Assembly: GCA_028283725.1 (NCBI GenBank) | Contig: JAPWKC010000002.1 | Location: 255,501-319,500, forward strand | Source of the DNA: Neorhizobium sp. | GTDB taxonomy: Bacteria > Pseudomonadota > Alphaproteobacteria > Rhizobiales > Rhizobiaceae | DNA: 64,000 bases | Reading direction: 5' to 3' | Shown: positions 1 through 64,000 of the stretch, in pieces | How positions within the stretch are numbered: position 1 is the stretch's first letter | How the letters are laid out: each line of letters starts with the position of its first letter | Notes under the pieces: generated by a model | Seen by the model: the letters and a program-made list of their open reading frames with translations, nothing else | Database searches by the model: none | What the model was told of the DNA's origin: nothing | Program-made: the position numbers and the translations under genes

Positions 1-141
1 GGCGCCGAAACCTGTCATGTAGATCGCCGGAAAACCCGCCATTTCGACGAGACGTGCCGTCAGCGCGTCGGGTGCGCCGGGCGCCTGCAGAAGCTTGCCC
101 GAGGCAAGCGACGCTTTCAGTCTTTCTGCTGCATTGGTCAT
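1..141 (-). CDS. Isocitrate lyase/PEP mutase family enzyme (N-terminal 47 residues, cut by window edge)
   Basis: The reading frame runs off the left edge. The visible N-terminus includes the stretch LLQAPGAPDALTARLVEM followed by GFPAIYMTGFGA, which is the usual start of the PEP mutase/isocitrate lyase superfamily (oxaloacetate decarboxylase, methylisocitrate lyase, carboxyvinyl-carboxyphosphonate mutase), enzymes that make or break C-C or C-P bonds in 2-oxo or 2-hydroxy acids. An AGGGAGGA Shine-Dalgarno lies just before the ATG. It follows the SDR gene at 58 bp on the same strand, so the two are probably co-transcribed and act on one substrate. The catalytic region is outside the window, so the exact reaction cannot be assigned. 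Confidence 0.8.
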   Translation of the reverse strand, partial: MTNAAERLKASLASGKLLQAPGAPDALTARLVEMAGFPAIYMTGFGA

Positions 142-199
142 GAATGATCCTCCCTGTCTTTGTCCCTGGTCTTGCGGATGCCTGCCGGACGAAAACCGA

Positions 200-967
200 T
201 CAGCGGCCGCCCGACACGTCGACGACGATGCCGGTGACGTAGGACGCGTGGTCGGACAACAGCCAGATGGCCGCGTCCGCAACTTCATCGGCCGTGCCGA
301 GCCGCTTCAGCGGAATGAGGTTTGCCATGGCCTCGATATTGGCAGGATCGGCAAAGACGTCCTTCTGGATCTCGGTATTGATGACGCCGGGCGCCAGCGC
401 ATTGACGCGTGCCTTGGGGGCAAGCTCCTTGGCCAGCGCGACCGTGAACGAGGCGATCGCACCTTTCGTCGTCGCGTAGGCGATATTGCCGACCATGCCG
501 CCGGTGCGCGCCGCAATCGAGGACAGGTTGACGACCGAGCGACTGTCTCCCGTCGCCGGCGCGCGAATGAAGGCGTTCGAAACGTAGAAGACACTCTTCA
601 GATTGACCGACAGGACGCGGTCGAGCTCCAGCTCGTCCATGTCCTCGACAGTCATCCGCTGGCCGATGATCCCGGCATTGTTGAGGAGATGATCGACGCC
701 GCCGAAGGCCGCGATCGTTCCGGCCATCGCCGCATCGACGGCCGCCTTGTCGGAAACGTTGACGATTTCCGTATGCACCCGGTCGCCATACTGTGCCCGG
801 CATTCCGCCAGTCGCTCGGCATTGACGTCCCACACGGCTGCCTTTGCCCCATAGGCGATGGCCTTGTCGACCACGGCGCGGCCGATGCCGGAGGCCCCGC
901 CGGTCACGAGGACGACGCGATCACGGAAACATTCGTAAACCTGCCCAGAGGGTTGCGACTGATGCAT
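200..967 (-). CDS. SDR family NAD(P)-dependent oxidoreductase
   Basis: Classical short-chain dehydrogenase of 255 residues. With the chosen start, the cofactor motif TGGASGIG is at about residues 22-29, NNAG at 96-99, the catalytic Ser in NLSS near 150, and the Tyr-x-x-x-Lys pair at Tyr164/Lys168. An acidic residue at the end of beta-2 (WDVN) favours NAD. A longer reading frame begins at 1012, but ATG 967 has a GGGAGAG ribosome site and puts the Rossmann fold at the usual distance. It probably oxidises or reduces a hydroxy/keto acid or polyol handled by the PEP-mutase-family enzyme downstream and imported by the divergent MFS transporter. Substrate unknown. Confidence 0.88.
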   Translation of the reverse strand: MHQSQPSGQVYECFRDRVVLVTGGASGIGRAVVDKAIAYGAKAAVWDVNAERLAECRAQYGDRVHTEIVNVSDKAAVDAAMAGTIAAFGGVDHLLNNAGIIGQRMTVEDMDELELDRVLSVNLKSVFYVSNAFIRAPATGDSRSVVNLSSIAARTGGMVGNIAYATTKGAIASFTVALAKELAPKARVNALAPGVINTEIQKDVFADPANIEAMANLIPLKRLGTADEVADAAIWLLSDHASYVTGIVVDVSGGR

Positions 968-1038
968 GCTTCTCTCCCTGCCGCCTGGCGGCGCAATATC
1001 TGTCGCGGCCAAGAAAGACCACTTCCCGATCTCTTGTC

Positions 1039-1054
1039 AACTAGGGTTCTAGTT
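1039..1054. promoter_or_regulatory. Inverted repeat AACTAG-N4-CTAGTT in the divergent SDR/MFS promoter region
   Basis: The 176-bp gap between the SDR and MFS starts contains the perfect inverted repeat AACTAGGGTTCTAGTT. An overlapping pair TAGGGT (1042-1047) and ACCCTA (1059-1064) also reads as an inverted repeat. The site lies between two divergent starts and near a GntR/FadR-type regulator gene, so it is a reasonable operator for that regulator. The binding assignment is inference. Confidence 0.45.
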
Positions 1055-1143
1055 TATGTACCCTACTTGTCGATTTGCGTTTCGTCATCTATAGAAAACG
1101 CTGGGAGGGGTTCGCGGAGGGCGGACCCGACAGGAGGATAACC

Positions 1144-2451
1144 ATGGCAGAGGCCATACGCGCCGGTGGCGCCTATTCCGATTCGAGTTTGCGCGACCGG
1201 ACGATCCGCAAGCTCAACATCCGCATCGTTCTGTTCTGTTTCATCTGCTTCATTGTGAACTATCTCGATCGCGTCAACATCGGTTTCGCGGCGCTTCACA
1301 TGAACGACGATATCGGACTGACGCCCTATATGTTCGGGTTGGGTGCCGGTATTTTCTTCATCGGCTATCTCGCCTTCGAGATCCCGAGCAACATGATCCT
1401 TCACAAGGTGGGGCCGCGCATCTGGATCGCCCGCATCATGCTGACCTGGGGCATCGTCTCCTGCGCCATGGCATGGGTGCAGGGCCCGACTTCCTTCTAT
1501 ATCCTGCGCTTCCTGCTCGGCGTGGCGGAAGCCGGCTTTGCGCCGGGCGTGCTTCTCTACCTGACCTACTGGTTCCCGGCCAAGGAACGCGGCCGCGCGA
1601 CGGCCTCTTTCATGGCGGCGACCGTGCTGTCGATCGTCATCGGCGCTCCGATTTCCGGCTGGCTGATCGATGCCGGCGAAGGCCTTTTCGGCATGCATGG
1701 CTGGCAGGCGATGTTCCTGCTCGAAGGCCTGCCGTCGGTCGTGCTCGGTATCTTCACCTTCTTCTATCTGGTCGATTCTCCGGCGAAGGACACCAAGTGG
1801 CTGGCGCCCGACGAGCGCGCCTGGCTGCTCGAACAGCTCGAGGCCGACCGTCGCAACGCCGGGGCCGACACCCGCCACAGCCTGCGCGAGATCTTTTCCG
1901 ATATCCGCGTCTGGCTGCTGACGCTGGTTTACATGTTCAACGGCGTCGCCATCTACGGCGTCATCATGTGGCTGCCGCAGATCGTCAAGACCTTCGGCCT
2001 GACCACGGCCCAGGCCGGCTTCGTTTCCGCCATCCCGTTCATCTTCGCCGCGATCGGCCTCGTGGTCATCGCCAAGAGCTCCGACCGCACCGGCGAGCGC
2101 AAGATCCACACGGCCATGTCCGGCCTTGTCGGCGGCATCTTCCTGATCGCCAGCGCGCTGGTGGCCAATCCCTATCTGGCGCTGGCGCTCCTGTGCATCT
2201 GCGCCTTCTTCCTGTGGTCCTATCTCGGCGTGTTCTGGACGCTGCCGACGCAGTTCCTCTCGGGTGCGGCGGCGGCGGGCGGTCTTGCCGCCATCAACGG
2301 CTTTGCCCAGATCGGCGGCTTCACCGGCCCCTATCTCGTCGGCTGGGTGAAAACCTCCACCGACAGCTTCTCATTGTCCCTCATCACGCTTGCGGTCTTT
2401 CCCATCCTCGGCTTCTTTCTCTGCATGAGCTTGAAAGCCAACCGCGACTAG
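1144..2451 (+). CDS. MFS transporter, anion:cation symporter (ACS) type
   Basis: A 435-residue major facilitator with about 12 hydrophobic segments. The N-terminal NYLDRVNIGFAALHM segment is typical of the ACS family, which imports organic anions such as tartrate, phthalate, hexuronates or 4-hydroxyphenylacetate with protons across the inner membrane. A near-ideal AGGAGG (1131-1136) precedes ATG 1144, which fixes the start; an in-frame upstream start at 1075 lacks such a site. It is divergent from the SDR/PEP-mutase-family genes and followed by a GntR regulator, so it is probably the uptake system for their substrate. Confidence 0.9.
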   Translation: MAEAIRAGGAYSDSSLRDRTIRKLNIRIVLFCFICFIVNYLDRVNIGFAALHMNDDIGLTPYMFGLGAGIFFIGYLAFEIPSNMILHKVGPRIWIARIMLTWGIVSCAMAWVQGPTSFYILRFLLGVAEAGFAPGVLLYLTYWFPAKERGRATASFMAATVLSIVIGAPISGWLIDAGEGLFGMHGWQAMFLLEGLPSVVLGIFTFFYLVDSPAKDTKWLAPDERAWLLEQLEADRRNAGADTRHSLREIFSDIRVWLLTLVYMFNGVAIYGVIMWLPQIVKTFGLTTAQAGFVSAIPFIFAAIGLVVIAKSSDRTGERKIHTAMSGLVGGIFLIASALVANPYLALALLCICAFFLWSYLGVFWTLPTQFLSGAAAAGGLAAINGFAQIGGFTGPYLVGWVKTSTDSFSLSLITLAVFPILGFFLCMSLKANRD

Positions 2452-2457
2452 CCCAAA

Positions 2458-2497
2458 GTTTCCGGCGGCGCAGACAATGCGATGCGCCGCCGGAAAC
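2458..2497 (+). terminator. Strong stem-loop between the MFS and GntR genes
   Basis: Perfect 15-bp inverted repeat (GTTTCCGGCGGCGCA at 2458-2472, its complement at 2483-2497) with a 10-nt loop, six bases after the MFS stop. There is no T-run, so it may be a partial terminator or an mRNA-stabilising hairpin. It overlaps the upstream candidate start of the GntR gene at 2482, which argues for the later start at 2524. Confidence 0.6.
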
Positions 2498-2523
2498 TGC
2501 TGACGCCGATCGGATCAACCATT

Positions 2524-3252
2524 ATGCCTGCCGCCTCCATCAAGCCGCCGAAAGGCCTTGCCATCGTCATTGCGGACAAGATCCGTACGGCGATCGTCGA
2601 TGCGGAGCTGGAATTCGGCGAGAGCCTTTCGGAAGATACGCTGGCATCCGCCTTCGAAGTCAGCCGGACCCCCGTGCGCGAGGCGCTCAATATTCTCCAG
2701 ATCGAAGGACTGGTGACGATCGTGCCGAAATCCGGCACCTATGTTTTCACGCCGACGGTCGAGGACATTACCGAACTTTGCGACTATCGCATCGGGCTTG
2801 AGCAACACGCCGTGACGTTGACGCCGCAAGGCTCGATCGGCAAGGCCGTTGCCGAATTGCAGAAACAGGTGGATGCAATGGAGGACGCGGTCAGCGGAAG
2901 CGACATGCAGGCCTATGGCCGCGCCGACACCGAATTCCACCTGGCTTTTTTCCGCCACTGCGGCAATCGCTACCTGCAGAATGCCTATAATCTCATTCTC
3001 GGCCGCGTCGCCTCGCTGCGCACGCATCTTGCCATCCACGCGCCCGGCGAACCGGATCGCTCCATGGCGGACCACCGCCGGATGGTCGCACTGCTCGGCA
3101 GCGAGCAGAGGGGAGAGCTGACCGCGCTGCTTGGCACCCACATAGCGCATACGCGCAACAACTATCTCGACGTCTTCCAGACGAGCGATGCCGTCAACAG
3201 AAGCCGCGGCCGCGCCGTTCGCCTCAGAAAGCGGCTCGCAATCCTGGCGTGA
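2524..3252 (+). CDS. GntR family transcriptional regulator (FadR subfamily, FCD domain)
   Basis: A 242-residue regulator. The N-terminal winged helix-turn-helix is seen in ADKIRTAIV, LSEDTLASAFEVSRTPVREAL and the wing SGTYVF. The C-terminal all-helical FCD effector domain contains DTEFHLAFFRHCGN, with Asp and His positions that usually bind a metal and the organic-acid ligand. It follows the MFS gene in the same direction and probably controls the divergent SDR/MFS modules in response to their substrate. An in-frame ATG at 2482 would add 14 residues but lies inside the stem-loop. No strong ribosome site is visible before 2524, so the start is moderately sure. Confidence 0.87.
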   Translation: MPAASIKPPKGLAIVIADKIRTAIVDAELEFGESLSEDTLASAFEVSRTPVREALNILQIEGLVTIVPKSGTYVFTPTVEDITELCDYRIGLEQHAVTLTPQGSIGKAVAELQKQVDAMEDAVSGSDMQAYGRADTEFHLAFFRHCGNRYLQNAYNLILGRVASLRTHLAIHAPGEPDRSMADHRRMVALLGSEQRGELTALLGTHIAHTRNNYLDVFQTSDAVNRSRGRAVRLRKRLAILA

Positions 3253-3597
3253 ACTGGCGTGTTCGGTTCGAATTGCCGAAGCCGAACCCGCCCCGGTCGC
3301 GACCGCCGCTTGACACGCCCTTGACCAGTGCCGAGGATTTTTGGCACCAGGCTGGGCCTTCGCACTGGAAAAAAGTCATCAGATCGATACGAATCCGAAC
3401 GGTGCGTCAGCGGACACGGTCACCGCAGGTCAATGATATCTCGCTGGTAACGCTGGTTTTGTCGATGTTTGTCGGCTGAACATCCCCGCATTCGGCCCTT
3501 CTCTCTCCCGTCCCCGGGCCACTCGACTCCCAAAGTTGACTCTGATACTCTTATTAAATATGTCAACATTACTGACATTTTCTGGGAGGTCACGATT
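3253..3597 (+). promoter_or_regulatory. 345-bp leader upstream of the glutamate-synthase-like gene
   Basis: No convincing gene. Base composition becomes AT-rich near 3541-3580. Visible elements are an inverted repeat TGTCA-N7-TGACA (3561-3577), an overlapping longer pair GTTGAC (3535-3540) and GTCAAC (3562-3567), and a GGGAGG ribosome site (3584-3589) eight bases before GTG 3598. A GTTCGG/CCGAAC inverted repeat lies just after the GntR stop. The paired elements look like an operator, but no cognate regulator can be named. Confidence 0.45.
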
Positions 3598-6500
3598 GTG
3601 AACACGATGCCGGCAAACACAGGTCTTTACGACCCATCCCTTGACAAGAGCAGTTGCGGCGTCGGCTTCATTACCCGAAAAGACGGCACGCAGTCGCATG
3701 ATGTCCTGACCAAGGGCCATGAGGCTCTCTGTGCCGTACCGCATCGCGGCGGGATATCGGCAGAGGGTGTCGGCGATGGCGCCGGGATCTCTGTCGACCT
3801 GTCGCTCGGCTTCTTCCGCAAACTGACCGGCCAGGCCGACCTTCAGCTGCGCCGCTTCGGCGTCGGCAATTTCTTTCTCCCGGCAAACCCTGCATTTCAC
3901 CCCGAGGCCGTGATTGAGGCCGCCCTGGCCGAACAGGGCTTCCCGATCCTCCTCAAGCGCGACGTGCCGGTGGACAATGATGCAATCCGCCCCGCGGCCG
4001 TTCGCCATCAGCTGACGATCCGCCAGTGGATTTTCGGCTGTCACAGCGCAACCGCATCCGAGGGCGAGTTCGATTTCCGCATACACAAGGCGCTGCTGGC
4101 GATCGAGGCCGATGCCTATACCAGCGCTGACCTTCTGGGTCTCTATCCGATCTCGCTCAGTGCCCGCACGCAGGTGCTGAAGGGCAGGCTGAACTCCAAC
4201 GAGGTCATCCCCTATTTCCGCGATCTGGTGGACACGGACCACGCAATCCACACCATGTATTTCCACACCCGGTTTTCGACCAATACCGACCCCCATCCAT
4301 CGATGGCGCAACCGTTCCGCCAGATGGCGCATAATGGCGAGCTGAATACCGACCGCAAGAACCGCCTGTCGGAAGCGGCGATCGCTGCCGCGAAGAACGC
4401 CTCGATCATCCGCCCGAAGGGCCAATCCGACAGCTGCCGGCTCGATCAGACCCTGCAGTCGCGGGTGCTCGAAGATGGCCTCGACCTCGTGACTGCCGTC
4501 GTCTCGATGATGCCGCCGGCCTGGGAGAATGACGATACGCTGTCGGCCGACGTCGTCGCCATGCTCGAATATTTCTCGCTCTACGAGGAAAAGAACGACG
4601 GCCCGGCAGCACTCATCTTCGGCAATGGCGATGTGATCGGGGCACGGCTCGACCGTCTTGGCCTTCGTCCTTTACGCACGGTCGAGACCGACGACTATCT
4701 CTGCGTCATGTCGGAGGCGGGACAGATCGCCTTTCCGCCGGAAACCGTCTTGAGCCGCGGCCGTATCGAGGCCGGCGGCATGCTGGTCTACGATCACTTG
4801 GAACAGCGCGCCTACGGCACGGTCGAGGCGCTGGAAATGCTTGCCGCCCGCAAACCCTACCGCGATCTTCTGGTCGAGGCGCGGGTGCGCCTGTCCGACC
4901 TGCCGGAGATTCCGGCCGAAGCGCAAGGCTCGCCGCTGCGCTACAATGGCGATCTTGAGCGCCACCAGCGCTATGTCGCCTACTCGCACAATCAGGAGAG
5001 CTTCAAGTTCCTGATGGACCCGATGCTGGCCACCGGCGCGGAAAAGATCTCCGCCATGGGTTATGGCAATGCCATCAACGCGCTGTCCGACCAGGAAGGC
5101 GGCGTCGCCAAATATTTCTCCCAGCGTTTCGCCCAGGTCACCAATCCGCCGCTCGACAGCATTCGCGAGGCCGACGGCATGACGCTCCGGATCGCCCTCG
5201 GCGCCAAGCCGAATATCGGCGCCCGGGCCGCAAGGCAGATCGTCGTCCCTTCGCCGGTTCTGAGCCATCTCGATATGCTCAAGCTGCGCGAGCAGACGGA
5301 AACGCCGGTTCGCCGCTTCGATATGCTCTACACACCTGACCTCGACGATGCCGCCGCCAATATCAGCGCGCTGGAAGACGGTATCGACAGGCTTTGCCAT
5401 GCGATTGCAGGTTTCGCCCGTGACGAAGGCGGCATCGCCATCGTCACCGACCGGCATGTGGCGCGCGATCGGGCGGCGCTGCCGATGATCCTCGTCGTCT
5501 CGGCGATCAACCAGAAGCTTATCGAGGAAGGCGCGCGCCTGCGCGTTTCGCTGGTCATCGAAAGCGGCCAGATCTCCTCGTCGCATCATATCGCGGCAGC
5601 GCTCGGCTTCGGCGCGTCGGCCATTTATCCGCTTGGCGTGCAGTTCCGCGCTGAAGAGAAGTTCGGCGCCGATGCCGACAAGGCTTTCAAGCGCTTCGCC
5701 AAGGCAGCGGAAAAGTCGCTGATGAAGACGATGGGCAAGGTCGGGCTGTGCACCGCAGAAAGCTATGTCGGCGGCGAGTTCTTCGAGCCGAATTTCCTCG
5801 ATACCAGCGATCCGGTGCTCAACCGCTACTTCCCCAACGTCAAGACGCCCGTCGGAGGCGTGGACTTCAAGGTCATCGCCCAGGCCGTTGCCGACTGGCA
5901 CGCCAAGGCGCTGACGGTGAAAGGCGAGGACGACATTCCGCTGCTCGGCCTCTTCAAGGAGCGCGCCGAAGGCGCCGGCCATTCTTTCGGCACCACGGCC
6001 GTGCGCGGCTTCGTCGATATGACCGAGGAAAAGCCGAGCTTTGCGGAGCCGGACGGAGAGGAGGATCCGTTCCTGCGCCTGCTGACGCTCAATCGCCTGG
6101 GCGATGCATTCGGCATCGATGATGCGGCCTATGCGAATAACAGCTACGATCGCCTTTCTGCCGAAGCCATCGACCGTTTCACCATCACCCCCGGCTACCG
6201 ATCGTTTGCGCGGATGATGACGGAAGAGCGCGCCCGCAGGCCGGCCGCGCTCCGCGATGTCCTCGCCTTCCCGGCGGATGTCACTTATGCCAACTCCCCG
6301 GATGATTTCCGCAAGGAGATGAAGCGCTTTTCCCGCAAGGGCAATAACAGTTTTCTCGTGCGCGGCCTGACATGCGAAGCCACGTCCGACGATATGTTCC
6401 GGCTGACGCTGACGGGGCCGCAGGGCGGCAATCTTGCGCGGCTCGCGGCGCTTGGCCAGTCATTGGTCGCACGCTTCGGTGCAGACGTTCTCGGCCATTG

Positions 6501-9084
6501 GCTGGAGGGCGGCGCGCTCGCAGTCCAGGCGGCCGGCCAGGCGCTCGACTATCTGCGCCTTCTCGGTACCGCGCCTGCAGGCCTCTCGCTCGATGACGTT
6601 CAGCCGGCAAGCGAAATTACGCCGCTGCTCGCATCGGGCGCCATGAGCCACGGCGCGCTGGTTTCCAATGCCCATGAGGCAGTGGCACACGGCACCAACA
6701 TGGTCGGCGGCATGTCGAACTCGGGCGAAGGCGGCGAGCATATCTCCCGCTACGGCACGATCCGCGCCTCGCGCATCAAGCAGTTCGCGTCTGGCCGTTT
6801 CGGCATCTGGGCCGGCTATCTGGCAGATCCGATGCTGGAAGAGCTGGAGATCAAGATCGGCCAGGGCGCCAAGCCCGGCGAAGGCGGCCAGCTTCCTGCC
6901 GCGAAAGTGACGGTCGAGATCGCAGCCGCCCGCGGCGGCACGCCGGGAGTCGAGCTGGTCTCGCCGCCCCCGCATCACGATACCTATTCGATCGAGGATC
7001 TGGCGCAGCTGATCCATGACTGCAAGGCGGCGCGCGTCCGCGTCGTCGTCAAGCTCGTCTCGTCGGAAGGCATTGGCACGATCGCGGTCGGTGTCGCCAA
7101 GGCCGGCGCCGATGTCATCAATGTCGCCGGCAATACCGGTGGCACCGGTGCGGCCGCCGTCACCAGCCTCAAATATACCGGCCGCGCAGCCGAGATCGGC
7201 ATTGCCGAAGTCCATCAGGCGCTCTGCGCCAACGGCTTGCGGCAGAAGGTGACGCTGCGCTGCTCGGGCGCACATCAGACGGCCAGCGACGTGGTGAAGT
7301 CTGCGCTTCTCGGCGGTGACAGCTTTGAATTCGGCACGACGGCGCTGATGATGCTGAAATGCGTCATGGCGAAGAACTGCAACATCAAGTGCCCGGCGGG
7401 CCTCACCACCAATGCCGAAGTCTTCGACGGCGATCCGCGGGCGCTGGCGCAGTATCTGCTCAACATCGCCCACGAGACCCGCGAGATCCTGGCCTCGCTC
7501 GGCTTCAGGTCGCTGCGTGAGGCACGCGGCAGGAGCGATCTCCTGCATCTCCTCGATCACCCCTCCAGCGTCGGCCAGCTCGATCTGCGCGCCATGCTGC
7601 AGGTCGTCGATGAGGTGAGGATCGCAGACCCCGTTTATATGGAGAAGGATTACGCCCTCGACGACGCCTTTATCGACATGGTGCGTTCGGCCCTGATCGA
7701 CGGCGGCCAGCCGACGGTCGAGCTTGGCGGCAACCGCCATCTCAACAATTGCAACAAGAGCGTCGGCGGCCAGCTTGCGGTCGATATCGAGCGGATGCTG
7801 AACTATGAGCTCGATGCCGGAAAGGCACGTCACCTGCCCGCCGTGAGGCAGGACGGGCGCGGCCGCCGTTTCCTTGATGCAGGTTCGGTGAAGATCGCGA
7901 CCTCCGGTTCAGCCGGCCAGTCCTATGGCGCATTCTGCAATGACGGCATGATGCTCGCCCACACCGGCACCTGCAATGACGGCGTCGGCAAGAGCGCCAA
8001 TGGCGGCACGATCACGGTGCGTGCTCCCGGCGGTGGCTCGGCAGAGGCCGGCGGCAATGTGCTGATCGGCAATTTCGCCCTGTTCGGCGCGACCGGCGGA
8101 CGTCTGTTCGTCGAGGGTCAGGCCGGCGACCGGTTCGCGGTGCGCAATTCCGGCTCCACGGCCGTCGTCGAAGGCGTGGGCGATTTCTGCTGCGAATACA
8201 TGACGAACGGCGCGGTGCTCAATCTCGGCGCCTTCGGCAAGGGTGTCGGCAACGGCATGAGCGGCGGGTTCTTCTATCAGTACGATCCCTACGGCGATCT
8301 GCCGAAGAAGGTGAGCCACGATTCCATCCTGATCGGTTCGATCGGCAATCAGGATGATCCGCACGCCGCTTTCCATGCCGACGCGATCCGCATGATGCTG
8401 GCATGGCATGTGGAAGCGACAGGCTCAGAAAAAGCCCGCTGGCTTCTCGATAATTTCGACAGCGAAAAGTCGAACTTCGTCTACGGCCTGCCGCGGGCGC
8501 TGCTGCTTTATCAGGATACGGACGCGATCCTGAAGGCCAAGAGCCGCAAGGACCTGATCGAGGAACTCGCCACGGCGCTGGCCGGCCATCAGGTGCGCAA
8601 GTTCAAGCTCGCCTATCGCGACCGAAAGCCGATCCTGAATGGCAAGGCTCCTGGCCATGGCGAGACGGATACGGACCAGATGTTCGCGCTGCTCAACAAC
8701 TACACGGTGCTCTCCATGGCGCAATCGCTTGCCATGGCGCGGGTTCCGAACGCGCTCGGCCCATCGGAGCCGGCGGTGGAAAAGGCCGTACGCAATCTGA
8801 TCCTGACGGAGGATTTCGCGCTGATGCAGAAACTCTCCCGCTATGCGCGAGAAGCGGTTGCCGATTACGACGACGAGGGGCTTGCCATCCTTGTCTCGGA
8901 AAAGCGTCTTTCCGATTATCGCCAGGCGCTTGCCGGCCGCAACACGCTGTCGATCGATTGCCCCGGCACCTATGGCTGGATCATCCGGCAGACGGACAGC
9001 AACCGGGGGCGGATCGGCCGCATCCCGAGCTTCGAAGAACTGTTTGCGCGCAAGGCCGTCGGCGGCCTTGCGACTGCAAGATAA
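3598..9084 (+). CDS. Glutamate synthase large-subunit-like protein (GATase II / FMN / Fe-S / GXGXG) with C-terminal extension
   Basis: Reading from GTG 3598 (GGGAGG eight bases upstream) gives 1828 residues, longer than the roughly 1500-1570 of bacterial GltB. Order: short propeptide; class II glutamine amidotransferase with candidate nucleophile Cys20 (SSCGVGFI); central domain (AQVTNPPLDSIRE); FMN-binding synthase domain (KPGEGGQLPAAKV, SPPPHHDTYSIEDLAQLI); a three-Cys cluster Cys1255/1261/1265; GXGXG domain (GSAGQSYGAFCNDG); then about 190 residues past the usual GltB end near residue 1635. The Fe-S motif spacing is Cx5Cx3C instead of the usual Cx5Cx4C, and the family's SGHDGGTGA reads AGNTGGTGA. 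Expected chemistry is ammonia transfer from glutamine to a 2-oxo acid on a reduced flavin, but these changes leave the acceptor uncertain. A diflavin reductase follows at 25 bp in place of GltD. Confidence 0.85.
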   Translation: MNTMPANTGLYDPSLDKSSCGVGFITRKDGTQSHDVLTKGHEALCAVPHRGGISAEGVGDGAGISVDLSLGFFRKLTGQADLQLRRFGVGNFFLPANPAFHPEAVIEAALAEQGFPILLKRDVPVDNDAIRPAAVRHQLTIRQWIFGCHSATASEGEFDFRIHKALLAIEADAYTSADLLGLYPISLSARTQVLKGRLNSNEVIPYFRDLVDTDHAIHTMYFHTRFSTNTDPHPSMAQPFRQMAHNGELNTDRKNRLSEAAIAAAKNASIIRPKGQSDSCRLDQTLQSRVLEDGLDLVTAVVSMMPPAWENDDTLSADVVAMLEYFSLYEEKNDGPAALIFGNGDVIGARLDRLGLRPLRTVETDDYLCVMSEAGQIAFPPETVLSRGRIEAGGMLVYDHLEQRAYGTVEALEMLAARKPYRDLLVEARVRLSDLPEIPAEAQGSPLRYNGDLERHQRYVAYSHNQESFKFLMDPMLATGAEKISAMGYGNAINALSDQEGGVAKYFSQRFAQVTNPPLDSIREADGMTLRIALGAKPNIGARAARQIVVPSPVLSHLDMLKLREQTETPVRRFDMLYTPDLDDAAANISALEDGIDRLCHAIAGFARDEGGIAIVTDRHVARDRAALPMILVVSAINQKLIEEGARLRVSLVIESGQISSSHHIAAALGFGASAIYPLGVQFRAEEKFGADADKAFKRFAKAAEKSLMKTMGKVGLCTAESYVGGEFFEPNFLDTSDPVLNRYFPNVKTPVGGVDFKVIAQAVADWHAKALTVKGEDDIPLLGLFKERAEGAGHSFGTTAVRGFVDMTEEKPSFAEPDGEEDPFLRLLTLNRLGDAFGIDDAAYANNSYDRLSAEAIDRFTITPGYRSFARMMTEERARRPAALRDVLAFPADVTYANSPDDFRKEMKRFSRKGNNSFLVRGLTCEATSDDMFRLTLTGPQGGNLARLAALGQSLVARFGADVLGHWLEGGALAVQAAGQALDYLRLLGTAPAGLSLDDVQPASEITPLLASGAMSHGALVSNAHEAVAHGTNMVGGMSNSGEGGEHISRYGTIRASRIKQFASGRFGIWAGYLADPMLEELEIKIGQGAKPGEGGQLPAAKVTVEIAAARGGTPGVELVSPPPHHDTYSIEDLAQLIHDCKAARVRVVVKLVSSEGIGTIAVGVAKAGADVINVAGNTGGTGAAAVTSLKYTGRAAEIGIAEVHQALCANGLRQKVTLRCSGAHQTASDVVKSALLGGDSFEFGTTALMMLKCVMAKNCNIKCPAGLTTNAEVFDGDPRALAQYLLNIAHETREILASLGFRSLREARGRSDLLHLLDHPSSVGQLDLRAMLQVVDEVRIADPVYMEKDYALDDAFIDMVRSALIDGGQPTVELGGNRHLNNCNKSVGGQLAVDIERMLNYELDAGKARHLPAVRQDGRGRRFLDAGSVKIATSGSAGQSYGAFCNDGMMLAHTGTCNDGVGKSANGGTITVRAPGGGSAEAGGNVLIGNFALFGATGGRLFVEGQAGDRFAVRNSGSTAVVEGVGDFCCEYMTNGAVLNLGAFGKGVGNGMSGGFFYQYDPYGDLPKKVSHDSILIGSIGNQDDPHAAFHADAIRMMLAWHVEATGSEKARWLLDNFDSEKSNFVYGLPRALLLYQDTDAILKAKSRKDLIEELATALAGHQVRKFKLAYRDRKPILNGKAPGHGETDTDQMFALLNNYTVLSMAQSLAMARVPNALGPSEPAVEKAVRNLILTEDFALMQKLSRYAREAVADYDDEGLAILVSEKRLSDYRQALAGRNTLSIDCPGTYGWIIRQTDSNRGRIGRIPSFEELFARKAVGGLATAR

Positions 9085-9109
9085 GCGATACGATCGTGAG
9101 ACAGCGATA

Positions 9110-10858
9110 ATGATGATACCGCATATTCCTGAGGACGCTCCCTTCAACAGCGACCAGCGCGCCTGGCTCGCCGGCTTCATGGCCGGTCTCAACTCGCGCC
9201 TGATCGCCGGTGACCACGTCGCGACCACACCTGCGGCCGGTGCGGCGCAGCCGATCCATATTCTCTACGGTACCCAGACCGGCAATGCCGAACTGGTGGC
9301 GATGGATGCGGCTGAGGCGGCGAAGGCGCTTGGCATGGCTCCACAGGTGCGCGGCCTCGACGATATCGACATGGCGGCTCTCGCCGAGATGCGCCATCTG
9401 GTGATCGTCACCTCCACCTATGGCGAGGGCGAGATGCCCGATAACGCCCAGCTTTTCTGGGAGGCGCTTTCTGCCGATACGGCGCCGCGTCTCGAAAGCC
9501 TGAAATTCGCCGTGCTGGCGCTCGGCGATACCGGCTATGATGGCTTTTGCCAGGCGGGCAAGCTGATCGATACGCGGCTGGAACAGCTTGGAGCAACTCG
9601 CATGGCCGCCCGGCTCGACTGCGACGTCGATTACGAGGATGCCGCTGCACACTGGCTCGGCGACACCCTGCCGCTTGCCGCAGACGCGCCGGCGATCGCG
9701 ACGGCAACCGACAGTCCACCAAAATCCGCCGCGTCGCGCAAGACCTCCGGCTGGAGCCGCAAGAACCCTTACGCGTCGACGCTTGCCGTCAATCGCCGCC
9801 TGTCCGGCGCCGCATCGACGAAAGAAATCCGCCATTTCGAATTCGATCTCGGCGATAGTGGCCTCGCCTATGAGGCGGGCGATGCGCTCGGTGTCATGCC
9901 GGTCAACGATCCTGTTCTCGTCGATCTCATCATCCAGGCGCTGGGTGCATCGGCCGAAACGGAGATCAATGGCTCACCGCTTGCCGCCCTTCTCTCGACC
10001 CGATACGAGATCTCGACACCTTCGCGGGACCTGATTGCCGAAGTCGAGCGCCGTGCGGCTCACGAGGAACTGAGCCATGTCCTTCGCAATGGAGACAGGG
10101 AAGCCCTCGACGGCTTCCTGTGGAGCAGGGACGCTCTCGATCTCCTCTCGCTCCTGCCGCAAAGGGCCTTGAACCCGACCGAGTTTGTCGGCCTGTTGAA
10201 GCCGTTGCAGCACCGCGCCTATTCGATTTCCTCGAGCCCGAAGGAGGCGAACGGTCATGTGCATCTGACCGTTGCCAGCGTCCGCTATCATGCGGGTGGG
10301 CGCAACCGCGGCGGCGTCTGCTCGACCTATATGGCAGACCGCGTGGCAGAAGGTATGAGCGCCGGCATTTTCGTCTCGCAGAACAAGGCCTTTCGCGTGC
10401 CGGGCAATGACGATGCGCCCATGATCATGGTCGGTCCCGGCACAGGCATCGCACCCTTTCGCGCTTTTCTGCAGGAGCGACGCGCACGGGGCGCCACAGG
10501 CCGCAACTGGCTGTTTTTCGGCGACCAGCGCCGCGAGACGGATTTCATCTATGAGCAAGAGCTATCGGTGATGAGCCGTGACGGCCTGCTCACCCGTCTC
10601 GATCTCGCCTTCTCACGCGATCAGCAGGCCAAGATCTATGTTCAGACCCGGATGAAGGAAAACGGCAAGGCATTGTTTTCCTGGCTTGAGGACGGCGCAT
10701 CCTTTTATGTCTGCGGCGATGCAAGCCGCATGGCGCGCGATGTCGACATGGCGCTCAGCGACATCATCGCAGACCATGGCGGGTTCACCCCGGAAAAAGC
10801 TGCGGATTATCTCGCCAATCTGAAGCGTGAAAAGCGCTATCTCCGCGACGTCTACTGA
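9110..10858 (+). CDS. NADPH-dependent diflavin reductase, CysJ-like (sulfite reductase flavoprotein family)
   Basis: A 582-residue protein. It has an N-terminal flavodoxin domain (ILYGTQTGNAELVA, about residues 51-64), an FAD-binding domain with RAYSISS at 369-375, and an NADPH-binding domain starting at GPGTGIAPFRAF (442-453). The C-terminus KRYLRDVY closely resembles that of CysJ. Such proteins pass electrons from NADPH through FAD to FMN and on to a partner haem or Fe-S enzyme. No sulfite reductase haemoprotein is nearby; the gene starts 25 bp after the glutamate-synthase-like gene and ends at a terminator hairpin, so the natural inference is that it reduces that protein. ATG 9110 and ATG 9113 are both possible starts. 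Confidence 0.87.
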   Translation: MMIPHIPEDAPFNSDQRAWLAGFMAGLNSRLIAGDHVATTPAAGAAQPIHILYGTQTGNAELVAMDAAEAAKALGMAPQVRGLDDIDMAALAEMRHLVIVTSTYGEGEMPDNAQLFWEALSADTAPRLESLKFAVLALGDTGYDGFCQAGKLIDTRLEQLGATRMAARLDCDVDYEDAAAHWLGDTLPLAADAPAIATATDSPPKSAASRKTSGWSRKNPYASTLAVNRRLSGAASTKEIRHFEFDLGDSGLAYEAGDALGVMPVNDPVLVDLIIQALGASAETEINGSPLAALLSTRYEISTPSRDLIAEVERRAAHEELSHVLRNGDREALDGFLWSRDALDLLSLLPQRALNPTEFVGLLKPLQHRAYSISSSPKEANGHVHLTVASVRYHAGGRNRGGVCSTYMADRVAEGMSAGIFVSQNKAFRVPGNDDAPMIMVGPGTGIAPFRAFLQERRARGATGRNWLFFGDQRRETDFIYEQELSVMSRDGLLTRLDLAFSRDQQAKIYVQTRMKENGKALFSWLEDGASFYVCGDASRMARDVDMALSDIIADHGGFTPEKAADYLANLKREKRYLRDVY

Positions 10859-10865
10859 CGCCATC

Positions 10866-10900
10866 GCAAGCCGGCCGGCAATGGCCGGCTTGCTGATTTT
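10866..10900 (+). terminator. Intrinsic terminator after the diflavin reductase gene
   Basis: Perfect 11-bp stem (GCAAGCCGGCC at 10866-10876, complement at 10883-10893), 6-nt loop, followed by TGATTTT. It lies seven bases after the stop and marks the end of the glutamate-synthase-like/diflavin operon. The 169-bp gap to the next gene holds nothing else clear. Confidence 0.75.
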
Positions 10901-11027
10901 CGTGATGCATTGGTAAAGGCCCCGGCAGGCCTTCCCGGTTCGGCTCTGTCATGAACCTCATCCTCGGGACGGTAGGACCTGCACAATTTCGCCTTGACCT
11001 CGCCAACCCCTGCATCATGGTAGCGCC

Positions 11028-12755
11028 ATGACGATATTCGCACAGAGTTTCACCCGCAGCCTCGACCGGCTGATCGACGAGGCAGTGCCCGGACGGCCAT
11101 TCGAAGCCTGGACCTTCGATGACCTTGAGAGCAGACGGGCGGCGGAAACAGTGTTGCGGGCAAAGGGCGTCCATGCCCGTATCCGCAGCGCCTACAAGCC
11201 GCTTGTCTTCGCCTTCATCGAGGAAATCGATCTTGCTGGCGTCGATGCCATCACCATCGGTTTTCCCAGGCACGCCGATGCACCCGCCAGTCGCTTCCGC
11301 CTGGAAGCCTATCCGCTTGCAGCCCTTGTCGGCGATATCGACATCCGGTTTACGGAGCGCGAGGACAAGACGCTCTTCTACGACGTGGCGTTGACGCGGC
11401 GCGGAGCCGTCGAAACCATCAGGGTCTTTGCCCCCAATCGCCTGCATGTCGACAGCATCGGCGAGACCAATCTGTCGCCGACCGGTTGGATCCGGTATGG
11501 AGATGAGGAGACAGGCACGCGGTTTGAGACCGAATATGAGGCGCTTTTCGAAGCGGCCATGAGCGCCGTGACGGGCCACGATTGGGGCGATCGCGAACCC
11601 TATTTCGAGGAACTGAACATCCGCGTCGATTATCCCGCTGAAGATATCCGACTGCCCTTTGGAGACGAGGCGATCAGCCTGCGCGAAGCGCTGCATGAGG
11701 ACCTCTATTTCTCGCTTTTGGAATTTTTCCAGAAGAAGTCTGGCCGGCCGCTTGGCGATCGTGGGTTGAAGCCCGGCCAGATCGTGCCGGAAATTGTCGA
11801 AAGCGCCGGTTCGGTCTCGCTTCGTATCGAGACGAGACCGCTGACGACGGGCTTTACGGATAGCGGCGGGCAGGCCGTCGAGACCGCAGGCGCACCGCTC
11901 GCCGCCGACCAGATCTCGACGCTTCTGGCCGGGATCGGCGGCCAGGCATTCGATGCTGCGTCCCGCTCCGGGCGGCACGTCGAAGCCCGCTATGTCAGCG
12001 GCACGGATGCGGCGGTGATGATCAGCGCGGGGCAGCATGCCAACGAGACCACCGGCATCGTCGGTGCCCTGAGGGCAGCGCGCCTGTTGAGGACGCGCGC
12101 CAATGCCCATTTCACCATCTCGCCGCTGGAAAATCCGGATGGTTACGCACTGCATCAGAGGCTGCGTGTGGACAATCCGCGTCACATGCATCATGCGGCC
12201 CGCTACACCGCGCTTGGCGACGATCTCGAATACCGGACGCAGGAGAATGGCGGTGGCGGCCTGTATGAGAAGGAGATCCGCCTGCAGGCACAGGCACTGA
12301 GCGGCGCCGATCTGCATATAAACCTGCACGGCTACCCGTCGCATGAGTGGACACGACCGCTATCCGGCTATGTACCGCGCAATTTTGCCATGTGGACACT
12401 GCCGAAAGGCTTTTTCCTGATCATGCGCCATCGGACAGGCTGGGAGGAGAAGGCCATGACCTTGCTCGACCATGTCACCCGTCATCTTTCGGCAATCCCC
12501 GGCCTGATCGCCACGAACAACAGGCAGATCGGGCTTTACGAGATCCATGCGGGAAAGACCGGCTTCGAGATGATCAACGGCTTCCCCTGCCTTTCATCCG
12601 CCGATGACCGGCATGCCGTTCCGATGACCCTCATCGCCGAGTATCCGGACGAAACCATCTATGGCGGCGGCTTCATCACCGGGCATACTGCACAAATGGA
12701 AACGGTTCTCGCCGCCTATGACGCCTGGCAGATCGTGAATGGCCCGACGAGCTGA
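11028..12755 (+). CDS. M14 family zinc carboxypeptidase-like protein
   Basis: A 575-residue protein with no signal peptide, so probably cytoplasmic. The first 300 or so residues form an unrecognised domain. The C-terminal part has the M14 zinc pattern: His337-x-x-Glu340 in GQHANETTG, a candidate third ligand His434 in HINLHGYPSHEW, and a late acidic segment AEYPDETIYGGG that may hold the catalytic Glu. M14 enzymes remove C-terminal residues or cleave gamma-glutamyl or amide bonds in peptides and cell-wall fragments. The next gene is of the gamma-glutamyltransferase family and the preceding operon is glutamate-synthase-like, so a glutamyl-peptide substrate is plausible but unproven. Confidence 0.8.
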   Translation: MTIFAQSFTRSLDRLIDEAVPGRPFEAWTFDDLESRRAAETVLRAKGVHARIRSAYKPLVFAFIEEIDLAGVDAITIGFPRHADAPASRFRLEAYPLAALVGDIDIRFTEREDKTLFYDVALTRRGAVETIRVFAPNRLHVDSIGETNLSPTGWIRYGDEETGTRFETEYEALFEAAMSAVTGHDWGDREPYFEELNIRVDYPAEDIRLPFGDEAISLREALHEDLYFSLLEFFQKKSGRPLGDRGLKPGQIVPEIVESAGSVSLRIETRPLTTGFTDSGGQAVETAGAPLAADQISTLLAGIGGQAFDAASRSGRHVEARYVSGTDAAVMISAGQHANETTGIVGALRAARLLRTRANAHFTISPLENPDGYALHQRLRVDNPRHMHHAARYTALGDDLEYRTQENGGGGLYEKEIRLQAQALSGADLHINLHGYPSHEWTRPLSGYVPRNFAMWTLPKGFFLIMRHRTGWEEKAMTLLDHVTRHLSAIPGLIATNNRQIGLYEIHAGKTGFEMINGFPCLSSADDRHAVPMTLIAEYPDETIYGGGFITGHTAQMETVLAAYDAWQIVNGPTS

Positions 12756-12964
12756 CACGCTGGGTGCCCATGATCGACCGCAGCCACAAGGCGGATCTCC
12801 GCAGTCACTGCGCCGCGTTCGATGAGGCGGCGATCTCTTTCGGTGCCGGGATGTTTGCAGCAGGCGAGATCGATCGTTGCAGCACGCTAAAAGAGACTTC
12901 ATAGTCTCCCGATCCAGTCCTCCCGCCTTTTCCCCTTGCCATCATATGCCTCAAGGATAACAAG

Positions 12965-14545
12965 ATGCTCGTCTCGGCCCTTAATCACGGTGGCGTTTTC
13001 ACCGCGCCGCATCGCGAAGCCGCCTATATCGGCCGCAAGATGCTGGATCAGGGGGCGTCCGCGATGGAAGCGATGGTTGCAGCCGCAGCGATGATCGCGG
13101 TCGTCTATCCGCATATGAACGGCATCGGCGGCGACGGTTTCTGGCTGATCCACCGACCGGGCGAGGATCTTCTCGGCATTTCGGCCTGCGGCCAGGCCGC
13201 GGGGCTTGCGACGCCCGAATGGTATGCCGCGCGGGGGCATAGGCAGTCGCTGCCGACCCGCGGCGGGGCTGCGGCACTGACGGTGCCGGGCACGATCGGC
13301 GGATGGGATCTGGCGCTCGGCACAGTCACTCGGCCCGACAGGCTATCCGTGGCCGAACTCCTGCAACCGGCCGCCGACAAGGCACGCGCCGGCATTGCCG
13401 TGACCGGCAACCAGTCGGTCTGCACCGCCGAAAAGCTTGCCGAACTCAAAGACGTTCCGGGTTTTGCCGAGACGTTCCTGATCGACGGCGCAGTGCCCGC
13501 GACAGGCAGTCGCTTGAAACAGGTAAGGCTTGCCGAAACGCTCGAAACACTTGGGCGCGATGGGCTGGCGAGCTTTTATGATGGCCGGCTGGCGCAGGAT
13601 AACGCGGCATTCCTTGAAGAGAACGGCAGCCCGCTCAATCTCTCAGACTTCAAGGCCTACCAAGCCGAAACGGTCCGGCCGCTGACTGTCGCGACGGGCG
13701 GCGATACGCTTTTCAACATGATAGCGCCGACGCAAGGGGTGTCGTCGCTGATGATCCTCGCATTGTTCGACCGGCTGGGCATCACCACGGGCGAGAGCGT
13801 CGAGCATGTCCATGCCATCGTCGAGGCGACCAAGCAGGCGTTCATCAGGCGCAACCGCGAGCTCGGCGATCCGCGCACGATGCCTGTGCCGGCGCAGGAT
13901 TGGCTGGACGGCGACGCACTCGATACGCTCGCCGCCAAGATCGACATGGCGCGCGCCCTACCCTGGCCGCACGTGCCGGCAGACGGAGATACGATCTGGA
14001 TGGGGGCAGCAGACCGCTACGGCAATGTCGTCAGCTTCATCCAGAGCGTCTACTGGGAATTCGGCTCGGGCCTCACCTGCCCGCAGACCGGCGTGTTCTT
14101 CCAGAACCGCGGAGCAGGCTTTTCGCTGCAACCCGGCCCCAACCAGTTGCAGCCGGGAAAACGTCCGTTCCACACGCTGAACCCGGCCATGGCCTATCTC
14201 GCGGATGGCCGCATCATGGCCTATGGTACGATGGGAGGCGAAGGCCAGCCACAGACGCAGGCCGCCATATTCACCCGATATGCCCGTTTCGGCACGCCGT
14301 TGCAGCAGGCGATCACCGCGCCGAGATGGCTCCTGGGCCGCACATGGGGCGCATCGAGCACGAACCTCAAGCTCGAAAACCGCTTCGATCCGCAATTGAT
14401 TTCGCAGCTCAGGGATAGAGGCCACGACATCGAGCAAATTCCCGGTTTCTCCGATCTCTGCGGCCATGCCGGCGCAGTCGTTCTGCATCCCGATGGATTG
14501 TGCGAGGGAGCGAGCGACCCGCGCTCGGATGGGATGGCCATCTAG
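12965..14545 (+). CDS. Gamma-glutamyltransferase family protein
   Basis: A 526-residue Ntn-hydrolase. The N-terminal half matches the family (GRKMLDQGASAMEAMVAAA, IGGDGFW, PTRGGAAALTVPGTIGGW). The autocleavage site and nucleophile is probably Thr343 in GDTIWMGAADRYGNVVSFIQS, followed by the usual small-subunit region (NPAMAYLADGRIMAYGTMGG). No signal peptide is seen, unlike periplasmic GGT, so it should act in the cytoplasm. The family hydrolyses or transfers gamma-glutamyl groups from glutathione and similar amides; some members act on other amides, so the substrate is open. AAGGAT precedes the ATG. It lies 209 bp downstream of the M14 gene in the same direction. Confidence 0.87.
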   Translation: MLVSALNHGGVFTAPHREAAYIGRKMLDQGASAMEAMVAAAAMIAVVYPHMNGIGGDGFWLIHRPGEDLLGISACGQAAGLATPEWYAARGHRQSLPTRGGAAALTVPGTIGGWDLALGTVTRPDRLSVAELLQPAADKARAGIAVTGNQSVCTAEKLAELKDVPGFAETFLIDGAVPATGSRLKQVRLAETLETLGRDGLASFYDGRLAQDNAAFLEENGSPLNLSDFKAYQAETVRPLTVATGGDTLFNMIAPTQGVSSLMILALFDRLGITTGESVEHVHAIVEATKQAFIRRNRELGDPRTMPVPAQDWLDGDALDTLAAKIDMARALPWPHVPADGDTIWMGAADRYGNVVSFIQSVYWEFGSGLTCPQTGVFFQNRGAGFSLQPGPNQLQPGKRPFHTLNPAMAYLADGRIMAYGTMGGEGQPQTQAAIFTRYARFGTPLQQAITAPRWLLGRTWGASSTNLKLENRFDPQLISQLRDRGHDIEQIPGFSDLCGHAGAVVLHPDGLCEGASDPRSDGMAI

Positions 14546-14857
14546 AACAGTTGCAGTAAAAGCGGGGACCGTTTTTGCTCCCGCAAATGCGGGGGAACAA
14601 AGAGATTGAGCATCTTCGCGGTTCGCCGAAAGGCCGCAATGCTCTGTGACTTTTCCCCTTCGCTCCCAATTCCACAGGATATGCACGTCAGCATCCCGAC
14701 GACCGAGGCCTCATCACCACGTGGCGCTGCATCCAGTCTGTCGATGGGTGTTACGCTCGGCTGACACGATGCGAACCGTGATCTCAGGGGAGCGTGGGCG
14801 CGCAAGATATCGGCGCCCCGCCGATCGAGGGGCATCCGTCCGGCCGTTGTTCGCCCC
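14546..14857. other. 312-bp convergent intergenic region without a recognisable gene
   Basis: The region lies between the ends of the GGT-family gene (plus) and the kinase gene (minus). I see only two small hairpins: CCCGC-N4-GCGGG at 14580-14593 and ATCGGCG-N3-CGCCGAT at 14809-14825. Neither has a clear T-run; they may be weak terminators for the two converging transcripts. Confidence 0.5.
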
Positions 14858-15742
14858 TCAGCCCCGTGGCGTGCTCACCAGAATGGCCGCAGCCTCGTTG
14901 GCTTTTGACAGGGCCGTTGCCATCGGCGCATTCTGAATAAGCTGGGCAGCCAGTACGCCGATGAACTCGTCACCGGCACCATGCGTGCTGATAAGCTTGA
15001 TCTTGATCGCGGGGATGGCCGTTTCATTACCGCTGTCACGTTCCACGCAGGCGACGCCATCACCGCCGGCCGTCACCACGGCGACGGGATATGTCTTCGA
15101 TAGTGTTCTTGCGGCAGCAAGCGCGCTATCGAGCGAATTGACCTCCGCCACATCAGACAGCACCTCCGCCTCGACCGCGTTGACGACGACGATGTCGACC
15201 AGCGCTTCGAGTTCAAGGGACGGCTTTCGCGCCGGGGCAGCATTGAGGATGACGCGACCGCCTGCCCTCTTCATCGCAGACGCGGCGAGGACGTTGGCCG
15301 CATCCGGAACTTCATTCTGCAGGACGAGGATCGCGCCCGGCCGAAACAGATCCTTCGAGGCTTCGACATCCCGAGCGCCGAGCTGAAGATTGCTGCCGGA
15401 GACGATCACGGCACCGTAATCACCCTCCGCATCGAAGATGGCGACGCTCATGCCGGATCCGGCCCCCTCGATCGTGCGGACAAAGGCGCGATCCACACCG
15501 TTCCGGTCGAGATTGGCGAGAAGGGCTACGCCGAACTGGTCGTCTGCCACCGCACCGATCATGGCCGAGGCCACGCCATGCTTAGCTGCGGACACGGCCT
15601 GATTGCCGCCCTTGCCACCACAATCCGGATGCCAGGCCGTCCCGGTGACGGTTTCACCCTTCTTCGGCCGTCCCGGCCCATGGACGACGATATCGTAATG
15701 CAGGCTACCGAAGACGACGACGGCTGGATCTTGCGAAGTCAT
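14858..15742 (-). CDS. Ribokinase-like PfkB family sugar kinase
   Basis: A 294-residue kinase. It has the N-terminal sugar-binding motif GGKGGNQAVSAAKHG typical of ribokinases, a central NAAPARK segment (ribokinases have NPAP), and the C-terminal STHGAGDEFIG motif whose Asp is the catalytic base. The family consensus there begins with Asp (DTTGAGD); the Ser is a small deviation. It phosphorylates a sugar or nucleoside at the expense of ATP. It is the last gene of the sugar ABC operon and its start overlaps the RpiR stop by four bases, so it is translationally coupled. The substrate is probably the sugar imported by this operon. Confidence 0.88.
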   Translation of the reverse strand: MTSQDPAVVVFGSLHYDIVVHGPGRPKKGETVTGTAWHPDCGGKGGNQAVSAAKHGVASAMIGAVADDQFGVALLANLDRNGVDRAFVRTIEGAGSGMSVAIFDAEGDYGAVIVSGSNLQLGARDVEASKDLFRPGAILVLQNEVPDAANVLAASAMKRAGGRVILNAAPARKPSLELEALVDIVVVNAVEAEVLSDVAEVNSLDSALAAARTLSKTYPVAVVTAGGDGVACVERDSGNETAIPAIKIKLISTHGAGDEFIGVLAAQLIQNAPMATALSKANEAAAILVSTPRG

Positions 15743-16614
15743 AGAAACTTGTCTTTCCGTTTGGAGGCGACGGCCGTCATCGTCTTTTCGAGATTTCGCT
15801 CGGCTGCCTGATAATCGCGCTGGGCGACGGCGACGAAGAGAGCGTCGAGAATGTTGAGCTGGGCTATCCGGGCCGCCGCGTTCTCACCCATCAAGGGTGA
15901 GCCTTGCGCCGTCGAACAGAGAACCACGTCTGCCTGCTGCGCCAATGGCGAGCCGTTGTAATTGGTGATGGCGATCGTTCGAGCGCCATTTTTTCTGGCG
16001 AGCTGGATCGACTCGATGACCGCAACCGTGTTGCCCGAATGGGAAAAGCCGATGGCGACGTCATCGCCTCGCAAGAGAGATGCCGACATCAGCATCATAT
16101 GGGAATCGTCGAACACACTGGCCCGGACACCGACGCGCAGGAACTTGTGCGCCACATCCCGGGCGATCTGCGCCGATCCGCCAACGCCGTAGAAATCGCG
16201 CTGGCGTGCGGAATGCAGCATGTCTGCGGCCCTGTCGAAGGCGGCGACATCCAGAATGGACTGGGTTTCCTCGAGCGCCTGGATAGAGGTTCGAAAAACC
16301 TTCTGGATGATTTCCTGAGACGTGTCGTCGGGCGACAGTTCCTGGTGCATTTCGGCAGTCGGCAGCTGGTTATACTGGGCGAGTGCCGTTCGAAATTCGC
16401 GATAACCGCCAAATCCGAGCTTCTTGGTGATCTTCACCACCATCGCTTCCGAGACGCCTGCCTCGGTCGCGATCTCTTTCAGGGACGTATCGTCATCGAA
16501 TGTCCTCAGCGCGAAGACCGTCTCGACCACCCGGGCCTCCAGCGGCGTCAGGAGCGGCATGCGCATCCTGATCCGCGGTCCAACAGCCTTGAGATCCAGG
16601 TGGCCGGAGTTCAT
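15739..16614 (-). CDS. RpiR/MurR family regulator (HTH_6 + SIS)
   Basis: A 291-residue protein. An N-terminal helix-turn-helix of the RpiR type (SLKEIATEAGVSEAMVVKITKKLGFGGYREFR) is followed by a SIS domain (FYGVGGSAQIARDVAHKFLRVG, GFSHSGNTVAVIESIQLARKNGA) that binds phosphosugars. The start at 16614 is chosen for the AGGGGA site; a longer frame exists upstream but overlaps the permease gene. Lying between permease and kinase in the operon, it most likely controls this operon in response to the phosphorylated sugar. Confidence 0.88.
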   Translation of the reverse strand: MNSGHLDLKAVGPRIRMRMPLLTPLEARVVETVFALRTFDDDTSLKEIATEAGVSEAMVVKITKKLGFGGYREFRTALAQYNQLPTAEMHQELSPDDTSQEIIQKVFRTSIQALEETQSILDVAAFDRAADMLHSARQRDFYGVGGSAQIARDVAHKFLRVGVRASVFDDSHMMLMSASLLRGDDVAIGFSHSGNTVAVIESIQLARKNGARTIAITNYNGSPLAQQADVVLCSTAQGSPLMGENAAARIAQLNILDALFVAVAQRDYQAAERNLEKTMTAVASKRKDKFL

Positions 16615-16625
16615 GCATATTCCCC

Positions 16626-17603
16626 TTATCCGCGACCGCGAGTCAGGCGGTCGATCATCATTGCGACGAGGATAATAAGGCCGGTGGCGAGAAGTTGGTA
16701 GAAAGCCTGAACATTCATCAACGTCAAACCGTTGCGCATCGCGCCCAGGATGATGGCGCCAAGGATGGTACCGACGATCGAGCCCTTGCCACCCATCAGA
16801 GATGCCCCACCGATCGCAGCTGCGGCAATCGCATCGAGTTCCCACAGATTGCCGAGGATCGGCTCTGCGGCACCGAGACGACCGATCAGGATCAGCGATG
16901 CGAGAGCTGCAAGCAGGCCGGAAATGACATAGGCGGTGATCTTGGTGAGCGCGATCGGAACACCGGCGACATAGGACGCTTCTTCATTGCCGCCGACGGC
17001 CAGAAGATATTCGCCGATCGGCGTCTTCTTCAGGACGATCCAGGCGATGACGGCAACGACCGCAACGATGACCACGGAATTCGGGATGCCGGCCACCGAA
17101 CCGTTGAACAACGACCGGAACGATGCGGGCACACCGAGAACCGGATTACCTCCCGTATAGATGAGTGCAATGGCGCGGTAGGTCGACAATGTGCCAAGCG
17201 TCACGATGAAGGGTTGCAGGCCGACATAGGCGACGAGAACACCATTGACGAGACCGCAGACCATACCGATCCCGAGGCCTGCGGCAATCGCGAGCGGCAC
17301 CGGATAGCCGGCCACCAGCAACGCGGCCGTCAGAACCGCGGCAATCGCGGCCGTCGGCCCGACGGACAGGTCGATACCGCCGGAAATGATGACGAGCGTC
17401 ATGCCAAGCGCGATGCAGGCATTGATGCTCGACTGCTGAAGAATGTTGATCAGGTTACGCTCCGACAGGAAGCCCGGCACCAACATGGCAAAGACCGCCA
17501 TGATGATGATGAGACCGATCAGCGTGCCCGCATCGCGAAGCGAAAGGGACGCAAACAGCTTCTTCGACGGACGGGTGGGGGCGCTGGACGTGATATCAGA
17601 CAT
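16626..17603 (-). CDS. Sugar ABC transporter permease, RbsC family
   Basis: A 325-residue inner-membrane protein rich in hydrophobic helices. It has the family signature ALGMTLVIISGGIDLSVGP near residue 75 and a GGASLMGGKGSIVGTILGA segment near the C-terminus. It forms the membrane channel of a carbohydrate-uptake-2 (CUT2) ABC importer with the neighbouring ATPase and binding protein. The start 17603 follows a GGAG site and overlaps the ATPase stop by eight bases, showing tight coupling. Confidence 0.92.
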   Translation of the reverse strand: MSDITSSAPTRPSKKLFASLSLRDAGTLIGLIIIMAVFAMLVPGFLSERNLINILQQSSINACIALGMTLVIISGGIDLSVGPTAAIAAVLTAALLVAGYPVPLAIAAGLGIGMVCGLVNGVLVAYVGLQPFIVTLGTLSTYRAIALIYTGGNPVLGVPASFRSLFNGSVAGIPNSVVIVAVVAVIAWIVLKKTPIGEYLLAVGGNEEASYVAGVPIALTKITAYVISGLLAALASLILIGRLGAAEPILGNLWELDAIAAAAIGGASLMGGKGSIVGTILGAIILGAMRNGLTLMNVQAFYQLLATGLIILVAMMIDRLTRGRG

Positions 17604-19128
17604 GGCTTGGCTCCTGCTGGGGAGATTTTGTTTTGAGACCGGCGTCGCCGACGGCATGGGCAACGATCGTCTGTTCGGAAAGCTGATCGCGGTCGAGCTC
17701 AGCGGCGATCCGGCCGTTGCGCATCACGAGAACGCGATCGGACAGGCGGATGACTTCCGGAAGTTCGGACGACACGACGATGATCGACTTACCCTCGGCG
17801 GCAAGCTGCTCGATCAGATGGTAGATTTCCGACTTGGCGCCGACATCGATACCGCGGGTCGGCTCGTCGAACAGAAGGATTTCAGAGCCGGCCGCAAGCC
17901 AGCGGGCGATGATCGCCTTCTGCTGGTTACCGCCGGAAAACAGACGGATGGCGCGGTCGATCTGGAACGGCCGCAGATTGACCCGTTTCAGAAGCTCGTT
18001 GGCGCTGGTGCTGACGGCGCGATGGCGTACAAGCCCGCCCTTGCTGAACTTGCCGAAAGACGGCAGGGCCATGTTGACCGACACCGAACGTCCCGGAATG
18101 ATGCCCTCGCGCTTGCGCTCTTCGGGCAAAAGGCCGATGCCGGCGGCGATCGCCGAGCGGGGCGTCGTGAGCTTCAACACACTGCCATCGATATGGACGG
18201 TGCCCGACGCAATGGTATCGACGCCGGCCAGAAGCCGCAAAAGCTCGGTTCTGCCGGAGCCGACAAGGCCGGCGATACCGAGGACCTCGCCACGTCGGAC
18301 GGTGAAGGAGACGCCGCGGACATGCGTGACCGCGGAGGAAAGGTCCCGCACCTCGACGCGAACGTCCTCCTTCACGAAGGAATTGTGTTCTTCATGTTGC
18401 AACTCGCGACCAACCATCATGGCAATCACATCGGCTTCGGCGGTATCCTTCAGATCGACGCTGCCGACGACCTTGCCGTCGCGCATGACCGTGCCGCGGT
18501 GGCAGATGCGGAAGACCTCGTCCATCTTGTGCGAGACATAGATGATCGCAACCCCGAGGCCCGAGAGTTTCTCGATGATGGTGGCGAGCCGTTCGAACTC
18601 GGCCGGCGTCAGGCTCGACGTCGGCTCGTCCATGGCGATGATCTTCGCCTTGTCGAGAAGCGCGCGGGCGATCTCGACGATCTGTCGCTGCGCGACCTTC
18701 AGCGTCTTGATCGGCGCCGACGGATCGATCGAGGGATCGATCATCGCAAGCGCTTCTGCAGCGCGCTTTTCCTGCTCGCGGCGATTGACCAGCACGCCAC
18801 CGGCGGTCTTGATCTGGTGCCCGAGGAACATGTTCTGCGCCACGGTGAGGTTCGGAACCTGCTGCAGTTCCTGATGGATCATGGCGATGCCGGCAAGACG
18901 CGCGCTTTCCGGCTTCTTGAAGGATGCAAGCTCGCCATCGACATAAAACTCGCCGCTGGTCGGCTTGCCGACGCCCGACAGGATACGCAGGAGCGTGGAT
19001 TTGCCCGCGCCATTTTCGCCGAGCAGGGCGTGGATCTCGCCGGGGGCGATCTCGAACGAGACGTCGGTCAGCGCCTTCACGCCGGGGAACGTCTTGGTGA
19101 TGCCGTCGAATCTGAGGCGGGCGGTCAT
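17596..19128 (-). CDS. Sugar ABC transporter ATP-binding protein with two NBDs, RbsA/MglA family
   Basis: A 510-residue protein with two fused nucleotide-binding domains, as expected for CUT2 importers. NBD1 has Walker A GENGAGKST near residue 37 and a Walker B (IIAMDEPTSSL). NBD2 has a degenerate P-loop (GLVGSGRTELLRLLAG), the signature LFSGGNQQKAIIARWLA and Walker B (ILLFDEPTRGID). It energises uptake of a monosaccharide. It overlaps the permease gene by eight bases and lies 97 bp downstream of the binding-protein gene, separated by a strong stem-loop. Confidence 0.93.
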   Translation of the reverse strand: MTARLRFDGITKTFPGVKALTDVSFEIAPGEIHALLGENGAGKSTLLRILSGVGKPTSGEFYVDGELASFKKPESARLAGIAMIHQELQQVPNLTVAQNMFLGHQIKTAGGVLVNRREQEKRAAEALAMIDPSIDPSAPIKTLKVAQRQIVEIARALLDKAKIIAMDEPTSSLTPAEFERLATIIEKLSGLGVAIIYVSHKMDEVFRICHRGTVMRDGKVVGSVDLKDTAEADVIAMMVGRELQHEEHNSFVKEDVRVEVRDLSSAVTHVRGVSFTVRRGEVLGIAGLVGSGRTELLRLLAGVDTIASGTVHIDGSVLKLTTPRSAIAAGIGLLPEERKREGIIPGRSVSVNMALPSFGKFSKGGLVRHRAVSTSANELLKRVNLRPFQIDRAIRLFSGGNQQKAIIARWLAAGSEILLFDEPTRGIDVGAKSEIYHLIEQLAAEGKSIIVVSSELPEVIRLSDRVLVMRNGRIAAELDRDQLSEQTIVAHAVGDAGLKTKSPQQEPSHV

Positions 19129-19178
19129 GGGGATTTCCGATGCTTTTGCGAAACCTGGGCTTCGCGAGGGAGCCGGGA

Positions 19179-19211
19179 ACGAGGGAGCTGGCCGCTGACC
19201 AGCCCCCTCGT
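19179..19211 (-). terminator. Intercistronic stem-loop between sugar-binding protein and ATPase genes
   Basis: A 13-bp stem (arms 19179-19191 and 19199-19211) with one G-U wobble in the minus-strand RNA and a 7-nt loop. There is no T-run. Hairpins after the binding-protein gene commonly protect its mRNA or cause partial termination, giving more binding protein than membrane components. Confidence 0.6.
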
Positions 19212-19225
19212 CTTGCCACTGTTTC

Positions 19226-20290
19226 TTACTGCGCGGCGGCAGCGTCTTTCATCAGCACGGCGCGGATATCGACGCCATCACCCTTGTACTTGGACAGATT
19301 GTCCTTGGTGATGAGGGCCTGCGGCGTGGCGACGACACGCGGCAGCTTTTCGCCGGCAACCAGACGAAGTGCCGTTTCCATCGCCACCTCGCCGGTCAGG
19401 ACCGGGAAGCTGTCGACCGTGCCGGTGAGTTCGCCGGCGGCGATCGACTTGTAGGCGTCGGAAATGCCGTCGGTGCCGAAGACCGCGACCTTGCCCAGAA
19501 GATTGGCCGACTTGACGGCTTCGACGACGCCGAGCGCCATGCCGTCATTGTTGCAGTAGAAGCCGATCAGATCGGGATGCTGCTGCAGAATGTTGGTGGC
19601 GGCGTCATAGGATTGCTGGCGATCCCAGTTGCCCGGAACGCTGGCGACGACCTGGAACTTCTTGTCCTCGGAAATCGTGGCCTTGAAGCCGGTGGTCCGC
19701 TGAACTGCGGCATAGACGCCGGCCTGTCCTTCGATGATCGCAACCTTGCCGCCGTTGGGGTACTTTTCGATGAACCACTTGGCGACGCGCACGCCGTTGT
19801 CGCGCTGGACGTTGCCGACATAATGCTCGACGGAAGGGATCACGGCATCGTTGACGTTGACGACCGGGATTTTTGCTTCCTGCGCCTGTTCCATGACCGG
19901 CTCGAGGTTGGCATCGGTCTGCGGCGAGACGAGGAGCGCATTGACGCCGGTCGTCACCATGCCTTCGGCGATGGTCAGCTGGCCGAGCTGGTCACCCTCG
20001 CTCTGGGCCGCCTGATAGGCGACGGAGACGCCGACCTTATCGGCAAACGACTTGTAGCCGTCGCCAAGCGAGCGCCAGTATTCGTTGGTGAGCGTCTTCG
20101 AGACGCCGCCGACACGCGTGCCGGACGGCATTTTCGGCAGCGCGCCGAACTTCGCCTCAAGCTGCGACCAGTCGATACGGTCTTTTTCCGTGTCCGAGTT
20201 GAGCGGAGCAAGGCTCTGGGCGAAGCTGGTTCCTGCCCAAAGGCTCGCAACAACACCGGCAGCGATGGCTGCCTTGATAAACGTCTGCAT
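19226..20290 (-). CDS. Sugar ABC transporter substrate-binding protein, RbsB-like
   Basis: A 354-residue periplasmic protein. The start at 20290 gives a classic Sec signal peptide (MQTFIKAAIAAGVVASLW, cleavage near TSFAQ). The mature part has the periplasmic-binding fold of CUT2 systems: ALLVSPQTDANLEPVMEQA, then VVNVNDAVIPSVEHYVGN, then GFYCNNDGMALGVVEAVK. It captures the sugar and delivers it to the permease. A GGGAGGAA site precedes the ATG. It is the second gene of the operon after the TIM-barrel isomerase, with a 39-bp gap. Confidence 0.92.
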   Translation of the reverse strand: MQTFIKAAIAAGVVASLWAGTSFAQSLAPLNSDTEKDRIDWSQLEAKFGALPKMPSGTRVGGVSKTLTNEYWRSLGDGYKSFADKVGVSVAYQAAQSEGDQLGQLTIAEGMVTTGVNALLVSPQTDANLEPVMEQAQEAKIPVVNVNDAVIPSVEHYVGNVQRDNGVRVAKWFIEKYPNGGKVAIIEGQAGVYAAVQRTTGFKATISEDKKFQVVASVPGNWDRQQSYDAATNILQQHPDLIGFYCNNDGMALGVVEAVKSANLLGKVAVFGTDGISDAYKSIAAGELTGTVDSFPVLTGEVAMETALRLVAGEKLPRVVATPQALITKDNLSKYKGDGVDIRAVLMKDAAAAQ

Positions 20291-20339
20291 GTTCTTCCTC
20301 CCGAAGATTGATATGTGGAACCTGTTTATGAAGCGGCGG

Positions 20340-21329
20340 TCAAGCGGCTTCCCCAAGCATGATTTCCTGGAGAATGGCCTGAGCCGAGACTGCATCCTGG
20401 CGATCGATCGCGCCCGACAGCCGGTTGTCGCGATCGAGACGATCGACGACATTCAGCATGCGCTTGACGGTCTTGATGTTGACGTCGCATTCATGAACCG
20501 GATCGAGGCCGGTCATGTCCGGGAACGTATCGAAATAGATGGCGCCGTCGTAACCGTCGTGCTTGATCTGGCGCAGCAGCTCGATCGTCTGGATCGAGTG
20601 CACGGCGCCAACCATCAAGCCGTCGTCACGCTTGGCGTAACCGTCGTTCAGATGAACGCCCAGAACGCGGCTGTGGCGGGCGATCATGGCAGCGGCGAAG
20701 GCCGGCTGCTCGTCGGCATAGAGAACGTGGGCGAAATCGAGAGTGACGCCGAGGTTCTTGGCACCGACTTCCTTGATGGCGAGAAGCGTCGTCGCGCAGT
20801 CCGGCATAAGGCTGTAGGAGCGTGGTTCGTTCGGCTTGTATTCGATGCTGATGAGGCATTCCGGGTCATGTTCGCAAACTTCACGGATGCCGTCGATTTC
20901 GTGTTGCCACATCCGATCGTAATTTGCCTGGAAGGCGTAGTCGAAGCCATCCTGGCCGAGCCAGATCGTCATCAGCTTGCTTCCGGCTTCGCGGGCCGCG
21001 TCGATACCGGCCTTGGTAAGATCGATCGCTTCGCGACGCACTGCTTCGTCCGGATGCGTGAAGGCGCCCAGCTTGAAGGCCGGGTTGGTATAGTAACGCA
21101 TTGCGAAACCATTGATCGACAAACCAAGATCGCCAAGCTTCCTGGCGATTTCGGCCGGGTTTTCCGAGACGTGATCGGGATAGTTGAGGTCGAGATCGGT
21201 CAGCCCATCAACCTTGGCGGCGCGGGCCGCCATCTGCATGACCGTCGGCTTGCCCTTCAGGTCAGGCCATTCGGCCTGGGCGTTGGAAGCAAAGGAGTTC
21301 AGGCGCGTGGCGAAACGGGGGCTGGACAA
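20340..21329 (-). CDS. TIM-barrel sugar isomerase/epimerase (xylose isomerase-like)
   Basis: About 329 residues of the AP-endonuclease-2/xylose-isomerase-like fold. Metal-site segments are visible: CLISIEYKPNEPR (Glu), LGVTLDFAHVLYADEQ (Asp and His), VLGVHLNDGYAKRDDG (His and Asp) and YFDTFPDMTG. It should isomerise or epimerise the imported sugar or its phosphate before or after the PfkB kinase acts. The start is uncertain: TTG 21329 has AAGG eight bases upstream, whereas GTG 21359, in the same frame, has no ribosome site and lies 12 bp from a palindrome. It heads the operon isomerase - binding protein - ATPase - permease - RpiR - kinase. Substrate not identifiable from sequence alone. Confidence 0.85.
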   Translation of the reverse strand: MSSPRFATRLNSFASNAQAEWPDLKGKPTVMQMAARAAKVDGLTDLDLNYPDHVSENPAEIARKLGDLGLSINGFAMRYYTNPAFKLGAFTHPDEAVRREAIDLTKAGIDAAREAGSKLMTIWLGQDGFDYAFQANYDRMWQHEIDGIREVCEHDPECLISIEYKPNEPRSYSLMPDCATTLLAIKEVGAKNLGVTLDFAHVLYADEQPAFAAAMIARHSRVLGVHLNDGYAKRDDGLMVGAVHSIQTIELLRQIKHDGYDGAIYFDTFPDMTGLDPVHECDVNIKTVKRMLNVVDRLDRDNRLSGAIDRQDAVSAQAILQEIMLGEAA

Positions 21330-21370
21330 TGTTCTGACCTTATCATTTTTGAGCGGCACGGCTGAACTTC

Positions 21371-21390
21371 ACAAATTATCGAATATTTGT
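21371..21390. promoter_or_regulatory. Palindrome upstream of the sugar ABC operon, candidate RpiR operator
   Basis: ACAAATTATCGAATATTTGT has 6-bp arms ACAAAT/ATTTGT around a central TCGA, within an AT-rich stretch. It is the only strong symmetric site near the operon head. Binding by the operon's RpiR regulator is inference. Confidence 0.45.
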
Positions 21391-21813
21391 AAAGTAAAAA
21401 AGTTATTGCATTGCACACACGCCGACGAGGCCGCGTGTGCTCGATGTGAGATAAGGAACGCGGTGCATCCGTCATCGCAGGGCGAGGCCGGTGAGAGTTT
21501 TGAGGTCGCGATGAGGGCCGATCGGGGTGCTGACGGGATTGGAAGCTTTACGCTTGCGCTATGTCTTCAAGGTGCGCATCGATCACCGCGCGAATGGGTC
21601 CATCCCTTACGAAACGGATAGGACGCGACATTTCGAAAAAACAGCTTTTTCAATTTGATAAGACGAAGATCGGCGCACCCGTTCCGAGTGCGCCGACAAC
21701 AGCCGATCGAACCGGAGGCGAAGGCACCGCTCAGTGGTACGCCCCCGCCCCTTTAAAAAACGAGGGCGAGGCCTCTGCCGAGGCAGACGTCCCGGCTCCA
21801 CCATGACAGGCTC
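21391..21813. other. Intergenic region between the sugar and inositol operons
   Basis: About 420 bp with no convincing gene; the open frames here lack ribosome sites and recognisable sequence. It should hold the sugar-operon promoter (AT-rich 21360-21415), a 9-bp stem with one G-U wobble (arms 21413-21421 and 21432-21440), and the end of the inositol operon. On the minus strand, a GCCTC/GAGGC hairpin (21771-21784) followed ten bases later by six Ts (21755-21760) is a weak candidate terminator for that operon. Confidence 0.5.
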
Positions 21814-22605
21814 TCAGATCGTGAAGGCCGTGCGGAACGCTTCCAGTGCGTCCAACGGATCGCCCTTGGAAAAGGCTTCCATCCCGACAGGTCCCCTATA
21901 GCCCATGCCGTCGAGCGCCCTTGCGATCGCCGGATAGTTGATCTCGCCCGTGCCCGGCTCGCACCGTCCCGGAACATCGGCCACCTGCACTTCGCCGATA
22001 TAGGGCAGGCAGGCCTTGCAGGTCTCGATCAGGTTCCCCTCGCCGATCTGTACATGATAGAGGTCGAGGTTCAGCCGAAGGCGCGGATGATCGACGCTCT
22101 CGACCAGCGCCAGCGTGTCCTCCGCGCGCCCAAAGGGTGTACCCGGATGATCGACGGGCAGGTTGAGGTTTTCGAGCGTGAACACCACCCCTTCCTCCTC
22201 CGCCATGTCGGCGATGCGGGAAAGCGTATCGCGCGCCTTCAGCCACATGCGCCCCGTGACCACCTCGCTCGGCCGTGCCGGAAGTCCCCTCTCGCCAAGG
22301 CCGGTACCGTGCAGGTTGAGCCGCGCGACGCCCAGCCGCTTGCCGACCTGCGCCGTTTCGCGTGCCGAACGCAGCAGTTCGCCAGCGCCGTCATCATCGG
22401 CCAGACGGCCGGTCAGATAGCCGTTCATGATCGAGAATGTCGCGCCCGACCGCTCGAGCGCTGAAAGATCATGCTCCGGCCAGTTCCACAGGCCGACCTC
22501 GAAACCCAATTCCTTCAATTGCGCGCAGCGCCATTCGATCGGCCTGTCGCGCCACAGCATTTCCGCGCAGGCGGCCAGCGTAAACGGTTGGTCCATTGTG
22601 GTCAT
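21814..22605 (-). CDS. Hydroxypyruvate isomerase-family TIM-barrel protein (IolI/Hyi-like)
   Basis: About 263 residues of the xylose-isomerase-like fold with the Hyi layout: WPEHDLSALERSGATFSIMNGYL, LNLHGTG, VVFTLENLNLPVDHPG (metal Glu), LNLDLYHVQIGEGNL (Asp-x-x-His), IGEVQVADVPGRCEPGTGEI and VGMEAF. These enzymes isomerise hydroxypyruvate/tartronate semialdehyde or, in inositol clusters, inosose stereoisomers. As the last gene of the iol operon, inosose isomerisation (iolI role) is the likelier job, but sequence alone does not separate the two. ATG 22605 and ATG 22596 are both possible starts; neither has a strong ribosome site. Confidence 0.8.
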   Translation of the reverse strand: MTTMDQPFTLAACAEMLWRDRPIEWRCAQLKELGFEVGLWNWPEHDLSALERSGATFSIMNGYLTGRLADDDGAGELLRSARETAQVGKRLGVARLNLHGTGLGERGLPARPSEVVTGRMWLKARDTLSRIADMAEEEGVVFTLENLNLPVDHPGTPFGRAEDTLALVESVDHPRLRLNLDLYHVQIGEGNLIETCKACLPYIGEVQVADVPGRCEPGTGEINYPAIARALDGMGYRGPVGMEAFSKGDPLDALEAFRTAFTI

Positions 22606-22622
22606 CCAGATTGAGAAGGGGG

Positions 22623-23420
22623 TCAGCGCATCAGGTGCTCGACCGGCGGTGCGGCGACAAAACGCCATTTCCGCAAGGGGCCGGCCATGACGTTGAGATA
22701 ATACATTTCAAAACCGTGCGGCGCGCCGCAGGGGTGATGCCCGCGCGGCACGCAGACGACATCGCCATTATGCACGGCCATGGTCTCGTTGAGCTGAAGG
22801 TCATCGGTATAGACCCGCTGGATGCCGAACCCGTCGGCCGGATTGATCCGGTGGTAATAGGTCTCTTCCAGATAGGTGATGCGGGGGAAATCGTCTTCGT
22901 CGTGACGATGGCTGGGATAGCTTGACCAATGTCCGGCAGGCGTGAAGACCTCCGTCACCAGAAGCGCATCGCAATAATCCTCGTTCTCCATGGCAATATT
23001 GTTGATGTAGCGCGTGTTGGTCCCCTCGCCGCGCTGCGTCAGGCTTATCCCGTCCGGGCCGATACGCCGCGCCTCGTGCCCACCCTTACCGGGTGCCGAG
23101 CAGACAGCGACGACGCAATCGGTCTCGGCAGTCGCCTTCCAGTCGCTGCCATCCGGCAGGTAGAGGCAATGCGGCGGCGACTTCTCAAAGACGCTCATCC
23201 GTTCGCCGAGCACGCCCCAGTCACGCCCTGCCCCTTCGACCGCAGCCTTGCCCTCGACCATCACAAGAATAATTTCGCGATCGCCGGTTGCTCCGAAGGC
23301 AGTCTCGCCGGCCCGCAGGCGATAGAGCGAGAAACCGACATAGCGCCAGCCGGCCATTGCCGGGGTGATCTCGTGAACCTTGCCATGTGTGCCGAAGGGT
23401 CGATGGAGAAGATGGGACAT
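22623..23420 (-). CDS. iolB: 5-deoxy-glucuronate isomerase
   Basis: A 265-residue bicupin protein matching IolB over its full length. Recognisable parts are the C-terminal metal-binding region SSYPSHRHDEDDFPRITYLEETYYHRINP and the motif NGDVVCVPRGHHPCGAPHGFEMYYLNVMAG. It converts 5-deoxy-glucuronate, the IolD product, into 2-deoxy-5-keto-gluconate, the substrate of IolC. It lies 20 bp after iolE in the same operon and is followed by the hyi/iolI-like gene. Confidence 0.95.
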   Translation of the reverse strand: MSHLLHRPFGTHGKVHEITPAMAGWRYVGFSLYRLRAGETAFGATGDREIILVMVEGKAAVEGAGRDWGVLGERMSVFEKSPPHCLYLPDGSDWKATAETDCVVAVCSAPGKGGHEARRIGPDGISLTQRGEGTNTRYINNIAMENEDYCDALLVTEVFTPAGHWSSYPSHRHDEDDFPRITYLEETYYHRINPADGFGIQRVYTDDLQLNETMAVHNGDVVCVPRGHHPCGAPHGFEMYYLNVMAGPLRKWRFVAAPPVEHLMR

Positions 23421-23440
23421 GACGAACTCCTGCTCTCTTT

Positions 23441-24337
23441 TCAGACAAGGTTGATGCGCGCGGCCTCGGCCTTCAGCGTCTTCAGGCCAAGCGACTGGTA
23501 GTGCAACGGATTGCGAACATCCGGGTCCTGCTCAGCCTCGATAACGATCCAGCCGTCATAACCGGCCTGCTTGAGAATGCTGAGAAGCGGTGCGAAATCG
23601 ACCCCGCCCTCTTCGTCCCCCGGAACGGTGAACACGCCGGCTCGCACGCCATCCATGAAGGAAAGACCCTCCTCGCGGACCTGCCGCATGACGGCGGGGC
23701 GGACATTTTTGGCATGGAAATGGCTGACCCGGCCGATATGGCGGAAGAGCACCGGCGTCGGGTCACGGCCATCCCCGCCGAAATAGCAATGACCGGCATC
23801 GAAGAGCAGTCGGGTTTCAGGGCCGGTCGCCGCCATGAAAGCGTCGATTTCCTCCGGCGTTTCCACCACCGTACCCATATGGTGATGATAGACGAGCTTG
23901 ATGCCCTGGCTTGCGGTGAAGGCTGCAAGCGCCTCCACCTTGGCGCCGAACGCCTTCATCTCTTCCGATGACAGAACAGGGCTGTGCGAAAGCGGCACCA
24001 GCTGCCCCTGCACGCTATTCGAGGTCTCGCAGGCGATGCAGACCGTGCAGCCATTGTACTTGAGCTTGTCGAGATGCGGCTGGATCGCCTTCTTCTCCTC
24101 CTCGACAGACTGCGACAGAAGATTGAGCGAGTACCAGCCGGAAACGAAGGCGAGGCCATACCCTCCGAGCAGTTCCTTGAGCGCCTGAGGGTCATCAGGC
24201 CAGCGGTGGCCGTTCTCGATGCCATCGAAACCGATCTCGCTTGCCTCGCGAAGGATCTGGTCCGTGGGGATATTGGCGCCGAGGCTCTGGTCGTCGTCAT
24301 TGGCCCAGGCGATGGGGTTGGTACCGTAGCGGATCAT
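23441..24337 (-). CDS. iolE: Myo-inosose-2 dehydratase
   Basis: A 298-residue TIM-barrel protein with the typical IolE start ([16 protein letters not shown]), the segment [19 protein letters not shown], and metal-site features [12 protein letters not shown] and [14 protein letters not shown]. It dehydrates 2-keto-myo-inositol, the IolG product, to the trihydroxycyclohexanedione used by IolD. It starts nine bases after the iolD stop, within the iol operon. Confidence 0.95.
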
Positions 24338-24346
24338 CTTTTGCCC

Positions 24347-26179
24347 TCAATTCACGGTGTTCTGCTTGGCGGCGCCTTCGAGATAGCGCGCGTAAGCCTG
24401 TTTCAGCTTTTCGGTATTGCCGACTTCCGGCACGGCAACGTCCCACCAGTGGCCGGCATCGCCGAAGCCGGGACCATCCGTCGGATCGGTATCGATGACG
24501 ATGACGGTCGGGATATCGCGCGAACGGGCCTTTTCGATCTGCCGTTCGAGATCGGCGATATCGCTTGCCTTCACCGAGGCGGCGCCGAGTGCTGCGGCAT
24601 GCGCGACGAAATCGATCTGCGGCTGCTGTTCGATATTGCAGTCCTGATAGAGATTGTTGAACGCCTCTCCACCCGTGCCGCGCTGCAGGCGGTTGATGCA
24701 GCCATAGCCGCGGTTGTCGGTCAGAACGACGGTGAAGGGCACCTTGCGCATGACGGCGGTCGCAAGCTCGGAATTCGCCATCATGTAGGAGCCGTCGCCG
24801 ACGAAGCAGATGATCTCCCTCTCGGGCCGCGCCAGCTTCAGGCCCATCGCACCGGCAATCTCGTAGCCCATACAGGAAAAGCCGTATTCCATGTGATAGC
24901 CGCCCTGGCTCGGTTGCCACAGAAGCTTCAGCGCTCCCGGCATGGTGCCTGCCGCACACATGGCGATGGCGTTTTCACCGGTTGCCCGCTGCACGGCACC
25001 GATGATCTGCGCATCGCTCGGCAGACCGGCCGTCTTAGGCGCCGCACAATGCCGGTCCACCGCATCAAGCCATGCGCTGCGTAGGCTCGAATCGGGCGCT
25101 GGCGCGCGAAAGGTGCCGAGCCTTTCGCCAAGCGCCGCAAGCGCTACCCTGGCATCGGCGACGATACCGGTCGCGCCATGCTTGTCGGCATCATAGGCCT
25201 GCACATTGATCGATACGAGCCGGCGCCCCTTCGCCTCGAACAGCGACCACGAACCGGTGGTGAAATCCTGAAAGCGGGTGCCGATACCGATGACCAGATC
25301 GGCCTTGCGGGCAAGCGCATTGGCTGCCGCCGATCCATCCACACCGGCCGCACCAAAATTCATCTTATGGCTCTGCGCCAGCGCGGATTTACCGGCCTGC
25401 GTCTCGATCACCGGGATGGCATGCCGGGTGGCAAATTCGCCAAGTTCCGTCTCGGCACCGCTGTAGATCACTCCTCCACCGGCGACGATGACCGGGTTTT
25501 TCGCCGCACGGATGAGATCTGCTACCTCTTCCAGATCGCGGGCATCCGGTTCTGCCCGGCGGGTGCGCCAGACTTTCGGTTCGAAGAAGGCGTCCGGCCA
25601 ATCATAGGCCTCAGCCTGCACATCCTGGCAGAACGATAGCGTCACCGGCCCGCAACTGGCCGGATCGGTCATGACGCGCAGTGCCCGCGGCAGTGCCGTC
25701 AAAAGCTGTTCCGGCCGCGTGATGCGGTCGAAATAGCGGCTGACCGGGCGGAAGCAATCATTGGCCGAGACCGTGCCATCGTCGAAATCCTCGATCTGCT
25801 GGAGGACGGGATCCGGCCTTCTGTTGGCGAAGACATCACCGGGGATGAGAAGCACCGGCAGACGATTGACATGCGCAAGCGCTGCCGCCGTTACCATATT
25901 GGTGGCGCCCGGCCCGATCGACGACGTGACCGCCTGTACCCGCCGACGCTTCATCGCCTTGGCATAGGCGATTGCCGCATGGGCCATCGTCTGTTCGTTC
26001 TGGCCGCGCCATGTCGGCAGGCTGTTGCCCGCCTTCTGCAGGGCCTCGCCAAGACCTGCCACATTGCCATGGCCGAAGATCGCCCAGACGCCATCGACGA
26101 AGCGCTCGCCCTCTTCGGTCATCTGCGCCGAGAGCCATTTCACCATGGCCTGTGCGGCCGTCAGTCTTATCGAAGTCAT
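24347..26179 (-). CDS. iolD: 3D-(3,5/4)-trihydroxycyclohexane-1,2-dione hydrolase (ThDP-dependent)
   Basis: A 610-residue thiamine-diphosphate enzyme. The N-terminal pyrimidine-binding domain includes the catalytic Glu region and SSIGPGATNMVTAAA; the C-terminal domain has the ThDP/Mg motif GDGSYMMANSELATA ending at NRGYG. It opens the inositol-derived ring to 5-deoxy-glucuronate. The start at 26179 overlaps the iolC stop by four bases (ATGA), so a longer in-frame extension upstream is unlikely. Confidence 0.95.
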   Translation of the reverse strand: MTSIRLTAAQAMVKWLSAQMTEEGERFVDGVWAIFGHGNVAGLGEALQKAGNSLPTWRGQNEQTMAHAAIAYAKAMKRRRVQAVTSSIGPGATNMVTAAALAHVNRLPVLLIPGDVFANRRPDPVLQQIEDFDDGTVSANDCFRPVSRYFDRITRPEQLLTALPRALRVMTDPASCGPVTLSFCQDVQAEAYDWPDAFFEPKVWRTRRAEPDARDLEEVADLIRAAKNPVIVAGGGVIYSGAETELGEFATRHAIPVIETQAGKSALAQSHKMNFGAAGVDGSAAANALARKADLVIGIGTRFQDFTTGSWSLFEAKGRRLVSINVQAYDADKHGATGIVADARVALAALGERLGTFRAPAPDSSLRSAWLDAVDRHCAAPKTAGLPSDAQIIGAVQRATGENAIAMCAAGTMPGALKLLWQPSQGGYHMEYGFSCMGYEIAGAMGLKLARPEREIICFVGDGSYMMANSELATAVMRKVPFTVVLTDNRGYGCINRLQRGTGGEAFNNLYQDCNIEQQPQIDFVAHAAALGAASVKASDIADLERQIEKARSRDIPTVIVIDTDPTDGPGFGDAGHWWDVAVPEVGNTEKLKQAYARYLEGAAKQNTVN

Positions 26180-28101
26180 GCTGCCTGCTCCCCTGCCTTG
26201 TCGCGTGCCGCGTCCCAGATCTGGCAAAGACGCCGGTAGCGCGCCGCCATGTCCTCGACTGCATCCGCATCCGTGATCTCTCCGGCAAGCCAGCGCCTTG
26301 CGGCATCGCCGAAGATCGTGCGCCCGACCGCGAAACCCTTGACCAGACCGAACCCGGCGGCGACCTCGAAACTGGCCGAAAGCTCTGCCTCCGGTGCGTC
26401 GAGCCCAAGCACGACGATGCCGCGCGTGTGCCGGTCACGGGCCTCGATCGCGGCAATCGCATTGGCCCACGCTGCTTGCGTCTTCATCGGCTCCAGCTTC
26501 CACCAGTCGGGATAGATGCCGGCTGCATAGAATTGCTCGATCAGGGTCGCCACCGTCCGGTCGTCGGTGGATGCGACCTTGGAGGGAATGATCTCAAGCA
26601 GGAATTCCAGCCGGTTGCGCCGCGCAGCCTCGAAAAGCCGCTTGACGGTGGCCTCCTGCCCGGCCCGCGTCGCCGCGTCATCATCCGGGTGGCAGAAGCA
26701 GAGAACCTTGACGACATCCTCGCGCGCCCATTCACTGAGCGGTCCGCAATCGCTGCCGAGTTCCGGTTCCAGTTCCAAAGGCCGAGACCCCGGCCATTCC
26801 GCCGGACGGCCGATCCACAGGCCAGAACCGGAAGCCCGGTGAAGGGCGGAGCGGCCGATACGGTTGTCGCAGAGAATACCGTAGCCGGATTGCCCGGCCT
26901 GCACGCGAAGGGCCGCCTGAAGGCACAGTTCCTTGAACGCCGCCCCCTTCTTCAGCGAATAGCCGGGCATGGTTTCGAGTTGCGCCCGGTGATCGAAGGC
27001 AAAGACCCGGATCGTCGACCAGTCGCCATCGACGCGGGTGCGGCGCGTCGTCGACCAATGGAACTGCTCCAGATCGGGGTCGTTGCGCAGGTCCGGGCGC
27101 ACGATGCCGCGCTTCAGGAAGAATTGCAGTTCCTCGAATGTCGGATAGGCAGGCGTGCAGCCATGGCGGCTGACGGCGAAGGCGCCGCAGGCATTGGCGT
27201 ATTTCAGCGATGTCGGCCAGTCCTCACCAGTCATCCATCCCCGCAGAAGGCCGGAGAAGAAGCCGTCACCGGCGCCGAGCACGTTGAACACCTCGATCGG
27301 AAATCCCTGTCCGGCCTGCCCCTTGTCGAGACTGTCGGGGATCTCGCCTTCGAAAGCGGTCGCGCCCATCGGCCCACGCTTGCAGACCAGCGTCGCGGCA
27401 CTGACTGTCCGCACTGCGCGGAGCGCCTCCAGCGTATCGGTCGAGCCGCCGGCAATGTGAAACTCTTCCTCCGTGCCGACGATCAGGTCGAACAGATGGA
27501 GCGTAGCCTTGAGCTTGGCCGTTACCTTTGCGCTTTCGACAAACCGGCTCTCGCCGTCGCCATGGCCGGCGACGCCCCAGAGGTTCGGGCGGTAATCGAC
27601 GTCGAGCGCGGTGCGAAGCCCATGCTTGCGGGCAAGTGTCAGGGCCTTGAGAACGGCGGCCTCGGTTTTGCTATTGCTCAGATGTGTGCCGGTGACGACG
27701 ACGGCGCGGGCGGACGCGATGAACGCCTCATCGATATCATCCTCGCAAAGCGCCATATCGGCGCAGTTTTCGCGGTAGAAGATCAATGGAAACTGTGTGT
27801 CGTCGCGTATGCCGAGGATGACGAGCGCCGTCAGGCGCTCCGGATCGGTCTTCACACCCTCGGTCGAGACACCCTCGCGCTTCAGCTGTTCGAGGATGAA
27901 GCGACCCATATGCTCGTTGCCGACACGGCTGATCAGCCCGGTCTTGAGGCCAAGCCGGGCGCTGCCGCAGGCAATATTCGTCGGAGATCCGCCGATATAT
28001 TTTTCGAACGAGCCCATGTCTTCCAGACGCCCGCCCACCTGCGCGCCGTAAAGATCCACACCGGCCCGGCCGATGGTGATGACATCGAGTTTCTTCGTCA
28101 C
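26176..28101 (-). CDS. iolC: Bifunctional 5-dehydro-2-deoxygluconokinase / DUF2090 aldolase-like protein
   Basis: A 641-residue two-domain protein. Residues 1 to about 325 are a PfkB kinase ([24 protein letters not shown], and the catalytic loop [16 protein letters not shown]). The rest is a DUF2090 domain ([39 protein letters not shown]), related to class I aldolases of the LacD/IolJ kind. The kinase phosphorylates 2-deoxy-5-keto-gluconate; the second domain may cleave the product to malonate semialdehyde and dihydroxyacetone phosphate. No separate iolJ is present. The start is GTG 28101, overlapping the upstream stop as GTGA. Confidence 0.93.
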
Positions 28102-29231
28102 GTCTCATCCCTTTCGATACGGATGGTGGCGCCGTTGGAGGCCGCCATGGCGTGGATGATCTTTTCGATCTCGAGCCCTTGCGCAAAATCAGGACCGACA
28201 TTCGGCCCGCCGGCGATGGCGGCCAGAAGATCGCGCGCCTCGACCACCTTCTGCTCGTTGAACCCGAAATTATGTCCCGGCGCCGGGCAAAAGGCGGCGA
28301 AATCCGGTTGGTCTGGCCCGGTCAGATGCCGCACGAGGCCAGCCTCGCCTTTTTTGTGGACCCAAAGCTCGTTCATGTTCTCCTGATCGAAGACGATGGT
28401 GCCTTCGCTGCCATGGATCTCCCATTGCAGCCGGCACTTGCGGCCGCGCGCCACGCGCGACGTGGCAAAGGATCCTTGCGCGCCGGAGGCAAATCTCAGC
28501 ATCGCCATCGCGCTATCCTCGTTTTCGACAGCCTTCGGTCCATCGGGAGACGGGCGCATGGGGATGGCGACCTGCGTCTGCGCCACGAGTTCGCTGACCG
28601 GCCCCATCAACCCCAGCATATGGCTGACGAGATGGCAGCCGAGATCACCAAGCGCACCCAGCCCCCCACCTTCATGGGTCATCCGCCAGGACCAGGGGAG
28701 GAGCGGGTCGGCGGAATAATCCTCGTCATAGACACCGCGAAAGGCGAGCGGCGTGCCGATCGCACCGCCGTGAACCATGTTGCGGGCGGCCTGAAAGGCC
28801 GGGCTCCGAAGATAGTTGTAGCCCAGCATTGTCGCCTGACCGGGATGTGCCACGGCACTTGCGGTCATCGCTTCGGCATCGGCAAGCGTCAGCGCCATCG
28901 GCTTTTCCAGCCAGACATGCTTGCCGGCCTTCAGCGCCGCCTCGGCCATCGGCCGGTGCATGCCGTTCGGGGCCGTGATCGAGACGATATCTACGCGCGG
29001 ATCGTTGACGGCCTCCTCCCAGCGCGCCGTCGCGCGGGCAAAGCCGAATTGCCGGGCAAAGGCCTCGGCGCTTTCCGTGGTGACATCCGAGAGGATTTCC
29101 AGCCGGTGATGCGCACCGCCGAAGACGGCCGAGACGTTGCGCCAAGCCATAGCGTGGCATTTGCCCATGAAGCCGGTGCCGATAAGGGCAATGCCAAGCG
29201 GCCGGTCGGGCAGTCGAGAGGATTTGGTCAT
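28098..29231 (-). CDS. Gfo/Idh/MocA family oxidoreductase of the inositol operon
   Basis: A 377-residue NAD(P)-dependent dehydrogenase. It has an N-terminal Rossmann motif ([17 protein letters not shown]), the family [14 protein letters not shown] lysine motif, and a C-terminal domain with [16 protein letters not shown] supplying Asp and His. It is a second dehydrogenase beside iolG and may act on scyllo- or chiro-inositol or another inosose. ATG 29231 has AAGG nearby and lies 11 bp after the ATPase stop; its own stop overlaps the iolC start. Confidence 0.88.
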
Positions 29232-29242
29232 GCGATTTGCCT

Positions 29243-30022
29243 TCAGATCGTTCCGCCGAGCGAGCCTTCGAGCTCGGCCATTTCCTGCCCGCCAGCCATC
29301 ATGTCCTGCAGCTTGGCAGCGGTGATCTCGCCCCGCGACGCGGTCCCGAGTGTCTGGCCACGATTGAGCACCGTGAAACGGTCGCCCACCGCCATCGCGT
29401 GACGGACGTTATGGGAGATGAACACGACACCGATCCCCTGCCCGCGGACGCGGTTGATGGTGGCGAGTACGTTTGCGGTCTGGCGCACGCCGAGCGCAGA
29501 CGTCGGCTCGTCGAGGATCAGTACCTTGGCGCCGAAATAAACGGCACGGGCGATCGCAACCGTCTGCCGCTCGCCGCCGGACAGCGTACCGACGGCCTGG
29601 TCGGGACCACGCAGGTTGATGCCCATCTTGCGCATCTCGGTCATGGTGATCTCGTTGGCGGTATCGATGTCGAAGCGCTTGAAGATCCCTTTGCCCTTGG
29701 TCGGCTCGCGCCCCATGAAGAAGTTGCGCGTCACCGACATCAGCGGGATCATCGCCAGATCCTGAAACACCGTGGCAATGCCTGCTTCCATCGCATCGCG
29801 CGGGCTCTGGAAGGAGAGCGGCTTGCCCTCGAAGGTGATCGAGCCTTCGGTCGGCTTGTGCACGCCCGACATGGTCTTGATGAAGGTCGACTTTCCGGCG
29901 CCGTTATCGCCGAGAAGGCAATGGCATTCGCCGGCCCTTACGTCGAAGGTCACACCATTGAGCGCAATGACATTGCCATAATGCTTCTTGATGTTTTCCA
30001 TATGGATGATGGGTGCAGTCAT
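29243..30022 (-). CDS. Inositol-type ABC transporter ATP-binding protein (single NBD)
   Basis: A 259-residue ATPase with one nucleotide-binding domain: Walker [14 protein letters not shown], signature [15 protein letters not shown], Walker [14 protein letters not shown] and the switch His in [11 protein letters not shown]. It resembles FrcA/IatA-type single-NBD CUT2 ATPases, unlike the double-NBD protein of the sugar operon in this window. It probably powers inositol uptake, given the iol genes on both sides. ATG 30022 is two bases from the permease stop. Confidence 0.92.
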
Positions 30023-30024
30023 GA

Positions 30025-31131
30025 TCAGCGCTCCCCGGTCACGCGTCGGCGGATGACGTTGTTGAAGATGACGGCGAGCAGCAGCATGGCGCCGAGGAAG
30101 ACCTGGAACCAGTCCTGATCGAAATGCGTATAGGTGAGGCCGATCGTGACCATGCCGAAGATGATCGCGCCGAAGAAGGCGCCGATCGCCGAGCCGTAGC
30201 CGCCGGTCAGCAGGCATCCGCCGATCACGGCTGCGATGATGGCTTCGAACTCCTTCATGAAGCCGCGACGGGCATCCGTCGAGCCGGCATCGATGACGGT
30301 GATGATGGCGATCAGAGCTGCGGCCATCGCCGTCAGCATGAAGAGCGAGATTTTTACCCGGCGCACCGGGACACCGGAATTCTTGGCAGCCAGGGAATCC
30401 CCACCCGTTGCGAAGATCCAGTTGCCGACCGGCGTGCGCAGAAGGATATAGGTTGCGATCAACGCGAAGGCGACGAACCAGAGAATTTCCACAGGAATGC
30501 CTGGAACCTTGGGAACGCCGGATTTGAAACTGTCGACGATGCCGGCTTCGGCAAGCCAGCGCATGACGAAGCCGAACGCATCGCCTGAAAAGATCGGTGC
30601 GAGGAAATCGCCTTCCACGGCTTCGCGGACGCCGCGCAGCTGGGTGGAACCACCGGTGAACAGTTTCAGCCCGACAAGCGCTGCTCCGCGCAGCACGAAA
30701 AGACCGGCGAGCGTGACGATGAAGGACGGCAGGCCGGTGCGCAGAACGATCATGCCATTCGTCGCGCCGAGCGCCGCAGCAATGGCGAGCGTCAGCGGGA
30801 TGGCAACGATCAGCGGCATGCCGATATTGACGACGAAGACGCCGAAAAGCATGCCGGCAAAGGCGACCATGGAGCCGATCGACAGGTCGAACTCGCCGCC
30901 GATCATCAGCATGGCGGCGGCGATGCCGAGAATGCCGAGCTGAGCTGCCGGCGTCATGAAATTCATGATCCCCGACAGGGTGAACATGGTGTGGTCGGCG
31001 GTGATCATGAAGAAGACGGTGACGAGCACCACGCCTCCGATTGCGCCGAGCTCCGGCCGTTTCATGAGTTTCGCGAATACGGATTCGGATTTGACGCGCT
31101 CATCCGCACGCGCCAGCGTGTCTATCGACAT
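30025..31131 (-). CDS. Inositol-type ABC transporter permease
   Basis: A 368-residue polytopic membrane protein of the RbsC/FrcC family ([29 protein letters not shown] in two parts; [20 protein letters not shown] near the end). ATG 31131 has a good AGGAG site. It forms the channel of the CUT2 importer with the ATPase and binding protein on either side, and is separated from the binding-protein gene by a 10-bp stem-loop. Confidence 0.92.
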
Positions 31132-31153
31132 TGACCTATCTCCTGATCGGTGT

Positions 31154-31185
31154 CCGAGCCGCCGCACGATCGGCGGGCGGCTCGG
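31154..31185 (-). terminator. Intercistronic stem-loop after the inositol-binding-protein gene
   Basis: Perfect 10-bp arms CCGAGCCGCC (31154-31163) and GGCGGCTCGG (31176-31185) with a 12-nt loop, between the binding-protein stop and the permease ribosome site. No T-run. Likely mRNA-stabilising or attenuating. Confidence 0.55.
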
Positions 31186-31197
31186 TGCGCTGTGGGA

Positions 31198-32121
<924 letters not shown>

Positions 32122-32144
32122 GACTTCCTCCCAAGTGAATTTCA

Positions 32145-32165
32145 AGGCGTCACTCCCAGACGCCT
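32145..32165 (-). promoter_or_regulatory. Hairpin in the leader of the inositol-binding-protein gene
   Basis: Perfect 7-bp arms AGGCGTC and GACGCCT with a 7-nt loop, just upstream of the ribosome site in the 145-bp iolG/binding-protein gap. It could protect the 5' end of a processed binding-protein mRNA. The rest of the gap shows only GC-rich imperfect repeats. Confidence 0.4.
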
Positions 32166-32266
32166 GTCGAGCCGGTCTGCCGGGGCCGGCACCGAAAACC
32201 TGCAGCACACTCCCCTGCGCTGCGGCCATGCTTTCGGACAGCGGCCGAAGCCGCCGCCGGAAACTC

Positions 32267-33259
32267 TTAATGCGCCAGCGTGACCACCTGGCCGGATCGC
32301 GCCGATTCCGTCGCGGCTTCCGCAAGTGCGAGTGCCGCGACGCCATCCTCCAGCGTCACAGGCACTGCGGCACCATCGAGCGCCGACGACACGAACGCAT
32401 CCCATTCCGCCGCATAGGCACGCATGTAGCGTTCGAGGAAGAACAGTTCGGGCTTGGCGCTGACGACACCGGAACTCGTGGATTTGGAGACCGTGTTTTC
32501 CAGAACGTTGCCGGCCGACAGCAGACCTTCCGACCCGAGCAGCTCGACACGCTGGTCATAGCCGTAAACGGCGCGGCGGCTGTTCTTAATCACGGCGATG
32601 CGGCCGTCGTCATAAGTGAGCGTCACTACTGCGGTATCAACATCGCCGACCTTGCCGATTTCGGGATCGACGATCGAAGTACCGGCAGCATGAACCTTCT
32701 GTGGCACGGCGCCCATCAGGAAATTCGCCATGTCGAAATCATGGATCATCATGTCGCGAAACAGGCCGCCCGACACTTTGACATAGGAGACCGGCGGCGG
32801 CGACGGATCGAAAGACGTGATCGACAAAAGCTCTGGCTTGCCGATCTCACCGGCTTTCAGCGACGCCTTGATGGCCGCGAAATTCGGATCGAAGCGGCGG
32901 TTGAAGCCGATCATCACCGGAATGCCGGTGTTCGAAACGGCGGAAAGGCAACGCTGCGCGCGCTCCAGCGACAGATCGACCGGTTTTTCGCAAAGAACGC
33001 GCTTACCGGCGGCCGTGGCTCTTTCGATCAGGTCGGAATGGGTGTCCGTCGAAGTGGCGATCAGCACGGCATCGATTGAGGCATCGTTCAGGATTGCCTC
33101 TGATGTCGAGGCTTTTGCGCCATGGGCGCTGGCCAGCATCTGCGCGGCATCTTCGTTGACATCCGAGACGGCAACCAGCTCACTGCGGGCGTGAGCGGCA
33201 ATATTGATGGCATGCACGCGACCGATCCGGCCGGCGCCGAGCAATCCGACTTTCAACAC
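32267..33259 (-). CDS. iolG: Myo-inositol 2-dehydrogenase
   Basis: A 330-residue Gfo/Idh/MocA dehydrogenase with the Rossmann motif VGLLGAGRIGRVHAINI, the catalytic-Lys motif CEKPVDLSLERA, and MIHDFDMANFLMG carrying the Asp/His pair. It oxidises myo-inositol to 2-keto-myo-inositol with NAD, the first step of the pathway. The start is GTG 33259: GGGAGGAAGAAA lies directly before it, and the resulting N-terminus begins right at the Rossmann strand as in homologues; an ATG at 33322 in the same frame would add 21 unconserved residues. First gene of the operon, below two palindromic operators. Confidence 0.93.
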   Translation of the reverse strand: MLKVGLLGAGRIGRVHAINIAAHARSELVAVSDVNEDAAQMLASAHGAKASTSEAILNDASIDAVLIATSTDTHSDLIERATAAGKRVLCEKPVDLSLERAQRCLSAVSNTGIPVMIGFNRRFDPNFAAIKASLKAGEIGKPELLSITSFDPSPPPVSYVKVSGGLFRDMMIHDFDMANFLMGAVPQKVHAAGTSIVDPEIGKVGDVDTAVVTLTYDDGRIAVIKNSRRAVYGYDQRVELLGSEGLLSAGNVLENTVSKSTSSGVVSAKPELFFLERYMRAYAAEWDAFVSSALDGAAVPVTLEDGVAALALAEAATESARSGQVVTLAH

Positions 33260-33314
33260 TTTCTTCCTCCCATCGGGCAGCTCCCGACCGCCCTCATCCG
33301 GAAGATTGCAATTT

Positions 33315-33355
33315 TTGCTCACGGGAGCAAGCGCGTTTTGCTCACGTGAGCAAAA
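33315..33355. promoter_or_regulatory. Two tandem palindromic operators between iolG and the LacI regulator
   Basis: Operator 1 is TTGCTCACGGGAGCAA (33315-33330), symmetric except for the centre. Operator 2 is TTTTGCTCACGTGAGCAAAA (33336-33355), a perfect 20-bp palindrome. Their centres are 23 bp apart, roughly two helical turns. They lie 56 bp upstream of iolG and 74 bp upstream of the LacI gene, with the CG-centred symmetry typical of LacI-family sites. Control of both divergent units by that regulator is inferred. Confidence 0.8.
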
Positions 33356-33428
33356 TAAATTTCAAGCCCGTTGAAAATCCGCTATGAATTGTAAGAGGAC
33401 CGGTCCAAAACAGGTTCAGGAGAATAGA

Positions 33429-34451
33429 ATGCCGGATGAAAAGAGACCTTCCTTCGCAGGAAACATCACAGCAGACGATGTGGCCGCAGAAGCCGGCGTA
33501 TCGCGCTGGACGGTCAACCGGGCGTTTCGCAAGGAAGCATCCATCTCCCCCAAAAGCCTGGAAAAGGTTCGGGTTGCCGCAGAACGCCTCGGCTACGTGC
33601 CGGATCTGCGGGCCGCCAGCCTCTCTTCCGATCGCACAAATCTCGTGGCCTTGCTCATCGATGACTTCGCCAATCCCCATAAGCTGGTGATGATGGAGCG
33701 GCTGACACGCATCCTGCGACGCGAAGGCTGGGACATTCTGCTCGTCAACACGCTCGACCGCGACGATGCGGGCCATGCGCTGACGAATGCCAGCCAGCGT
33801 CGCGTCGATGCGGTCATCCTGATCGGCATCCAGTTCGACGATGACGTGCTCGATGCGGCACTTCACGCGCGCCGGTTCCGCAAGCTAATCATCTTTGCGC
33901 GCACCTCACGCAATCCGAACACGATCTCGATTGCCGTGGATGATGTGCGCGCGATGAAGGAGATCGCAAACTACGTGCATGAGCGCGGCTACCGGCGGCC
34001 ATTGTTTCTGGCCGGACCGCGCACGTCGTCCGCGCATCTGCTGCGCAAGGAAACCTTCGTCGATTACTGGCGCGAGCATTTCGGCAGCGAACCGGAAACG
34101 GTCGCAGTCGCCGCCTACGATCCGGCACTGGCGGCAGCCATTGTCGAAGAGACGCTGTCCGGGCGCGCGGTTTCGGAATTGCCCGACATTGTCGTCTGCG
34201 AAAACGATGCGCTGGCGATCGGCGCGACCGATGTCATCCGGCATAAACTGAAGCTGCGCATCCCGGAAGATATTGCCATTACCGGCTTTGACGACGTGCC
34301 GGAGGCCGAGAGCGCCAATTACCGGCTGACGACCTATCGCCAGCCGCTGACGGACATGGCGGAATATCTGGTCGAGGTCCTCGGCAGTGCGGAAGACCGC
34401 GATTTCGACCGTCTGTTTTCCGGCAAGCTCATGGTCAGAGACAGCGCCTGA
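33429..34451 (+). CDS. LacI family regulator of the inositol operon
   Basis: A 340-residue LacI-family protein. The N-terminal helix-turn-helix is ITADDVAAEAGVSRWTVNRAFR, followed by a hinge (GYVPDLRAASLSS) that departs from the usual PNxxAR form. The periplasmic-binding-like ligand domain ends with IAITGFDDVPEAESANYRLTT. ATG 33429 has CAGGAG upstream. It is divergent from iolG with two strong operators between. Many rhizobia use an RpiR-type IolR for inositol genes, so a LacI regulator is a less common arrangement. Ligand probably inositol or a pathway intermediate. Confidence 0.9.
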   Translation: MPDEKRPSFAGNITADDVAAEAGVSRWTVNRAFRKEASISPKSLEKVRVAAERLGYVPDLRAASLSSDRTNLVALLIDDFANPHKLVMMERLTRILRREGWDILLVNTLDRDDAGHALTNASQRRVDAVILIGIQFDDDVLDAALHARRFRKLIIFARTSRNPNTISIAVDDVRAMKEIANYVHERGYRRPLFLAGPRTSSAHLLRKETFVDYWREHFGSEPETVAVAAYDPALAAAIVEETLSGRAVSELPDIVVCENDALAIGATDVIRHKLKLRIPEDIAITGFDDVPEAESANYRLTTYRQPLTDMAEYLVEVLGSAEDRDFDRLFSGKLMVRDSA

Positions 34452-34472
34452 CGCGCTGCCTCCGTCGCCGTC

Positions 34473-34871
34473 CTAACCCATTCCACCGCGCGAATCGGGC
34501 TCGAATTGTGCACCGCGCCACATGGCGGAGGCGTTTTCATTTGGAAACAGGATGCGCAGATGGCCGATCAACTGGCCCGCGCGCGGATCCGCCAGCCGGT
34601 AAACGACGGCCTTGGCCTGACGCGTGCCGGTGATGATGCCGGCCTCCCTTAACTCACCGATCTGCTGCGACAATGTCGGTTGATGGACGTCGAGGATGTC
34701 CTCGAGCTCGCCTACCGTTCTCGCCCCTTCCATCAGGACGCAGAGGATCGAAAGTCTAACCGGGTTGGAGATCGCCTTCAGAAAATCCGACGCGGCGCCG
34801 ATAGCCTGGCACTTGACCTTCGGCACATGCGGCTTGGCCTTATTGGGGCTCTGCTCTGCCTTGTCTGCCAT
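34473..34871 (-). CDS. ArsR family regulator
   Basis: A 132-residue winged-helix protein (LKAISNPVRLSILCVLMEGARTVGELEDIL in two parts, recognition helix VHQPTLSQQIGELREAGIITG, wing RQAKAVVYRLAD). It has Cys21 and Cys44 and no classic CxC metal motif, so it may sense a thiol or sulfur species rather than arsenic. It is divergent from a sulfonate-utilisation operon and an 18-bp AT-rich palindrome lies between, so it is probably the local regulator. Its 3' end faces the LacI gene, 21 bp away. Confidence 0.87.
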   Translation of the reverse strand: MADKAEQSPNKAKPHVPKVKCQAIGAASDFLKAISNPVRLSILCVLMEGARTVGELEDILDVHQPTLSQQIGELREAGIITGTRQAKAVVYRLADPRAGQLIGHLRILFPNENASAMWRGAQFEPDSRGGMG

Positions 34872-34960
34872 TGTTTCAACGCTCCTCCGAAAGCGAGATT
34901 ATTTTTCTTGCTGTGCCGCAACATTAGGCATCGCATTCCTCGATACCTATGCTAAAGTCA

Positions 34961-34978
34961 TTATATAAATTTATATAA
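34961..34978. promoter_or_regulatory. 18-bp perfect palindrome, candidate ArsR operator
   Basis: TTATATAAATTTATATAA is perfectly symmetric and lies 90 bp upstream of the ArsR start and 24 bp upstream of the candidate start at 35002 of the first ssu gene. AT-rich imperfect or perfect palindromes of this kind are typical of ArsR-family operators. It would overlap the promoter of the ssu operon. Confidence 0.7.
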
Positions 34979-35001
34979 CAATAATCAATGAGGTGGACTT
35001 C

Positions 35002-35829
35002 GTGACGTTCCGGATTGGCTATCATCCGAATAATCTGCATCTCAGGCTCGCTGCGTTATGGCCTGGTGCATTTGCATCCATGCGACCCGACTTCGTTGCC
35101 TATCCAGAGGGACGCGATACCGCTGCAAAACTCAAGAGCGATGAATTCGATATCGGCGGCACCGGCTCGACCCCGCCGATACTTGCCGCGGCGGCCGGAA
35201 TGTCGGTGAGCTACGCAGCCGCATCAGCACCCCGGCCCGCGAACGGGGCGATCCTCGTCACCAAGGGTTCCGATGCAAAGAGCATGGCCGATCTCAAGGG
35301 CAAATCCGTCGCGCTGGTGGACGGGTCCTTCCTCACCTACTTCCTTGCAAAGCGCCTGGAAGAGGCAGGTCTTTCGCTTGTCGACGTGGAAAGGCAAGAC
35401 ATTCTGCCGGTTCGATCCCGCGATGCGCTGCGGGCAGGAGATGTCTCCGCCTGGGTGGCGATGGCGCCGCATCTGGAACAGTCGCTCGGCAGCGGCGAGT
35501 TTCGGGTTCTCGCCCATTGCGGCGACCTGATCCCCAACCGGTCGGTGTTCTGGACCATAGACGAGCGCGGCCTGTCGCAGCAGACGCTCACCGATTTCGC
35601 CGGCGAACTGCACCGGCTGGGCACCGAGATCGCGAGCGATCCGGAAAAGGCCTCGGCACTTTTGACAGAGGATGGAAGCGAGAGCGAGCGGCGCGCCTGG
35701 ACACGGGTCGTGGCCGAGCGCAACTGGCAGGTCATTCCGGCGACCAAGACGGTGCTTGGCGAACAACAGGCCGAAGCCGACACACTGTTCAAGCACGGCG
35801 ACATCAGCCGCGAACTGACAATCAATTAA
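35002..35829 (+). CDS. SsuA-like substrate-binding-domain protein without signal peptide
   Basis: About 275 residues of the NitT/TauT/SsuA periplasmic-binding fold (FDIGGTGSTPPILAAAAGM, ILVTKGSDAKSMADLKGKSV, ALRAGDVSAWVAMAPHLEQ). The sequence begins directly at the first beta strand (VTFRIGYHPNN) with no signal peptide; an in-frame stop at 34966-34968, inside the palindrome, leaves no room for one. GAGG at 34990-34993 favours GTG 35002; GTG 34993 is the alternative. It is the first gene of the sulfonate operon, which also encodes a normal SsuA. It may be a cytoplasmic ligand sensor, a carrier or an enzyme; function unknown. Confidence 0.75.
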   Translation: MTFRIGYHPNNLHLRLAALWPGAFASMRPDFVAYPEGRDTAAKLKSDEFDIGGTGSTPPILAAAAGMSVSYAAASAPRPANGAILVTKGSDAKSMADLKGKSVALVDGSFLTYFLAKRLEEAGLSLVDVERQDILPVRSRDALRAGDVSAWVAMAPHLEQSLGSGEFRVLAHCGDLIPNRSVFWTIDERGLSQQTLTDFAGELHRLGTEIASDPEKASALLTEDGSESERRAWTRVVAERNWQVIPATKTVLGEQQAEADTLFKHGDISRELTIN

Positions 35830-35852
35830 AGCGTCAAGCAAAGAGATTTGAG

Positions 35853-36986
35853 ATGAACGTACTCTGGTATATGTGCGCGCCCGATGGCGCCTATCCCTGG
35901 AAGCCGGAAGGCTCCCGCACCATCGATTACGGCTATTACAAGCAGCTTGCCCAGGCCTATGACCATCTGGGCTATACGGGCGCGCTCTTTGCGACAGGCG
36001 CCCACGATGTCTGGCCTCTGGCCGGCGCACTGCTTCCCTATACCGAGCGGATGAAGTTTCTCGTCGCATTCCATCCGGGCCTTATCGCACCGACGCTGCT
36101 TGCCAAGATGGCTGCGACCTTCCAGGAATTCTCCAACGGCCGGCTGATGCTGAACGTCGTCTCCGGCGATGCCAAGATGCTCGGCGCCTATGGCATGATG
36201 CTGCCGCATGACGAGCGCTATGTCATGGCCGACGAATATCTGACCATCTGGCACCGGCTGATGGCGGGCGAAAGCGTGACGCACAAGGGCCAGTATTTCC
36301 AGACGGAGGGTGCAAAACTTGCACTTCCGGCCGGCCAGTCGATCGCGCCACCGCCACTCTGGTTCGGCGGCTCGTCCGACGGCGCCATCGAAGTCGCGGC
36401 CAAGCATGTCGAAACCTATCTCTCCTGGGGCGAAACGCCGGAACAGATGGGCGAAAAGGTTGCCAAGGTGAAGGCACGTGCCGAAGCCTATGGCCGCAAA
36501 CTCACCTATGGCATCCGGCTCTATGTGATCGTGCGCGAGACCGACGAGAAAGCGTGGCAGGCCGCAGCCGACCTCTATGACCATATGGACGAGACCGCGA
36601 TCGCCGCCAACCAGCGCTTCGTCTCCAACACCGATTCCGTCGGCCAGCAGCGGATGAGCGCCATGCATGGCGGCATCAAGCCGGCCAACATGCGCGATCT
36701 GGAGATTTCACCGAACCTGTGGGCCGGTATCGGCCTCGTGCGTCCGGGCCCAGGCACGGCGATCGTCGGCTCGCCGGATACGGTCATCCGCACGCTCGAA
36801 GCCTATCAGAAGGTTGGCGTCGACACGTTCATCCTGTCGGGCATGCCTCTGCTGGAAGAAGCCTATCGCTTCGGAGAACTGGTCCTGCCGCGCCTTCCGG
36901 TGGAGCGCCTCACGCCGGAGCGCAAGCACTTCACCTGGTCGACGCTGTTCGACCGTGATCTCAGCGGAAAGCCGGCCAATGGCTGA
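35853..36986 (+). CDS. ssuD: FMNH2-dependent alkanesulfonate monooxygenase (LLM-class flavin oxidoreductase)
   Basis: A 377-residue luciferase-like TIM barrel matching SsuD in length and landmarks: MNVLWYMCAPDGAYPW, YTGALFATGAHDVWPLAGAL, FLVAFHPGLIAPTLLAKMAA, FSNGRLMLNVVSGDAKMLG, DEYLTIWHRLMAG and FILSGMPLLEEAYRFGELVLP. It uses reduced FMN and oxygen to release sulfite from alkanesulfonates for sulfur assimilation. Its partner FMN reductase (ssuE) is not in the operon and must come from elsewhere. It overlaps ssuC by eight bases. Confidence 0.92.
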   Translation: MNVLWYMCAPDGAYPWKPEGSRTIDYGYYKQLAQAYDHLGYTGALFATGAHDVWPLAGALLPYTERMKFLVAFHPGLIAPTLLAKMAATFQEFSNGRLMLNVVSGDAKMLGAYGMMLPHDERYVMADEYLTIWHRLMAGESVTHKGQYFQTEGAKLALPAGQSIAPPPLWFGGSSDGAIEVAAKHVETYLSWGETPEQMGEKVAKVKARAEAYGRKLTYGIRLYVIVRETDEKAWQAAADLYDHMDETAIAANQRFVSNTDSVGQQRMSAMHGGIKPANMRDLEISPNLWAGIGLVRPGPGTAIVGSPDTVIRTLEAYQKVGVDTFILSGMPLLEEAYRFGELVLPRLPVERLTPERKHFTWSTLFDRDLSGKPANG

Positions 36987-37812
36987 CACCATCGCAACCG
37001 GCCAGGCGCAACCGACCCGTCCAGAACAGATCCGCAGCGAGCGCGATCGCAGCCGGCTTGCCCGGTTCGCAACACGGATCGCCTCGCCGGTGGCGATCAT
37101 CGTCCTGTGGCAGGTCGCAAGCTCGACCGGGCTCCTGTCGGCGCGCACCCTCGCGGCACCGACAGAGATCATTGCTGCGGGAGAAAAGCTCGTTGCATCG
37201 GGCGAACTCGTCACCGGGCTTACGGTTTCCTTCCTGCGTGTCCTTATCGGCTTTTTGATCGCGCTGGTCGTCGGCGTATCCCTTGCACTCGCCTCCGGCC
37301 TGTCGAAGACCGGTGAGGCGATCATCGATCCGCCGATCCAGATGTTGAAGGCAATGCCGTTTCTCGGCCTGTTGCCGCTGTTCATCCTGTGGTTCGGCAT
37401 CGGTGAGACACCCAAGATCGGGCTTGTCGCCTTCGGTGCGGTCTTTCCGATCTATCTGACGCTGCATGGCGGCATCCGCGGTATCGATCGCAAATTGATC
37501 GAGGCGGGACAGACGCTCGGCCTCGGTACGGCAAGCATCATTCGCCATATCGTCATTCCCGGCGCCCTGCCCTCGCTTCTGGTCGGCATCCGTTACGGCC
37601 TCTCCGTCGCGTGGCTCAGCCTCGTCGTCGGCGAGCAGATCAACGCGTCGAGCGGTATCGGCTACATCATCACCTATGCCCGCGACTTCCTGCAGACCGA
37701 TATCATCGTCGTCTGCCTTCTGGTCTACGCAATGATGGGACTTCTGACCGATGGTCTGGTCCGCCTGATCGAAGCCTATGCGCTGCGCTGGCGCCCGGAG
37801 GCCATCGCATGA
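36979..37812 (+). CDS. ssuC: Aliphatic sulfonate ABC transporter permease
   Basis: A 277-residue permease of the NitT/TauT/SsuC family with about six membrane helices. It has the segment KAMPFLGLLPLFILWFGIGE and the coupling-helix region EAGQTLGLGTASIIRHIVIPGALPSLLVG. It forms the inner-membrane channel for sulfonate uptake with SsuB. It overlaps ssuD by eight bases and ssuB by four, indicating coupled translation. Confidence 0.93.
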   Translation: MADTIATGQAQPTRPEQIRSERDRSRLARFATRIASPVAIIVLWQVASSTGLLSARTLAAPTEIIAAGEKLVASGELVTGLTVSFLRVLIGFLIALVVGVSLALASGLSKTGEAIIDPPIQMLKAMPFLGLLPLFILWFGIGETPKIGLVAFGAVFPIYLTLHGGIRGIDRKLIEAGQTLGLGTASIIRHIVIPGALPSLLVGIRYGLSVAWLSLVVGEQINASSGIGYIITYARDFLQTDIIVVCLLVYAMMGLLTDGLVRLIEAYALRWRPEAIA

Positions 37813-38513
37813 GCACGCTTGTCGATATTCGCAAACTCACCCGTTCCTTCGGCGGCCCGGCCGTGCTCGATGGCATCGATCTGTCGATCGCACCCGGTGA
37901 GTTCGTCGCTCTTCTCGGGCGCAGCGGTTCGGGGAAATCGACGTTGCTGCGTGTCCTGTCAGGGCTCGATACGGCACCGGCCGAGAGGCTGGAAATTCCC
38001 AAACGCCGCTCCGTCGTCTTTCAGGAGCCGCGCCTTCTGCCGTGGAAAAGCGTGATCCAGAACGCCGTCCTCGGCGTCGATCATTCAAATGCAAAGGCGC
38101 GGGCGCAGCAGGCGCTCACCGATGTCGGCCTGTCCCACCGGACGCAGGCATGGCCACTGACACTTTCGGGCGGCGAGGCACAACGGGCGGCGTTGGCACG
38201 GGCATTGGTGCGCGAACCGGAACTTCTGCTGCTCGACGAGCCTTTTGCAGCCCTCGACGCGCTGACACGTCTTCGCATGCACGATCTGGTTTTCGATCTG
38301 TGGCGCAAGCACAATTGCGCTGTTCTTCTTGTTACCCACGATGTCTGGGAAGCCGTCGCGCTCGCTGACCGCATCCTCGTGCTCGATAACGGACGTTTTT
38401 CCAGGGAAATCCGCGTCGATCTCCCTCATCCAAGGCACCGCAGCGACCCGCAAACGGCACACATCGAGACCGAGCTGCTCAAAGAGCTCGGCGTCGAACT
38501 CTCCCACGCCTGA
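37809..38513 (+). CDS. ssuB: Aliphatic sulfonate ABC transporter ATP-binding protein
   Basis: A 234-residue ATPase: Walker A GRSGSGKSTLLR, Q-loop VFQEPRLLPW, signature LSGGEAQRAALARAL, Walker B LLLLDEPFAALD and switch His in LVTHDVWEAV. The Q-loop EPRLLPW is typical of the NitT/TauT/Ssu subfamily. It drives sulfonate uptake with SsuC and SsuA. The start codon overlaps the ssuC stop (ATGA). Confidence 0.94.
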   Translation: MSTLVDIRKLTRSFGGPAVLDGIDLSIAPGEFVALLGRSGSGKSTLLRVLSGLDTAPAERLEIPKRRSVVFQEPRLLPWKSVIQNAVLGVDHSNAKARAQQALTDVGLSHRTQAWPLTLSGGEAQRAALARALVREPELLLLDEPFAALDALTRLRMHDLVFDLWRKHNCAVLLVTHDVWEAVALADRILVLDNGRFSREIRVDLPHPRHRSDPQTAHIETELLKELGVELSHA

Positions 38514-38545
38514 ACTTCACGCCGAATTGGCAGATTGGAACCGAT

Positions 38546-39508
38546 ATGATCAGCAAACGTCAATTCCTCGTATCAGCCACACTCGCGACAACCGCGATCT
38601 GGGGCATGGCCATGGCGCCCGTGGCCAATGCCGCCGATCAGGTGGTTCGCATCGGCTGGCTGCGCGGCCCGAACGACATCACACTCGCCAAATCGCGCGG
38701 CACGCTCGAGAAGGCCTTGGCCGACAAGGGCATCAAGGTCGAATGGGCCGGCCCCTTCCCGGCTGCCGCTCCCGCCTTCGAGGCGCTGAATGCCGGCAGC
38801 ATCGATATCACTGCCGGCAGCTCGACCTCGGCGATCGCAGCGCTTGCGGCAAAAATCCCGCTGGTGGTCTTCGGCTATCAGAAGATGGCCGCAGGGTCGG
38901 AAGGCATCGTCGTGAAGACCGACAGCAAGATCGCCTCGATCAAGGATCTCGCAGGCAAGAAAGTGGCGGTCAACCGCGGCGGCACCGGGGAATATCTGCT
39001 GATGCGCGGGCTGGAAACCAACGGCGTCGATCCGAAAAGCGTGGAACGCATCTATCTGAGCCCCAGCGACAGCGGCCCGAGCTTCGTACAGGGCCATGTG
39101 GATGCCTGGGCGACCTGGGACCCTTTCCTCACCATCGCCGAAAAGGCCTATGACGGCAAGGTCGTCGCCGATGGCGGCGCGATCAAGTCGGACAATGCGG
39201 TGGTGCTCGTCGCATCCAAAGCGTTCGCGACCGGCAAGGCGGATCAGTTGCAGGCGATTTTCGACGTGCTCAAGGCGGACAATGCCTGGTCGATCGAACA
39301 CAAGACCGAGGCCGGGGCAATCTGGGCCAAGGAGATGAACGTTCCAGCAGACCTCGCGACCAAGATCGGCGAAAACAATGCCGTACCGACCCGCGCCGTC
39401 ACCAAGGCCGATATCGCGCAGATCGGTCAGGTGGCCGAATGGTACGCCAAGAGCGGCATCATTCCGGCTCTGCCGGACGTCGCAGCCGGTGTGGTGACGC
39501 TGAAGTGA
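38546..39508 (+). CDS. ssuA: Aliphatic sulfonate ABC transporter substrate-binding protein
   Basis: A 320-residue periplasmic protein. The signal peptide (MISKRQFLVSATLATTAIWG, cleavage near VANAA) is Sec-like with a KR at the front. The mature part has the SsuA pattern (GSIDITAGSSTSAIAALAAK, DLAGKKVAVNRGGTGEYLLM, FVQGHVDAWATWDPF). It delivers sulfonates to SsuBC. It is the last gene of the operon and is followed by a strong bidirectional terminator. Confidence 0.93.
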   Translation: MISKRQFLVSATLATTAIWGMAMAPVANAADQVVRIGWLRGPNDITLAKSRGTLEKALADKGIKVEWAGPFPAAAPAFEALNAGSIDITAGSSTSAIAALAAKIPLVVFGYQKMAAGSEGIVVKTDSKIASIKDLAGKKVAVNRGGTGEYLLMRGLETNGVDPKSVERIYLSPSDSGPSFVQGHVDAWATWDPFLTIAEKAYDGKVVADGGAIKSDNAVVLVASKAFATGKADQLQAIFDVLKADNAWSIEHKTEAGAIWAKEMNVPADLATKIGENNAVPTRAVTKADIAQIGQVAEWYAKSGIIPALPDVAAGVVTLK

Positions 39509-39560
39509 CACCGAACCGCGCCTGGAATTTGATGTCCGGCGCCGACATGGAGACGAATGC

Positions 39561-39593
39561 AAAGACGGCCGCCTAAAGCGGCCGTCTTTTTTT
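39561..39593 (+). terminator. Intrinsic terminator of the ssu operon
   Basis: Perfect 12-bp arms (AAAGACGGCCGC at 39561-39572, GCGGCCGTCTTT at 39578-39589), 5-nt loop and a run of seven Ts reaching 39593. The convergent cytochrome gene ends at 39597, so the same hairpin can also serve the minus strand, where the T-run is shorter. Confidence 0.93.
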
Positions 39594-39596
39594 CGA

Positions 39597-41051
39597 TCAG
39601 GCGCTCGCCCGTCGTCTGTATCGAACAAGACCGTAGCAGAGGGTGATCAGCACGATCAGTGCGATACCCGCTCCGACGATCATCGCCGGCATCATCTGCG
39701 GCTGAAGCCTTGCGATCAGCGGTACAGGACCGCCCTTGCGAGCCGTCGCGACATCCTCGAGGCTGACGTGAGCGTCGGGATTTCCGAATTTCGTCAAGAC
39801 GTAATTCGAGATATCCGCGACCTCCTTGTCGTTGAGTTCCGCCACGTAGGAGCCCTTGCTGAAGCTCGGCATCAGCACCTGATGGCCATCTGCCTCACGA
39901 TCGACGCCGTAAAGAATGGCCGCGACGAGATTGGCTGGCTGGCTGGAGCCCGTCGCGGTGTTGTGGAACAGCGACGGATAGGCCTGGTTTTCGCTGCCGG
40001 CGCCATCCGGCTGGTGGCAGCTGGCACAATAGCCGCTGTAGAGCTCGGCGCCGGTATGCAGGCTGTCATGCGCGTTGGAAGGAAACAGGCCGCGAATGGC
40101 CGTTTCGTCCTCGGTCTTCCCACCGAATGTATGGGCAGCCTTCGTATCAAGCGGATCGCGGATCGCCGGTACCGACTTCAGGTAGAGGGCAAGATCGCGA
40201 AGATCGCTCTGCGGCAGGTTCTGGAGGCTGTTATGCACGGCTTCCGCCATGCCGCCGGCCGCCTGTGCCTTGCCGGCAACCCGGCCTGTGCCGAAATAGG
40301 CGACGAGATCGTCCGTAGACCAGTCGCCGATGCCGCTCACCTTGTCGGAGGTGATGTTGGGCGCATACCACGGGCCGACCGGGCCACCCGAGAGATAGGC
40401 GCTGGCAACCGCTCCCATCAGCATGCCACGCGGCGTATGGCACGATCCGCAGTGGCCGAGCGCATCGGCGACATAGGCGCCGCGATTGAGTTCGGCACTC
40501 TTTTTCGGATCATCGGTGAACGGATGCTGCCCGGCATAGAGCATGTTCCAGAACGCCATCGAGAAGCGCAGATTGAAGGGGAACGGCAGAGACGTGTAAT
40601 CCTTCGGCGTGTCGTCGACGGGATCTACGCCATGCATGAAATAGGCGTAAAGCGCGTGCAGATCGCCATCGGTGATCTCTGCATAGCTGTCATAAGGCAT
40701 TGCCGGGTAGAGATGCGCGCCATCCTTTCGCACGCCATGCCGCACGGCCTGCGAAAAGTCCTCTTCCGAATAATTGCCGATGCCATCCGCTTTCGACGGC
40801 GTGATGTTCGTCGAATAGATCGTTCCGAGCGGCGAGACGATGCCATATCCACCGGCAAACGGCTTGCCCTTTTCCGGCACGGTATGGCAGGCCATGCAGT
40901 CGGCGCCGACGGCAACCATACGGCCTTTTTCGATCAACGCCTTGAGCGCCGGATCATTGGCGTCCTGCGCGTTCGCACCGGCAGCGGCAAGCGCCGCCAG
41001 CGACAGGGTGGCCGCCGCAAAAGCTGACGATATCCAGTTTCTTGCAGCCAT
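39597..41051 (-). CDS. Triheme membrane-bound cytochrome c subunit of a sugar/alcohol dehydrogenase
   Basis: A 484-residue protein with a signal peptide (cleavage near GANAQ), three haem c sites (CMACH at 52-56, CGSCH at 201-205, CASCH at 342-346) and a C-terminal membrane helix near 455-475 with a basic tail. This is the layout of the cytochrome subunit of FAD-dependent gluconate, sorbitol, fructose and glucose dehydrogenases, which passes electrons from periplasmic substrate oxidation to ubiquinone or a terminal oxidase. It lies two bases after the GMC flavoprotein stop/start junction, as the last gene of the three-gene operon. Confidence 0.92.
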   Translation of the reverse strand: MAARNWISSAFAAATLSLAALAAAGANAQDANDPALKALIEKGRMVAVGADCMACHTVPEKGKPFAGGYGIVSPLGTIYSTNITPSKADGIGNYSEEDFSQAVRHGVRKDGAHLYPAMPYDSYAEITDGDLHALYAYFMHGVDPVDDTPKDYTSLPFPFNLRFSMAFWNMLYAGQHPFTDDPKKSAELNRGAYVADALGHCGSCHTPRGMLMGAVASAYLSGGPVGPWYAPNITSDKVSGIGDWSTDDLVAYFGTGRVAGKAQAAGGMAEAVHNSLQNLPQSDLRDLALYLKSVPAIRDPLDTKAAHTFGGKTEDETAIRGLFPSNAHDSLHTGAELYSGYCASCHQPDGAGSENQAYPSLFHNTATGSSQPANLVAAILYGVDREADGHQVLMPSFSKGSYVAELNDKEVADISNYVLTKFGNPDAHVSLEDVATARKGGPVPLIARLQPQMMPAMIVGAGIALIVLITLCYGLVRYRRRASA

Positions 41052-41053
41052 GA

Positions 41054-42700
41054 TCAGCCCCTCAGCGATTTGGAAATGTCATCGGCAGCCTTGATGCCGA
41101 GGGCAGCCATGGTGAGCGTGCTGTTGACGACGCTGGCAGACGGGATCGGTCCGCCGCCCGGAAGCCACAGATTGGCGTGGTCATGCGCCCGGCAATTGCC
41201 GTTGGTGACCGAATCCGAGCGATCGGAGCCCATGATCGTGCCGCCCATGATGTGGTTGTTGGCATTGAGGGATGTCGTTGCCACGAAGTCGGCCGCACCG
41301 AACAGGTCGCCGATGCCGCGCAGCTGGCGAACGGATTCCTCGTAGCCTTTGCGGACATAATCGCCCACATCGTAATACATGTCCGGGCATGGGATACCGT
41401 GCGGATCGACGCGTGTCTTCGACAGCGTGACACGGTTTTTCGGATCGGGCAGCGGCTCAAGGCTGATCGACAGATCCACCCCATGCGTGGTGCGGCGACG
41501 GATCTCGGCGTCGAGCGCCTCGCCGACAAAGCCGTCCTTGATGGCGGCTGCTGCCATCTGCGGCGCCTGGTTGATATTGTAGAGGATGACCTTGGTTGCC
41601 GAGTATTCCGAGCGGAACGAGCCGTCGCGCGGCCCGACCATGCAGCTGGACTGTGCCGGCCCGCGGCCGATCCAGAGCGGTTCGTTGGCGGTGAACCTGG
41701 CGTGAAAACCAGAATGGTCCATCATGTTGCGGCCGACATGATCGGAAGAATTCGCGATGCCGTTCGGGTTGCGCTCGTTGGCCGCGGCCAGAAGGATGCG
41801 CGGCGTTTCCATCGAATTGGCGGCGATCACGAAGGCACTGCCGGTCGCCTTGTGCGAGCGATGCTCGCTGTCGTACCAGTGAACGGCCGTGACGCGGTTG
41901 TTCTCGTCGGTGTCGATCTTGTAGACGACCGATTCCGACAGCACCACGGCACCGTGGGCTTCGGCGGCTTCCACGGTATGGATGCCGTTATACATGGCGC
42001 CGATCGGACAGATCGGCTGACAGTTGTTGTTGCCGCAGCAGGTCGGGCGGCCCTTCCAGGGGCGGGTCGAGCGGCCCTGCGGGATCGGCACAAGGTTCCA
42101 GCCATGGGGGTTCACCACCTCTGCGACACGCTTGTCGCCATATCCCCACGGCACCATGTCCATCGGATAGGGACGCGAGCGCTCAGGCGGCGATTGCATG
42201 GCAGGATCGTTCGGCCCGGCAACGCCCATCGCCTCTTCGGCACGGCAGTAATAGGGTTCGAGCTCATCGTAGGAGATCGGCCAGTCGCGGCCGACGCCAT
42301 AAGTGGAGCGCATCTTCAGATCGACCGGCAGATGGCGCCAGCTGGAGGCGGCCCAATGCCAGGTCGTGCCGCCGACCACTTTCAGATAGCCCTGCTGGAA
42401 GCCGTTGCCGTCAGGCCCGGACAAGGAGACGTAGTTGTTCTTCGGCCAGTACAGCGGTGCAGGAGCCTTCGGCGACTGCGGATAAAGCCCTTGATAATCG
42501 GAGCCAACGCGGTTCGGGAACGGCATGTTGCGCCAGTTTTCGACTGCCTGGGCACGGCTGATACGCAGTCCGGCATCCAGAACCAGCACGGAACGACCTT
42601 CGGCCGCCAGCTGTTCGGCAATAAGTGCGCCGACGACGCCCGAACCGGCGATGATGACATCTGCATGGGCATCGCCATTGTTAAACACAGGTGCGGCCAT
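41054..42700 (-). CDS. GMC family flavoprotein dehydrogenase, large subunit with Fe-S Cys motif
   Basis: A 548-residue GMC oxidoreductase. It has an FAD-binding motif GSGVVGALIAEQLAAEG (19-35), the segment GGTTWHWAASSWRHLP near 110-125, and a Cys set C221, C222, C227, C231 (CCGNNNCQPICPIGAMYNG), matching the 3Fe-4S-binding motif of bacterial FAD glucose and fructose dehydrogenases. The C-terminal active-site region contains NNHIMGGTIMG. No signal peptide is seen; such subunits travel with the Tat-exported small subunit. It oxidises an aldose, polyol or sugar acid; substrate not clear. Its start overlaps the small-subunit stop by one base (TAATG). Confidence 0.92.
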   Translation of the reverse strand: MAAPVFNNGDAHADVIIAGSGVVGALIAEQLAAEGRSVLVLDAGLRISRAQAVENWRNMPFPNRVGSDYQGLYPQSPKAPAPLYWPKNNYVSLSGPDGNGFQQGYLKVVGGTTWHWAASSWRHLPVDLKMRSTYGVGRDWPISYDELEPYYCRAEEAMGVAGPNDPAMQSPPERSRPYPMDMVPWGYGDKRVAEVVNPHGWNLVPIPQGRSTRPWKGRPTCCGNNNCQPICPIGAMYNGIHTVEAAEAHGAVVLSESVVYKIDTDENNRVTAVHWYDSEHRSHKATGSAFVIAANSMETPRILLAAANERNPNGIANSSDHVGRNMMDHSGFHARFTANEPLWIGRGPAQSSCMVGPRDGSFRSEYSATKVILYNINQAPQMAAAAIKDGFVGEALDAEIRRRTTHGVDLSISLEPLPDPKNRVTLSKTRVDPHGIPCPDMYYDVGDYVRKGYEESVRQLRGIGDLFGAADFVATTSLNANNHIMGGTIMGSDRSDSVTNGNCRAHDHANLWLPGGGPIPSASVVNSTLTMAALGIKAADDISKSLRG

Positions 42701-43281
42701 TACAGAACCTCCGGCTTATTGATGGGCGTGCGGGTCACGTCGGGCGGCAGCGTATTGCGCCACCACATCGGCCCCTTGTTGCAATAGGTCGGAACCACCA
42801 GACCATCGGCGGTCGACTGGTACATCAGTGCATCCTTGTAGGCGACGACGACCGGGCCCTTGGCCGTGGTGATCGTGCCCGTGTACCAGGCAGAGATGAC
42901 CGCCGTCAGCGTCTTGTCCTGACCGCCTGCAACCGCGGCGGCCTTGAGGTCGGCCGCAGACTTGGCGCCGTTCATCATCCCGACAAGCGCCGCAAGGCCG
43001 CCGGCAGTCGATGCATCCTCGCCAAGTGCATCGAGAATGCGCTTCGAGGTGACTTCTGACAGCTCGGCGCGATCGGTTGCGCGCTTCGACAGGGCGAGAA
43101 ACTGCTCCGGCGTGGGGGCCGAAGCCGAAGCCGTCTGCGCCATCGCGGGCGCATGCAAGGCAAGGCTGCCCAGCGCAAACGCCGTGCCGCCGAGAAGTGC
43201 ACGGCGGCTGATGTTCAGGCTGGATAGATTGTCGTTCGTGTGTGGTGAAGCAAGATCGCTTTCAGCGTTCTCGTATCTCAT
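42700..43281 (-). CDS. Tat-type small subunit of the FAD-dependent dehydrogenase complex
   Basis: A 193-residue protein with an N-terminal twin-arginine signal (NISRRALLGGTAFALGSL, cleavage near AMAQT). The mature part resembles the gamma/small subunits of sorbitol, fructose and FAD-glucose dehydrogenases (AVISAWYTGTI, VVAYKDALMYQSTADGL, PTYCNKGPMWWRNTLP). It is needed to fold and export the flavoprotein. ATG 43281 is chosen because it gives the Tat signal at the right distance; the longer upstream frame runs across the operator region. First gene of the operon. Confidence 0.9.
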   Translation of the reverse strand: MRYENAESDLASPHTNDNLSSLNISRRALLGGTAFALGSLALHAPAMAQTASASAPTPEQFLALSKRATDRAELSEVTSKRILDALGEDASTAGGLAALVGMMNGAKSAADLKAAAVAGGQDKTLTAVISAWYTGTITTAKGPVVVAYKDALMYQSTADGLVVPTYCNKGPMWWRNTLPPDVTRTPINKPEVL

Positions 43282-43409
43282 TGGACCATCCAATAGTTCG
43301 CATGTGCCGCGAACGGTGCCCGCCCGCAGCCTCGTGTCTTCAACGAAAAATGAATTCCGGCGCGACGTCCGTGGGGGCGAGGGTCGAAATGACGCCGTTT
43401 TCTTCCATT

Positions 43410-43442
43410 TAGATCGTTCTAAGTCAACAATAGATCGGTCTA
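43410..43442. promoter_or_regulatory. Two TAGA-N4-TCTA operators between the dehydrogenase operon and LacI regulator
   Basis: TAGATCGTTCTA (43410-43421) and TAGATCGGTCTA (43431-43442) are near-identical palindromes with centres exactly 21 bp apart, two helical turns. They lie in the 298-bp divergent gap, about 130-140 bp from each start. Spacing and symmetry suit co-operative binding of the adjacent LacI regulator; the rest of the gap holds no gene. Confidence 0.75.
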
Positions 43443-43579
43443 AATCGCTAAAAATGTTGCATCTGCGAAATGGCGTGACTGGGCGTCCACATCGGGACGG
43501 TATGCCGCGCAACCCATGGGTGGAACCTTCCGGCGGGGTTCTGTAGACAGAAAGCACAGATTGGGCGGGGAGTTAGAGC

Positions 43580-44611
43580 GTGACGGATCAAAGGCAGCAG
43601 TCGGCGACCCTTGTGGACGTGGCCCGAGAGGCAGGCGTCTCACGCGCAACGGCCTCTCTCGTCATTCGCAACAGCCCGCTCGTTGCCGCCGCGACCCGAG
43701 AAAAGGTGGAGCTGGCCATCGACAAGCTGGGTTACGTGAAAAACCTGACGGCGGCCCGCCTGCGCGCAGAGCAGAACCAGATCGTCGGGCTGGTCGTACC
43801 CAACCTCTCCAACCCGTTCTTCGCGCGATTGCTGGCCGGTATCGAGGAAGCGCTCGACGAGGCGAACCTGGCGGTCTTTCTGGCCAATAGCCACGACGAC
43901 CCAGAGCGGCAGAGGGACGTCCTGCAACGCATGCGCGAACATGGCGTCAATGGCGTGATCATCTGCCCCGCGACCGGAACGCCTGGCGATTGGCACGAGC
44001 ATCCAACCTTCAAATCGATGCCGACGGTGCAGGTTCTGCGCCATGTGACGGACAGCCTCGATTATATCGGCGTCGATTACAAAACCGGCGTTCAGGACGC
44101 TGTTGACCATCTTGTCGGCCTTGGCCACACGCAGATCAGCTTTGCCGTCCATGGCCGCGTTCACTCTGCCTATACCGAAAGGGTGGAAGGCTTCGTCACG
44201 TCCATGTCCCGCCATGGACTGGACAGTCAGTCACTCGTGCAGATGCCGGAAAGGATCGCCGACATTCCGGTAGCGGCCCGCAGGATCTTTCAACAGCGGC
44301 CGGGATGCACCGCAACGCTCTGCTTCAACGATGTCATCGCCATCGGCCTGACGGCTGGCCTTCAGGATCTTGGTCTGCAGATCGGCAGGGATCACTCCCT
44401 GATAGGATTTGACGACGTCCATGATGGCGAGGTCATCCGCCCGGCGCTGACATCGGTCGCGACCTATCCGACCGTGATCGGCCGCTCTGCGGGGGAGCGA
44501 ATGATCGAGCGCCTCAAGGACCGCAAGACCGAGCCAGAAAGACAGATCCTCAGCGTCGATCTCAGACTGCGGCGCTCAAGCGGCCCCTTACAGGCCAATC
44601 CGGCTCTCTGA
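43580..44611 (+). CDS. LacI family regulator of the GMC dehydrogenase operon
   Basis: A 343-residue LacI-family protein: helix-turn-helix ATLVDVAREAGVSRATASLVI, hinge GYVKNLTAARLRAEQ, then the effector domain (IVGLVVPNLSNPFFARLLAGIE, ATLCFNDVIAIGL, LIGFDDVHDGEVIRPALTSV). The start is GTG 43580 with GGGGAG upstream. It is divergent from the small-subunit gene with paired operators between, so it probably represses that operon until the substrate sugar or polyol is present. Confidence 0.92.
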   Translation: MTDQRQQSATLVDVAREAGVSRATASLVIRNSPLVAAATREKVELAIDKLGYVKNLTAARLRAEQNQIVGLVVPNLSNPFFARLLAGIEEALDEANLAVFLANSHDDPERQRDVLQRMREHGVNGVIICPATGTPGDWHEHPTFKSMPTVQVLRHVTDSLDYIGVDYKTGVQDAVDHLVGLGHTQISFAVHGRVHSAYTERVEGFVTSMSRHGLDSQSLVQMPERIADIPVAARRIFQQRPGCTATLCFNDVIAIGLTAGLQDLGLQIGRDHSLIGFDDVHDGEVIRPALTSVATYPTVIGRSAGERMIERLKDRKTEPERQILSVDLRLRRSSGPLQANPAL

Positions 44612-44625
44612 GAGAGCCTTATTCT
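44602..44625. terminator. Hairpin at the LacI/RpiR convergent junction
   Basis: GGCTCTC (44602-44608), TGA loop, GAGAGCC (44612-44618), then TTATTCT. It overlaps the LacI stop codon and lies six bases from the end of the convergent RpiR gene, so it can serve the plus strand and perhaps both. Confidence 0.6.
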
Positions 44626-45463
44626 AAAGCTCGTCCAGCGTTTCGTTCAAAGCCTCGATCGCACGCAATCGTCGGCGACCGTCCGCCCCGGCCAATTCAA
44701 GGCAGCGGGTGATCAGCACATGGCAGAGCGCCATGACGGCCGTGTGATTGAACAATGGTCCAGGCGCCAGCGTCTGGCACTGGAAATGCCAATCCGCCGA
44801 CTTTTCGAAAGCTGCCCCTTCGTCGGTGACGTAGATGAAGCGCGACCCGGACTTTTGCAGTGCCTCGATGATCGCGTCCGCCTGTGAAATGCGTCGGCGC
44901 AACCCAAAGAAGATGACCACATCGTTCTTATGCAGGCTGACGAGATGCTCGCCCAGCGTCTCACCGGCACCCGGTATGGCAACGATCTCCTCGATCACCT
45001 GCGTCAGTTGCCATTGAAGATAGGCGGCGAAAGGCTGGCTGGCGCGAAAACCGATGACCCAGACCTTGCGCGCCGCCAAAAGTGCTTCGGCTGCAGCCTG
45101 GATGCGCTGGTCGGGAATGGAGAGAAAGGTGGCTTCGAGATTGGCGATCCCTTGGGCGACCTGTGCCTTGACCGACTGGATTTCCGAGGCGTCGGCAGCG
45201 GCGGTGAGGAAAAGCCGCGAGCCCGTCTGCCGCTCCTCGCGTGCATGTCGCCGGGCTTCCTCGTAATTGTCATAGCCGAGGCGTTGCACGAATCGGCTGA
45301 CGGTTGCCTTCGAGACCTGCGCCAGCGCTGCGAGCTCCTGCGCCGAATAACTCGCAAGCTCGCCCGGAAAATCGCAGAGAAATTCAGCCAGACGCCTTTC
45401 GGCGGGGTGGAGATCCGGCAAAACCTGCCGGACCCGCGACAAGAACGATCTATCCTTTGGCAT
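44624..45463 (-). CDS. RpiR/MurR family regulator of the peptide ABC operon
   Basis: A 279-residue regulator with an N-terminal HTH_6 domain (YSAQELAALAQVSKATVSRFVQRLGYDNYEEARRHA in two parts) and a SIS-like C-terminal domain (KVWVIGFRASQPFAAYLQWQL, DVVIFFGLRRRISQADAIIEAL). The SIS loop carries GLRRR where phosphosugar-binding members have SxSG, so the ligand may not be a sugar phosphate. The start is ATG 45463; TTG 45499 is possible. It is the last gene of the operon with the peptide transporter and the racemase homologue, and probably acts at the palindrome upstream of the binding-protein gene. Confidence 0.86.
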   Translation of the reverse strand: MPKDRSFLSRVRQVLPDLHPAERRLAEFLCDFPGELASYSAQELAALAQVSKATVSRFVQRLGYDNYEEARRHAREERQTGSRLFLTAAADASEIQSVKAQVAQGIANLEATFLSIPDQRIQAAAEALLAARKVWVIGFRASQPFAAYLQWQLTQVIEEIVAIPGAGETLGEHLVSLHKNDVVIFFGLRRRISQADAIIEALQKSGSRFIYVTDEGAAFEKSADWHFQCQTLAPGPLFNHTAVMALCHVLITRCLELAGADGRRRLRAIEALNETLDEL

Positions 45464-45585
45464 GAGCAAGTCCACTGGGCCTGATGATGCGATCTCCAAT
45501 CCAGGTATCGTCAGCCATAAACGCGTGTCGCCCTACACCGCACATTGCCCCGGCTGAGCGAACGTCGGATGCGTTTCACCACCAT

Positions 45586-46242
45586 TCAGGACCGCCCTGC
45601 AATCCGTCTCACCAGCAATTCGGCAGCAGCCCTGATCGGTGCGATGATCGGCACGGAAAACTGCCCTTGCAGCGCCTCTGCCGCCTGCCCCAGGGGGCCG
45701 CCGCCGATGATCACCGCCTCTGCTCCGTCTTCCTCGATACAGGATCGAACCGCATTGGCAAGTTCACACCGAAGCTTTTCGGGATCGGCTGCGATGACAA
45801 GCGGATCTCCATCCGTCAATCGCGTGCCGGTAAACAGATTGCCCACGCCATAGACGTCGGCTTTGGCGGCAAAGCTCGCGAGCAATCCCGGCGTCACCGT
45901 GGCGATACCGAAGCGCCGGCCGCCTTCTCCCCCAACCAGCATGCTTGCCTCGCAGATGCCGACGGCAAGAAGACCTGCCTCATCGCGAATACGATCGAGG
46001 CCAGGATCCCCGAAAGCGCCGACAATGATGCCTGCGCTTCGCTCGCGTACCGTCATGGCCATTTCGACGACTTCATCGGCCGCTGCCGCAAGCGCGACGT
46101 CATCGATAATCATCGCCGGGCTGCGCGTTGCAGTCATCCCGTCGATGCTCATCTCGGCCGGCAGATATTTGGTTGCGATCTGCGCCATCATCGCGGTGGT
46201 CGACCGCGATGAATTCGGGTTGATCAGGGTGATATGTGTCAT
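45586..46242 (-). CDS. Asp/Glu/hydantoin racemase family protein lacking both usual Cys residues
   Basis: A 218-residue protein of the hydantoin/Asp-Glu racemase fold (LINPNSSRSTTAMM, GAFGDPGLDRIRDEAG, GICEASMLVG, RFGIATVTPG, VIIGGGPLG). Characterised hydantoin and allantoin racemases use one Cys in each half. Here those positions read Ala76 (GAFGDPG) and Gly181 (GGGPL), so the two-Cys racemisation mechanism is not available. It may be a different isomerase or lyase, or a binding protein. It lies in an operon with a dipeptide-type ABC transporter, so it probably acts on an imported amino-acid derivative. ATG 46242; no alternative start looks better. Confidence 0.8.
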   Translation of the reverse strand: MTHITLINPNSSRSTTAMMAQIATKYLPAEMSIDGMTATRSPAMIIDDVALAAAADEVVEMAMTVRERSAGIIVGAFGDPGLDRIRDEAGLLAVGICEASMLVGGEGGRRFGIATVTPGLLASFAAKADVYGVGNLFTGTRLTDGDPLVIAADPEKLRCELANAVRSCIEEDGAEAVIIGGGPLGQAAEALQGQFSVPIIAPIRAAAELLVRRIAGRS

Positions 46243-46302
46243 TGCGCTTCTATTCCTCCGGGCAGCGTTTCGACCGCCCTCCCCTTATCTTCGTGGCTGC
46301 GA

Positions 46303-47268
46303 TCAGCCGTAATGCACGCAACCGACGCTGTGATCGACGGACGCCGCTGTCAGTGCCGGCACATCTACCCGGCAGATATCGGTCGCCTGCGGACAGCGTG
46401 GAGCAAAGGCGCAGCCGGGTGGCATCGCTGTCAGATCCGGCGGTGCGCCGGGAATGGTGATCAGCCGGTCGCGGCCATGGGCAAGTTCGACGCGCGCGCC
46501 GAGAAGTCCCTTTGTATAGGGATGTTTCGGGTTGCGGATGATCTCCACCGCCGGCCCCTCTTCCACGATACGTCCCGCATACATGACGGCGATCCGGTCG
46601 GCGACTTCGGCGGCCACACCGATATCGTGGGTCACGAAGATGACCGAAAGGCCGTATTCCTTCTGCAACTCGCGGATCAGAAGCAGGATCTGGATCTGCA
46701 CCGTCGCATCGAGTGCGGTCGTCGGCTCATCGGCCAGCAGGACCTTGGGATTGCAGGCGAGCGCCATGGCGATCATCGACCGCTGCAGCATGCCGCCCGA
46801 CATTTCGTGCGGATAGTTCTTCAGGCGCCTTTCGGGCGATGGGATGCGGACTTTCTCGAAAAGCGCCAGAGCACGGGCCGCGGCCGCGCTGCGCGATATC
46901 TTTTCGTGCCGCATGATCGTTTCCTCGATCTGCTGGCCGAGCGTGTAGACCGGATCGAGCGCCAGTCGCGGTTCCTGAAAGACCATGGAGACGGTTGCAC
47001 CGCGCATGTCGGACAGTGCGCGCCCCGAGAGCTGCATCACATCGTGGCCGGCGACATCGATCGCCCCTTCGATGAGCGTTCCCTTGGGATGCAGTTTCAG
47101 AAGCGACCGCATGGTGACGCTCTTGCCGGAGCCGGATTCACCGAGCAGCGCCACGACCTCGCCCGCCTTCACCGAAAGGCTGACGCCGTTGACGGCTTTG
47201 ACGGGCTTTCGGCCCGGCCGGAAGGTGACGGAAAGATTGCGGATATCGATCATCGTTTCCTCCGTCAT
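46303..47268 (-). CDS. Dipeptide/oligopeptide-type ABC transporter ATP-binding protein (DppD-like)
   Basis: A 321-residue ATPase: Walker A GESGSGKSVTMRSLL, signature MSGGMLQRSMIAMALA, Walker B VLLADEPTTALDATVQ, and the C-terminal oligopeptide-type extension with Cys-containing PPGCAFAPRCPQATDICRVDVPAL. DppD/OppD homologues often bind an Fe-S cluster through such C-terminal Cys. It pairs with the DppF-like ATPase one base upstream. ATG 47268 follows GGAGG; ATG 47253, five codons on, is also well placed. Confidence 0.92.
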   Translation of the reverse strand: MTEETMIDIRNLSVTFRPGRKPVKAVNGVSLSVKAGEVVALLGESGSGKSVTMRSLLKLHPKGTLIEGAIDVAGHDVMQLSGRALSDMRGATVSMVFQEPRLALDPVYTLGQQIEETIMRHEKISRSAAAARALALFEKVRIPSPERRLKNYPHEMSGGMLQRSMIAMALACNPKVLLADEPTTALDATVQIQILLLIRELQKEYGLSVIFVTHDIGVAAEVADRIAVMYAGRIVEEGPAVEIIRNPKHPYTKGLLGARVELAHGRDRLITIPGAPPDLTAMPPGCAFAPRCPQATDICRVDVPALTAASVDHSVGCVHYG

Positions 47269-47269
47269 C

Positions 47270-48331
47270 TCAAGCCTCCGCCATCACAGGTGCACGGCTG
47301 TGGCCCGAGCCCGGCACCGACATGAGACAGGCCGCGGAGTGGGCCGCGGAGACGGTCGCAAGCCCCGGCGTCTTTTCGCTGCAGACCGGTTCGGCAAAGG
47401 CGCAGCGGGTGTGGAACCGACAGCCGGGCGGCGGGTCGATCGGGTTTGGCGGATCGCCGGACAGCGGTGGTTCCAGCGTGCGTTCGGAAGGGTCCATCTT
47501 CGGCATCGAGGCAAGAAGCGCCGACGAATAGGGATGCCGTGTCTCCTCGAAAATCGCATAGCGGCTGCCGATTTCCGCGACCTTGCCGAGATACATCACC
47601 ATCACCCGCTCGCACATGAAGCGCACGACATTGAGATCATGGGAGATGAACAGGTATGTGAGGCCGAAATCCCGCTTCAGATCGAGCAGCAGGTTGAGCA
47701 CCTGTGCCTCGACCGACTTGTCGAGCGCCGAGACGGCTTCGTCGAGGATGACGAGGCGCGGTTCGAGCGCCAGCGCGCGGGCGATATTGACGCGCTGCCG
47801 CTGGCCGCCGGACAATTCATGCGGATAACGGCCGGCAAAGCGCGATGGTTCGAGACCGACGCGGTGGAGGAGATCATGGGCGCGGGCCATAGCGGTCTGT
47901 GCCGGCACGCCATGCACCTTCGGCGCAAAGGCGATCGTCTCCTCGATCGTCAGGCGCGGATTGAGCGAGGCGTAGCTGTCCTGAAACACCATCTGCACCT
48001 GACGGCGATAATCGGCAAGCGGTAGGGCGCCGCCTACCTTCTCGCCGTCGAACAGGATATCGCCCTCGTTCGCCGACATCAGCTGCATCAGAAGCCGTGC
48101 CGTCGTTGACTTGCCGCAGCCGCTCTCGCCGACGACGCCGAGGGTCTCGCCTTTCAGGATATCGAAATCCACGCCATCGACGGCGCGCACGACCTTTTTG
48201 GGCTTGAGGAAGCCGGTTCCCTTGACGGGGAAGTGCTTCACCAATCCTCGCACCGAGATCAGCGGCTGGGCCGGACCGCCGCGTTCGCCGACGGCCAGAT
48301 CGCTCGAGGGTTGTTCCACGACACTGATCAT
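47270..48331 (-). CDS. Dipeptide/oligopeptide-type ABC transporter ATP-binding protein (DppF-like)
   Basis: A 353-residue ATPase with the DppF start (LVKHFPVKG, KVVRAVDGVDFDI), Walker A GESGCGKSTTARLLMQL, signature LSGGQRQRVNIARALA, Walker B LVILDEAVSALD (with Ala in place of the common Pro) and the C-terminal PPGCRFHTRCAFAEPVCSEKTPG. It is the second ATPase of the transporter. The start overlaps the DppC-like stop by four bases. Confidence 0.93.
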   Translation of the reverse strand: MISVVEQPSSDLAVGERGGPAQPLISVRGLVKHFPVKGTGFLKPKKVVRAVDGVDFDILKGETLGVVGESGCGKSTTARLLMQLMSANEGDILFDGEKVGGALPLADYRRQVQMVFQDSYASLNPRLTIEETIAFAPKVHGVPAQTAMARAHDLLHRVGLEPSRFAGRYPHELSGGQRQRVNIARALALEPRLVILDEAVSALDKSVEAQVLNLLLDLKRDFGLTYLFISHDLNVVRFMCERVMVMYLGKVAEIGSRYAIFEETRHPYSSALLASMPKMDPSERTLEPPLSGDPPNPIDPPPGCRFHTRCAFAEPVCSEKTPGLATVSAAHSAACLMSVPGSGHSRAPVMAEA

Positions 48332-49218
48332 GATTTCACGTCCATGGCTGAGCGCAGCCCGTCAGAGAAAAGATTGAAGCAGATCGAGGTGATGAAGATC
48401 ATCACGCCGGGAAGTGCTGCCACGAAGGGACTGTTGTAGATCGCCGTACGCAGCGTATTGAGCATCAGCCCCCATTCCGCATCCGGTGGTCGTACGCCGA
48501 GCCCGAGGAAGGAGAGGCCAGAGGCAAGGATCATCGAGACCGAGATCAGGCTGGTGGCGAAAACGAAGATCGGCCCCAGCACGTTTCCAAGAATGTGGAC
48601 GCGGATGATGGTGAGCGCAGGAGCGCCCGAGGCGCGCGCGGCATCGACATAATCGAGCTTGCGCACCTGGGTCGTCACGCTTTCGGCGACACGGGCGATC
48701 TGGGGAATGAAGACCACCGTCAGCGACACGAGCGCGTTGGTGAGACCCGAACCGAGTGCACCGGAAAGGGCAACGGCCAGGAGCACGGACGGGAAGGCAT
48801 AGAAGACATCGACGGTACGCATGATCAGCGTGTTGACGACGCCGCCGGCATAGCCGGCGATGATACCGATCGTCGAGCCGATGAGAAACGCGATCGGCAC
48901 CGGCACGACACCCATGATGAGCGACAGCCGGGCGCCATAGATGAGGCGGGAGAGCATGTCGCGGCCAAGGTCGTCGGTGCCGAGCGGATAGCCCGCAGTT
49001 CCGATCGGGCGCAGGCGCCGGACCATGCTGCCGCGCGATGGATCGTTCGGCGCGATATAGGGGGCAAAGATCGCAATGAGGACGATTGCAACGATGAGCC
49101 CCAGTGCCACGAGCGCGACAGGATCACGACAGAGCCTGCGGACGACGCCCGACCAGAAGCCGGGAGACTTGACGGCCGGCGCGGGCGAAACGGGAAGATC
49201 AACGGATGCGACTGCCAT
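48328..49218 (-). CDS. Dipeptide/oligopeptide-type ABC transporter permease (DppC-like)
   Basis: A 296-residue permease with one N-terminal and about five core membrane helices. It has DPSRGSMVRRLRPIGTAGYPLGTDDLGRD (in two parts), a hallmark of DppC/OppC, and the coupling segment LDYVDAARASGAPALTIIRVHILGN. ATG 49218 is chosen since the upstream extension overlaps the DppB-like gene and lacks homology. It forms a heterodimeric channel with the DppB-like protein. Confidence 0.92.
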   Translation of the reverse strand: MAVASVDLPVSPAPAVKSPGFWSGVVRRLCRDPVALVALGLIVAIVLIAIFAPYIAPNDPSRGSMVRRLRPIGTAGYPLGTDDLGRDMLSRLIYGARLSLIMGVVPVPIAFLIGSTIGIIAGYAGGVVNTLIMRTVDVFYAFPSVLLAVALSGALGSGLTNALVSLTVVFIPQIARVAESVTTQVRKLDYVDAARASGAPALTIIRVHILGNVLGPIFVFATSLISVSMILASGLSFLGLGVRPPDAEWGLMLNTLRTAIYNSPFVAALPGVMIFITSICFNLFSDGLRSAMDVKS

Positions 49219-49222
49219 GTGA

Positions 49223-50176
49223 TCAGCTCCTCTGGATACGGGGATCGATGGCGCTCTGCAGCACATCGACCACGAGGTTGAGGAAAACGAAGAACATCGC
49301 CAGCACCAGGATCGTGCCCTGCAGGATCGGCAGATCACGGGTGAAGATGGCGCCATTCAGGAGAAAGCCGGTGCCGGGCCATGAGAACACGGTCTCGATG
49401 AGGATCGAGCCGCCCAGCAGGTAGCCCAGTTGCAGCCCCATGACCGAGAGCGCGGTCGGCGCTGCATTGCGCACGACATGGCGCATGATCCGGCCGCGCA
49501 TCAGCCCTTTTGCAGCCAGCGCCTGGGTGAAATCCTGCGACAGGATATCGGCCACCAGTGACCGTATGGTGCGGGCGATGATGCCCATCGGGATGACCGA
49601 CATGGTGACGGCCGGCAGAACGAGATATTGGAAATAGGCCCAGCTGAAGCTGCGCCCCGCAGACCCTTCCGGCCCGCCGCCCATGGCCGGCAGCCAGCCG
49701 AGCGTCACGGAAAACGCGATGACCAGCACCATGCCGAGCCAGTAGTGCGGCACGCTGACCCCGAGCATGGAAATGCCCGACGCGATGCGATCAATCCAGC
49801 CGCCACGAAAAACCCCGGCGACAAACCCCAGGAACGAGCCTCCGATGAAGCCGATGACGGCGGCGGCAACGGCCAGAATGATGGAATTGAGCGATGCGCC
49901 GAGGATCTCGTCCATGACAGGGCGTCCGGTCGCAATCGACGTGCCGAGATCGCCATGAAACGCATGCCAGACCCAAACGGCATATTGAACGGGCAAAGGC
50001 TGATCGAGCCCGTAGAACGAACGCATCTGCGCCTGCATTTCAGCCGAGGCGTCGGTGGGCAGGATCGCGGCAAGCGGATCGCCCGGCGCGATATGGATCA
50101 GCATGAAGCAGACGATGCTGACCCCGATCGTCACCGGAATGACATGCAACAGTCGCTTCAGCGCATAAAGCAGCAT
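49223..50176 (-). CDS. Dipeptide/oligopeptide-type ABC transporter permease (DppB-like)
   Basis: A 317-residue six-helix permease with the DppB start (LLYALKRLLHVIPVTIGVS), the periplasmic loop YGLDQPLPVQYAVWVWHAFHGDLG and the coupling region DFTQALAAKGLMRGRIMRHVVRNA. It pairs with the DppC-like permease, whose start lies four bases after its stop. It follows the binding-protein gene across a terminator-like hairpin. Confidence 0.93.
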   Translation of the reverse strand: MLLYALKRLLHVIPVTIGVSIVCFMLIHIAPGDPLAAILPTDASAEMQAQMRSFYGLDQPLPVQYAVWVWHAFHGDLGTSIATGRPVMDEILGASLNSIILAVAAAVIGFIGGSFLGFVAGVFRGGWIDRIASGISMLGVSVPHYWLGMVLVIAFSVTLGWLPAMGGGPEGSAGRSFSWAYFQYLVLPAVTMSVIPMGIIARTIRSLVADILSQDFTQALAAKGLMRGRIMRHVVRNAAPTALSVMGLQLGYLLGGSILIETVFSWPGTGFLLNGAIFTRDLPILQGTILVLAMFFVFLNLVVDVLQSAIDPRIQRS

Positions 50177-50225
50177 GAATACCTCGCCTTGATTGATCTT
50201 GGAGGAATGATCGTGATGGTCCGCT

Positions 50226-50261
50226 TTTAAAGAAAACGACGCGCCGGTGGCCGGCGCGTCG
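50226..50261 (-). terminator. Terminator-like hairpin between peptide-binding-protein and permease genes
   Basis: Perfect 11-bp arms (50237-50247 and 50251-50261) with a 3-nt loop, followed on the minus strand by TTTTCTTT. It sits right after the binding-protein stop (50271) inside the operon and looks like a real intrinsic terminator with read-through, giving surplus binding protein. Confidence 0.8.
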
Positions 50262-50270
50262 CATCATCGA

Positions 50271-51920
50271 TCACGGGTCCATGGAGATCGGCGAGAAATC
50301 CTGGAACCAGTTCTGGGCCTGCACGAAGCCCTTGACCTTTGCGGTCATGGCACGCGGGTTGACGTCATGCGTCACCATCAGGAAAAGCGCGTCGTCGACA
50401 TACTTCTCGTGGATCTGCTGCAGAACCTTGTCCTGTTCCTTGGCGTCGAAGGTGTTGCGCACCTTGTCGAACAGGGCATCCATGTCCTTGTCGCAATAGT
50501 AACCCCAGTTCGTGCCGTTCGGCGGAGCGAGATTGCACTGCGACTGACGGATCATCGCCGTGAAGGGATCCTGGATGAAGTAGCTGTAGTTGATGGCGGT
50601 CGCACCCTTGGCGGACGGGTCCTTGGCACCGGCACGCCAGACGTTGATGACGGTGTTCCAGTCCATGACTTCATATTCGACGTCGATGCCGATTTCCGCC
50701 AGTGTCTGCTGGATGTATTCGTTCATCGCCAGCGGCAGCATCTGACCGGAGCCGGAGGACGAGATGATCACCTTTGTCTTGATCCGCTTGTCCGGACCGT
50801 AGCCGGCCTCGGCCATCAGCTTCTTGGCTGCCTCGACATTGTATTCCAGCTTGAACTTCGGGTGACCGAACCACTGGTGGCCGGGCGGCATGAAGCCCTG
50901 CGCTGGAACCGACAGGCCCTGCAGGAGTTCGTTGATGCCATCGCGGTCGACGGCAAGGTTTGCGGCCTTTCGCACGCGGATATCGTTCCACGGCGAACCT
51001 TCGACGCGCGACAGATGCCAGGTCCAATTGTGCGGGTAGGAATTGGTGACGATCTTGAAGCCCGCATCCTTCAGCGACTTGACGCTGTCCGGTGCCGGGG
51101 CCTCGATCCAGTCCACCTGGCCGGAGCGCAGGGCAGCGACGCGGGTGTTCGGCTCAGGCAGCGGGATCAGCACAAGCTTGTCGAGCTTTGGGATACGGGC
51201 CTTGTCCCAATACTCCTTGTTCGGCGTCAACTCGGCACGCTCACGCGGCGTAAAACCGCTCTCCAGCTTCCAAGGCCCGGTGCCCGATGGATGCTGTGCG
51301 ACATTATCCCAGTTTTTCCCCTGCGCTTCCCAGTTTGCCTGCGAGGACATCAGGATCCAGCTGATCTGGTAGGGCAGCGTTGCGTCCGGCGTCGTGGTGT
51401 CGATCTCGACAGTCAGCGGATCGATGACCTTGTAGGAGGCGACGGCCGGGATGCGCGACTTGCCCTGGGCAGACTGGCGCTTGTCGAACTGAGGCGCATC
51501 CGGCTTCATGATCTTGTCGAGGTTCCAGACGACCGATTGCGCGTTGAACGCGCTGCCGTCGTGGAATTTCACACCGTCACGCAGCTTGAAGATCCATTTC
51601 TTCTTGTCCGTGTCGTCGACGGACCAGGATGTGGCAAGGCTCGGGATCAGGCCAGAGGGCTTGTCGGCGCTGGTCAGGTCCCATTCGATCAGCGAGTTGT
51701 AGAGCGTATAGCCCATGAAGCGCTGACCTTCGCCGCCCTGGTCCGTCTGGCCGGTCGTCAGCGGAATATCGGAGGCGGTCATGCCGATGCGCAAGGTGCC
51801 GGCCGCCGATGCCGGCTGTGCGGCGGCGAGCATGGTCAGAGCGGCCACGCCGATGGCAGCACCTTTCAGGCGCTGCATGACCGGCTGGCCATGCAATATC
51901 CTTCTTGAAAAAAACGTCAT
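50271..51920 (-). CDS. Dipeptide/oligopeptide-type ABC transporter substrate-binding protein (family 5)
   Basis: A 549-residue periplasmic protein. An N-terminal signal (GAAIGVAALTMLAAAQP, cleavage near ASAAG) is followed by the family-5 fold (LYNSLIEWDLTSADKPSGLIP, WIFKLRDGVKFHDGSAFNAQ, SYPHNWTWHLSRVEG, VRKAANLAVDRDGINELL). It binds the peptide or opine-like ligand for the DppBCDF-type transporter. ATG 51920 has GAGGGAAC upstream; ATG 51878 would give a shorter signal sequence with no clear ribosome site. Ligand unknown. Confidence 0.92.
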   Translation of the reverse strand: MTFFSRRILHGQPVMQRLKGAAIGVAALTMLAAAQPASAAGTLRIGMTASDIPLTTGQTDQGGEGQRFMGYTLYNSLIEWDLTSADKPSGLIPSLATSWSVDDTDKKKWIFKLRDGVKFHDGSAFNAQSVVWNLDKIMKPDAPQFDKRQSAQGKSRIPAVASYKVIDPLTVEIDTTTPDATLPYQISWILMSSQANWEAQGKNWDNVAQHPSGTGPWKLESGFTPRERAELTPNKEYWDKARIPKLDKLVLIPLPEPNTRVAALRSGQVDWIEAPAPDSVKSLKDAGFKIVTNSYPHNWTWHLSRVEGSPWNDIRVRKAANLAVDRDGINELLQGLSVPAQGFMPPGHQWFGHPKFKLEYNVEAAKKLMAEAGYGPDKRIKTKVIISSSGSGQMLPLAMNEYIQQTLAEIGIDVEYEVMDWNTVINVWRAGAKDPSAKGATAINYSYFIQDPFTAMIRQSQCNLAPPNGTNWGYYCDKDMDALFDKVRNTFDAKEQDKVLQQIHEKYVDDALFLMVTHDVNPRAMTAKVKGFVQAQNWFQDFSPISMDP

Positions 51921-51995
51921 CAAAGTTCCCTCTTGTCTTTACCGCCGGCCTTGGCGCCCGGTCGGATAAGGAGAAGCAGGGTTCATGCCAGTTCG

Positions 51996-52015
51996 CATGA
52001 AACTACAGTTTCATG
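51996..52015. promoter_or_regulatory. Palindrome upstream of the peptide ABC operon, candidate RpiR operator
   Basis: CATGAAACTACAGTTTCATG has perfect 9-bp arms and a 2-nt centre, 76 bp upstream of the binding-protein start. A TTCATG at 51982-51987 forms a further half-site with CATGAA. RpiR-family operators often contain GAAA/TTTC arms; assignment to the operon's own RpiR regulator is inferred. The rest of the 262-bp gap to the DUF1612 gene shows nothing clear. Confidence 0.6.
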
Positions 52016-52182
52016 TTATATGTCAGAAAGATGACGGCAATCATGCGGTGAAATGCACCCGACAGATGCGATGGGCCGATGCATAAATTTCACCCACGGA
52101 AGTGGACATATGAGCATCGTCTGCCTGCTTCAACAGCGCTCTTCACGGTGCGAACGCCAGCAAATTTGGTCGGGCGACTGCG

Positions 52183-53328
52183 TTAAACGATACCCCAGGC
52201 GCGAAAACGGCCCCGCCCCGTCAGTTCCCGCAGATGCAGTTCGGCTGCAATCTTCAATGCCCCTTGAGCCGTGACCCCGAGCTCCTCGGCGATCATGCCC
52301 GAAGACACCATCGGACGGGCAAGGACGAGCTCGACAAGCTGCGGCAGTTTCGAGGACGACCGCCGCCCTTCGAGCCGCAACTGCAACTGCCTGTTTGCCA
52401 GCACCAGCCGGTCATGCTCCTTGAGACCTGTTTCGGCGGTCAATCGCAATGCTTCGACGAAAGCCAGCAGCCGGACATCCCGTTTGCGGCTTGTCCTGCG
52501 CTCTCGACCAATCTGCTTCAGGCCGACGCTGAAGGCAGCAAGGTGCACGGTCGTCAGGCCGTTCTGGCGCAACAATGATGATGCGAGCAGCCGGCCAAGC
52601 CATGGCGCGTGCTGCAACACCCGCAGCTCTTCCCAGGCATCGAGACACAATGCCGCCCGCAGCACTCCCGGCAACCCTTCCGTCTCTGCAACGACGGTCT
52701 GCCATTCGGCCAGACGCTCGTCCTCATCCCAGTCGTCTTCGTAGAGCAGCGGGTCGCGAACGTCTCCGCCCCGCCCCGCCCTTAGCGAAGGATTGGCGGA
52801 TGCACCGGAAAGCAATGCGGAGCTTCGGGCGAGAACCCGATCCATTTCCGCCAGCTGCCTTGCGAAGAGGTCGTCGGCAGCCGTCCCTTCATCGTCGTCA
52901 CTGTCGAGGGTGCCGGTTGTCGCTCCAAAGGCGACGGACTTCAATTCAGGCGCAACGCCAAACTCTTCGAAGCCCATATCACCCGCTTGCCGGCGCAGAT
53001 TGCGCAGTCCTTCGGGACTGATCGCCCAGGCGGCCTCATGCGAGGCGATCCGGCGGCGGGTGCGTAATATGTCGCTGGCAATCGTCACCTCGTGGGATGG
53101 GGCCCGTACTCCCATCGTTGCATCATGCAACACGAGATCCTCGAGATGCACCAGTTCGCCATCAACCCATAGGGATGCGCAGGCATCGGCAAAATGGCAG
53201 CGGGAAACCCAGCCGTCACGAAGCTCCGACTGGGCGATCCTCTCATCGAGCCGCGTCATCGCCGCAGTGGCAGCAGAGACCGGTTCGAACAGAGACTGTA
53301 TGGGCAAATTCGCGAGTTGGTAACGCAT
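52183..53328 (-). CDS. DUF1612 / 'RHE_PE00001 family' helix-turn-helix protein
   Basis: A 381-residue protein recognised as the rhizobial plasmid family with DUF1612 and a C-terminal helix-turn-helix (start of the protein MRYQLANLPIQSLFEPVSAA; DACASLWVDGELVHLEDLVLHDA; SEVEL-like acidic linker rich in Asp/Glu at 130-200; C-terminal MVSSGMIAEELGVTAQGALKIAAEL). The function is not established. Members are frequent on repABC replicons, and this one lies 0.9 kb from repA in the opposite direction, so a role in plasmid maintenance or gene control is possible. An AT-rich promoter-like stretch precedes the ATG. Confidence 0.85.
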   Translation of the reverse strand: MRYQLANLPIQSLFEPVSAATAAMTRLDERIAQSELRDGWVSRCHFADACASLWVDGELVHLEDLVLHDATMGVRAPSHEVTIASDILRTRRRIASHEAAWAISPEGLRNLRRQAGDMGFEEFGVAPELKSVAFGATTGTLDSDDDEGTAADDLFARQLAEMDRVLARSSALLSGASANPSLRAGRGGDVRDPLLYEDDWDEDERLAEWQTVVAETEGLPGVLRAALCLDAWEELRVLQHAPWLGRLLASSLLRQNGLTTVHLAAFSVGLKQIGRERRTSRKRDVRLLAFVEALRLTAETGLKEHDRLVLANRQLQLRLEGRRSSSKLPQLVELVLARPMVSSGMIAEELGVTAQGALKIAAELHLRELTGRGRFRAWGIV

Positions 53329-53655
53329 TGAATTATAATTAACAGATTCGCCTTGTGAAAGCGATATAGCCGTTAGGTTTCACCACCGCCTACGCGGTTT
53401 CGTTATCTTAACGATGGGAGGGACATCGGCTTATTTGCCTGCGTGGATGCAGATATCCTGCGCCTGCCGATGCCTTGTAGAGTAGCGTGGACCATGCTCC
53501 TTGTACAGCGGATTCTCATATCAGGGCTCAATCTCGACCTTTTCAACAGGCAGACCAGCTCCTTGCCGGCAGCGCCGAACGACCTGTCCGACCCCGACGC
53601 CAGAGCCTTTCCGGAAGACCGGCCCGGAGAGCCGGCCGGAATGCGATCGCCGGCG

Positions 53656-53679
53656 GGCCTGTACCGAGGCCTGTACCGA
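53656..53679. repeat. Tandem 12-bp direct repeat upstream of repA
   Basis: GGCCTGTACCGA occurs twice head to tail with no spacer and no mismatch. Two copies are too few to call iterons, and repABC plasmids do not normally use them. Confidence 0.6.
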
Positions 53680-54078
53680 CCACGTATTGCAGCGGTGGTT
53701 TGACAGCCATGATGTCGAGGCCCGTCATGACCGCTCGCATCGCCCGACCGGCGGCCCGGCAGCGGCGAGGCCACGGATATCAGGCGCCGCCAACCCGGCC
53801 ATTCATTCGCTTACGCTGAAGGACGAGCCGGAGCGAGCCACGTCAGCCCTGCCACTCTCACCGGCAGTCAGCGCCACGGACCCATCGGTAATTTCCAACA
53901 TCTCCGCGTCGCATGGTCGGTGTCGAGCGGATACGAAGGCGTGAGCCGGCACGTCTCTGCCCGGCATCGCGACCCGTCCGCGAGCCTTGTCAAAGGTGAT
54001 CGAATCGGGAGACTTGAAATAGGGGGTTGCAAAATTTGCGACTCGGGCGACCAATGCGGGGATCGGATACAGCCTGGC

Positions 54079-54094
54079 ATTGTCAGCTGACAAT
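54079..54094. other. parS-like centromere palindrome, copy 1
   Basis: ATTGTCAGCTGACAAT is a perfect 16-bp palindrome, 142 bp upstream of repA. It fits the published repABC parS consensus (GTTNNCNGCNNNNAAC) at all fixed positions except the outermost bases. An identical copy lies just after repB, which strongly supports a RepB-binding role. Confidence 0.82.
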
Positions 54095-54171
54095 TTCGCA
54101 CCGAAAGCAAATAATCACGCCAATGCAATGCCTTCACGCAGGGAGTTAAGGTTCCGTTAACCAAAAACCCC

Positions 54172-54215
54172 TTGACGGAGACCCCAGACTCACGATCATT
54201 TTCGCTTAAATGATC
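54172..54215 (+). promoter_or_regulatory. repABC promoter and candidate RepA operator
   Basis: TTGACG (54172-54177) is a plausible -35 element; the -10 element would fall near 54194-54200, on the left arm of the perfect inverted repeat GATCATTT-N6-AAATGATC (54194-54215). Self-repression by RepA, with RepB, is the rule in repABC operons, and this repeat is the best operator candidate. It lies 21 bp before the repA start. Confidence 0.6.
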
Positions 54216-54236
54216 AATTGTTCGGACAAAGCGTGA

Positions 54237-55454
54237 ATGGTGACCAAAGGCGCAATTGCCGGTGAAGGCCCAAAAAGCCGCACGGCATCGATAGACGAAA
54301 CCATCGGCCACGACGCCAGCATCCTCAGCGCTCAGCTGCAGGTGTTGTTCGAACGGCTGTTTTCTCCTCATGCCAAAAAATCGCTGCGCCGTTTTACCAG
54401 CAGCGAAGTCGCCAAGCTGCTCGGCGTCACCGACAGTTACGTGCGCCACCTTGCGACGCAAGAGGACGCTGTGACGTCGGAAAAGACGGCAAACGGCAGG
54501 CGCACGTTCTCGCTGGAGGAGATCAACGGGATCCGGCAGCATCTGGGCCGGACCAAACCGGCCTACCTGCCCGGTCGCCGCGAGGGCGATCACCTGCAGG
54601 TCATTGCCGTCACCAATTTCAAAGGCGGTTCGGGCAAGACGACCTCGGCCATTCACATGGCGCAATATCTCGCCCTTCGTGGATACCGCGTTCTGGCACT
54701 CGATCTCGACCCGCAGGCGTCGATGTCGGCCATGCTCGGATTCCAGCCGGAATTCGACGTCGGCGACAACCAGACCCTTTATGGCGCGATCCGCTATGAC
54801 GACGAAGCCCGTGATGTTCGCGAAATCGTCCGCAAGACCTATTTTCCGGGCCTCGATCTCATTCCCGGCAATCTCGAACTCCACGAATTCGAGCATGATA
54901 CACCGCGGGCACTGGCAGATAGCGAGCGAACCGACAATGGTTTGTTCTTCATGCGCGTCGGCAATGCCATCGCGCAATTGGAGGCCGATTACGACGTTGT
55001 CGTCATCGATTGCCCGCCGACGCTCGGGTTCCTGACGCTCTCGGCACTCTGCGCGGCGACCTCGGTGTTGATCACCGTCCATCCGCAGATGCTCGACATC
55101 GCATCGATGAACCAGTTTCTTGCAATGACTTCGGACCTCCTCTCCGTCGTGAAGGAAGCCGGCGGCAATCTGGATTACGACTGGATGCGCTATCTGGTGA
55201 CGCGTCACGAAGCCAATGACGGGCCGCAGGCGCAGATCGTCGCCTTCCTGCGCAGCCTGTTCGGCGAGCGTGTTTTGACCTCGATGATGGTGAAATCGAC
55301 AGCGGTGTCCGACGCCGGTCTTTCCAAGCAGACCATTTACGAAGCCGGCCGGGAAACCATGCATCGCCAGACGTATGACCGTGCGGTGGAATCCATGGAT
55401 GCCGTCAATTCGGAGCTGGAGCAACTCATTCGCAGCGTATGGAGCAAGGCATGA
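54237..55454 (+). CDS. repA: Plasmid partitioning protein RepA (ParA family ATPase)
   Basis: A 405-residue protein. It has an N-terminal helix-turn-helix (TSSEVAKLLGVTDSYVRHLA, about 54-73), deviant Walker A KGGSGKTT at 129-136, and ParA motifs VLALDLDPQASMSAM and VVIDCPPTLGFLTLSALCA. It moves replicon copies during division with RepB and parS, and represses the operon. First gene of repABC; its stop overlaps the repB start by four bases. The ribosome site before ATG 54237 is weak. Confidence 0.96.
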   Translation: MVTKGAIAGEGPKSRTASIDETIGHDASILSAQLQVLFERLFSPHAKKSLRRFTSSEVAKLLGVTDSYVRHLATQEDAVTSEKTANGRRTFSLEEINGIRQHLGRTKPAYLPGRREGDHLQVIAVTNFKGGSGKTTSAIHMAQYLALRGYRVLALDLDPQASMSAMLGFQPEFDVGDNQTLYGAIRYDDEARDVREIVRKTYFPGLDLIPGNLELHEFEHDTPRALADSERTDNGLFFMRVGNAIAQLEADYDVVVIDCPPTLGFLTLSALCAATSVLITVHPQMLDIASMNQFLAMTSDLLSVVKEAGGNLDYDWMRYLVTRHEANDGPQAQIVAFLRSLFGERVLTSMMVKSTAVSDAGLSKQTIYEAGRETMHRQTYDRAVESMDAVNSELEQLIRSVWSKA

Positions 55455-56437
55455 AGGGTCGTGACATATTGAAAAGCATGGTCGGCACGCCCGAGCCTGC
55501 AAAGTCGGAGGGCGCCACCGCTCCCCTGCCCCATCGCCCGGCCGGTGCCGTGCGCGCCATGAACCTTTCGCTCGGTCGCCTCAATGATGAAGCCGCTGCC
55601 GCCAAGGCGTTGCGCGAAACCATCGCCTCCGGCGACAAGGTCATCGAGCTTGATACGGCAATGGTGGAACTGTCCTTCATTCAGGACCGTATTCCCGTCG
55701 ATCGCGACGCCGCGTTCGAAGAACTCAAGAATTCCATCGCGGAGAACGGTCAGCAGATCCCGATCCTCGTCCGTCCGCATCCTGAAAAGCCCAAGGCCTA
55801 TCAGGTCGCTTACGGCCACCGCCGTCTGCGTGCCATGTCCGAACTCGGCAAGCCGGTTCGCGCCATCGTGCGTAATCTGTCCGATGAAGAGCTGATCCTC
55901 GCACAGGCCCAGGAAAACGGGCCTCGCGTCGATCTGAGCTTTATCGAACGGGCGTTGTTTGCCCGCCGTATGGACGAACATGGCCTTGATCGCGAAACGA
56001 TCTCCAGGGCGCTATCTGTCGACAAGCCGGAAACCTCGCGGCTTCTTCAGGTCGCAGAGGGCGTTCCGGCTGACATTATTCTCGCAATCGGTCCCGCACC
56101 CAAGATCGGTCGTCCCCGCTGGCTCGCCTTTGCCGAACGCCTGCGCGATAGAGCGGTCCTTACCAAGGCGAATGCGGTCGTTACCTTGCCGGAGTTTCTG
56201 GCCTTCGACAGCAACAAGCGCTTCGAACATGCCTGGAAGACGCTCAATGCCGTCGAGAAGATTGCCGCACCGACGGAATCGATTGCGACCTCGAAGGGCA
56301 GGGAAGTCGGCTCGCTGGTGCGCGGACGTCGCGGAGCCAAGCTGACGATCACGTCAAAGAATTTTGCGGAGTTTCTGGCCGATGAGATGCCCACGCTTGT
56401 GGCGCGCTTCGAAGCCTCTGGCCGCGAGACCTCATAA
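55451..56437 (+). CDS. repB: Plasmid partitioning protein RepB (ParB family)
   Basis: A 328-residue ParB-like protein: N-terminal ParB/Srx-type domain (IDTAMVEL-like start, NSIAENGQQIPILVRPHP, YQVAYGHRRLRAMSELGKPV), helix-turn-helix (LDRETISRALSVDKPETSRLLQVAEGVP) and a C-terminal dimerisation region. It binds parS. The start at 55451 has GGAG upstream and overlaps the repA stop (ATGA). A parS-like palindrome begins nine bases after its stop. Confidence 0.95.
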   Translation: MKGRDILKSMVGTPEPAKSEGATAPLPHRPAGAVRAMNLSLGRLNDEAAAAKALRETIASGDKVIELDTAMVELSFIQDRIPVDRDAAFEELKNSIAENGQQIPILVRPHPEKPKAYQVAYGHRRLRAMSELGKPVRAIVRNLSDEELILAQAQENGPRVDLSFIERALFARRMDEHGLDRETISRALSVDKPETSRLLQVAEGVPADIILAIGPAPKIGRPRWLAFAERLRDRAVLTKANAVVTLPEFLAFDSNKRFEHAWKTLNAVEKIAAPTESIATSKGREVGSLVRGRRGAKLTITSKNFAEFLADEMPTLVARFEASGRETS

Positions 56438-56446
56438 CCATTCCAT

Positions 56447-56464
56447 GATTGTCAGCTGACAATC
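56447..56464. other. parS-like centromere palindrome, copy 2
   Basis: GATTGTCAGCTGACAATC is a perfect 18-bp palindrome whose inner 16 bp equal copy 1 upstream of repA. It sits in the repB-repC gap, directly after the repB stop, a known location for parS in some repABC replicons. Confidence 0.85.
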
Positions 56465-56493
56465 GATGACAACAGGAGACTAGACCGCAAAAG

Positions 56494-56545
56494 AAAAAGG
56501 CCCCCAAGCGACCGAAGTCGTGGAAGCCTCTCTCAGATCTTAAGC
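56494..56545 (-). ncRNA. Counter-transcribed antisense RNA (incA/RepE-type ctRNA) in the repB-repC gap
   Basis: On the minus strand a candidate -35 TTGACT (plus-strand 56575-56580) and -10 GATTCT (56552-56557) are separated by 17 bp. About 50 nt downstream lies an intrinsic terminator: a hairpin between 56498 and 56529, with outer arms AGGC/GCCT and an inner CGAC-TTCG-GTCG stem, followed by a T-run. Every well-studied repABC system makes such a small RNA against the repC leader to limit RepC synthesis and set incompatibility. The exact 5' end is estimated. Confidence 0.72.
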
Positions 56546-56642
56546 AAATCGAGAATCGCATTTCCACGAATCACAGTCAAGCGTCTTTGGCACCGTTTTG
56601 GTGAGCAGATTTCTTTTGCCTAGGCAAAAGGACGAACGACCT

Positions 56643-57926
56643 ATGGAAAGTGGATATGTAACGACGCCTTTTGGGCGGCGGCCAATGTCGCTTGCCTTAT
56701 TGGCGAGGCAACAGCAGGCCAGTCAGATCACGCCCGGTACGGCACGCAACAAATGGAAGCTTTTCCGCTCCATTTGCGAAGGCCGTCATGCTCTCGGCGT
56801 GAACGACCGTGCCTTGACCGTGCTGGATGCGCTCTTGAGCTTCTATCCGCATGACGAACTCACGGACGAACACAAGCTGGTGGTCTTTCCCTCCAACGCA
56901 CAATTGTCGATCCGTGCGCGCGGCATGGCGCCTGCAACGCTCAGGCGGCATCTGGCTGTTCTCGTGGAGACCGGCCTCATCCTGCGCAAGGATAGTCCGA
57001 ACGGCAAACGCTATGCCCGGCGTGGCAAGCAGGGCGATATCGATGATGCTTTTGGTTTCAGTCTCGCACCGCTGCTTTGCCGCGCCGCCGAGATCGAAGC
57101 CCATGCCGACCAAGCGATCGCCGAACGGACAGAACTTCGCCTGCTTCGCGAGCGCGTCACGCTTTCCCGCCGGCACCTCGCCAAACTGATCGCGGCGTCG
57201 ATGAACGAAAACATTCCGGGAAATTGGGAGGTCCTGTCCGATCAGTTTCATGCCGCTGTCGGGCGTCTTCCGCGCGTCGCTTCGGCCGACATTCTACGCG
57301 CCATCCATTCGGACCTTCAAGACATCAGCGTGAACGTCATCAACCTTCTGGAAAACCACGTAAATTCGCTGAATGTAAGCGCCAATGCATCTCAGCATGA
57401 GCGGCACATACAGGATTCAAACATCAAACTTCCTACTGAATCTGAAAACCAATTCGAAGACACAGCCCAACATCAGCCAACAAGCAACGCAAGCCTAACC
57501 CAGAACCGCACGCTCACCTCAACCACATCGTCTCTGGTCCACGATCACGACCAAAAGCGTCCGCTGCAGCAAGATCAGAACCGGATCACCCTATCTCTCG
57601 TTCTAAACGCCTGCCCCCAAGTATCGGATTACGGCCCCCAGGGACGTGTGACGTGCTGGAAGGATCTTGAAACGGCGACGCAGGTCATAGCGACAATGCT
57701 CGGCATCAATGCCAATGCCCTGGGCGAGGCAAAGCATGTGCTCGGCGTTCATCACACCGCCATTGCGATCGCCTGCATTCTGGAGCGTCACGACAGTATC
57801 CGCTCACCTGGCGCTTACCTGACAAACCTGACACGCAGAGCCATCCAAGCACCCTTCTCCATCGAGCCGATGCTGATGGCACTCATCAGAGCCAAGGCTT
57901 TTGATGGGATGGATAAGGCGCATTGA
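56643..57926 (+). CDS. repC: Replication initiation protein RepC
   Basis: A 427-residue initiator, normal for the family. Landmarks are TTPFGRRPMSLALLARQQQA, KWKLFRSICEGRHALGVNDRALTVLDALLSFYP, FPSNAQLSIRARGMAPATLRRHLAVLVETGLILRKDSPNGKRYARR (N-terminal DNA-binding region, quoted in parts) and a C-terminal domain ending in SPGAYLTNLTRRA. The middle, about residues 240-310, is hydrophilic and low in complexity. ATG 56643 has AAAGGA upstream; the frame is open from 56598. RepC starts replication at an origin usually inside its own gene, and its level is set by the ctRNA. Confidence 0.95.
   Translation: MESGYVTTPFGRRPMSLALLARQQQASQITPGTARNKWKLFRSICEGRHALGVNDRALTVLDALLSFYPHDELTDEHKLVVFPSNAQLSIRARGMAPATLRRHLAVLVETGLILRKDSPNGKRYARRGKQGDIDDAFGFSLAPLLCRAAEIEAHADQAIAERTELRLLRERVTLSRRHLAKLIAASMNENIPGNWEVLSDQFHAAVGRLPRVASADILRAIHSDLQDISVNVINLLENHVNSLNVSANASQHERHIQDSNIKLPTESENQFEDTAQHQPTSNASLTQNRTLTSTTSSLVHDHDQKRPLQQDQNRITLSLVLNACPQVSDYGPQGRVTCWKDLETATQVIATMLGINANALGEAKHVLGVHHTAIAIACILERHDSIRSPGAYLTNLTRRAIQAPFSIEPMLMALIRAKAFDGMDKAH
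57352..57565. other. AT-rich candidate replication origin (oriV) within repC
   Basis: This stretch of repC is clearly AT-richer than its surroundings and encodes a poorly conserved Ser/Asn/Gln-rich linker. In studied repABC replicons the origin lies in an AT-rich part of repC, so this is the likely oriV. No iterons are visible. Confidence 0.6.
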
Positions 57927-57982
57927 AGACCATGTCGTCCCTCAGCGACACCAGCATCAAGCCTGAGCGAGACGTCTCCCCG

Positions 57983-59929
57983 TCAGGAGAGCGCCACGAC
58001 CGGATCGAGCTGCGATGCATTGCGGGCGGGAAGATAGCCGAAGATCAGGCCGATGGCACAGGAAGACACCACAGCAACGACAATCGGCGTCATCGAAAAG
58101 ACAAGGCTGAAACCCGATCCAAGCGCGCTGAACGCGAGACCGAAGCCGAAAGCGAGGAGAATGCCGAGAACGCCGCCGATCAGGCAGACCAATCCGGCTT
58201 CGATCAGAAACTGGCGCAGGATATCCTGTCGACGTGCACCGACCGCCATCCGCACGCCGATCTCACCCACGCGCTCCGACACCGAAACAAGCATGATGTT
58301 CATCACACCGATGCCGCCCACGATGAGAGAAATAAGGGCAATGGCAGCAACCAGCAGCGTCAGCGTCTGGGTCGTGCTGGTGATGGTCTTGCGGATATCG
58401 TCGGTATTGAGGATGAAGAAATCTCGCGATCCGTGCCGCTTGGTCAGAAAATCGGTAACGGCGGTTTCGGCAAGCTGGCTATCGACACTGTCATTCACCC
58501 GCACGGTCACGCTGCGCAGGGATGTGCTGCCGATGAACCGGGTCTGGACGCTCGTATAGGGCAAATAGATGGAAAGGTTGTCGTTGGAACCGAAGCCACC
58601 CTGCTGGGAGGCGATCACGCCGATCACACGGCAGGGAACGGACCCTGCAAGAATGACCTGTCCAACCGGATCAACGCCGGACTGGCCGAACAGGGCCTTA
58701 GCCGTGTTCTCGTCGATGACGGCATCCTGCGACAGGGTGGAGACACCACTTTCATCGAAGACGCGACCCGCAACGAGCTTGGACCCCTTCACCTCGAAAT
58801 AGTCCCGGCCGACGCCGTTGACCAACGCATTGGCCTCTATCGCGCCAAACCTTGCGGTCGTGCTGGTGGAAACCGTCGGCGTCACGCCGGCAACATAGGA
58901 AAGGCTGCGAAGCGCGTCCGCATCACCCACCACGAGCGTCTTCACCTTCTCGGAACGGACATCGCCAAAACCGCTACCGGGGAAAATTTCAAGCGTGTTT
59001 GTCCCAAGACTGCTGATATTCTCCAGAACCTGTTTCTGCGTGCCGGTGCCGAGTGCAACGACCGAAATCACCGAGGCAATACCGATAATGATGCCGAGCA
59101 TGGTCAAAAAGCTGCGCATCCGGTGCGCACCAAGCGCTCTCATCGCCATGGAGAAGGCTTCGCCAAGCCGGTCCAACCCGGCGCGGAACCGGCCGGAAAC
59201 ATGCACGGCCGTCGCACGGCCTTTGGGCTCTTCAGACGATCCGGCAGTGCCGCTGTCGGAAATGATCCTGCCGTCGGAAATCTCGACGATGCGGGCAGCG
59301 CGCGCGGCAACATTGGCATCATGCGTCACCACGATGATTGTCCGACCCTCGCGGTGCAACTCGTCGAGGATCCGCATCACCTCGTCACCGCTCGACTTGT
59401 CGAGTGCGCCGGTCGGCTCGTCGGCCAGAATGACGTCCGGATCGTTCATCAAGGCGCGCGCGATCGATACACGCTGCTGCTGGCCACCGGAGAGCTGGCC
59501 CGGCCGGTGATGTTTACGGTCCGAAAGCCCGAGCCTGTCGAGAAGCTTTCCAGCCCGTTCCTGCCGCTCGTGGCGCGAACGACCGGCATAGATTGCCGGC
59601 ATTTCGACATTGCCGGCGGCCGAGAGCTCACCGAGCAGATGATAGCGCTGGAAGATGAACCCGAAATGCTCGCGCCGCAGGGCAGAAAGCGCATCATTAT
59701 CCAGCGACGACGTTTCGCGTCCGGAAATTCGGTAGGTTCCCGCGTTTGGCCGGTCCAGCAAACCAAGAATATTCATCAGTGTCGACTTGCCGGAGCCGGA
59801 TGCCCCAACGATCGCCACGAACTCGCCCTCGTTGATGGTGAGGTCGATATCATGCAGCACCACAGTGCTGCCATCGCCGGACGGATATTCCCGCCGCAGC
59901 TTTTGCAGAGAGAGCAGGGGAGACGTCAT
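57983..59929 (-). CDS. macB: MacB-type ABC transporter: fused ATPase and permease
   Basis: A 648-residue protein. It has an N-terminal ATPase domain (Walker A GASGSGKSTLMNILGLLD, signature LSGGQQQRVSIARAL, Walker B VILADEPTGALD), then a membrane helix near 275-300, a periplasmic domain, and three C-terminal helices with the FtsX/MacB permease motif IGVMNIMLVSVSERVGEIGVRMA. It is a mechanotransmission efflux transporter for macrolides, peptides or siderophores, and works with MacA and an outer-membrane channel (TolC type) not found here. It starts three bases after the macA stop. Confidence 0.93.
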   Translation of the reverse strand: MTSPLLSLQKLRREYPSGDGSTVVLHDIDLTINEGEFVAIVGASGSGKSTLMNILGLLDRPNAGTYRISGRETSSLDNDALSALRREHFGFIFQRYHLLGELSAAGNVEMPAIYAGRSRHERQERAGKLLDRLGLSDRKHHRPGQLSGGQQQRVSIARALMNDPDVILADEPTGALDKSSGDEVMRILDELHREGRTIIVVTHDANVAARAARIVEISDGRIISDSGTAGSSEEPKGRATAVHVSGRFRAGLDRLGEAFSMAMRALGAHRMRSFLTMLGIIIGIASVISVVALGTGTQKQVLENISSLGTNTLEIFPGSGFGDVRSEKVKTLVVGDADALRSLSYVAGVTPTVSTSTTARFGAIEANALVNGVGRDYFEVKGSKLVAGRVFDESGVSTLSQDAVIDENTAKALFGQSGVDPVGQVILAGSVPCRVIGVIASQQGGFGSNDNLSIYLPYTSVQTRFIGSTSLRSVTVRVNDSVDSQLAETAVTDFLTKRHGSRDFFILNTDDIRKTITSTTQTLTLLVAAIALISLIVGGIGVMNIMLVSVSERVGEIGVRMAVGARRQDILRQFLIEAGLVCLIGGVLGILLAFGFGLAFSALGSGFSLVFSMTPIVVAVVSSCAIGLIFGYLPARNASQLDPVVALS

Positions 59930-59932
59930 GGA

Positions 59933-61147
59933 TCAGAACCCCATCGGCGGCGGGCCGCCGGGACCACGTTTGGATGTGGTGGCCGTCCCTGAGCCTTCTC
60001 CGATGACCACCCGGTCGCCTTCCGAAAGGCCGGACCTGATCTCTGCGGAAATCCTGTTGTTGAGCCCCACCGTCACTGCAGCTGCGTTGGCCGAACCGTT
60101 TGGCTGAACAACCCTCACCGTATAATGCCCGTCGGCGCCCAGTCCCTCGAGCGCGGTGGCGGGCACGGTCAGCACATTATCGACGGAGCCAAGGACGATA
60201 TTGACCTCTGCCGACATGTAGGTGCGGAAAAAACCGTCAGGATTGGGCACATCGAAAACGCCGATATAGTAGATGGCCGAGGAGGAAGACGATGACGAGC
60301 TTGAGGAGGTCGTGGTCGTCGACGTCGAAACGCTGCTGTCGCTGGTGATCGATTCCGGCGCCGGCTCGATGGCGGCAAGCTTTGCATCATAGCTTTTCGA
60401 CCGATCTCCGATCAGATTGAAATGCACCGTCTGGCCGGGCTTCACCTTGGTAATATCCGCTTCGGAAATTTCCGCCCGCACCGTCATCGTCTTGAGATCA
60501 CCCAGAATGACGATTGTCGGCGCCGACTGCGTGGCATTGACGGTGCGGCCTTCCTGATTGACGACGGCCAGAACCGTGCCATCCATCGGTGCCCTGATCC
60601 GGGTATAACCGACATCGGCCTTGGCGGTCTCGACCGCGACCTGAGCCTCGACGATCTGCGCATCGAGTGCTGCGATCTGGGCATTGACGACTTTCACCTC
60701 CGCCTGCGCCGCTTGCAGATCGGCCTGCGAGCCGGCCTGCTTGGCGACGATGGCCTCCTGGCGCTTCAGCGTCAGCTCGGCATTTTCGAGATCCGCCAGC
60801 TTTTCGGTGCGTTGCGCCTGGACGTTCCCGAGCGAAGCCTGCGCCGTTCTCAGCGCATTGTCCTGGGTGGTGGAGTCGATTTCAGCGATCAGGTCGCCCT
60901 GCTTCACGGTGTCGCCGAGCTTCACCTTCAGCGCGGTGATCCGTCCGGTCGCCTGCGAGCCGACTGCCACCAGCTTGGACGGTTTGAGCGTCCCGGTCGC
61001 AAGCACCGTTTCCTGCAGGTTGCCGCGCGTCACCGGTGCCGTCAGATATTGATTGGCCGGTTCCGCGGAGAAAGCAGCGTGATAAAGATAAACGCCGCCG
61101 CCGATAACGATCGCGGCTGCGGCGAGGAGCCGATAGCGGGTTTTCAT
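59933..61147 (-). CDS. macA: MacA-type periplasmic adaptor subunit
   Basis: A 404-residue adaptor with an N-terminal membrane anchor (residues 6-25), a lipoyl/barrel-sandwich motif (GSQATGRITALKVKLGDTVKQGD, quoted in part), a long helical hairpin (95-180), then beta-barrel and membrane-proximal domains. Between two beta-barrel parts (about 266-290) is a Ser/Thr-only tract ending in ten consecutive Ser, where E. coli MacA has a short loop. The tail GPGGPPPMGF is Gly/Pro rich. It links MacB to an outer-membrane exit duct. It is transcribed first, ahead of macB; its promoter should lie in the 238-bp gap upstream. Confidence 0.92.
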   Translation of the reverse strand: MKTRYRLLAAAAIVIGGGVYLYHAAFSAEPANQYLTAPVTRGNLQETVLATGTLKPSKLVAVGSQATGRITALKVKLGDTVKQGDLIAEIDSTTQDNALRTAQASLGNVQAQRTEKLADLENAELTLKRQEAIVAKQAGSQADLQAAQAEVKVVNAQIAALDAQIVEAQVAVETAKADVGYTRIRAPMDGTVLAVVNQEGRTVNATQSAPTIVILGDLKTMTVRAEISEADITKVKPGQTVHFNLIGDRSKSYDAKLAAIEPAPESITSDSSVSTSTTTTSSSSSSSSSSAIYYIGVFDVPNPDGFFRTYMSAEVNIVLGSVDNVLTVPATALEGLGADGHYTVRVVQPNGSANAAAVTVGLNNRISAEIRSGLSEGDRVVIGEGSGTATTSKRGPGGPPPMGF

Positions 61148-61332
61148 GTATTGCCGTCAGTGATTACAGAACGAGCAAGTACCCTATTTGCGACATGATA
61201 CTCGGGTCAAGGCAATCTTCGTCTCTGAATATTGCTGGATTTTATGCGCCGACACAAATCTGCGAGCACAGGGTCGCGAAAAGTGTGTCGCAAACGTGTT
61301 CGCCTGCCGTTGAGCCGCGGATATGGGATGTG

Positions 61333-61369
61333 CCTGCGGCAGCGGCCTTAAGCCAGCATCTGCCGCAGG
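61333..61369. terminator. Hairpin after the hydantoinase-A gene
   Basis: Perfect 10-bp arms CCTGCGGCAG (61333-61342) and CTGCCGCAGG (61360-61369) with a 17-nt loop, 16 bases past the stop of the minus-strand hydantoinase gene. No T-run. It probably ends that operon ahead of the macAB promoter. Confidence 0.5.
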
Positions 61370-61385
61370 TAGAATGCGAAAAATA

Positions 61386-62924
61386 TCAGCCGAAAGCGAT
61401 ATCGCCGATGACACGCACCCGCACGCGGCGAGCGCCGCCGGGCAGGTAGGCAATCGGGATATCTTCGACTTCGAGCGTCTTCAGGCTGTCGCGGCCGGCA
61501 CCGGAGGCTACGGCTGCGTTCTGCGCGTCACGCTCGGCCGTTTCCAACGCTTCTTCGCGGCTGACGCCGGAGAAAACCTGATCGACTTCGCCGGAAACCT
61601 GCGCCATCGCAGCGCCGAGTGCATTGGCGACGCCGGCATTCTCGACACGCAGAACCTCGGAGGCACCGGCAACTTTTTCCGGGATCAGGAAAGCGCCACC
61701 GCCGACCGCGATCAGCGGCACATCCTCGGCCGAGGTCTTCATCTGGTCGAAACTGTCGGCCACCATGTCCTTGATGCGCGCAAGCGTTGCTTTCACGAAG
61801 GCCGGATCGAGATGTTTGACGCGGTCCTTGTCGCCCATCTCAATCAGTCCGGCAGCAACGGCCACGTCCGAGGTCGTGAGCGTATTTCCGCCGAAGACGA
61901 GCGCTTCGGAGAGGATCCGGTAGCCGACCGAGCGCGGGCCGATCGTCCCGGTTTCCGGGTTGATGATCGTGCCCCCGCCAAGGGCGATCGGCAGAAGATC
62001 CGGCATGCGGAAGAGGGTGCGTACACCGCCGACATGGACAATATTGTTGGCCTCGCGGGGAAAGCCGCCGATCAGGCAGCCGATATCCGAGGTCGTGCCG
62101 CCGACATCGACGACCATGGCGTCGTTGAGGCCTGTCAGGAAGGCCGCGCCACGCATGGAGTTGGTCGGACCGGAGGCGAAGCTATGTACCGGATTGGCGG
62201 CAGCGACATCCGCCAGCGCCACGGTGCCATCGTTCTGGGTCAGGAAGAAGGGCGCGGTGATGCTGGCTTCTCGCAATGCGTCCGAAAACGCCTGCACGGT
62301 CGTCTTGCCGAGCGATTGCAGCGCAGCATTGAGGAGTGCGACGTTTTCCCGTTCGAGCAGGCCGATGCGGCCGAGCGTATGGGACAGCGTGATGCGCGCA
62401 TCCGGAATGACCGAACGGACGATCTCGGCGGCCTTGACCTCGCATTCGGTGGTGAGCGGCGAGAAGGTGGCCGAGATCGCGATGGAGGTGATCCCTGCAT
62501 CGCGTATCTTCATCGCGGCTTCGCGGATCTCGTCCGGGATCATCGGCACCAGCGGGCTGCCGTCATATTCGTGACCGCCATGGACCATGAAGATCATCGG
62601 ATCGACCGCCTGGCGCAGGTCATCCGGCCAGTCGCACATGGGCGGCAGCGACGAGCCGCTCGGCAGCGCGATACGGATAGCCGCGACGCGTTCCAGGCGG
62701 GCGCGTTCGACCACCGCATTGGTGAAATGCGTGGTGCCGATCATCACCGCGTCGATCGGCCGGTCGCCGGGGCGGATAGCCCCGCCGACATGCGCCAGTG
62801 CTGCCTTCACCCCCGACATCACGTCCTGCGTGGTCGGAACCTTAATGGACGAGAGGATCGTGTCTCCGTCGATCAGCACGGCATCCGTATTGGTGCCGCC
62901 AACGTCAATACCGATGCGTTTCAT
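61386..62924 (-). CDS. Hydantoinase/oxoprolinase family protein (HyuA-like)
   Basis: A 512-residue protein of the ASKHA-like hydantoinase A family: phosphate-binding start RIGIDVGGTNTDAVLIDGD, GTTHFTNAVVERARL, a central FASGPTNSMRGAAFL and VVDVGGTTSDIG, and LPIALGGGTIINPETGTIG. Family members open hydantoin or 5-oxoproline rings with ATP, usually with a HyuB partner; no HyuB is visible here. It is shorter than the fused or long HyuA forms of about 690 residues, and similar in length to those paired with DUF917 proteins. Its ATG overlaps the DUF917 stop by four bases, so the two work together. Substrate unknown. Confidence 0.87.
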   Translation of the reverse strand: MKRIGIDVGGTNTDAVLIDGDTILSSIKVPTTQDVMSGVKAALAHVGGAIRPGDRPIDAVMIGTTHFTNAVVERARLERVAAIRIALPSGSSLPPMCDWPDDLRQAVDPMIFMVHGGHEYDGSPLVPMIPDEIREAAMKIRDAGITSIAISATFSPLTTECEVKAAEIVRSVIPDARITLSHTLGRIGLLERENVALLNAALQSLGKTTVQAFSDALREASITAPFFLTQNDGTVALADVAAANPVHSFASGPTNSMRGAAFLTGLNDAMVVDVGGTTSDIGCLIGGFPREANNIVHVGGVRTLFRMPDLLPIALGGGTIINPETGTIGPRSVGYRILSEALVFGGNTLTTSDVAVAAGLIEMGDKDRVKHLDPAFVKATLARIKDMVADSFDQMKTSAEDVPLIAVGGGAFLIPEKVAGASEVLRVENAGVANALGAAMAQVSGEVDQVFSGVSREEALETAERDAQNAAVASGAGRDSLKTLEVEDIPIAYLPGGARRVRVRVIGDIAFG

Positions 62925-63997
62925 GCGAATACCGATTTGAAATCAATGTTGTAACCAAAGGCGCGGGGCCCGACGGCGTCGATCCCGGCCGGTGTCGTCA
63001 GAAGTTCGGGGGCGGGGAGGGCGATCACGGTGACGCGCTGCCCGTAGCGGACGGATTCCGTCCCGATCGCGCTGCCCGAAACCGTATCGAGGAGGCAGAT
63101 CAGGTCCGGCGTCATCGCAACCGGCTCGCCGTCACGGAATGCGACGGCCCATTCGTTCTGGAAGGCAAGCTCGATGCGCGAACCGCGATCGGAATCGATA
63201 CCTTCGATCACAGTCTTGCCGCGCAGGAAGCCGCCCGTCGTCTCGCGCACCACGTCGATCACCTTGCCGCGGAAGATCTGCTTGCCGCCCTCGTGGTCGA
63301 GAACCGCCTTGACCGGATCGTCGTGGCGGGCACGGGCTTCGATCACGACGCGGCCAAGTTCGGTCGCCTTCGTCACGGTATAGTGGATGCCCCAGTCCTT
63401 GACCTCGCGGCCGGTACGCGGCGCCTTGCAGGTGGCGGCCGTCGAGCCGACCTCGGTGCAGACCTTGCGCGAGATGCGCTCCATCCATTTCCACGAAGCC
63501 GCACGGGTGACGATCACCTCGTTATCCCTGATATCGACGAGCGACAGCGGGAACATCGGCAGATTGCCGATCGCAAAGGAGGTCATCTGGGCTTCCGGGT
63601 AGGCACGGCCCATCGCATCGGCGTTGACGACCGGGCGGTCGAGCATGGCCGCGGCAAGGAAGGATGAAAGCGCGTTCGAGCCGCCGATTTCGACGCTCAT
63701 GATGGCGCGGAACGGCTTGCCGAGATAATCTTCCATCACCTCGACGGCGCGGGCCAGATGGACCGGATCGCTCAGGCGCTCCTGGCCGACCAGCGGCGCA
63801 CCCATCTTGGAAACGACGGCAACCATGTCATCGTCTTCGAGCGCCATCGGATCCATCACCTGCACGCGACGGCCTTCGGCATAAAGGCGGCGCAGGTTGA
63901 GCGTCGAGATATAGGGATTGCCGCCACCGCCGGTGCCGAGGATCCAGGCCCCGGTTGCGAGCGGTTCGATATTTTCTTCCGGAAAGTCCTGAAGCAT
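62921..63997 (-). CDS. DUF917 domain-containing protein
   Basis: A 358-residue protein matching DUF917 (PF06032) over its whole length: WILGTGGGGNPYIS near the N-terminus, VEIGGSNALSSFLAAAMLDRPVVNADAMGRAYPEAQM in the core, and TPDLICLLDTVSGSAIGTESVRYGQRV in the C-terminal half. These proteins nearly always occur beside hydantoinase-A proteins and are thought to take part in the metabolism of hydantoin-like rings; the reaction here is unknown. The ATG at 63997 gives a normal N-terminus, but only three bases precede it in the window, so the start and ribosome site cannot be checked. Confidence 0.87.
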   Translation of the reverse strand: MLQDFPEENIEPLATGAWILGTGGGGNPYISTLNLRRLYAEGRRVQVMDPMALEDDDMVAVVSKMGAPLVGQERLSDPVHLARAVEVMEDYLGKPFRAIMSVEIGGSNALSSFLAAAMLDRPVVNADAMGRAYPEAQMTSFAIGNLPMFPLSLVDIRDNEVIVTRAASWKWMERISRKVCTEVGSTAATCKAPRTGREVKDWGIHYTVTKATELGRVVIEARARHDDPVKAVLDHEGGKQIFRGKVIDVVRETTGGFLRGKTVIEGIDSDRGSRIELAFQNEWAVAFRDGEPVAMTPDLICLLDTVSGSAIGTESVRYGQRVTVIALPAPELLTTPAGIDAVGPRAFGYNIDFKSVFA

Positions 63998-64000
63998 GGG

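What the first reader, a model, noticed from the sequence alone, without database searches (positions are those of the whole stretch)
3598..10858. Glutamate-synthase-like protein paired with a CysJ-like diflavin reductase instead of GltD
The sequence shows a full GATase II/FMN/Fe-S/GXGXG protein followed 25 bp later by a flavodoxin-FAD-NADPH reductase, then a terminator. Known GOGATs take electrons from the GltD subunit (FAD plus two 4Fe-4S clusters) or from ferredoxin; a dedicated diflavin partner of the sulfite/P450 reductase type would be a different electron path. No GltD and no sulfite reductase haemoprotein is present nearby. This two-gene unit is my best candidate for an undescribed redox aminotransfer system.
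Basis: partly seen in the sequence, partly recalled or inferred. Interest (0 to 1): 0.75.

Follow-up and report, generated by a model that had tools for sequence, protein, structure and literature searches.

The report
Glutamate synthase with a borrowed reductase
A central nitrogen-assimilation enzyme, glutamate synthase, here comes with a reductase of the sulfite-reductase/P450-reductase type instead of its textbook partner, and in some bacteria this pair is the only glutamate synthase found.

Summary
Window 3598-9084 encodes a complete glutamate-synthase large subunit (here GltB2), followed after 25 nt by a CysJ-like diflavin reductase (9110-10858) and a terminator-like hairpin.

The pair is conserved. 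84 of 85 fetched loci with GltB2 at 63-92% identity carry the reductase just downstream (the miss ends at a contig edge), as do 10 of 10 further loci at 51-74%, in Pseudomonadota, Actinomycetota and Verrucomicrobiota. GltB2 is a separate clade with a shortened Fe-S cysteine loop, a ~145-residue insert and a ~190-residue helical C-terminus.

Eleven genomes hold GltB2 but no canonical GltB at the thresholds used; 9 of the 11 also lack any GltD-like protein at E<=1e-20. In 22 of 22 Erwiniaceae-type loci without canonical gltB in the locus, the pair sits beside arcB, where E. coli keeps gltBD. A 2025 paper states that knocking out gltB in Pantoea ananatis gives glutamate auxotrophy; that gene appears to be GltB2.

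Best reading: a further class of bacterial glutamate synthase, NADPH -> FAD -> FMN (reductase) -> 3Fe-4S/FMN (GltB2). The reaction is probably ordinary glutamate synthesis; the electron path is new. No biochemistry on the pair was found.

The parts
3598..9084 (+). gltB2: glutamate-synthase-type large subunit, 1828 aa, GTG start
   Evidence: NCBIfam GltB model NF008730 at 1034.8 bits, just under its cut-off of 1047
3655..4866 (+). class II glutamine amidotransferase domain (residues 20-423); presumed nucleophile Cys20 at codon 3655-3657
   Evidence: Pfam PF00310 E 1e-83; Cys and the HRGG, RFSTNT, HNGE and QSDS motifs conserved in 19 of 19 aligned family rows
4969..5787 (+). central domain (residues 458-730)
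   Evidence: Pfam PF04898 E 6e-74
6010..6552 (+). region with the family-specific ~145-residue insert (about residues 805-985), no counterpart in 10 canonical GltB proteins; its second half (about 890-995) modelled as three strands, helix, two strands, helix
   Evidence: alignment of 19 GltB2 and 10 canonical rows; AF2 fragment model, block means of pLDDT 73-93 from residue 890 to about 1009 but mostly 36-84 before it; no Pfam match
6583..7506 (+). FMN / 2-oxoglutarate domain (residues 996-1303), QGAKPGEGGQLP conserved
   Evidence: Pfam PF01645 E 4e-106
7360..7392 (+). presumed 3Fe-4S loop C1255-x5-C1261-x3-C1265 (canonical GltB: C-x5-C-x4-C)
   Evidence: CVMAKNCN[IVL]KCPAG in 85 of 85 family rows against C-x5-C-x4-C in 10 of 10 canonical rows
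7861..8355 (+). GXGXG beta-helix domain (residues 1422-1586)
   Evidence: Pfam PF01493 E 3e-48
8503..9081 (+). family-specific C-terminal extension (about residues 1636-1828), all-helical in the model
   Evidence: absent from 10 canonical GltB proteins; AF2 model of residues 1585-1828, pLDDT 86; no PDB fold match at E<=0.001; no Pfam match
9110..10858 (+). CysJ-like diflavin reductase (FMN flavodoxin, FAD and NADPH domains), 581-582 aa, conserved partner of gltB2
   Evidence: adjacency; RxYSISSS in 84 of 85, SRDQxxK[IV]YVQ in 84 of 85, C-terminal RDVY in 85 of 85 rows
10866..10893 (+). terminator-like hairpin, 12 pairs, followed by TGATTTT
   Evidence: 10 terminator-like sites found in the stretch, 5.5 expected by shuffling; this is the longest stem
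3532..3590 (+). conserved upstream element (TTGAC / GTCA half-sites, possible promoter/operator) and ribosome-binding site
   Evidence: alignment of 8 upstream regions that differ further upstream; a strict pattern occurs in 12 of 163 loci, all upstream of gltB2, several being the same genome; the window's own copy deviates from that strict pattern

Best explanation
The two genes encode a two-component glutamate synthase of a class separate from GltBD and ferredoxin GOGAT. GltB2 hydrolyses glutamine, channels ammonia to an FMN site and reductively aminates 2-oxoglutarate to glutamate, as in canonical GltB. Electrons come from its own diflavin reductase: NADPH -> FAD -> FMN of the reductase, then one at a time to the 3Fe-4S cluster or directly to the FMN of GltB2. 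The insert and the helical C-terminal extension, both confined to this family, are the likely docking surfaces. Shown here: conserved pairing, domain and motif make-up, a separate clade, no detectable GltB and GltD in several GltB2 genomes, and position at the gltBD locus in Erwiniaceae. Reported by others: glutamate auxotrophy of a P. ananatis gltB knockout. Inferred: that this knocked-out gene is GltB2, the electron path, the docking role, and use of 2-oxoglutarate in genomes, such as this one, that also have GltBD.
For: Conserved pairing: 79 of the 80 genome loci fetched (the best 80 of 232 found) and 5 of 5 fetched plasmid loci have the reductase just downstream on the same strand; the miss, L083, is cut off inside GltB2. 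9 of 9 plasmid records with GltB2 above 60% identity have it by position. 6 of 6 loci at 51-74% identity and 4 of 4 at 68-70% have it. No sulfite-reductase haemoprotein homologue in any of 95 GltB2 loci, GltD in 1 of 95. A and B distances correlate, r=0.918 over 45 loci, 0 of 2000 permutations as high. GltB2 and canonical GltB are separated by a branch with 100% SH-aLRT; partner reductases group apart from three CysJ annotated beside CysI (97/93). Replacement: 8 of 29 distinct GltB2 genomes have no canonical GltB at E<=1e-40, and 3 more at E<=1e-100; no GltD-like protein at E<=1e-20 in 9 of these 11. Same place as gltBD: arcB lies about 0.9-1.1 kb from gltB2, divergent, in 19 of 19 and 3 of 3 Erwiniaceae-type loci (E. 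coli order). PMC12364357 (passages read): P. ananatis AJ13355 lacks close homologues of E. coli GOGAT, its gltB is 64% identical to A. tumefaciens GOGAT, and a gltB knockout causes Glu auxotrophy.
Against: No biochemistry on the pair was found. The paper's source for the knockout (Hara 2012) is not held, and the identity of PAJ_RS19710 with GltB2 is inferred: P. ananatis LMG 2665 GltB2 is 68.3% identical to an A. tumefaciens GltB2 in my alignment, not exactly the 64% in print. Many GltB2 genomes, this one included, also have GltBD, so there the function could differ. Two of the 11 GltB2-only genomes have GltD-like proteins (G802 58% and 35%, G369 37%). One control genome with canonical GltB (G810) shows no GltD at the same threshold, so that search can miss divergent GltD. 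The partner-reductase clade has one member not beside GltB2: a P450-reductase fusion in Paracoccus. The fragment model is of moderate quality (mean pLDDT 68).
Confidence: 0.85

Rival explanations
1. GltB2 is a ferredoxin- or flavodoxin-dependent GOGAT and the reductase next door only reduces another carrier or another enzyme.
For: Ferredoxin GOGATs need no GltD (recalled) and are found by sequence and fold among the relatives (1llw, 1ofe).
Against: A specific reductase stays next to GltB2 in 84 of 85 plus 10 of 10 loci and co-diverges with it, and no third gene recurs beyond local context.
Confidence: 0.07
2. The reductase is an ordinary CysJ that serves sulfite reductase.
For: Annotated as sulfite reductase subunit alpha in related records; best PDB matches are sulfite reductase flavoproteins; over the cut-off of NCBIfam NF004859 'sulfite reductase subunit alpha'.
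Against: Under the NCBIfam cysJ cut-off (613.6 against 668.15 bits). No CysI homologue in the window or in any of 95 GltB2 loci. Sulfite/nitrite-reductase-family proteins occur in 36 of 36 genomes of the genus, of which 26 have no CysJ-like protein at E<=1e-20. Four of four Enterobacterales genomes examined have a separate protein over the cysJ cut-off besides the partner.
Confidence: 0.03
3. In genomes that also have GltBD, the pair aminates a different 2-oxo acid or makes a different amino compound.
For: Conserved changes around the FMN/2-oxoglutarate site: RGGTP for R[HYG]S[TV]P, mostly AGNTGGTG for [AS]G[YFH][DE]GGT, mostly CSGAHQT for DGGLKT-like. Both systems are kept side by side in this genome and others.
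Against: The same kinds of change are present in the Pantoea GltB2 row, where GltB2 is the only GOGAT large subunit found and a gltB knockout is reported to need glutamate. QGAKPGEGGQLP and SPPPHHD are unchanged.
Confidence: 0.1
4. GltB2 borrows the GltD of the canonical enzyme and the reductase is incidental.
For: GltD is present in 8 of 9 examined genomes that hold both systems.
Against: GltD-like proteins are absent at E<=1e-20 in 9 of 11 GltB2-only genomes.
Confidence: 0.02

Closest known systems
NADPH-dependent glutamate synthase GltBD (EC 1.4.1.13; Azospirillum 1ea0/6s6s, 7mfm)
   Same: All four large-subunit domains, N-terminal Cys, FMN/2-oxoglutarate motifs and an Fe-S cysteine trio.
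   Different: Partner is a diflavin reductase and not GltD; one residue fewer between the 2nd and 3rd cysteine; extra insert and C-terminal domain; 33-45% identity in the segments matched in whole genomes.
Ferredoxin-dependent glutamate synthase (Synechocystis 1ofe/1llw)
   Same: A large subunit that works without GltD (recalled for Fd-GOGAT).
   Different: A reductase is encoded next to it; the ferredoxin-binding loop was not tested.
NADPH-sulfite reductase flavoprotein CysJ
   Same: Flavodoxin-FAD-NADPH layout, an N-terminal segment alignable with that of CysJ, RxYS, SRDQxxKxYVQ and C-terminal RDVY motifs.
   Different: Separate group in the tree, below the cysJ cut-off, 40-42% identical to three CysJ annotated beside CysI, no CysI nearby.
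Cytochrome P450-reductase fusions
   Same: The one non-GltB2 user of this reductase type in my tree is a P450-like fusion in Paracoccus.
   Different: There the acceptor would be a haem in the same chain.

Membership tests
Glutamate synthase large subunit (GltB) | GATase II domain with N-terminal catalytic Cys | tested here: met
   PF00310 E 1e-83; CG[VIF]GF matched in 84 of 85 family rows
Glutamate synthase large subunit (GltB) | FMN/2-oxoglutarate domain with central and GXGXG domains | tested here: met
   PF01645, PF04898, PF01493; QGAKPGEGGQLP in 19 of 19 aligned rows
Glutamate synthase large subunit (GltB) | 3Fe-4S cysteines C-x5-C-x4-C | tested here: inconclusive
   Three cysteines kept in 85 of 85 rows, but as C-x5-C-x3-C; whether a cluster forms is untested
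Glutamate synthase large subunit (GltB) | Over the NCBIfam NF008730 cut-off | tested here: not met
   1034.8 against 1047 bits
GltBD (NADPH-GOGAT) | GltD subunit (FAD, two 4Fe-4S clusters; recalled) beside GltB | tested here: not met
   No GltD homologue in the window; in 1 of 95 GltB2 loci, where a canonical gltB fragment lies beside it; none at E<=1e-20 in 9 of 11 GltB2-only genomes
Fd-GOGAT | Ferredoxin as donor, ferredoxin-binding loop | not tested
   Donor cannot be read from sequence; the loop was not mapped
CysJ (sulfite reductase flavoprotein) | Over the NCBIfam TIGR01931 cut-off | tested here: not met
   613.6 against 668.15 bits; it does pass NF004859, 497.5 against 432
CysJ (sulfite reductase flavoprotein) | CysI partner nearby | tested here: not met
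   No CysI or own-SIR homologue in the window or in 95 GltB2 loci
Diflavin NADPH reductase | FMN, FAD and NADPH domains with their motifs | tested here: met
Glutamate synthase activity | Glutamine + 2-oxoglutarate + reductant to 2 glutamate | not testable with these tools
   Indirect support only: PMC12364357 and replacement of GltBD

The most novel reading that the evidence does not exclude
GltB2 and its diflavin reductase are a further class of glutamate synthase, fed by one-electron transfer from a P450/sulfite-reductase-type flavoprotein, spread by horizontal transfer. In Pantoea, Erwinia and several unrelated lineages it has displaced GltBD, in Erwiniaceae at the same chromosomal site, and become the only glutamate synthase of the GS-GOGAT pathway.
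Probability: 0.8. Interest if true: 0.8.

Novelty: new variant of a known kind. Interest (0 to 1): 0.75.

Why it matters
GOGAT is a main entry of ammonia into metabolism, and its electron donors are usually given as NAD(P)H through GltD-type modules or ferredoxin (recalled). A class with a swapped-in diflavin reductase would show that this multi-centre iron-sulfur flavoenzyme can change its reductase. It would supply a candidate for the missing electron donor in P. ananatis, a biotechnologically used bacterium, and correct an annotation: the partner is filed as sulfite reductase subunit alpha. It is directly testable in E. coli K-12 and in laboratory strains.

Tried and rejected
Sulfite reductase partner for the reductase: rejected. 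Chance adjacency: rejected. A larger conserved operon: no neighbour other than the reductase recurs; by eye, the other clusters were shadow frames of the reductase, generic ABC-type proteins, the Erwiniaceae chromosomal context, or a transporter-like cluster of 4 loci. NtrC/sigma-54 regulation: no convincing site. RNA elements near the pair: none over Rfam's gathering scores. Phage collection: 27 records, all below 60% identity (five rows seen). E. coli genomes: matches to the FMN-domain DNA in 5366 of 5426 genomes at 60-80% identity, the five rows seen being gltB; reductase DNA in 349, the three rows seen being cysJ. Papers: ten searches listed none that by title or abstract describes the pair; most hits were seen as listings only. 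PMC12364357: outline with abstract, passages and part of the reference list seen; PMC9045290, PMC10532344 and PMC8594446: passages; PMC9231021: term search with no hit. Hara 2012 is not held, so prior mention of the partner there cannot be excluded.
Full report
What is there. Window 3598-9084 encodes 1828 residues with the four domains of a glutamate synthase large subunit. The reductase follows 25 nt later (ATG 9110 or 9113, stop 10858) with flavodoxin, FAD and NADPH domains, then a 12-pair terminator-like hairpin at 10866-10893. No GltD or CysI homologue was found in the window. The contig (623 kb) has repA, repB and repC-like genes at 54.2-57.9 kb and Rfam S-element and ctRNA hits, so the pair sits on a repABC-type replicon.

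Own genome. It is 4.08 Mb in 4 contigs with stated completeness 78%. It also holds canonical gltB-gltD (gltB there changes frame), one sulfite/nitrite-reductase-family protein at E<=1e-20, whose frame is 24% identical to Salmonella CysI, and no second CysJ-like protein at E<=0.001.

Conservation of the pair. The search for related loci returned the best 80 of 232 relatives; I examined those 80. In 79 the reductase lies 20-214 nt after the end of the match to GltB2, same strand; the 80th, L083, is cut by the contig end. The five plasmid loci fetched agree, as do 9 of 9 plasmid records with GltB2 above 60% identity, by position. Six more loci found with the C-terminal marker (51-74% identity to the window's GltB2) all have it; one, L149, is the same genome as L057. 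Four further loci from the Enterobacteriaceae search (68-70%) all have it; being unnamed they may repeat species already counted. In one genome, G498, the order is gltB-gltD-gltB2-reductase. The loci come from Pseudomonadota, Actinomycetota and a Verrucomicrobiales MAG. No sulfite-reductase homologue was found in any of 95 GltB2 loci, and GltD only in that of G498. No other neighbour recurs beyond local chromosomal context. Distances of the two proteins correlate (r=0.918, n=45, 0 of 2000 permutations); some correlation is expected for any neighbouring genes.

Distribution. The pair is patchy: 8 of 36 genomes of the genus, own counted, have GltB2, each with canonical GltB too and each with the reductase. 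With the C-terminal marker 3 of 385 genomes sampled from the class and 6 of 398 from the phylum are positive, the own genome counted in both.

How GltB2 differs. Comparing 19 GltB2 with 10 canonical GltB proteins, GltB2 has an extra ~145 residues between central and FMN domains and ~190 at the C-terminus. The cysteine loop is C-x5-C-x3-C in 85 of 85 family rows against C-x5-C-x4-C in 10 of 10 canonical rows. Several residues around the FMN differ consistently, while the glutaminase residues, QGAKPGEGGQLP and SPPPHHD are kept. A quick tree separates 24 GltB2 from 11 canonical rows with 100% SH-aLRT support and long branches; the tool's long-branch warning applies. AlphaFold models: residues 780-1828 moderate (mean pLDDT 68), with solved GOGATs as best Foldseek matches; residues 1585-1828 good (86), all helical, no PDB match at E<=0.001.

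The reductase. 28 partner rows form, with one outsider, a supported group (97/93), and three CysJ annotated beside CysI lie outside. The family keeps RxYSISSS, SRDQxxKxYVQ and C-terminal RDVY, which by recalled knowledge of CysJ/CPR indicates FAD binding and NADPH preference. The outsider, from Paracoccus, turned out to be the C-terminal part of a 970-residue open frame that begins with what I read by eye as a cytochrome P450.

Does it serve sulfite reductase? Of 36 genomes of the genus all have a sulfite/nitrite-reductase-family protein. Of the 28 without the pair, 26 have no CysJ-like protein at E<=1e-20 and two have distant ones at 32-34%. In four Enterobacterales genomes a protein over the cysJ cut-off (899-911 bits) exists besides the partner (607-613 bits). 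So most likely not.

Replacement of GltBD. With E. coli GltB as query at E<=1e-40, 31 handles with GltB2 (29 distinct genomes, two met twice by identical contig positions) were searched. In 8 distinct genomes the only match is GltB2: G163, G369, G622, G763, G597 (=G800, P. ananatis), G778 (=G801), G799 (P. agglomerans, whose pair lies on a record titled complete chromosome) and G802 (Erwinia); in the other 21 a canonical GltB is present too. In 149 genomes drawn from the family of P. ananatis, 93 matched at E<=1e-100. GltB2 appears in six: G597, G778, G877, G926 and G932 without canonical GltB, and G900 with both; G877, G926, G932 and G900 were confirmed as the pair. Of the 11 GltB2-only genomes, 9 have no GltD-like protein at E<=1e-20; G369 has one at 37% and G802 two at 58% and 35%. 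Of nine controls with canonical GltB, eight have GltD and one (G810) has none at that level. In 19 of 19 Erwiniaceae-type loci among the 80 and in G877, G926 and G932 arcB lies 0.9-1.1 kb from gltB2, divergently, as arcB-yhcC lies next to gltB in E. coli; neither yhcC nor gltD matched in these loci. In G900, which keeps canonical gltB, the pair is not beside arcB in the fetched stretch. This looks like replacement in place.

Function. PMC12364357 (passages read) reports that P. ananatis AJ13355 has no close homologue of E. coli GOGAT, that its putative gltB (PAJ_RS19710) is 64% identical to A. tumefaciens GOGAT, that GDH activity was near the detection limit in minimal medium rich in glucose and ammonium, and, citing Hara 2012, that a gltB knockout is a glutamate auxotroph. 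In P. ananatis LMG 2665 the only GltB-like protein found is GltB2, 68.3% identical to an A. tumefaciens GltB2, so the knocked-out gene is most likely gltB2. The paper's text mentions neither CysJ, sulfite nor a small subunit (term search). No GltD-like protein was found at E<=1e-20 in that P. ananatis genome (G597 = G800), so the donor is probably something else; the conserved neighbour is the obvious candidate.

Mechanism. Glutamine -> glutamate + NH3 (GATase), NH3 + 2-oxoglutarate -> 2-iminoglutarate -> glutamate at FMN: by homology and recalled knowledge. NADPH -> FAD -> FMN in the reductase: by homology. FMN(reductase) -> 3Fe-4S -> FMN(GltB2): inferred. Docking by the insert and C-terminal extension: guess from their restriction to this family.

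Regulation. Eight upstream regions that differ further upstream share an element at about -80 to -20 with TTGAC/GTCA half-sites; a strict form occurs in 12 of 163 loci, all upstream of gltB2, several from the same genome, and the window's own copy deviates from it. The unit may carry its own promoter.

Verdict. A real, conserved, functionally coherent two-gene unit: most likely a further class of bacterial glutamate synthase with a swapped electron donor. New variant of a known kind. Ten searches of the held library listed no paper that by title or abstract describes the pair, but Hara 2012 and subscription papers could not be read.

Noticed in passing
L150:4702-7614 (Paracoccus sp. TOH plasmid p2): A 970-residue open frame joins a cytochrome P450-like part (read by eye) to a reductase of the GltB2-partner group, beside glutamine-synthetase-like genes; annotated only as a sulfite reductase flavoprotein starting at 5911.
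   Followed up: partly
L006:3406-8332 (own genome, contig 2): The canonical gltB of the own genome changes reading frame near L006:6506-6549; assembly error or real break not decided. If real, the window's pair could be this strain's only working GOGAT.
   Followed up: partly
window 54237-57926: repA, repB and repC-like genes with Rfam S-element and ctRNA: the contig is a repABC-type replicon.
   Followed up: yes
window 11028-12755: 575-residue protein downstream of the pair with only sub-threshold resemblance to M14 / AstE-AspA zinc enzymes, next to a gamma-glutamyltranspeptidase-family gene.
   Followed up: partly
L067 / G778 / G801: The record titled Enterobacter ludwigii EnVs2 holds a Pantoea-type gltB2 locus and falls in the same genus group as P. 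ananatis in the genome tool; probably mislabelled.
   Followed up: no
NCBIfam NF004859: The model 'sulfite reductase subunit alpha' is passed by the GltB2 partner (497.5 against 432 bits), so the automatic name is likely wrong for such proteins.
   Followed up: no
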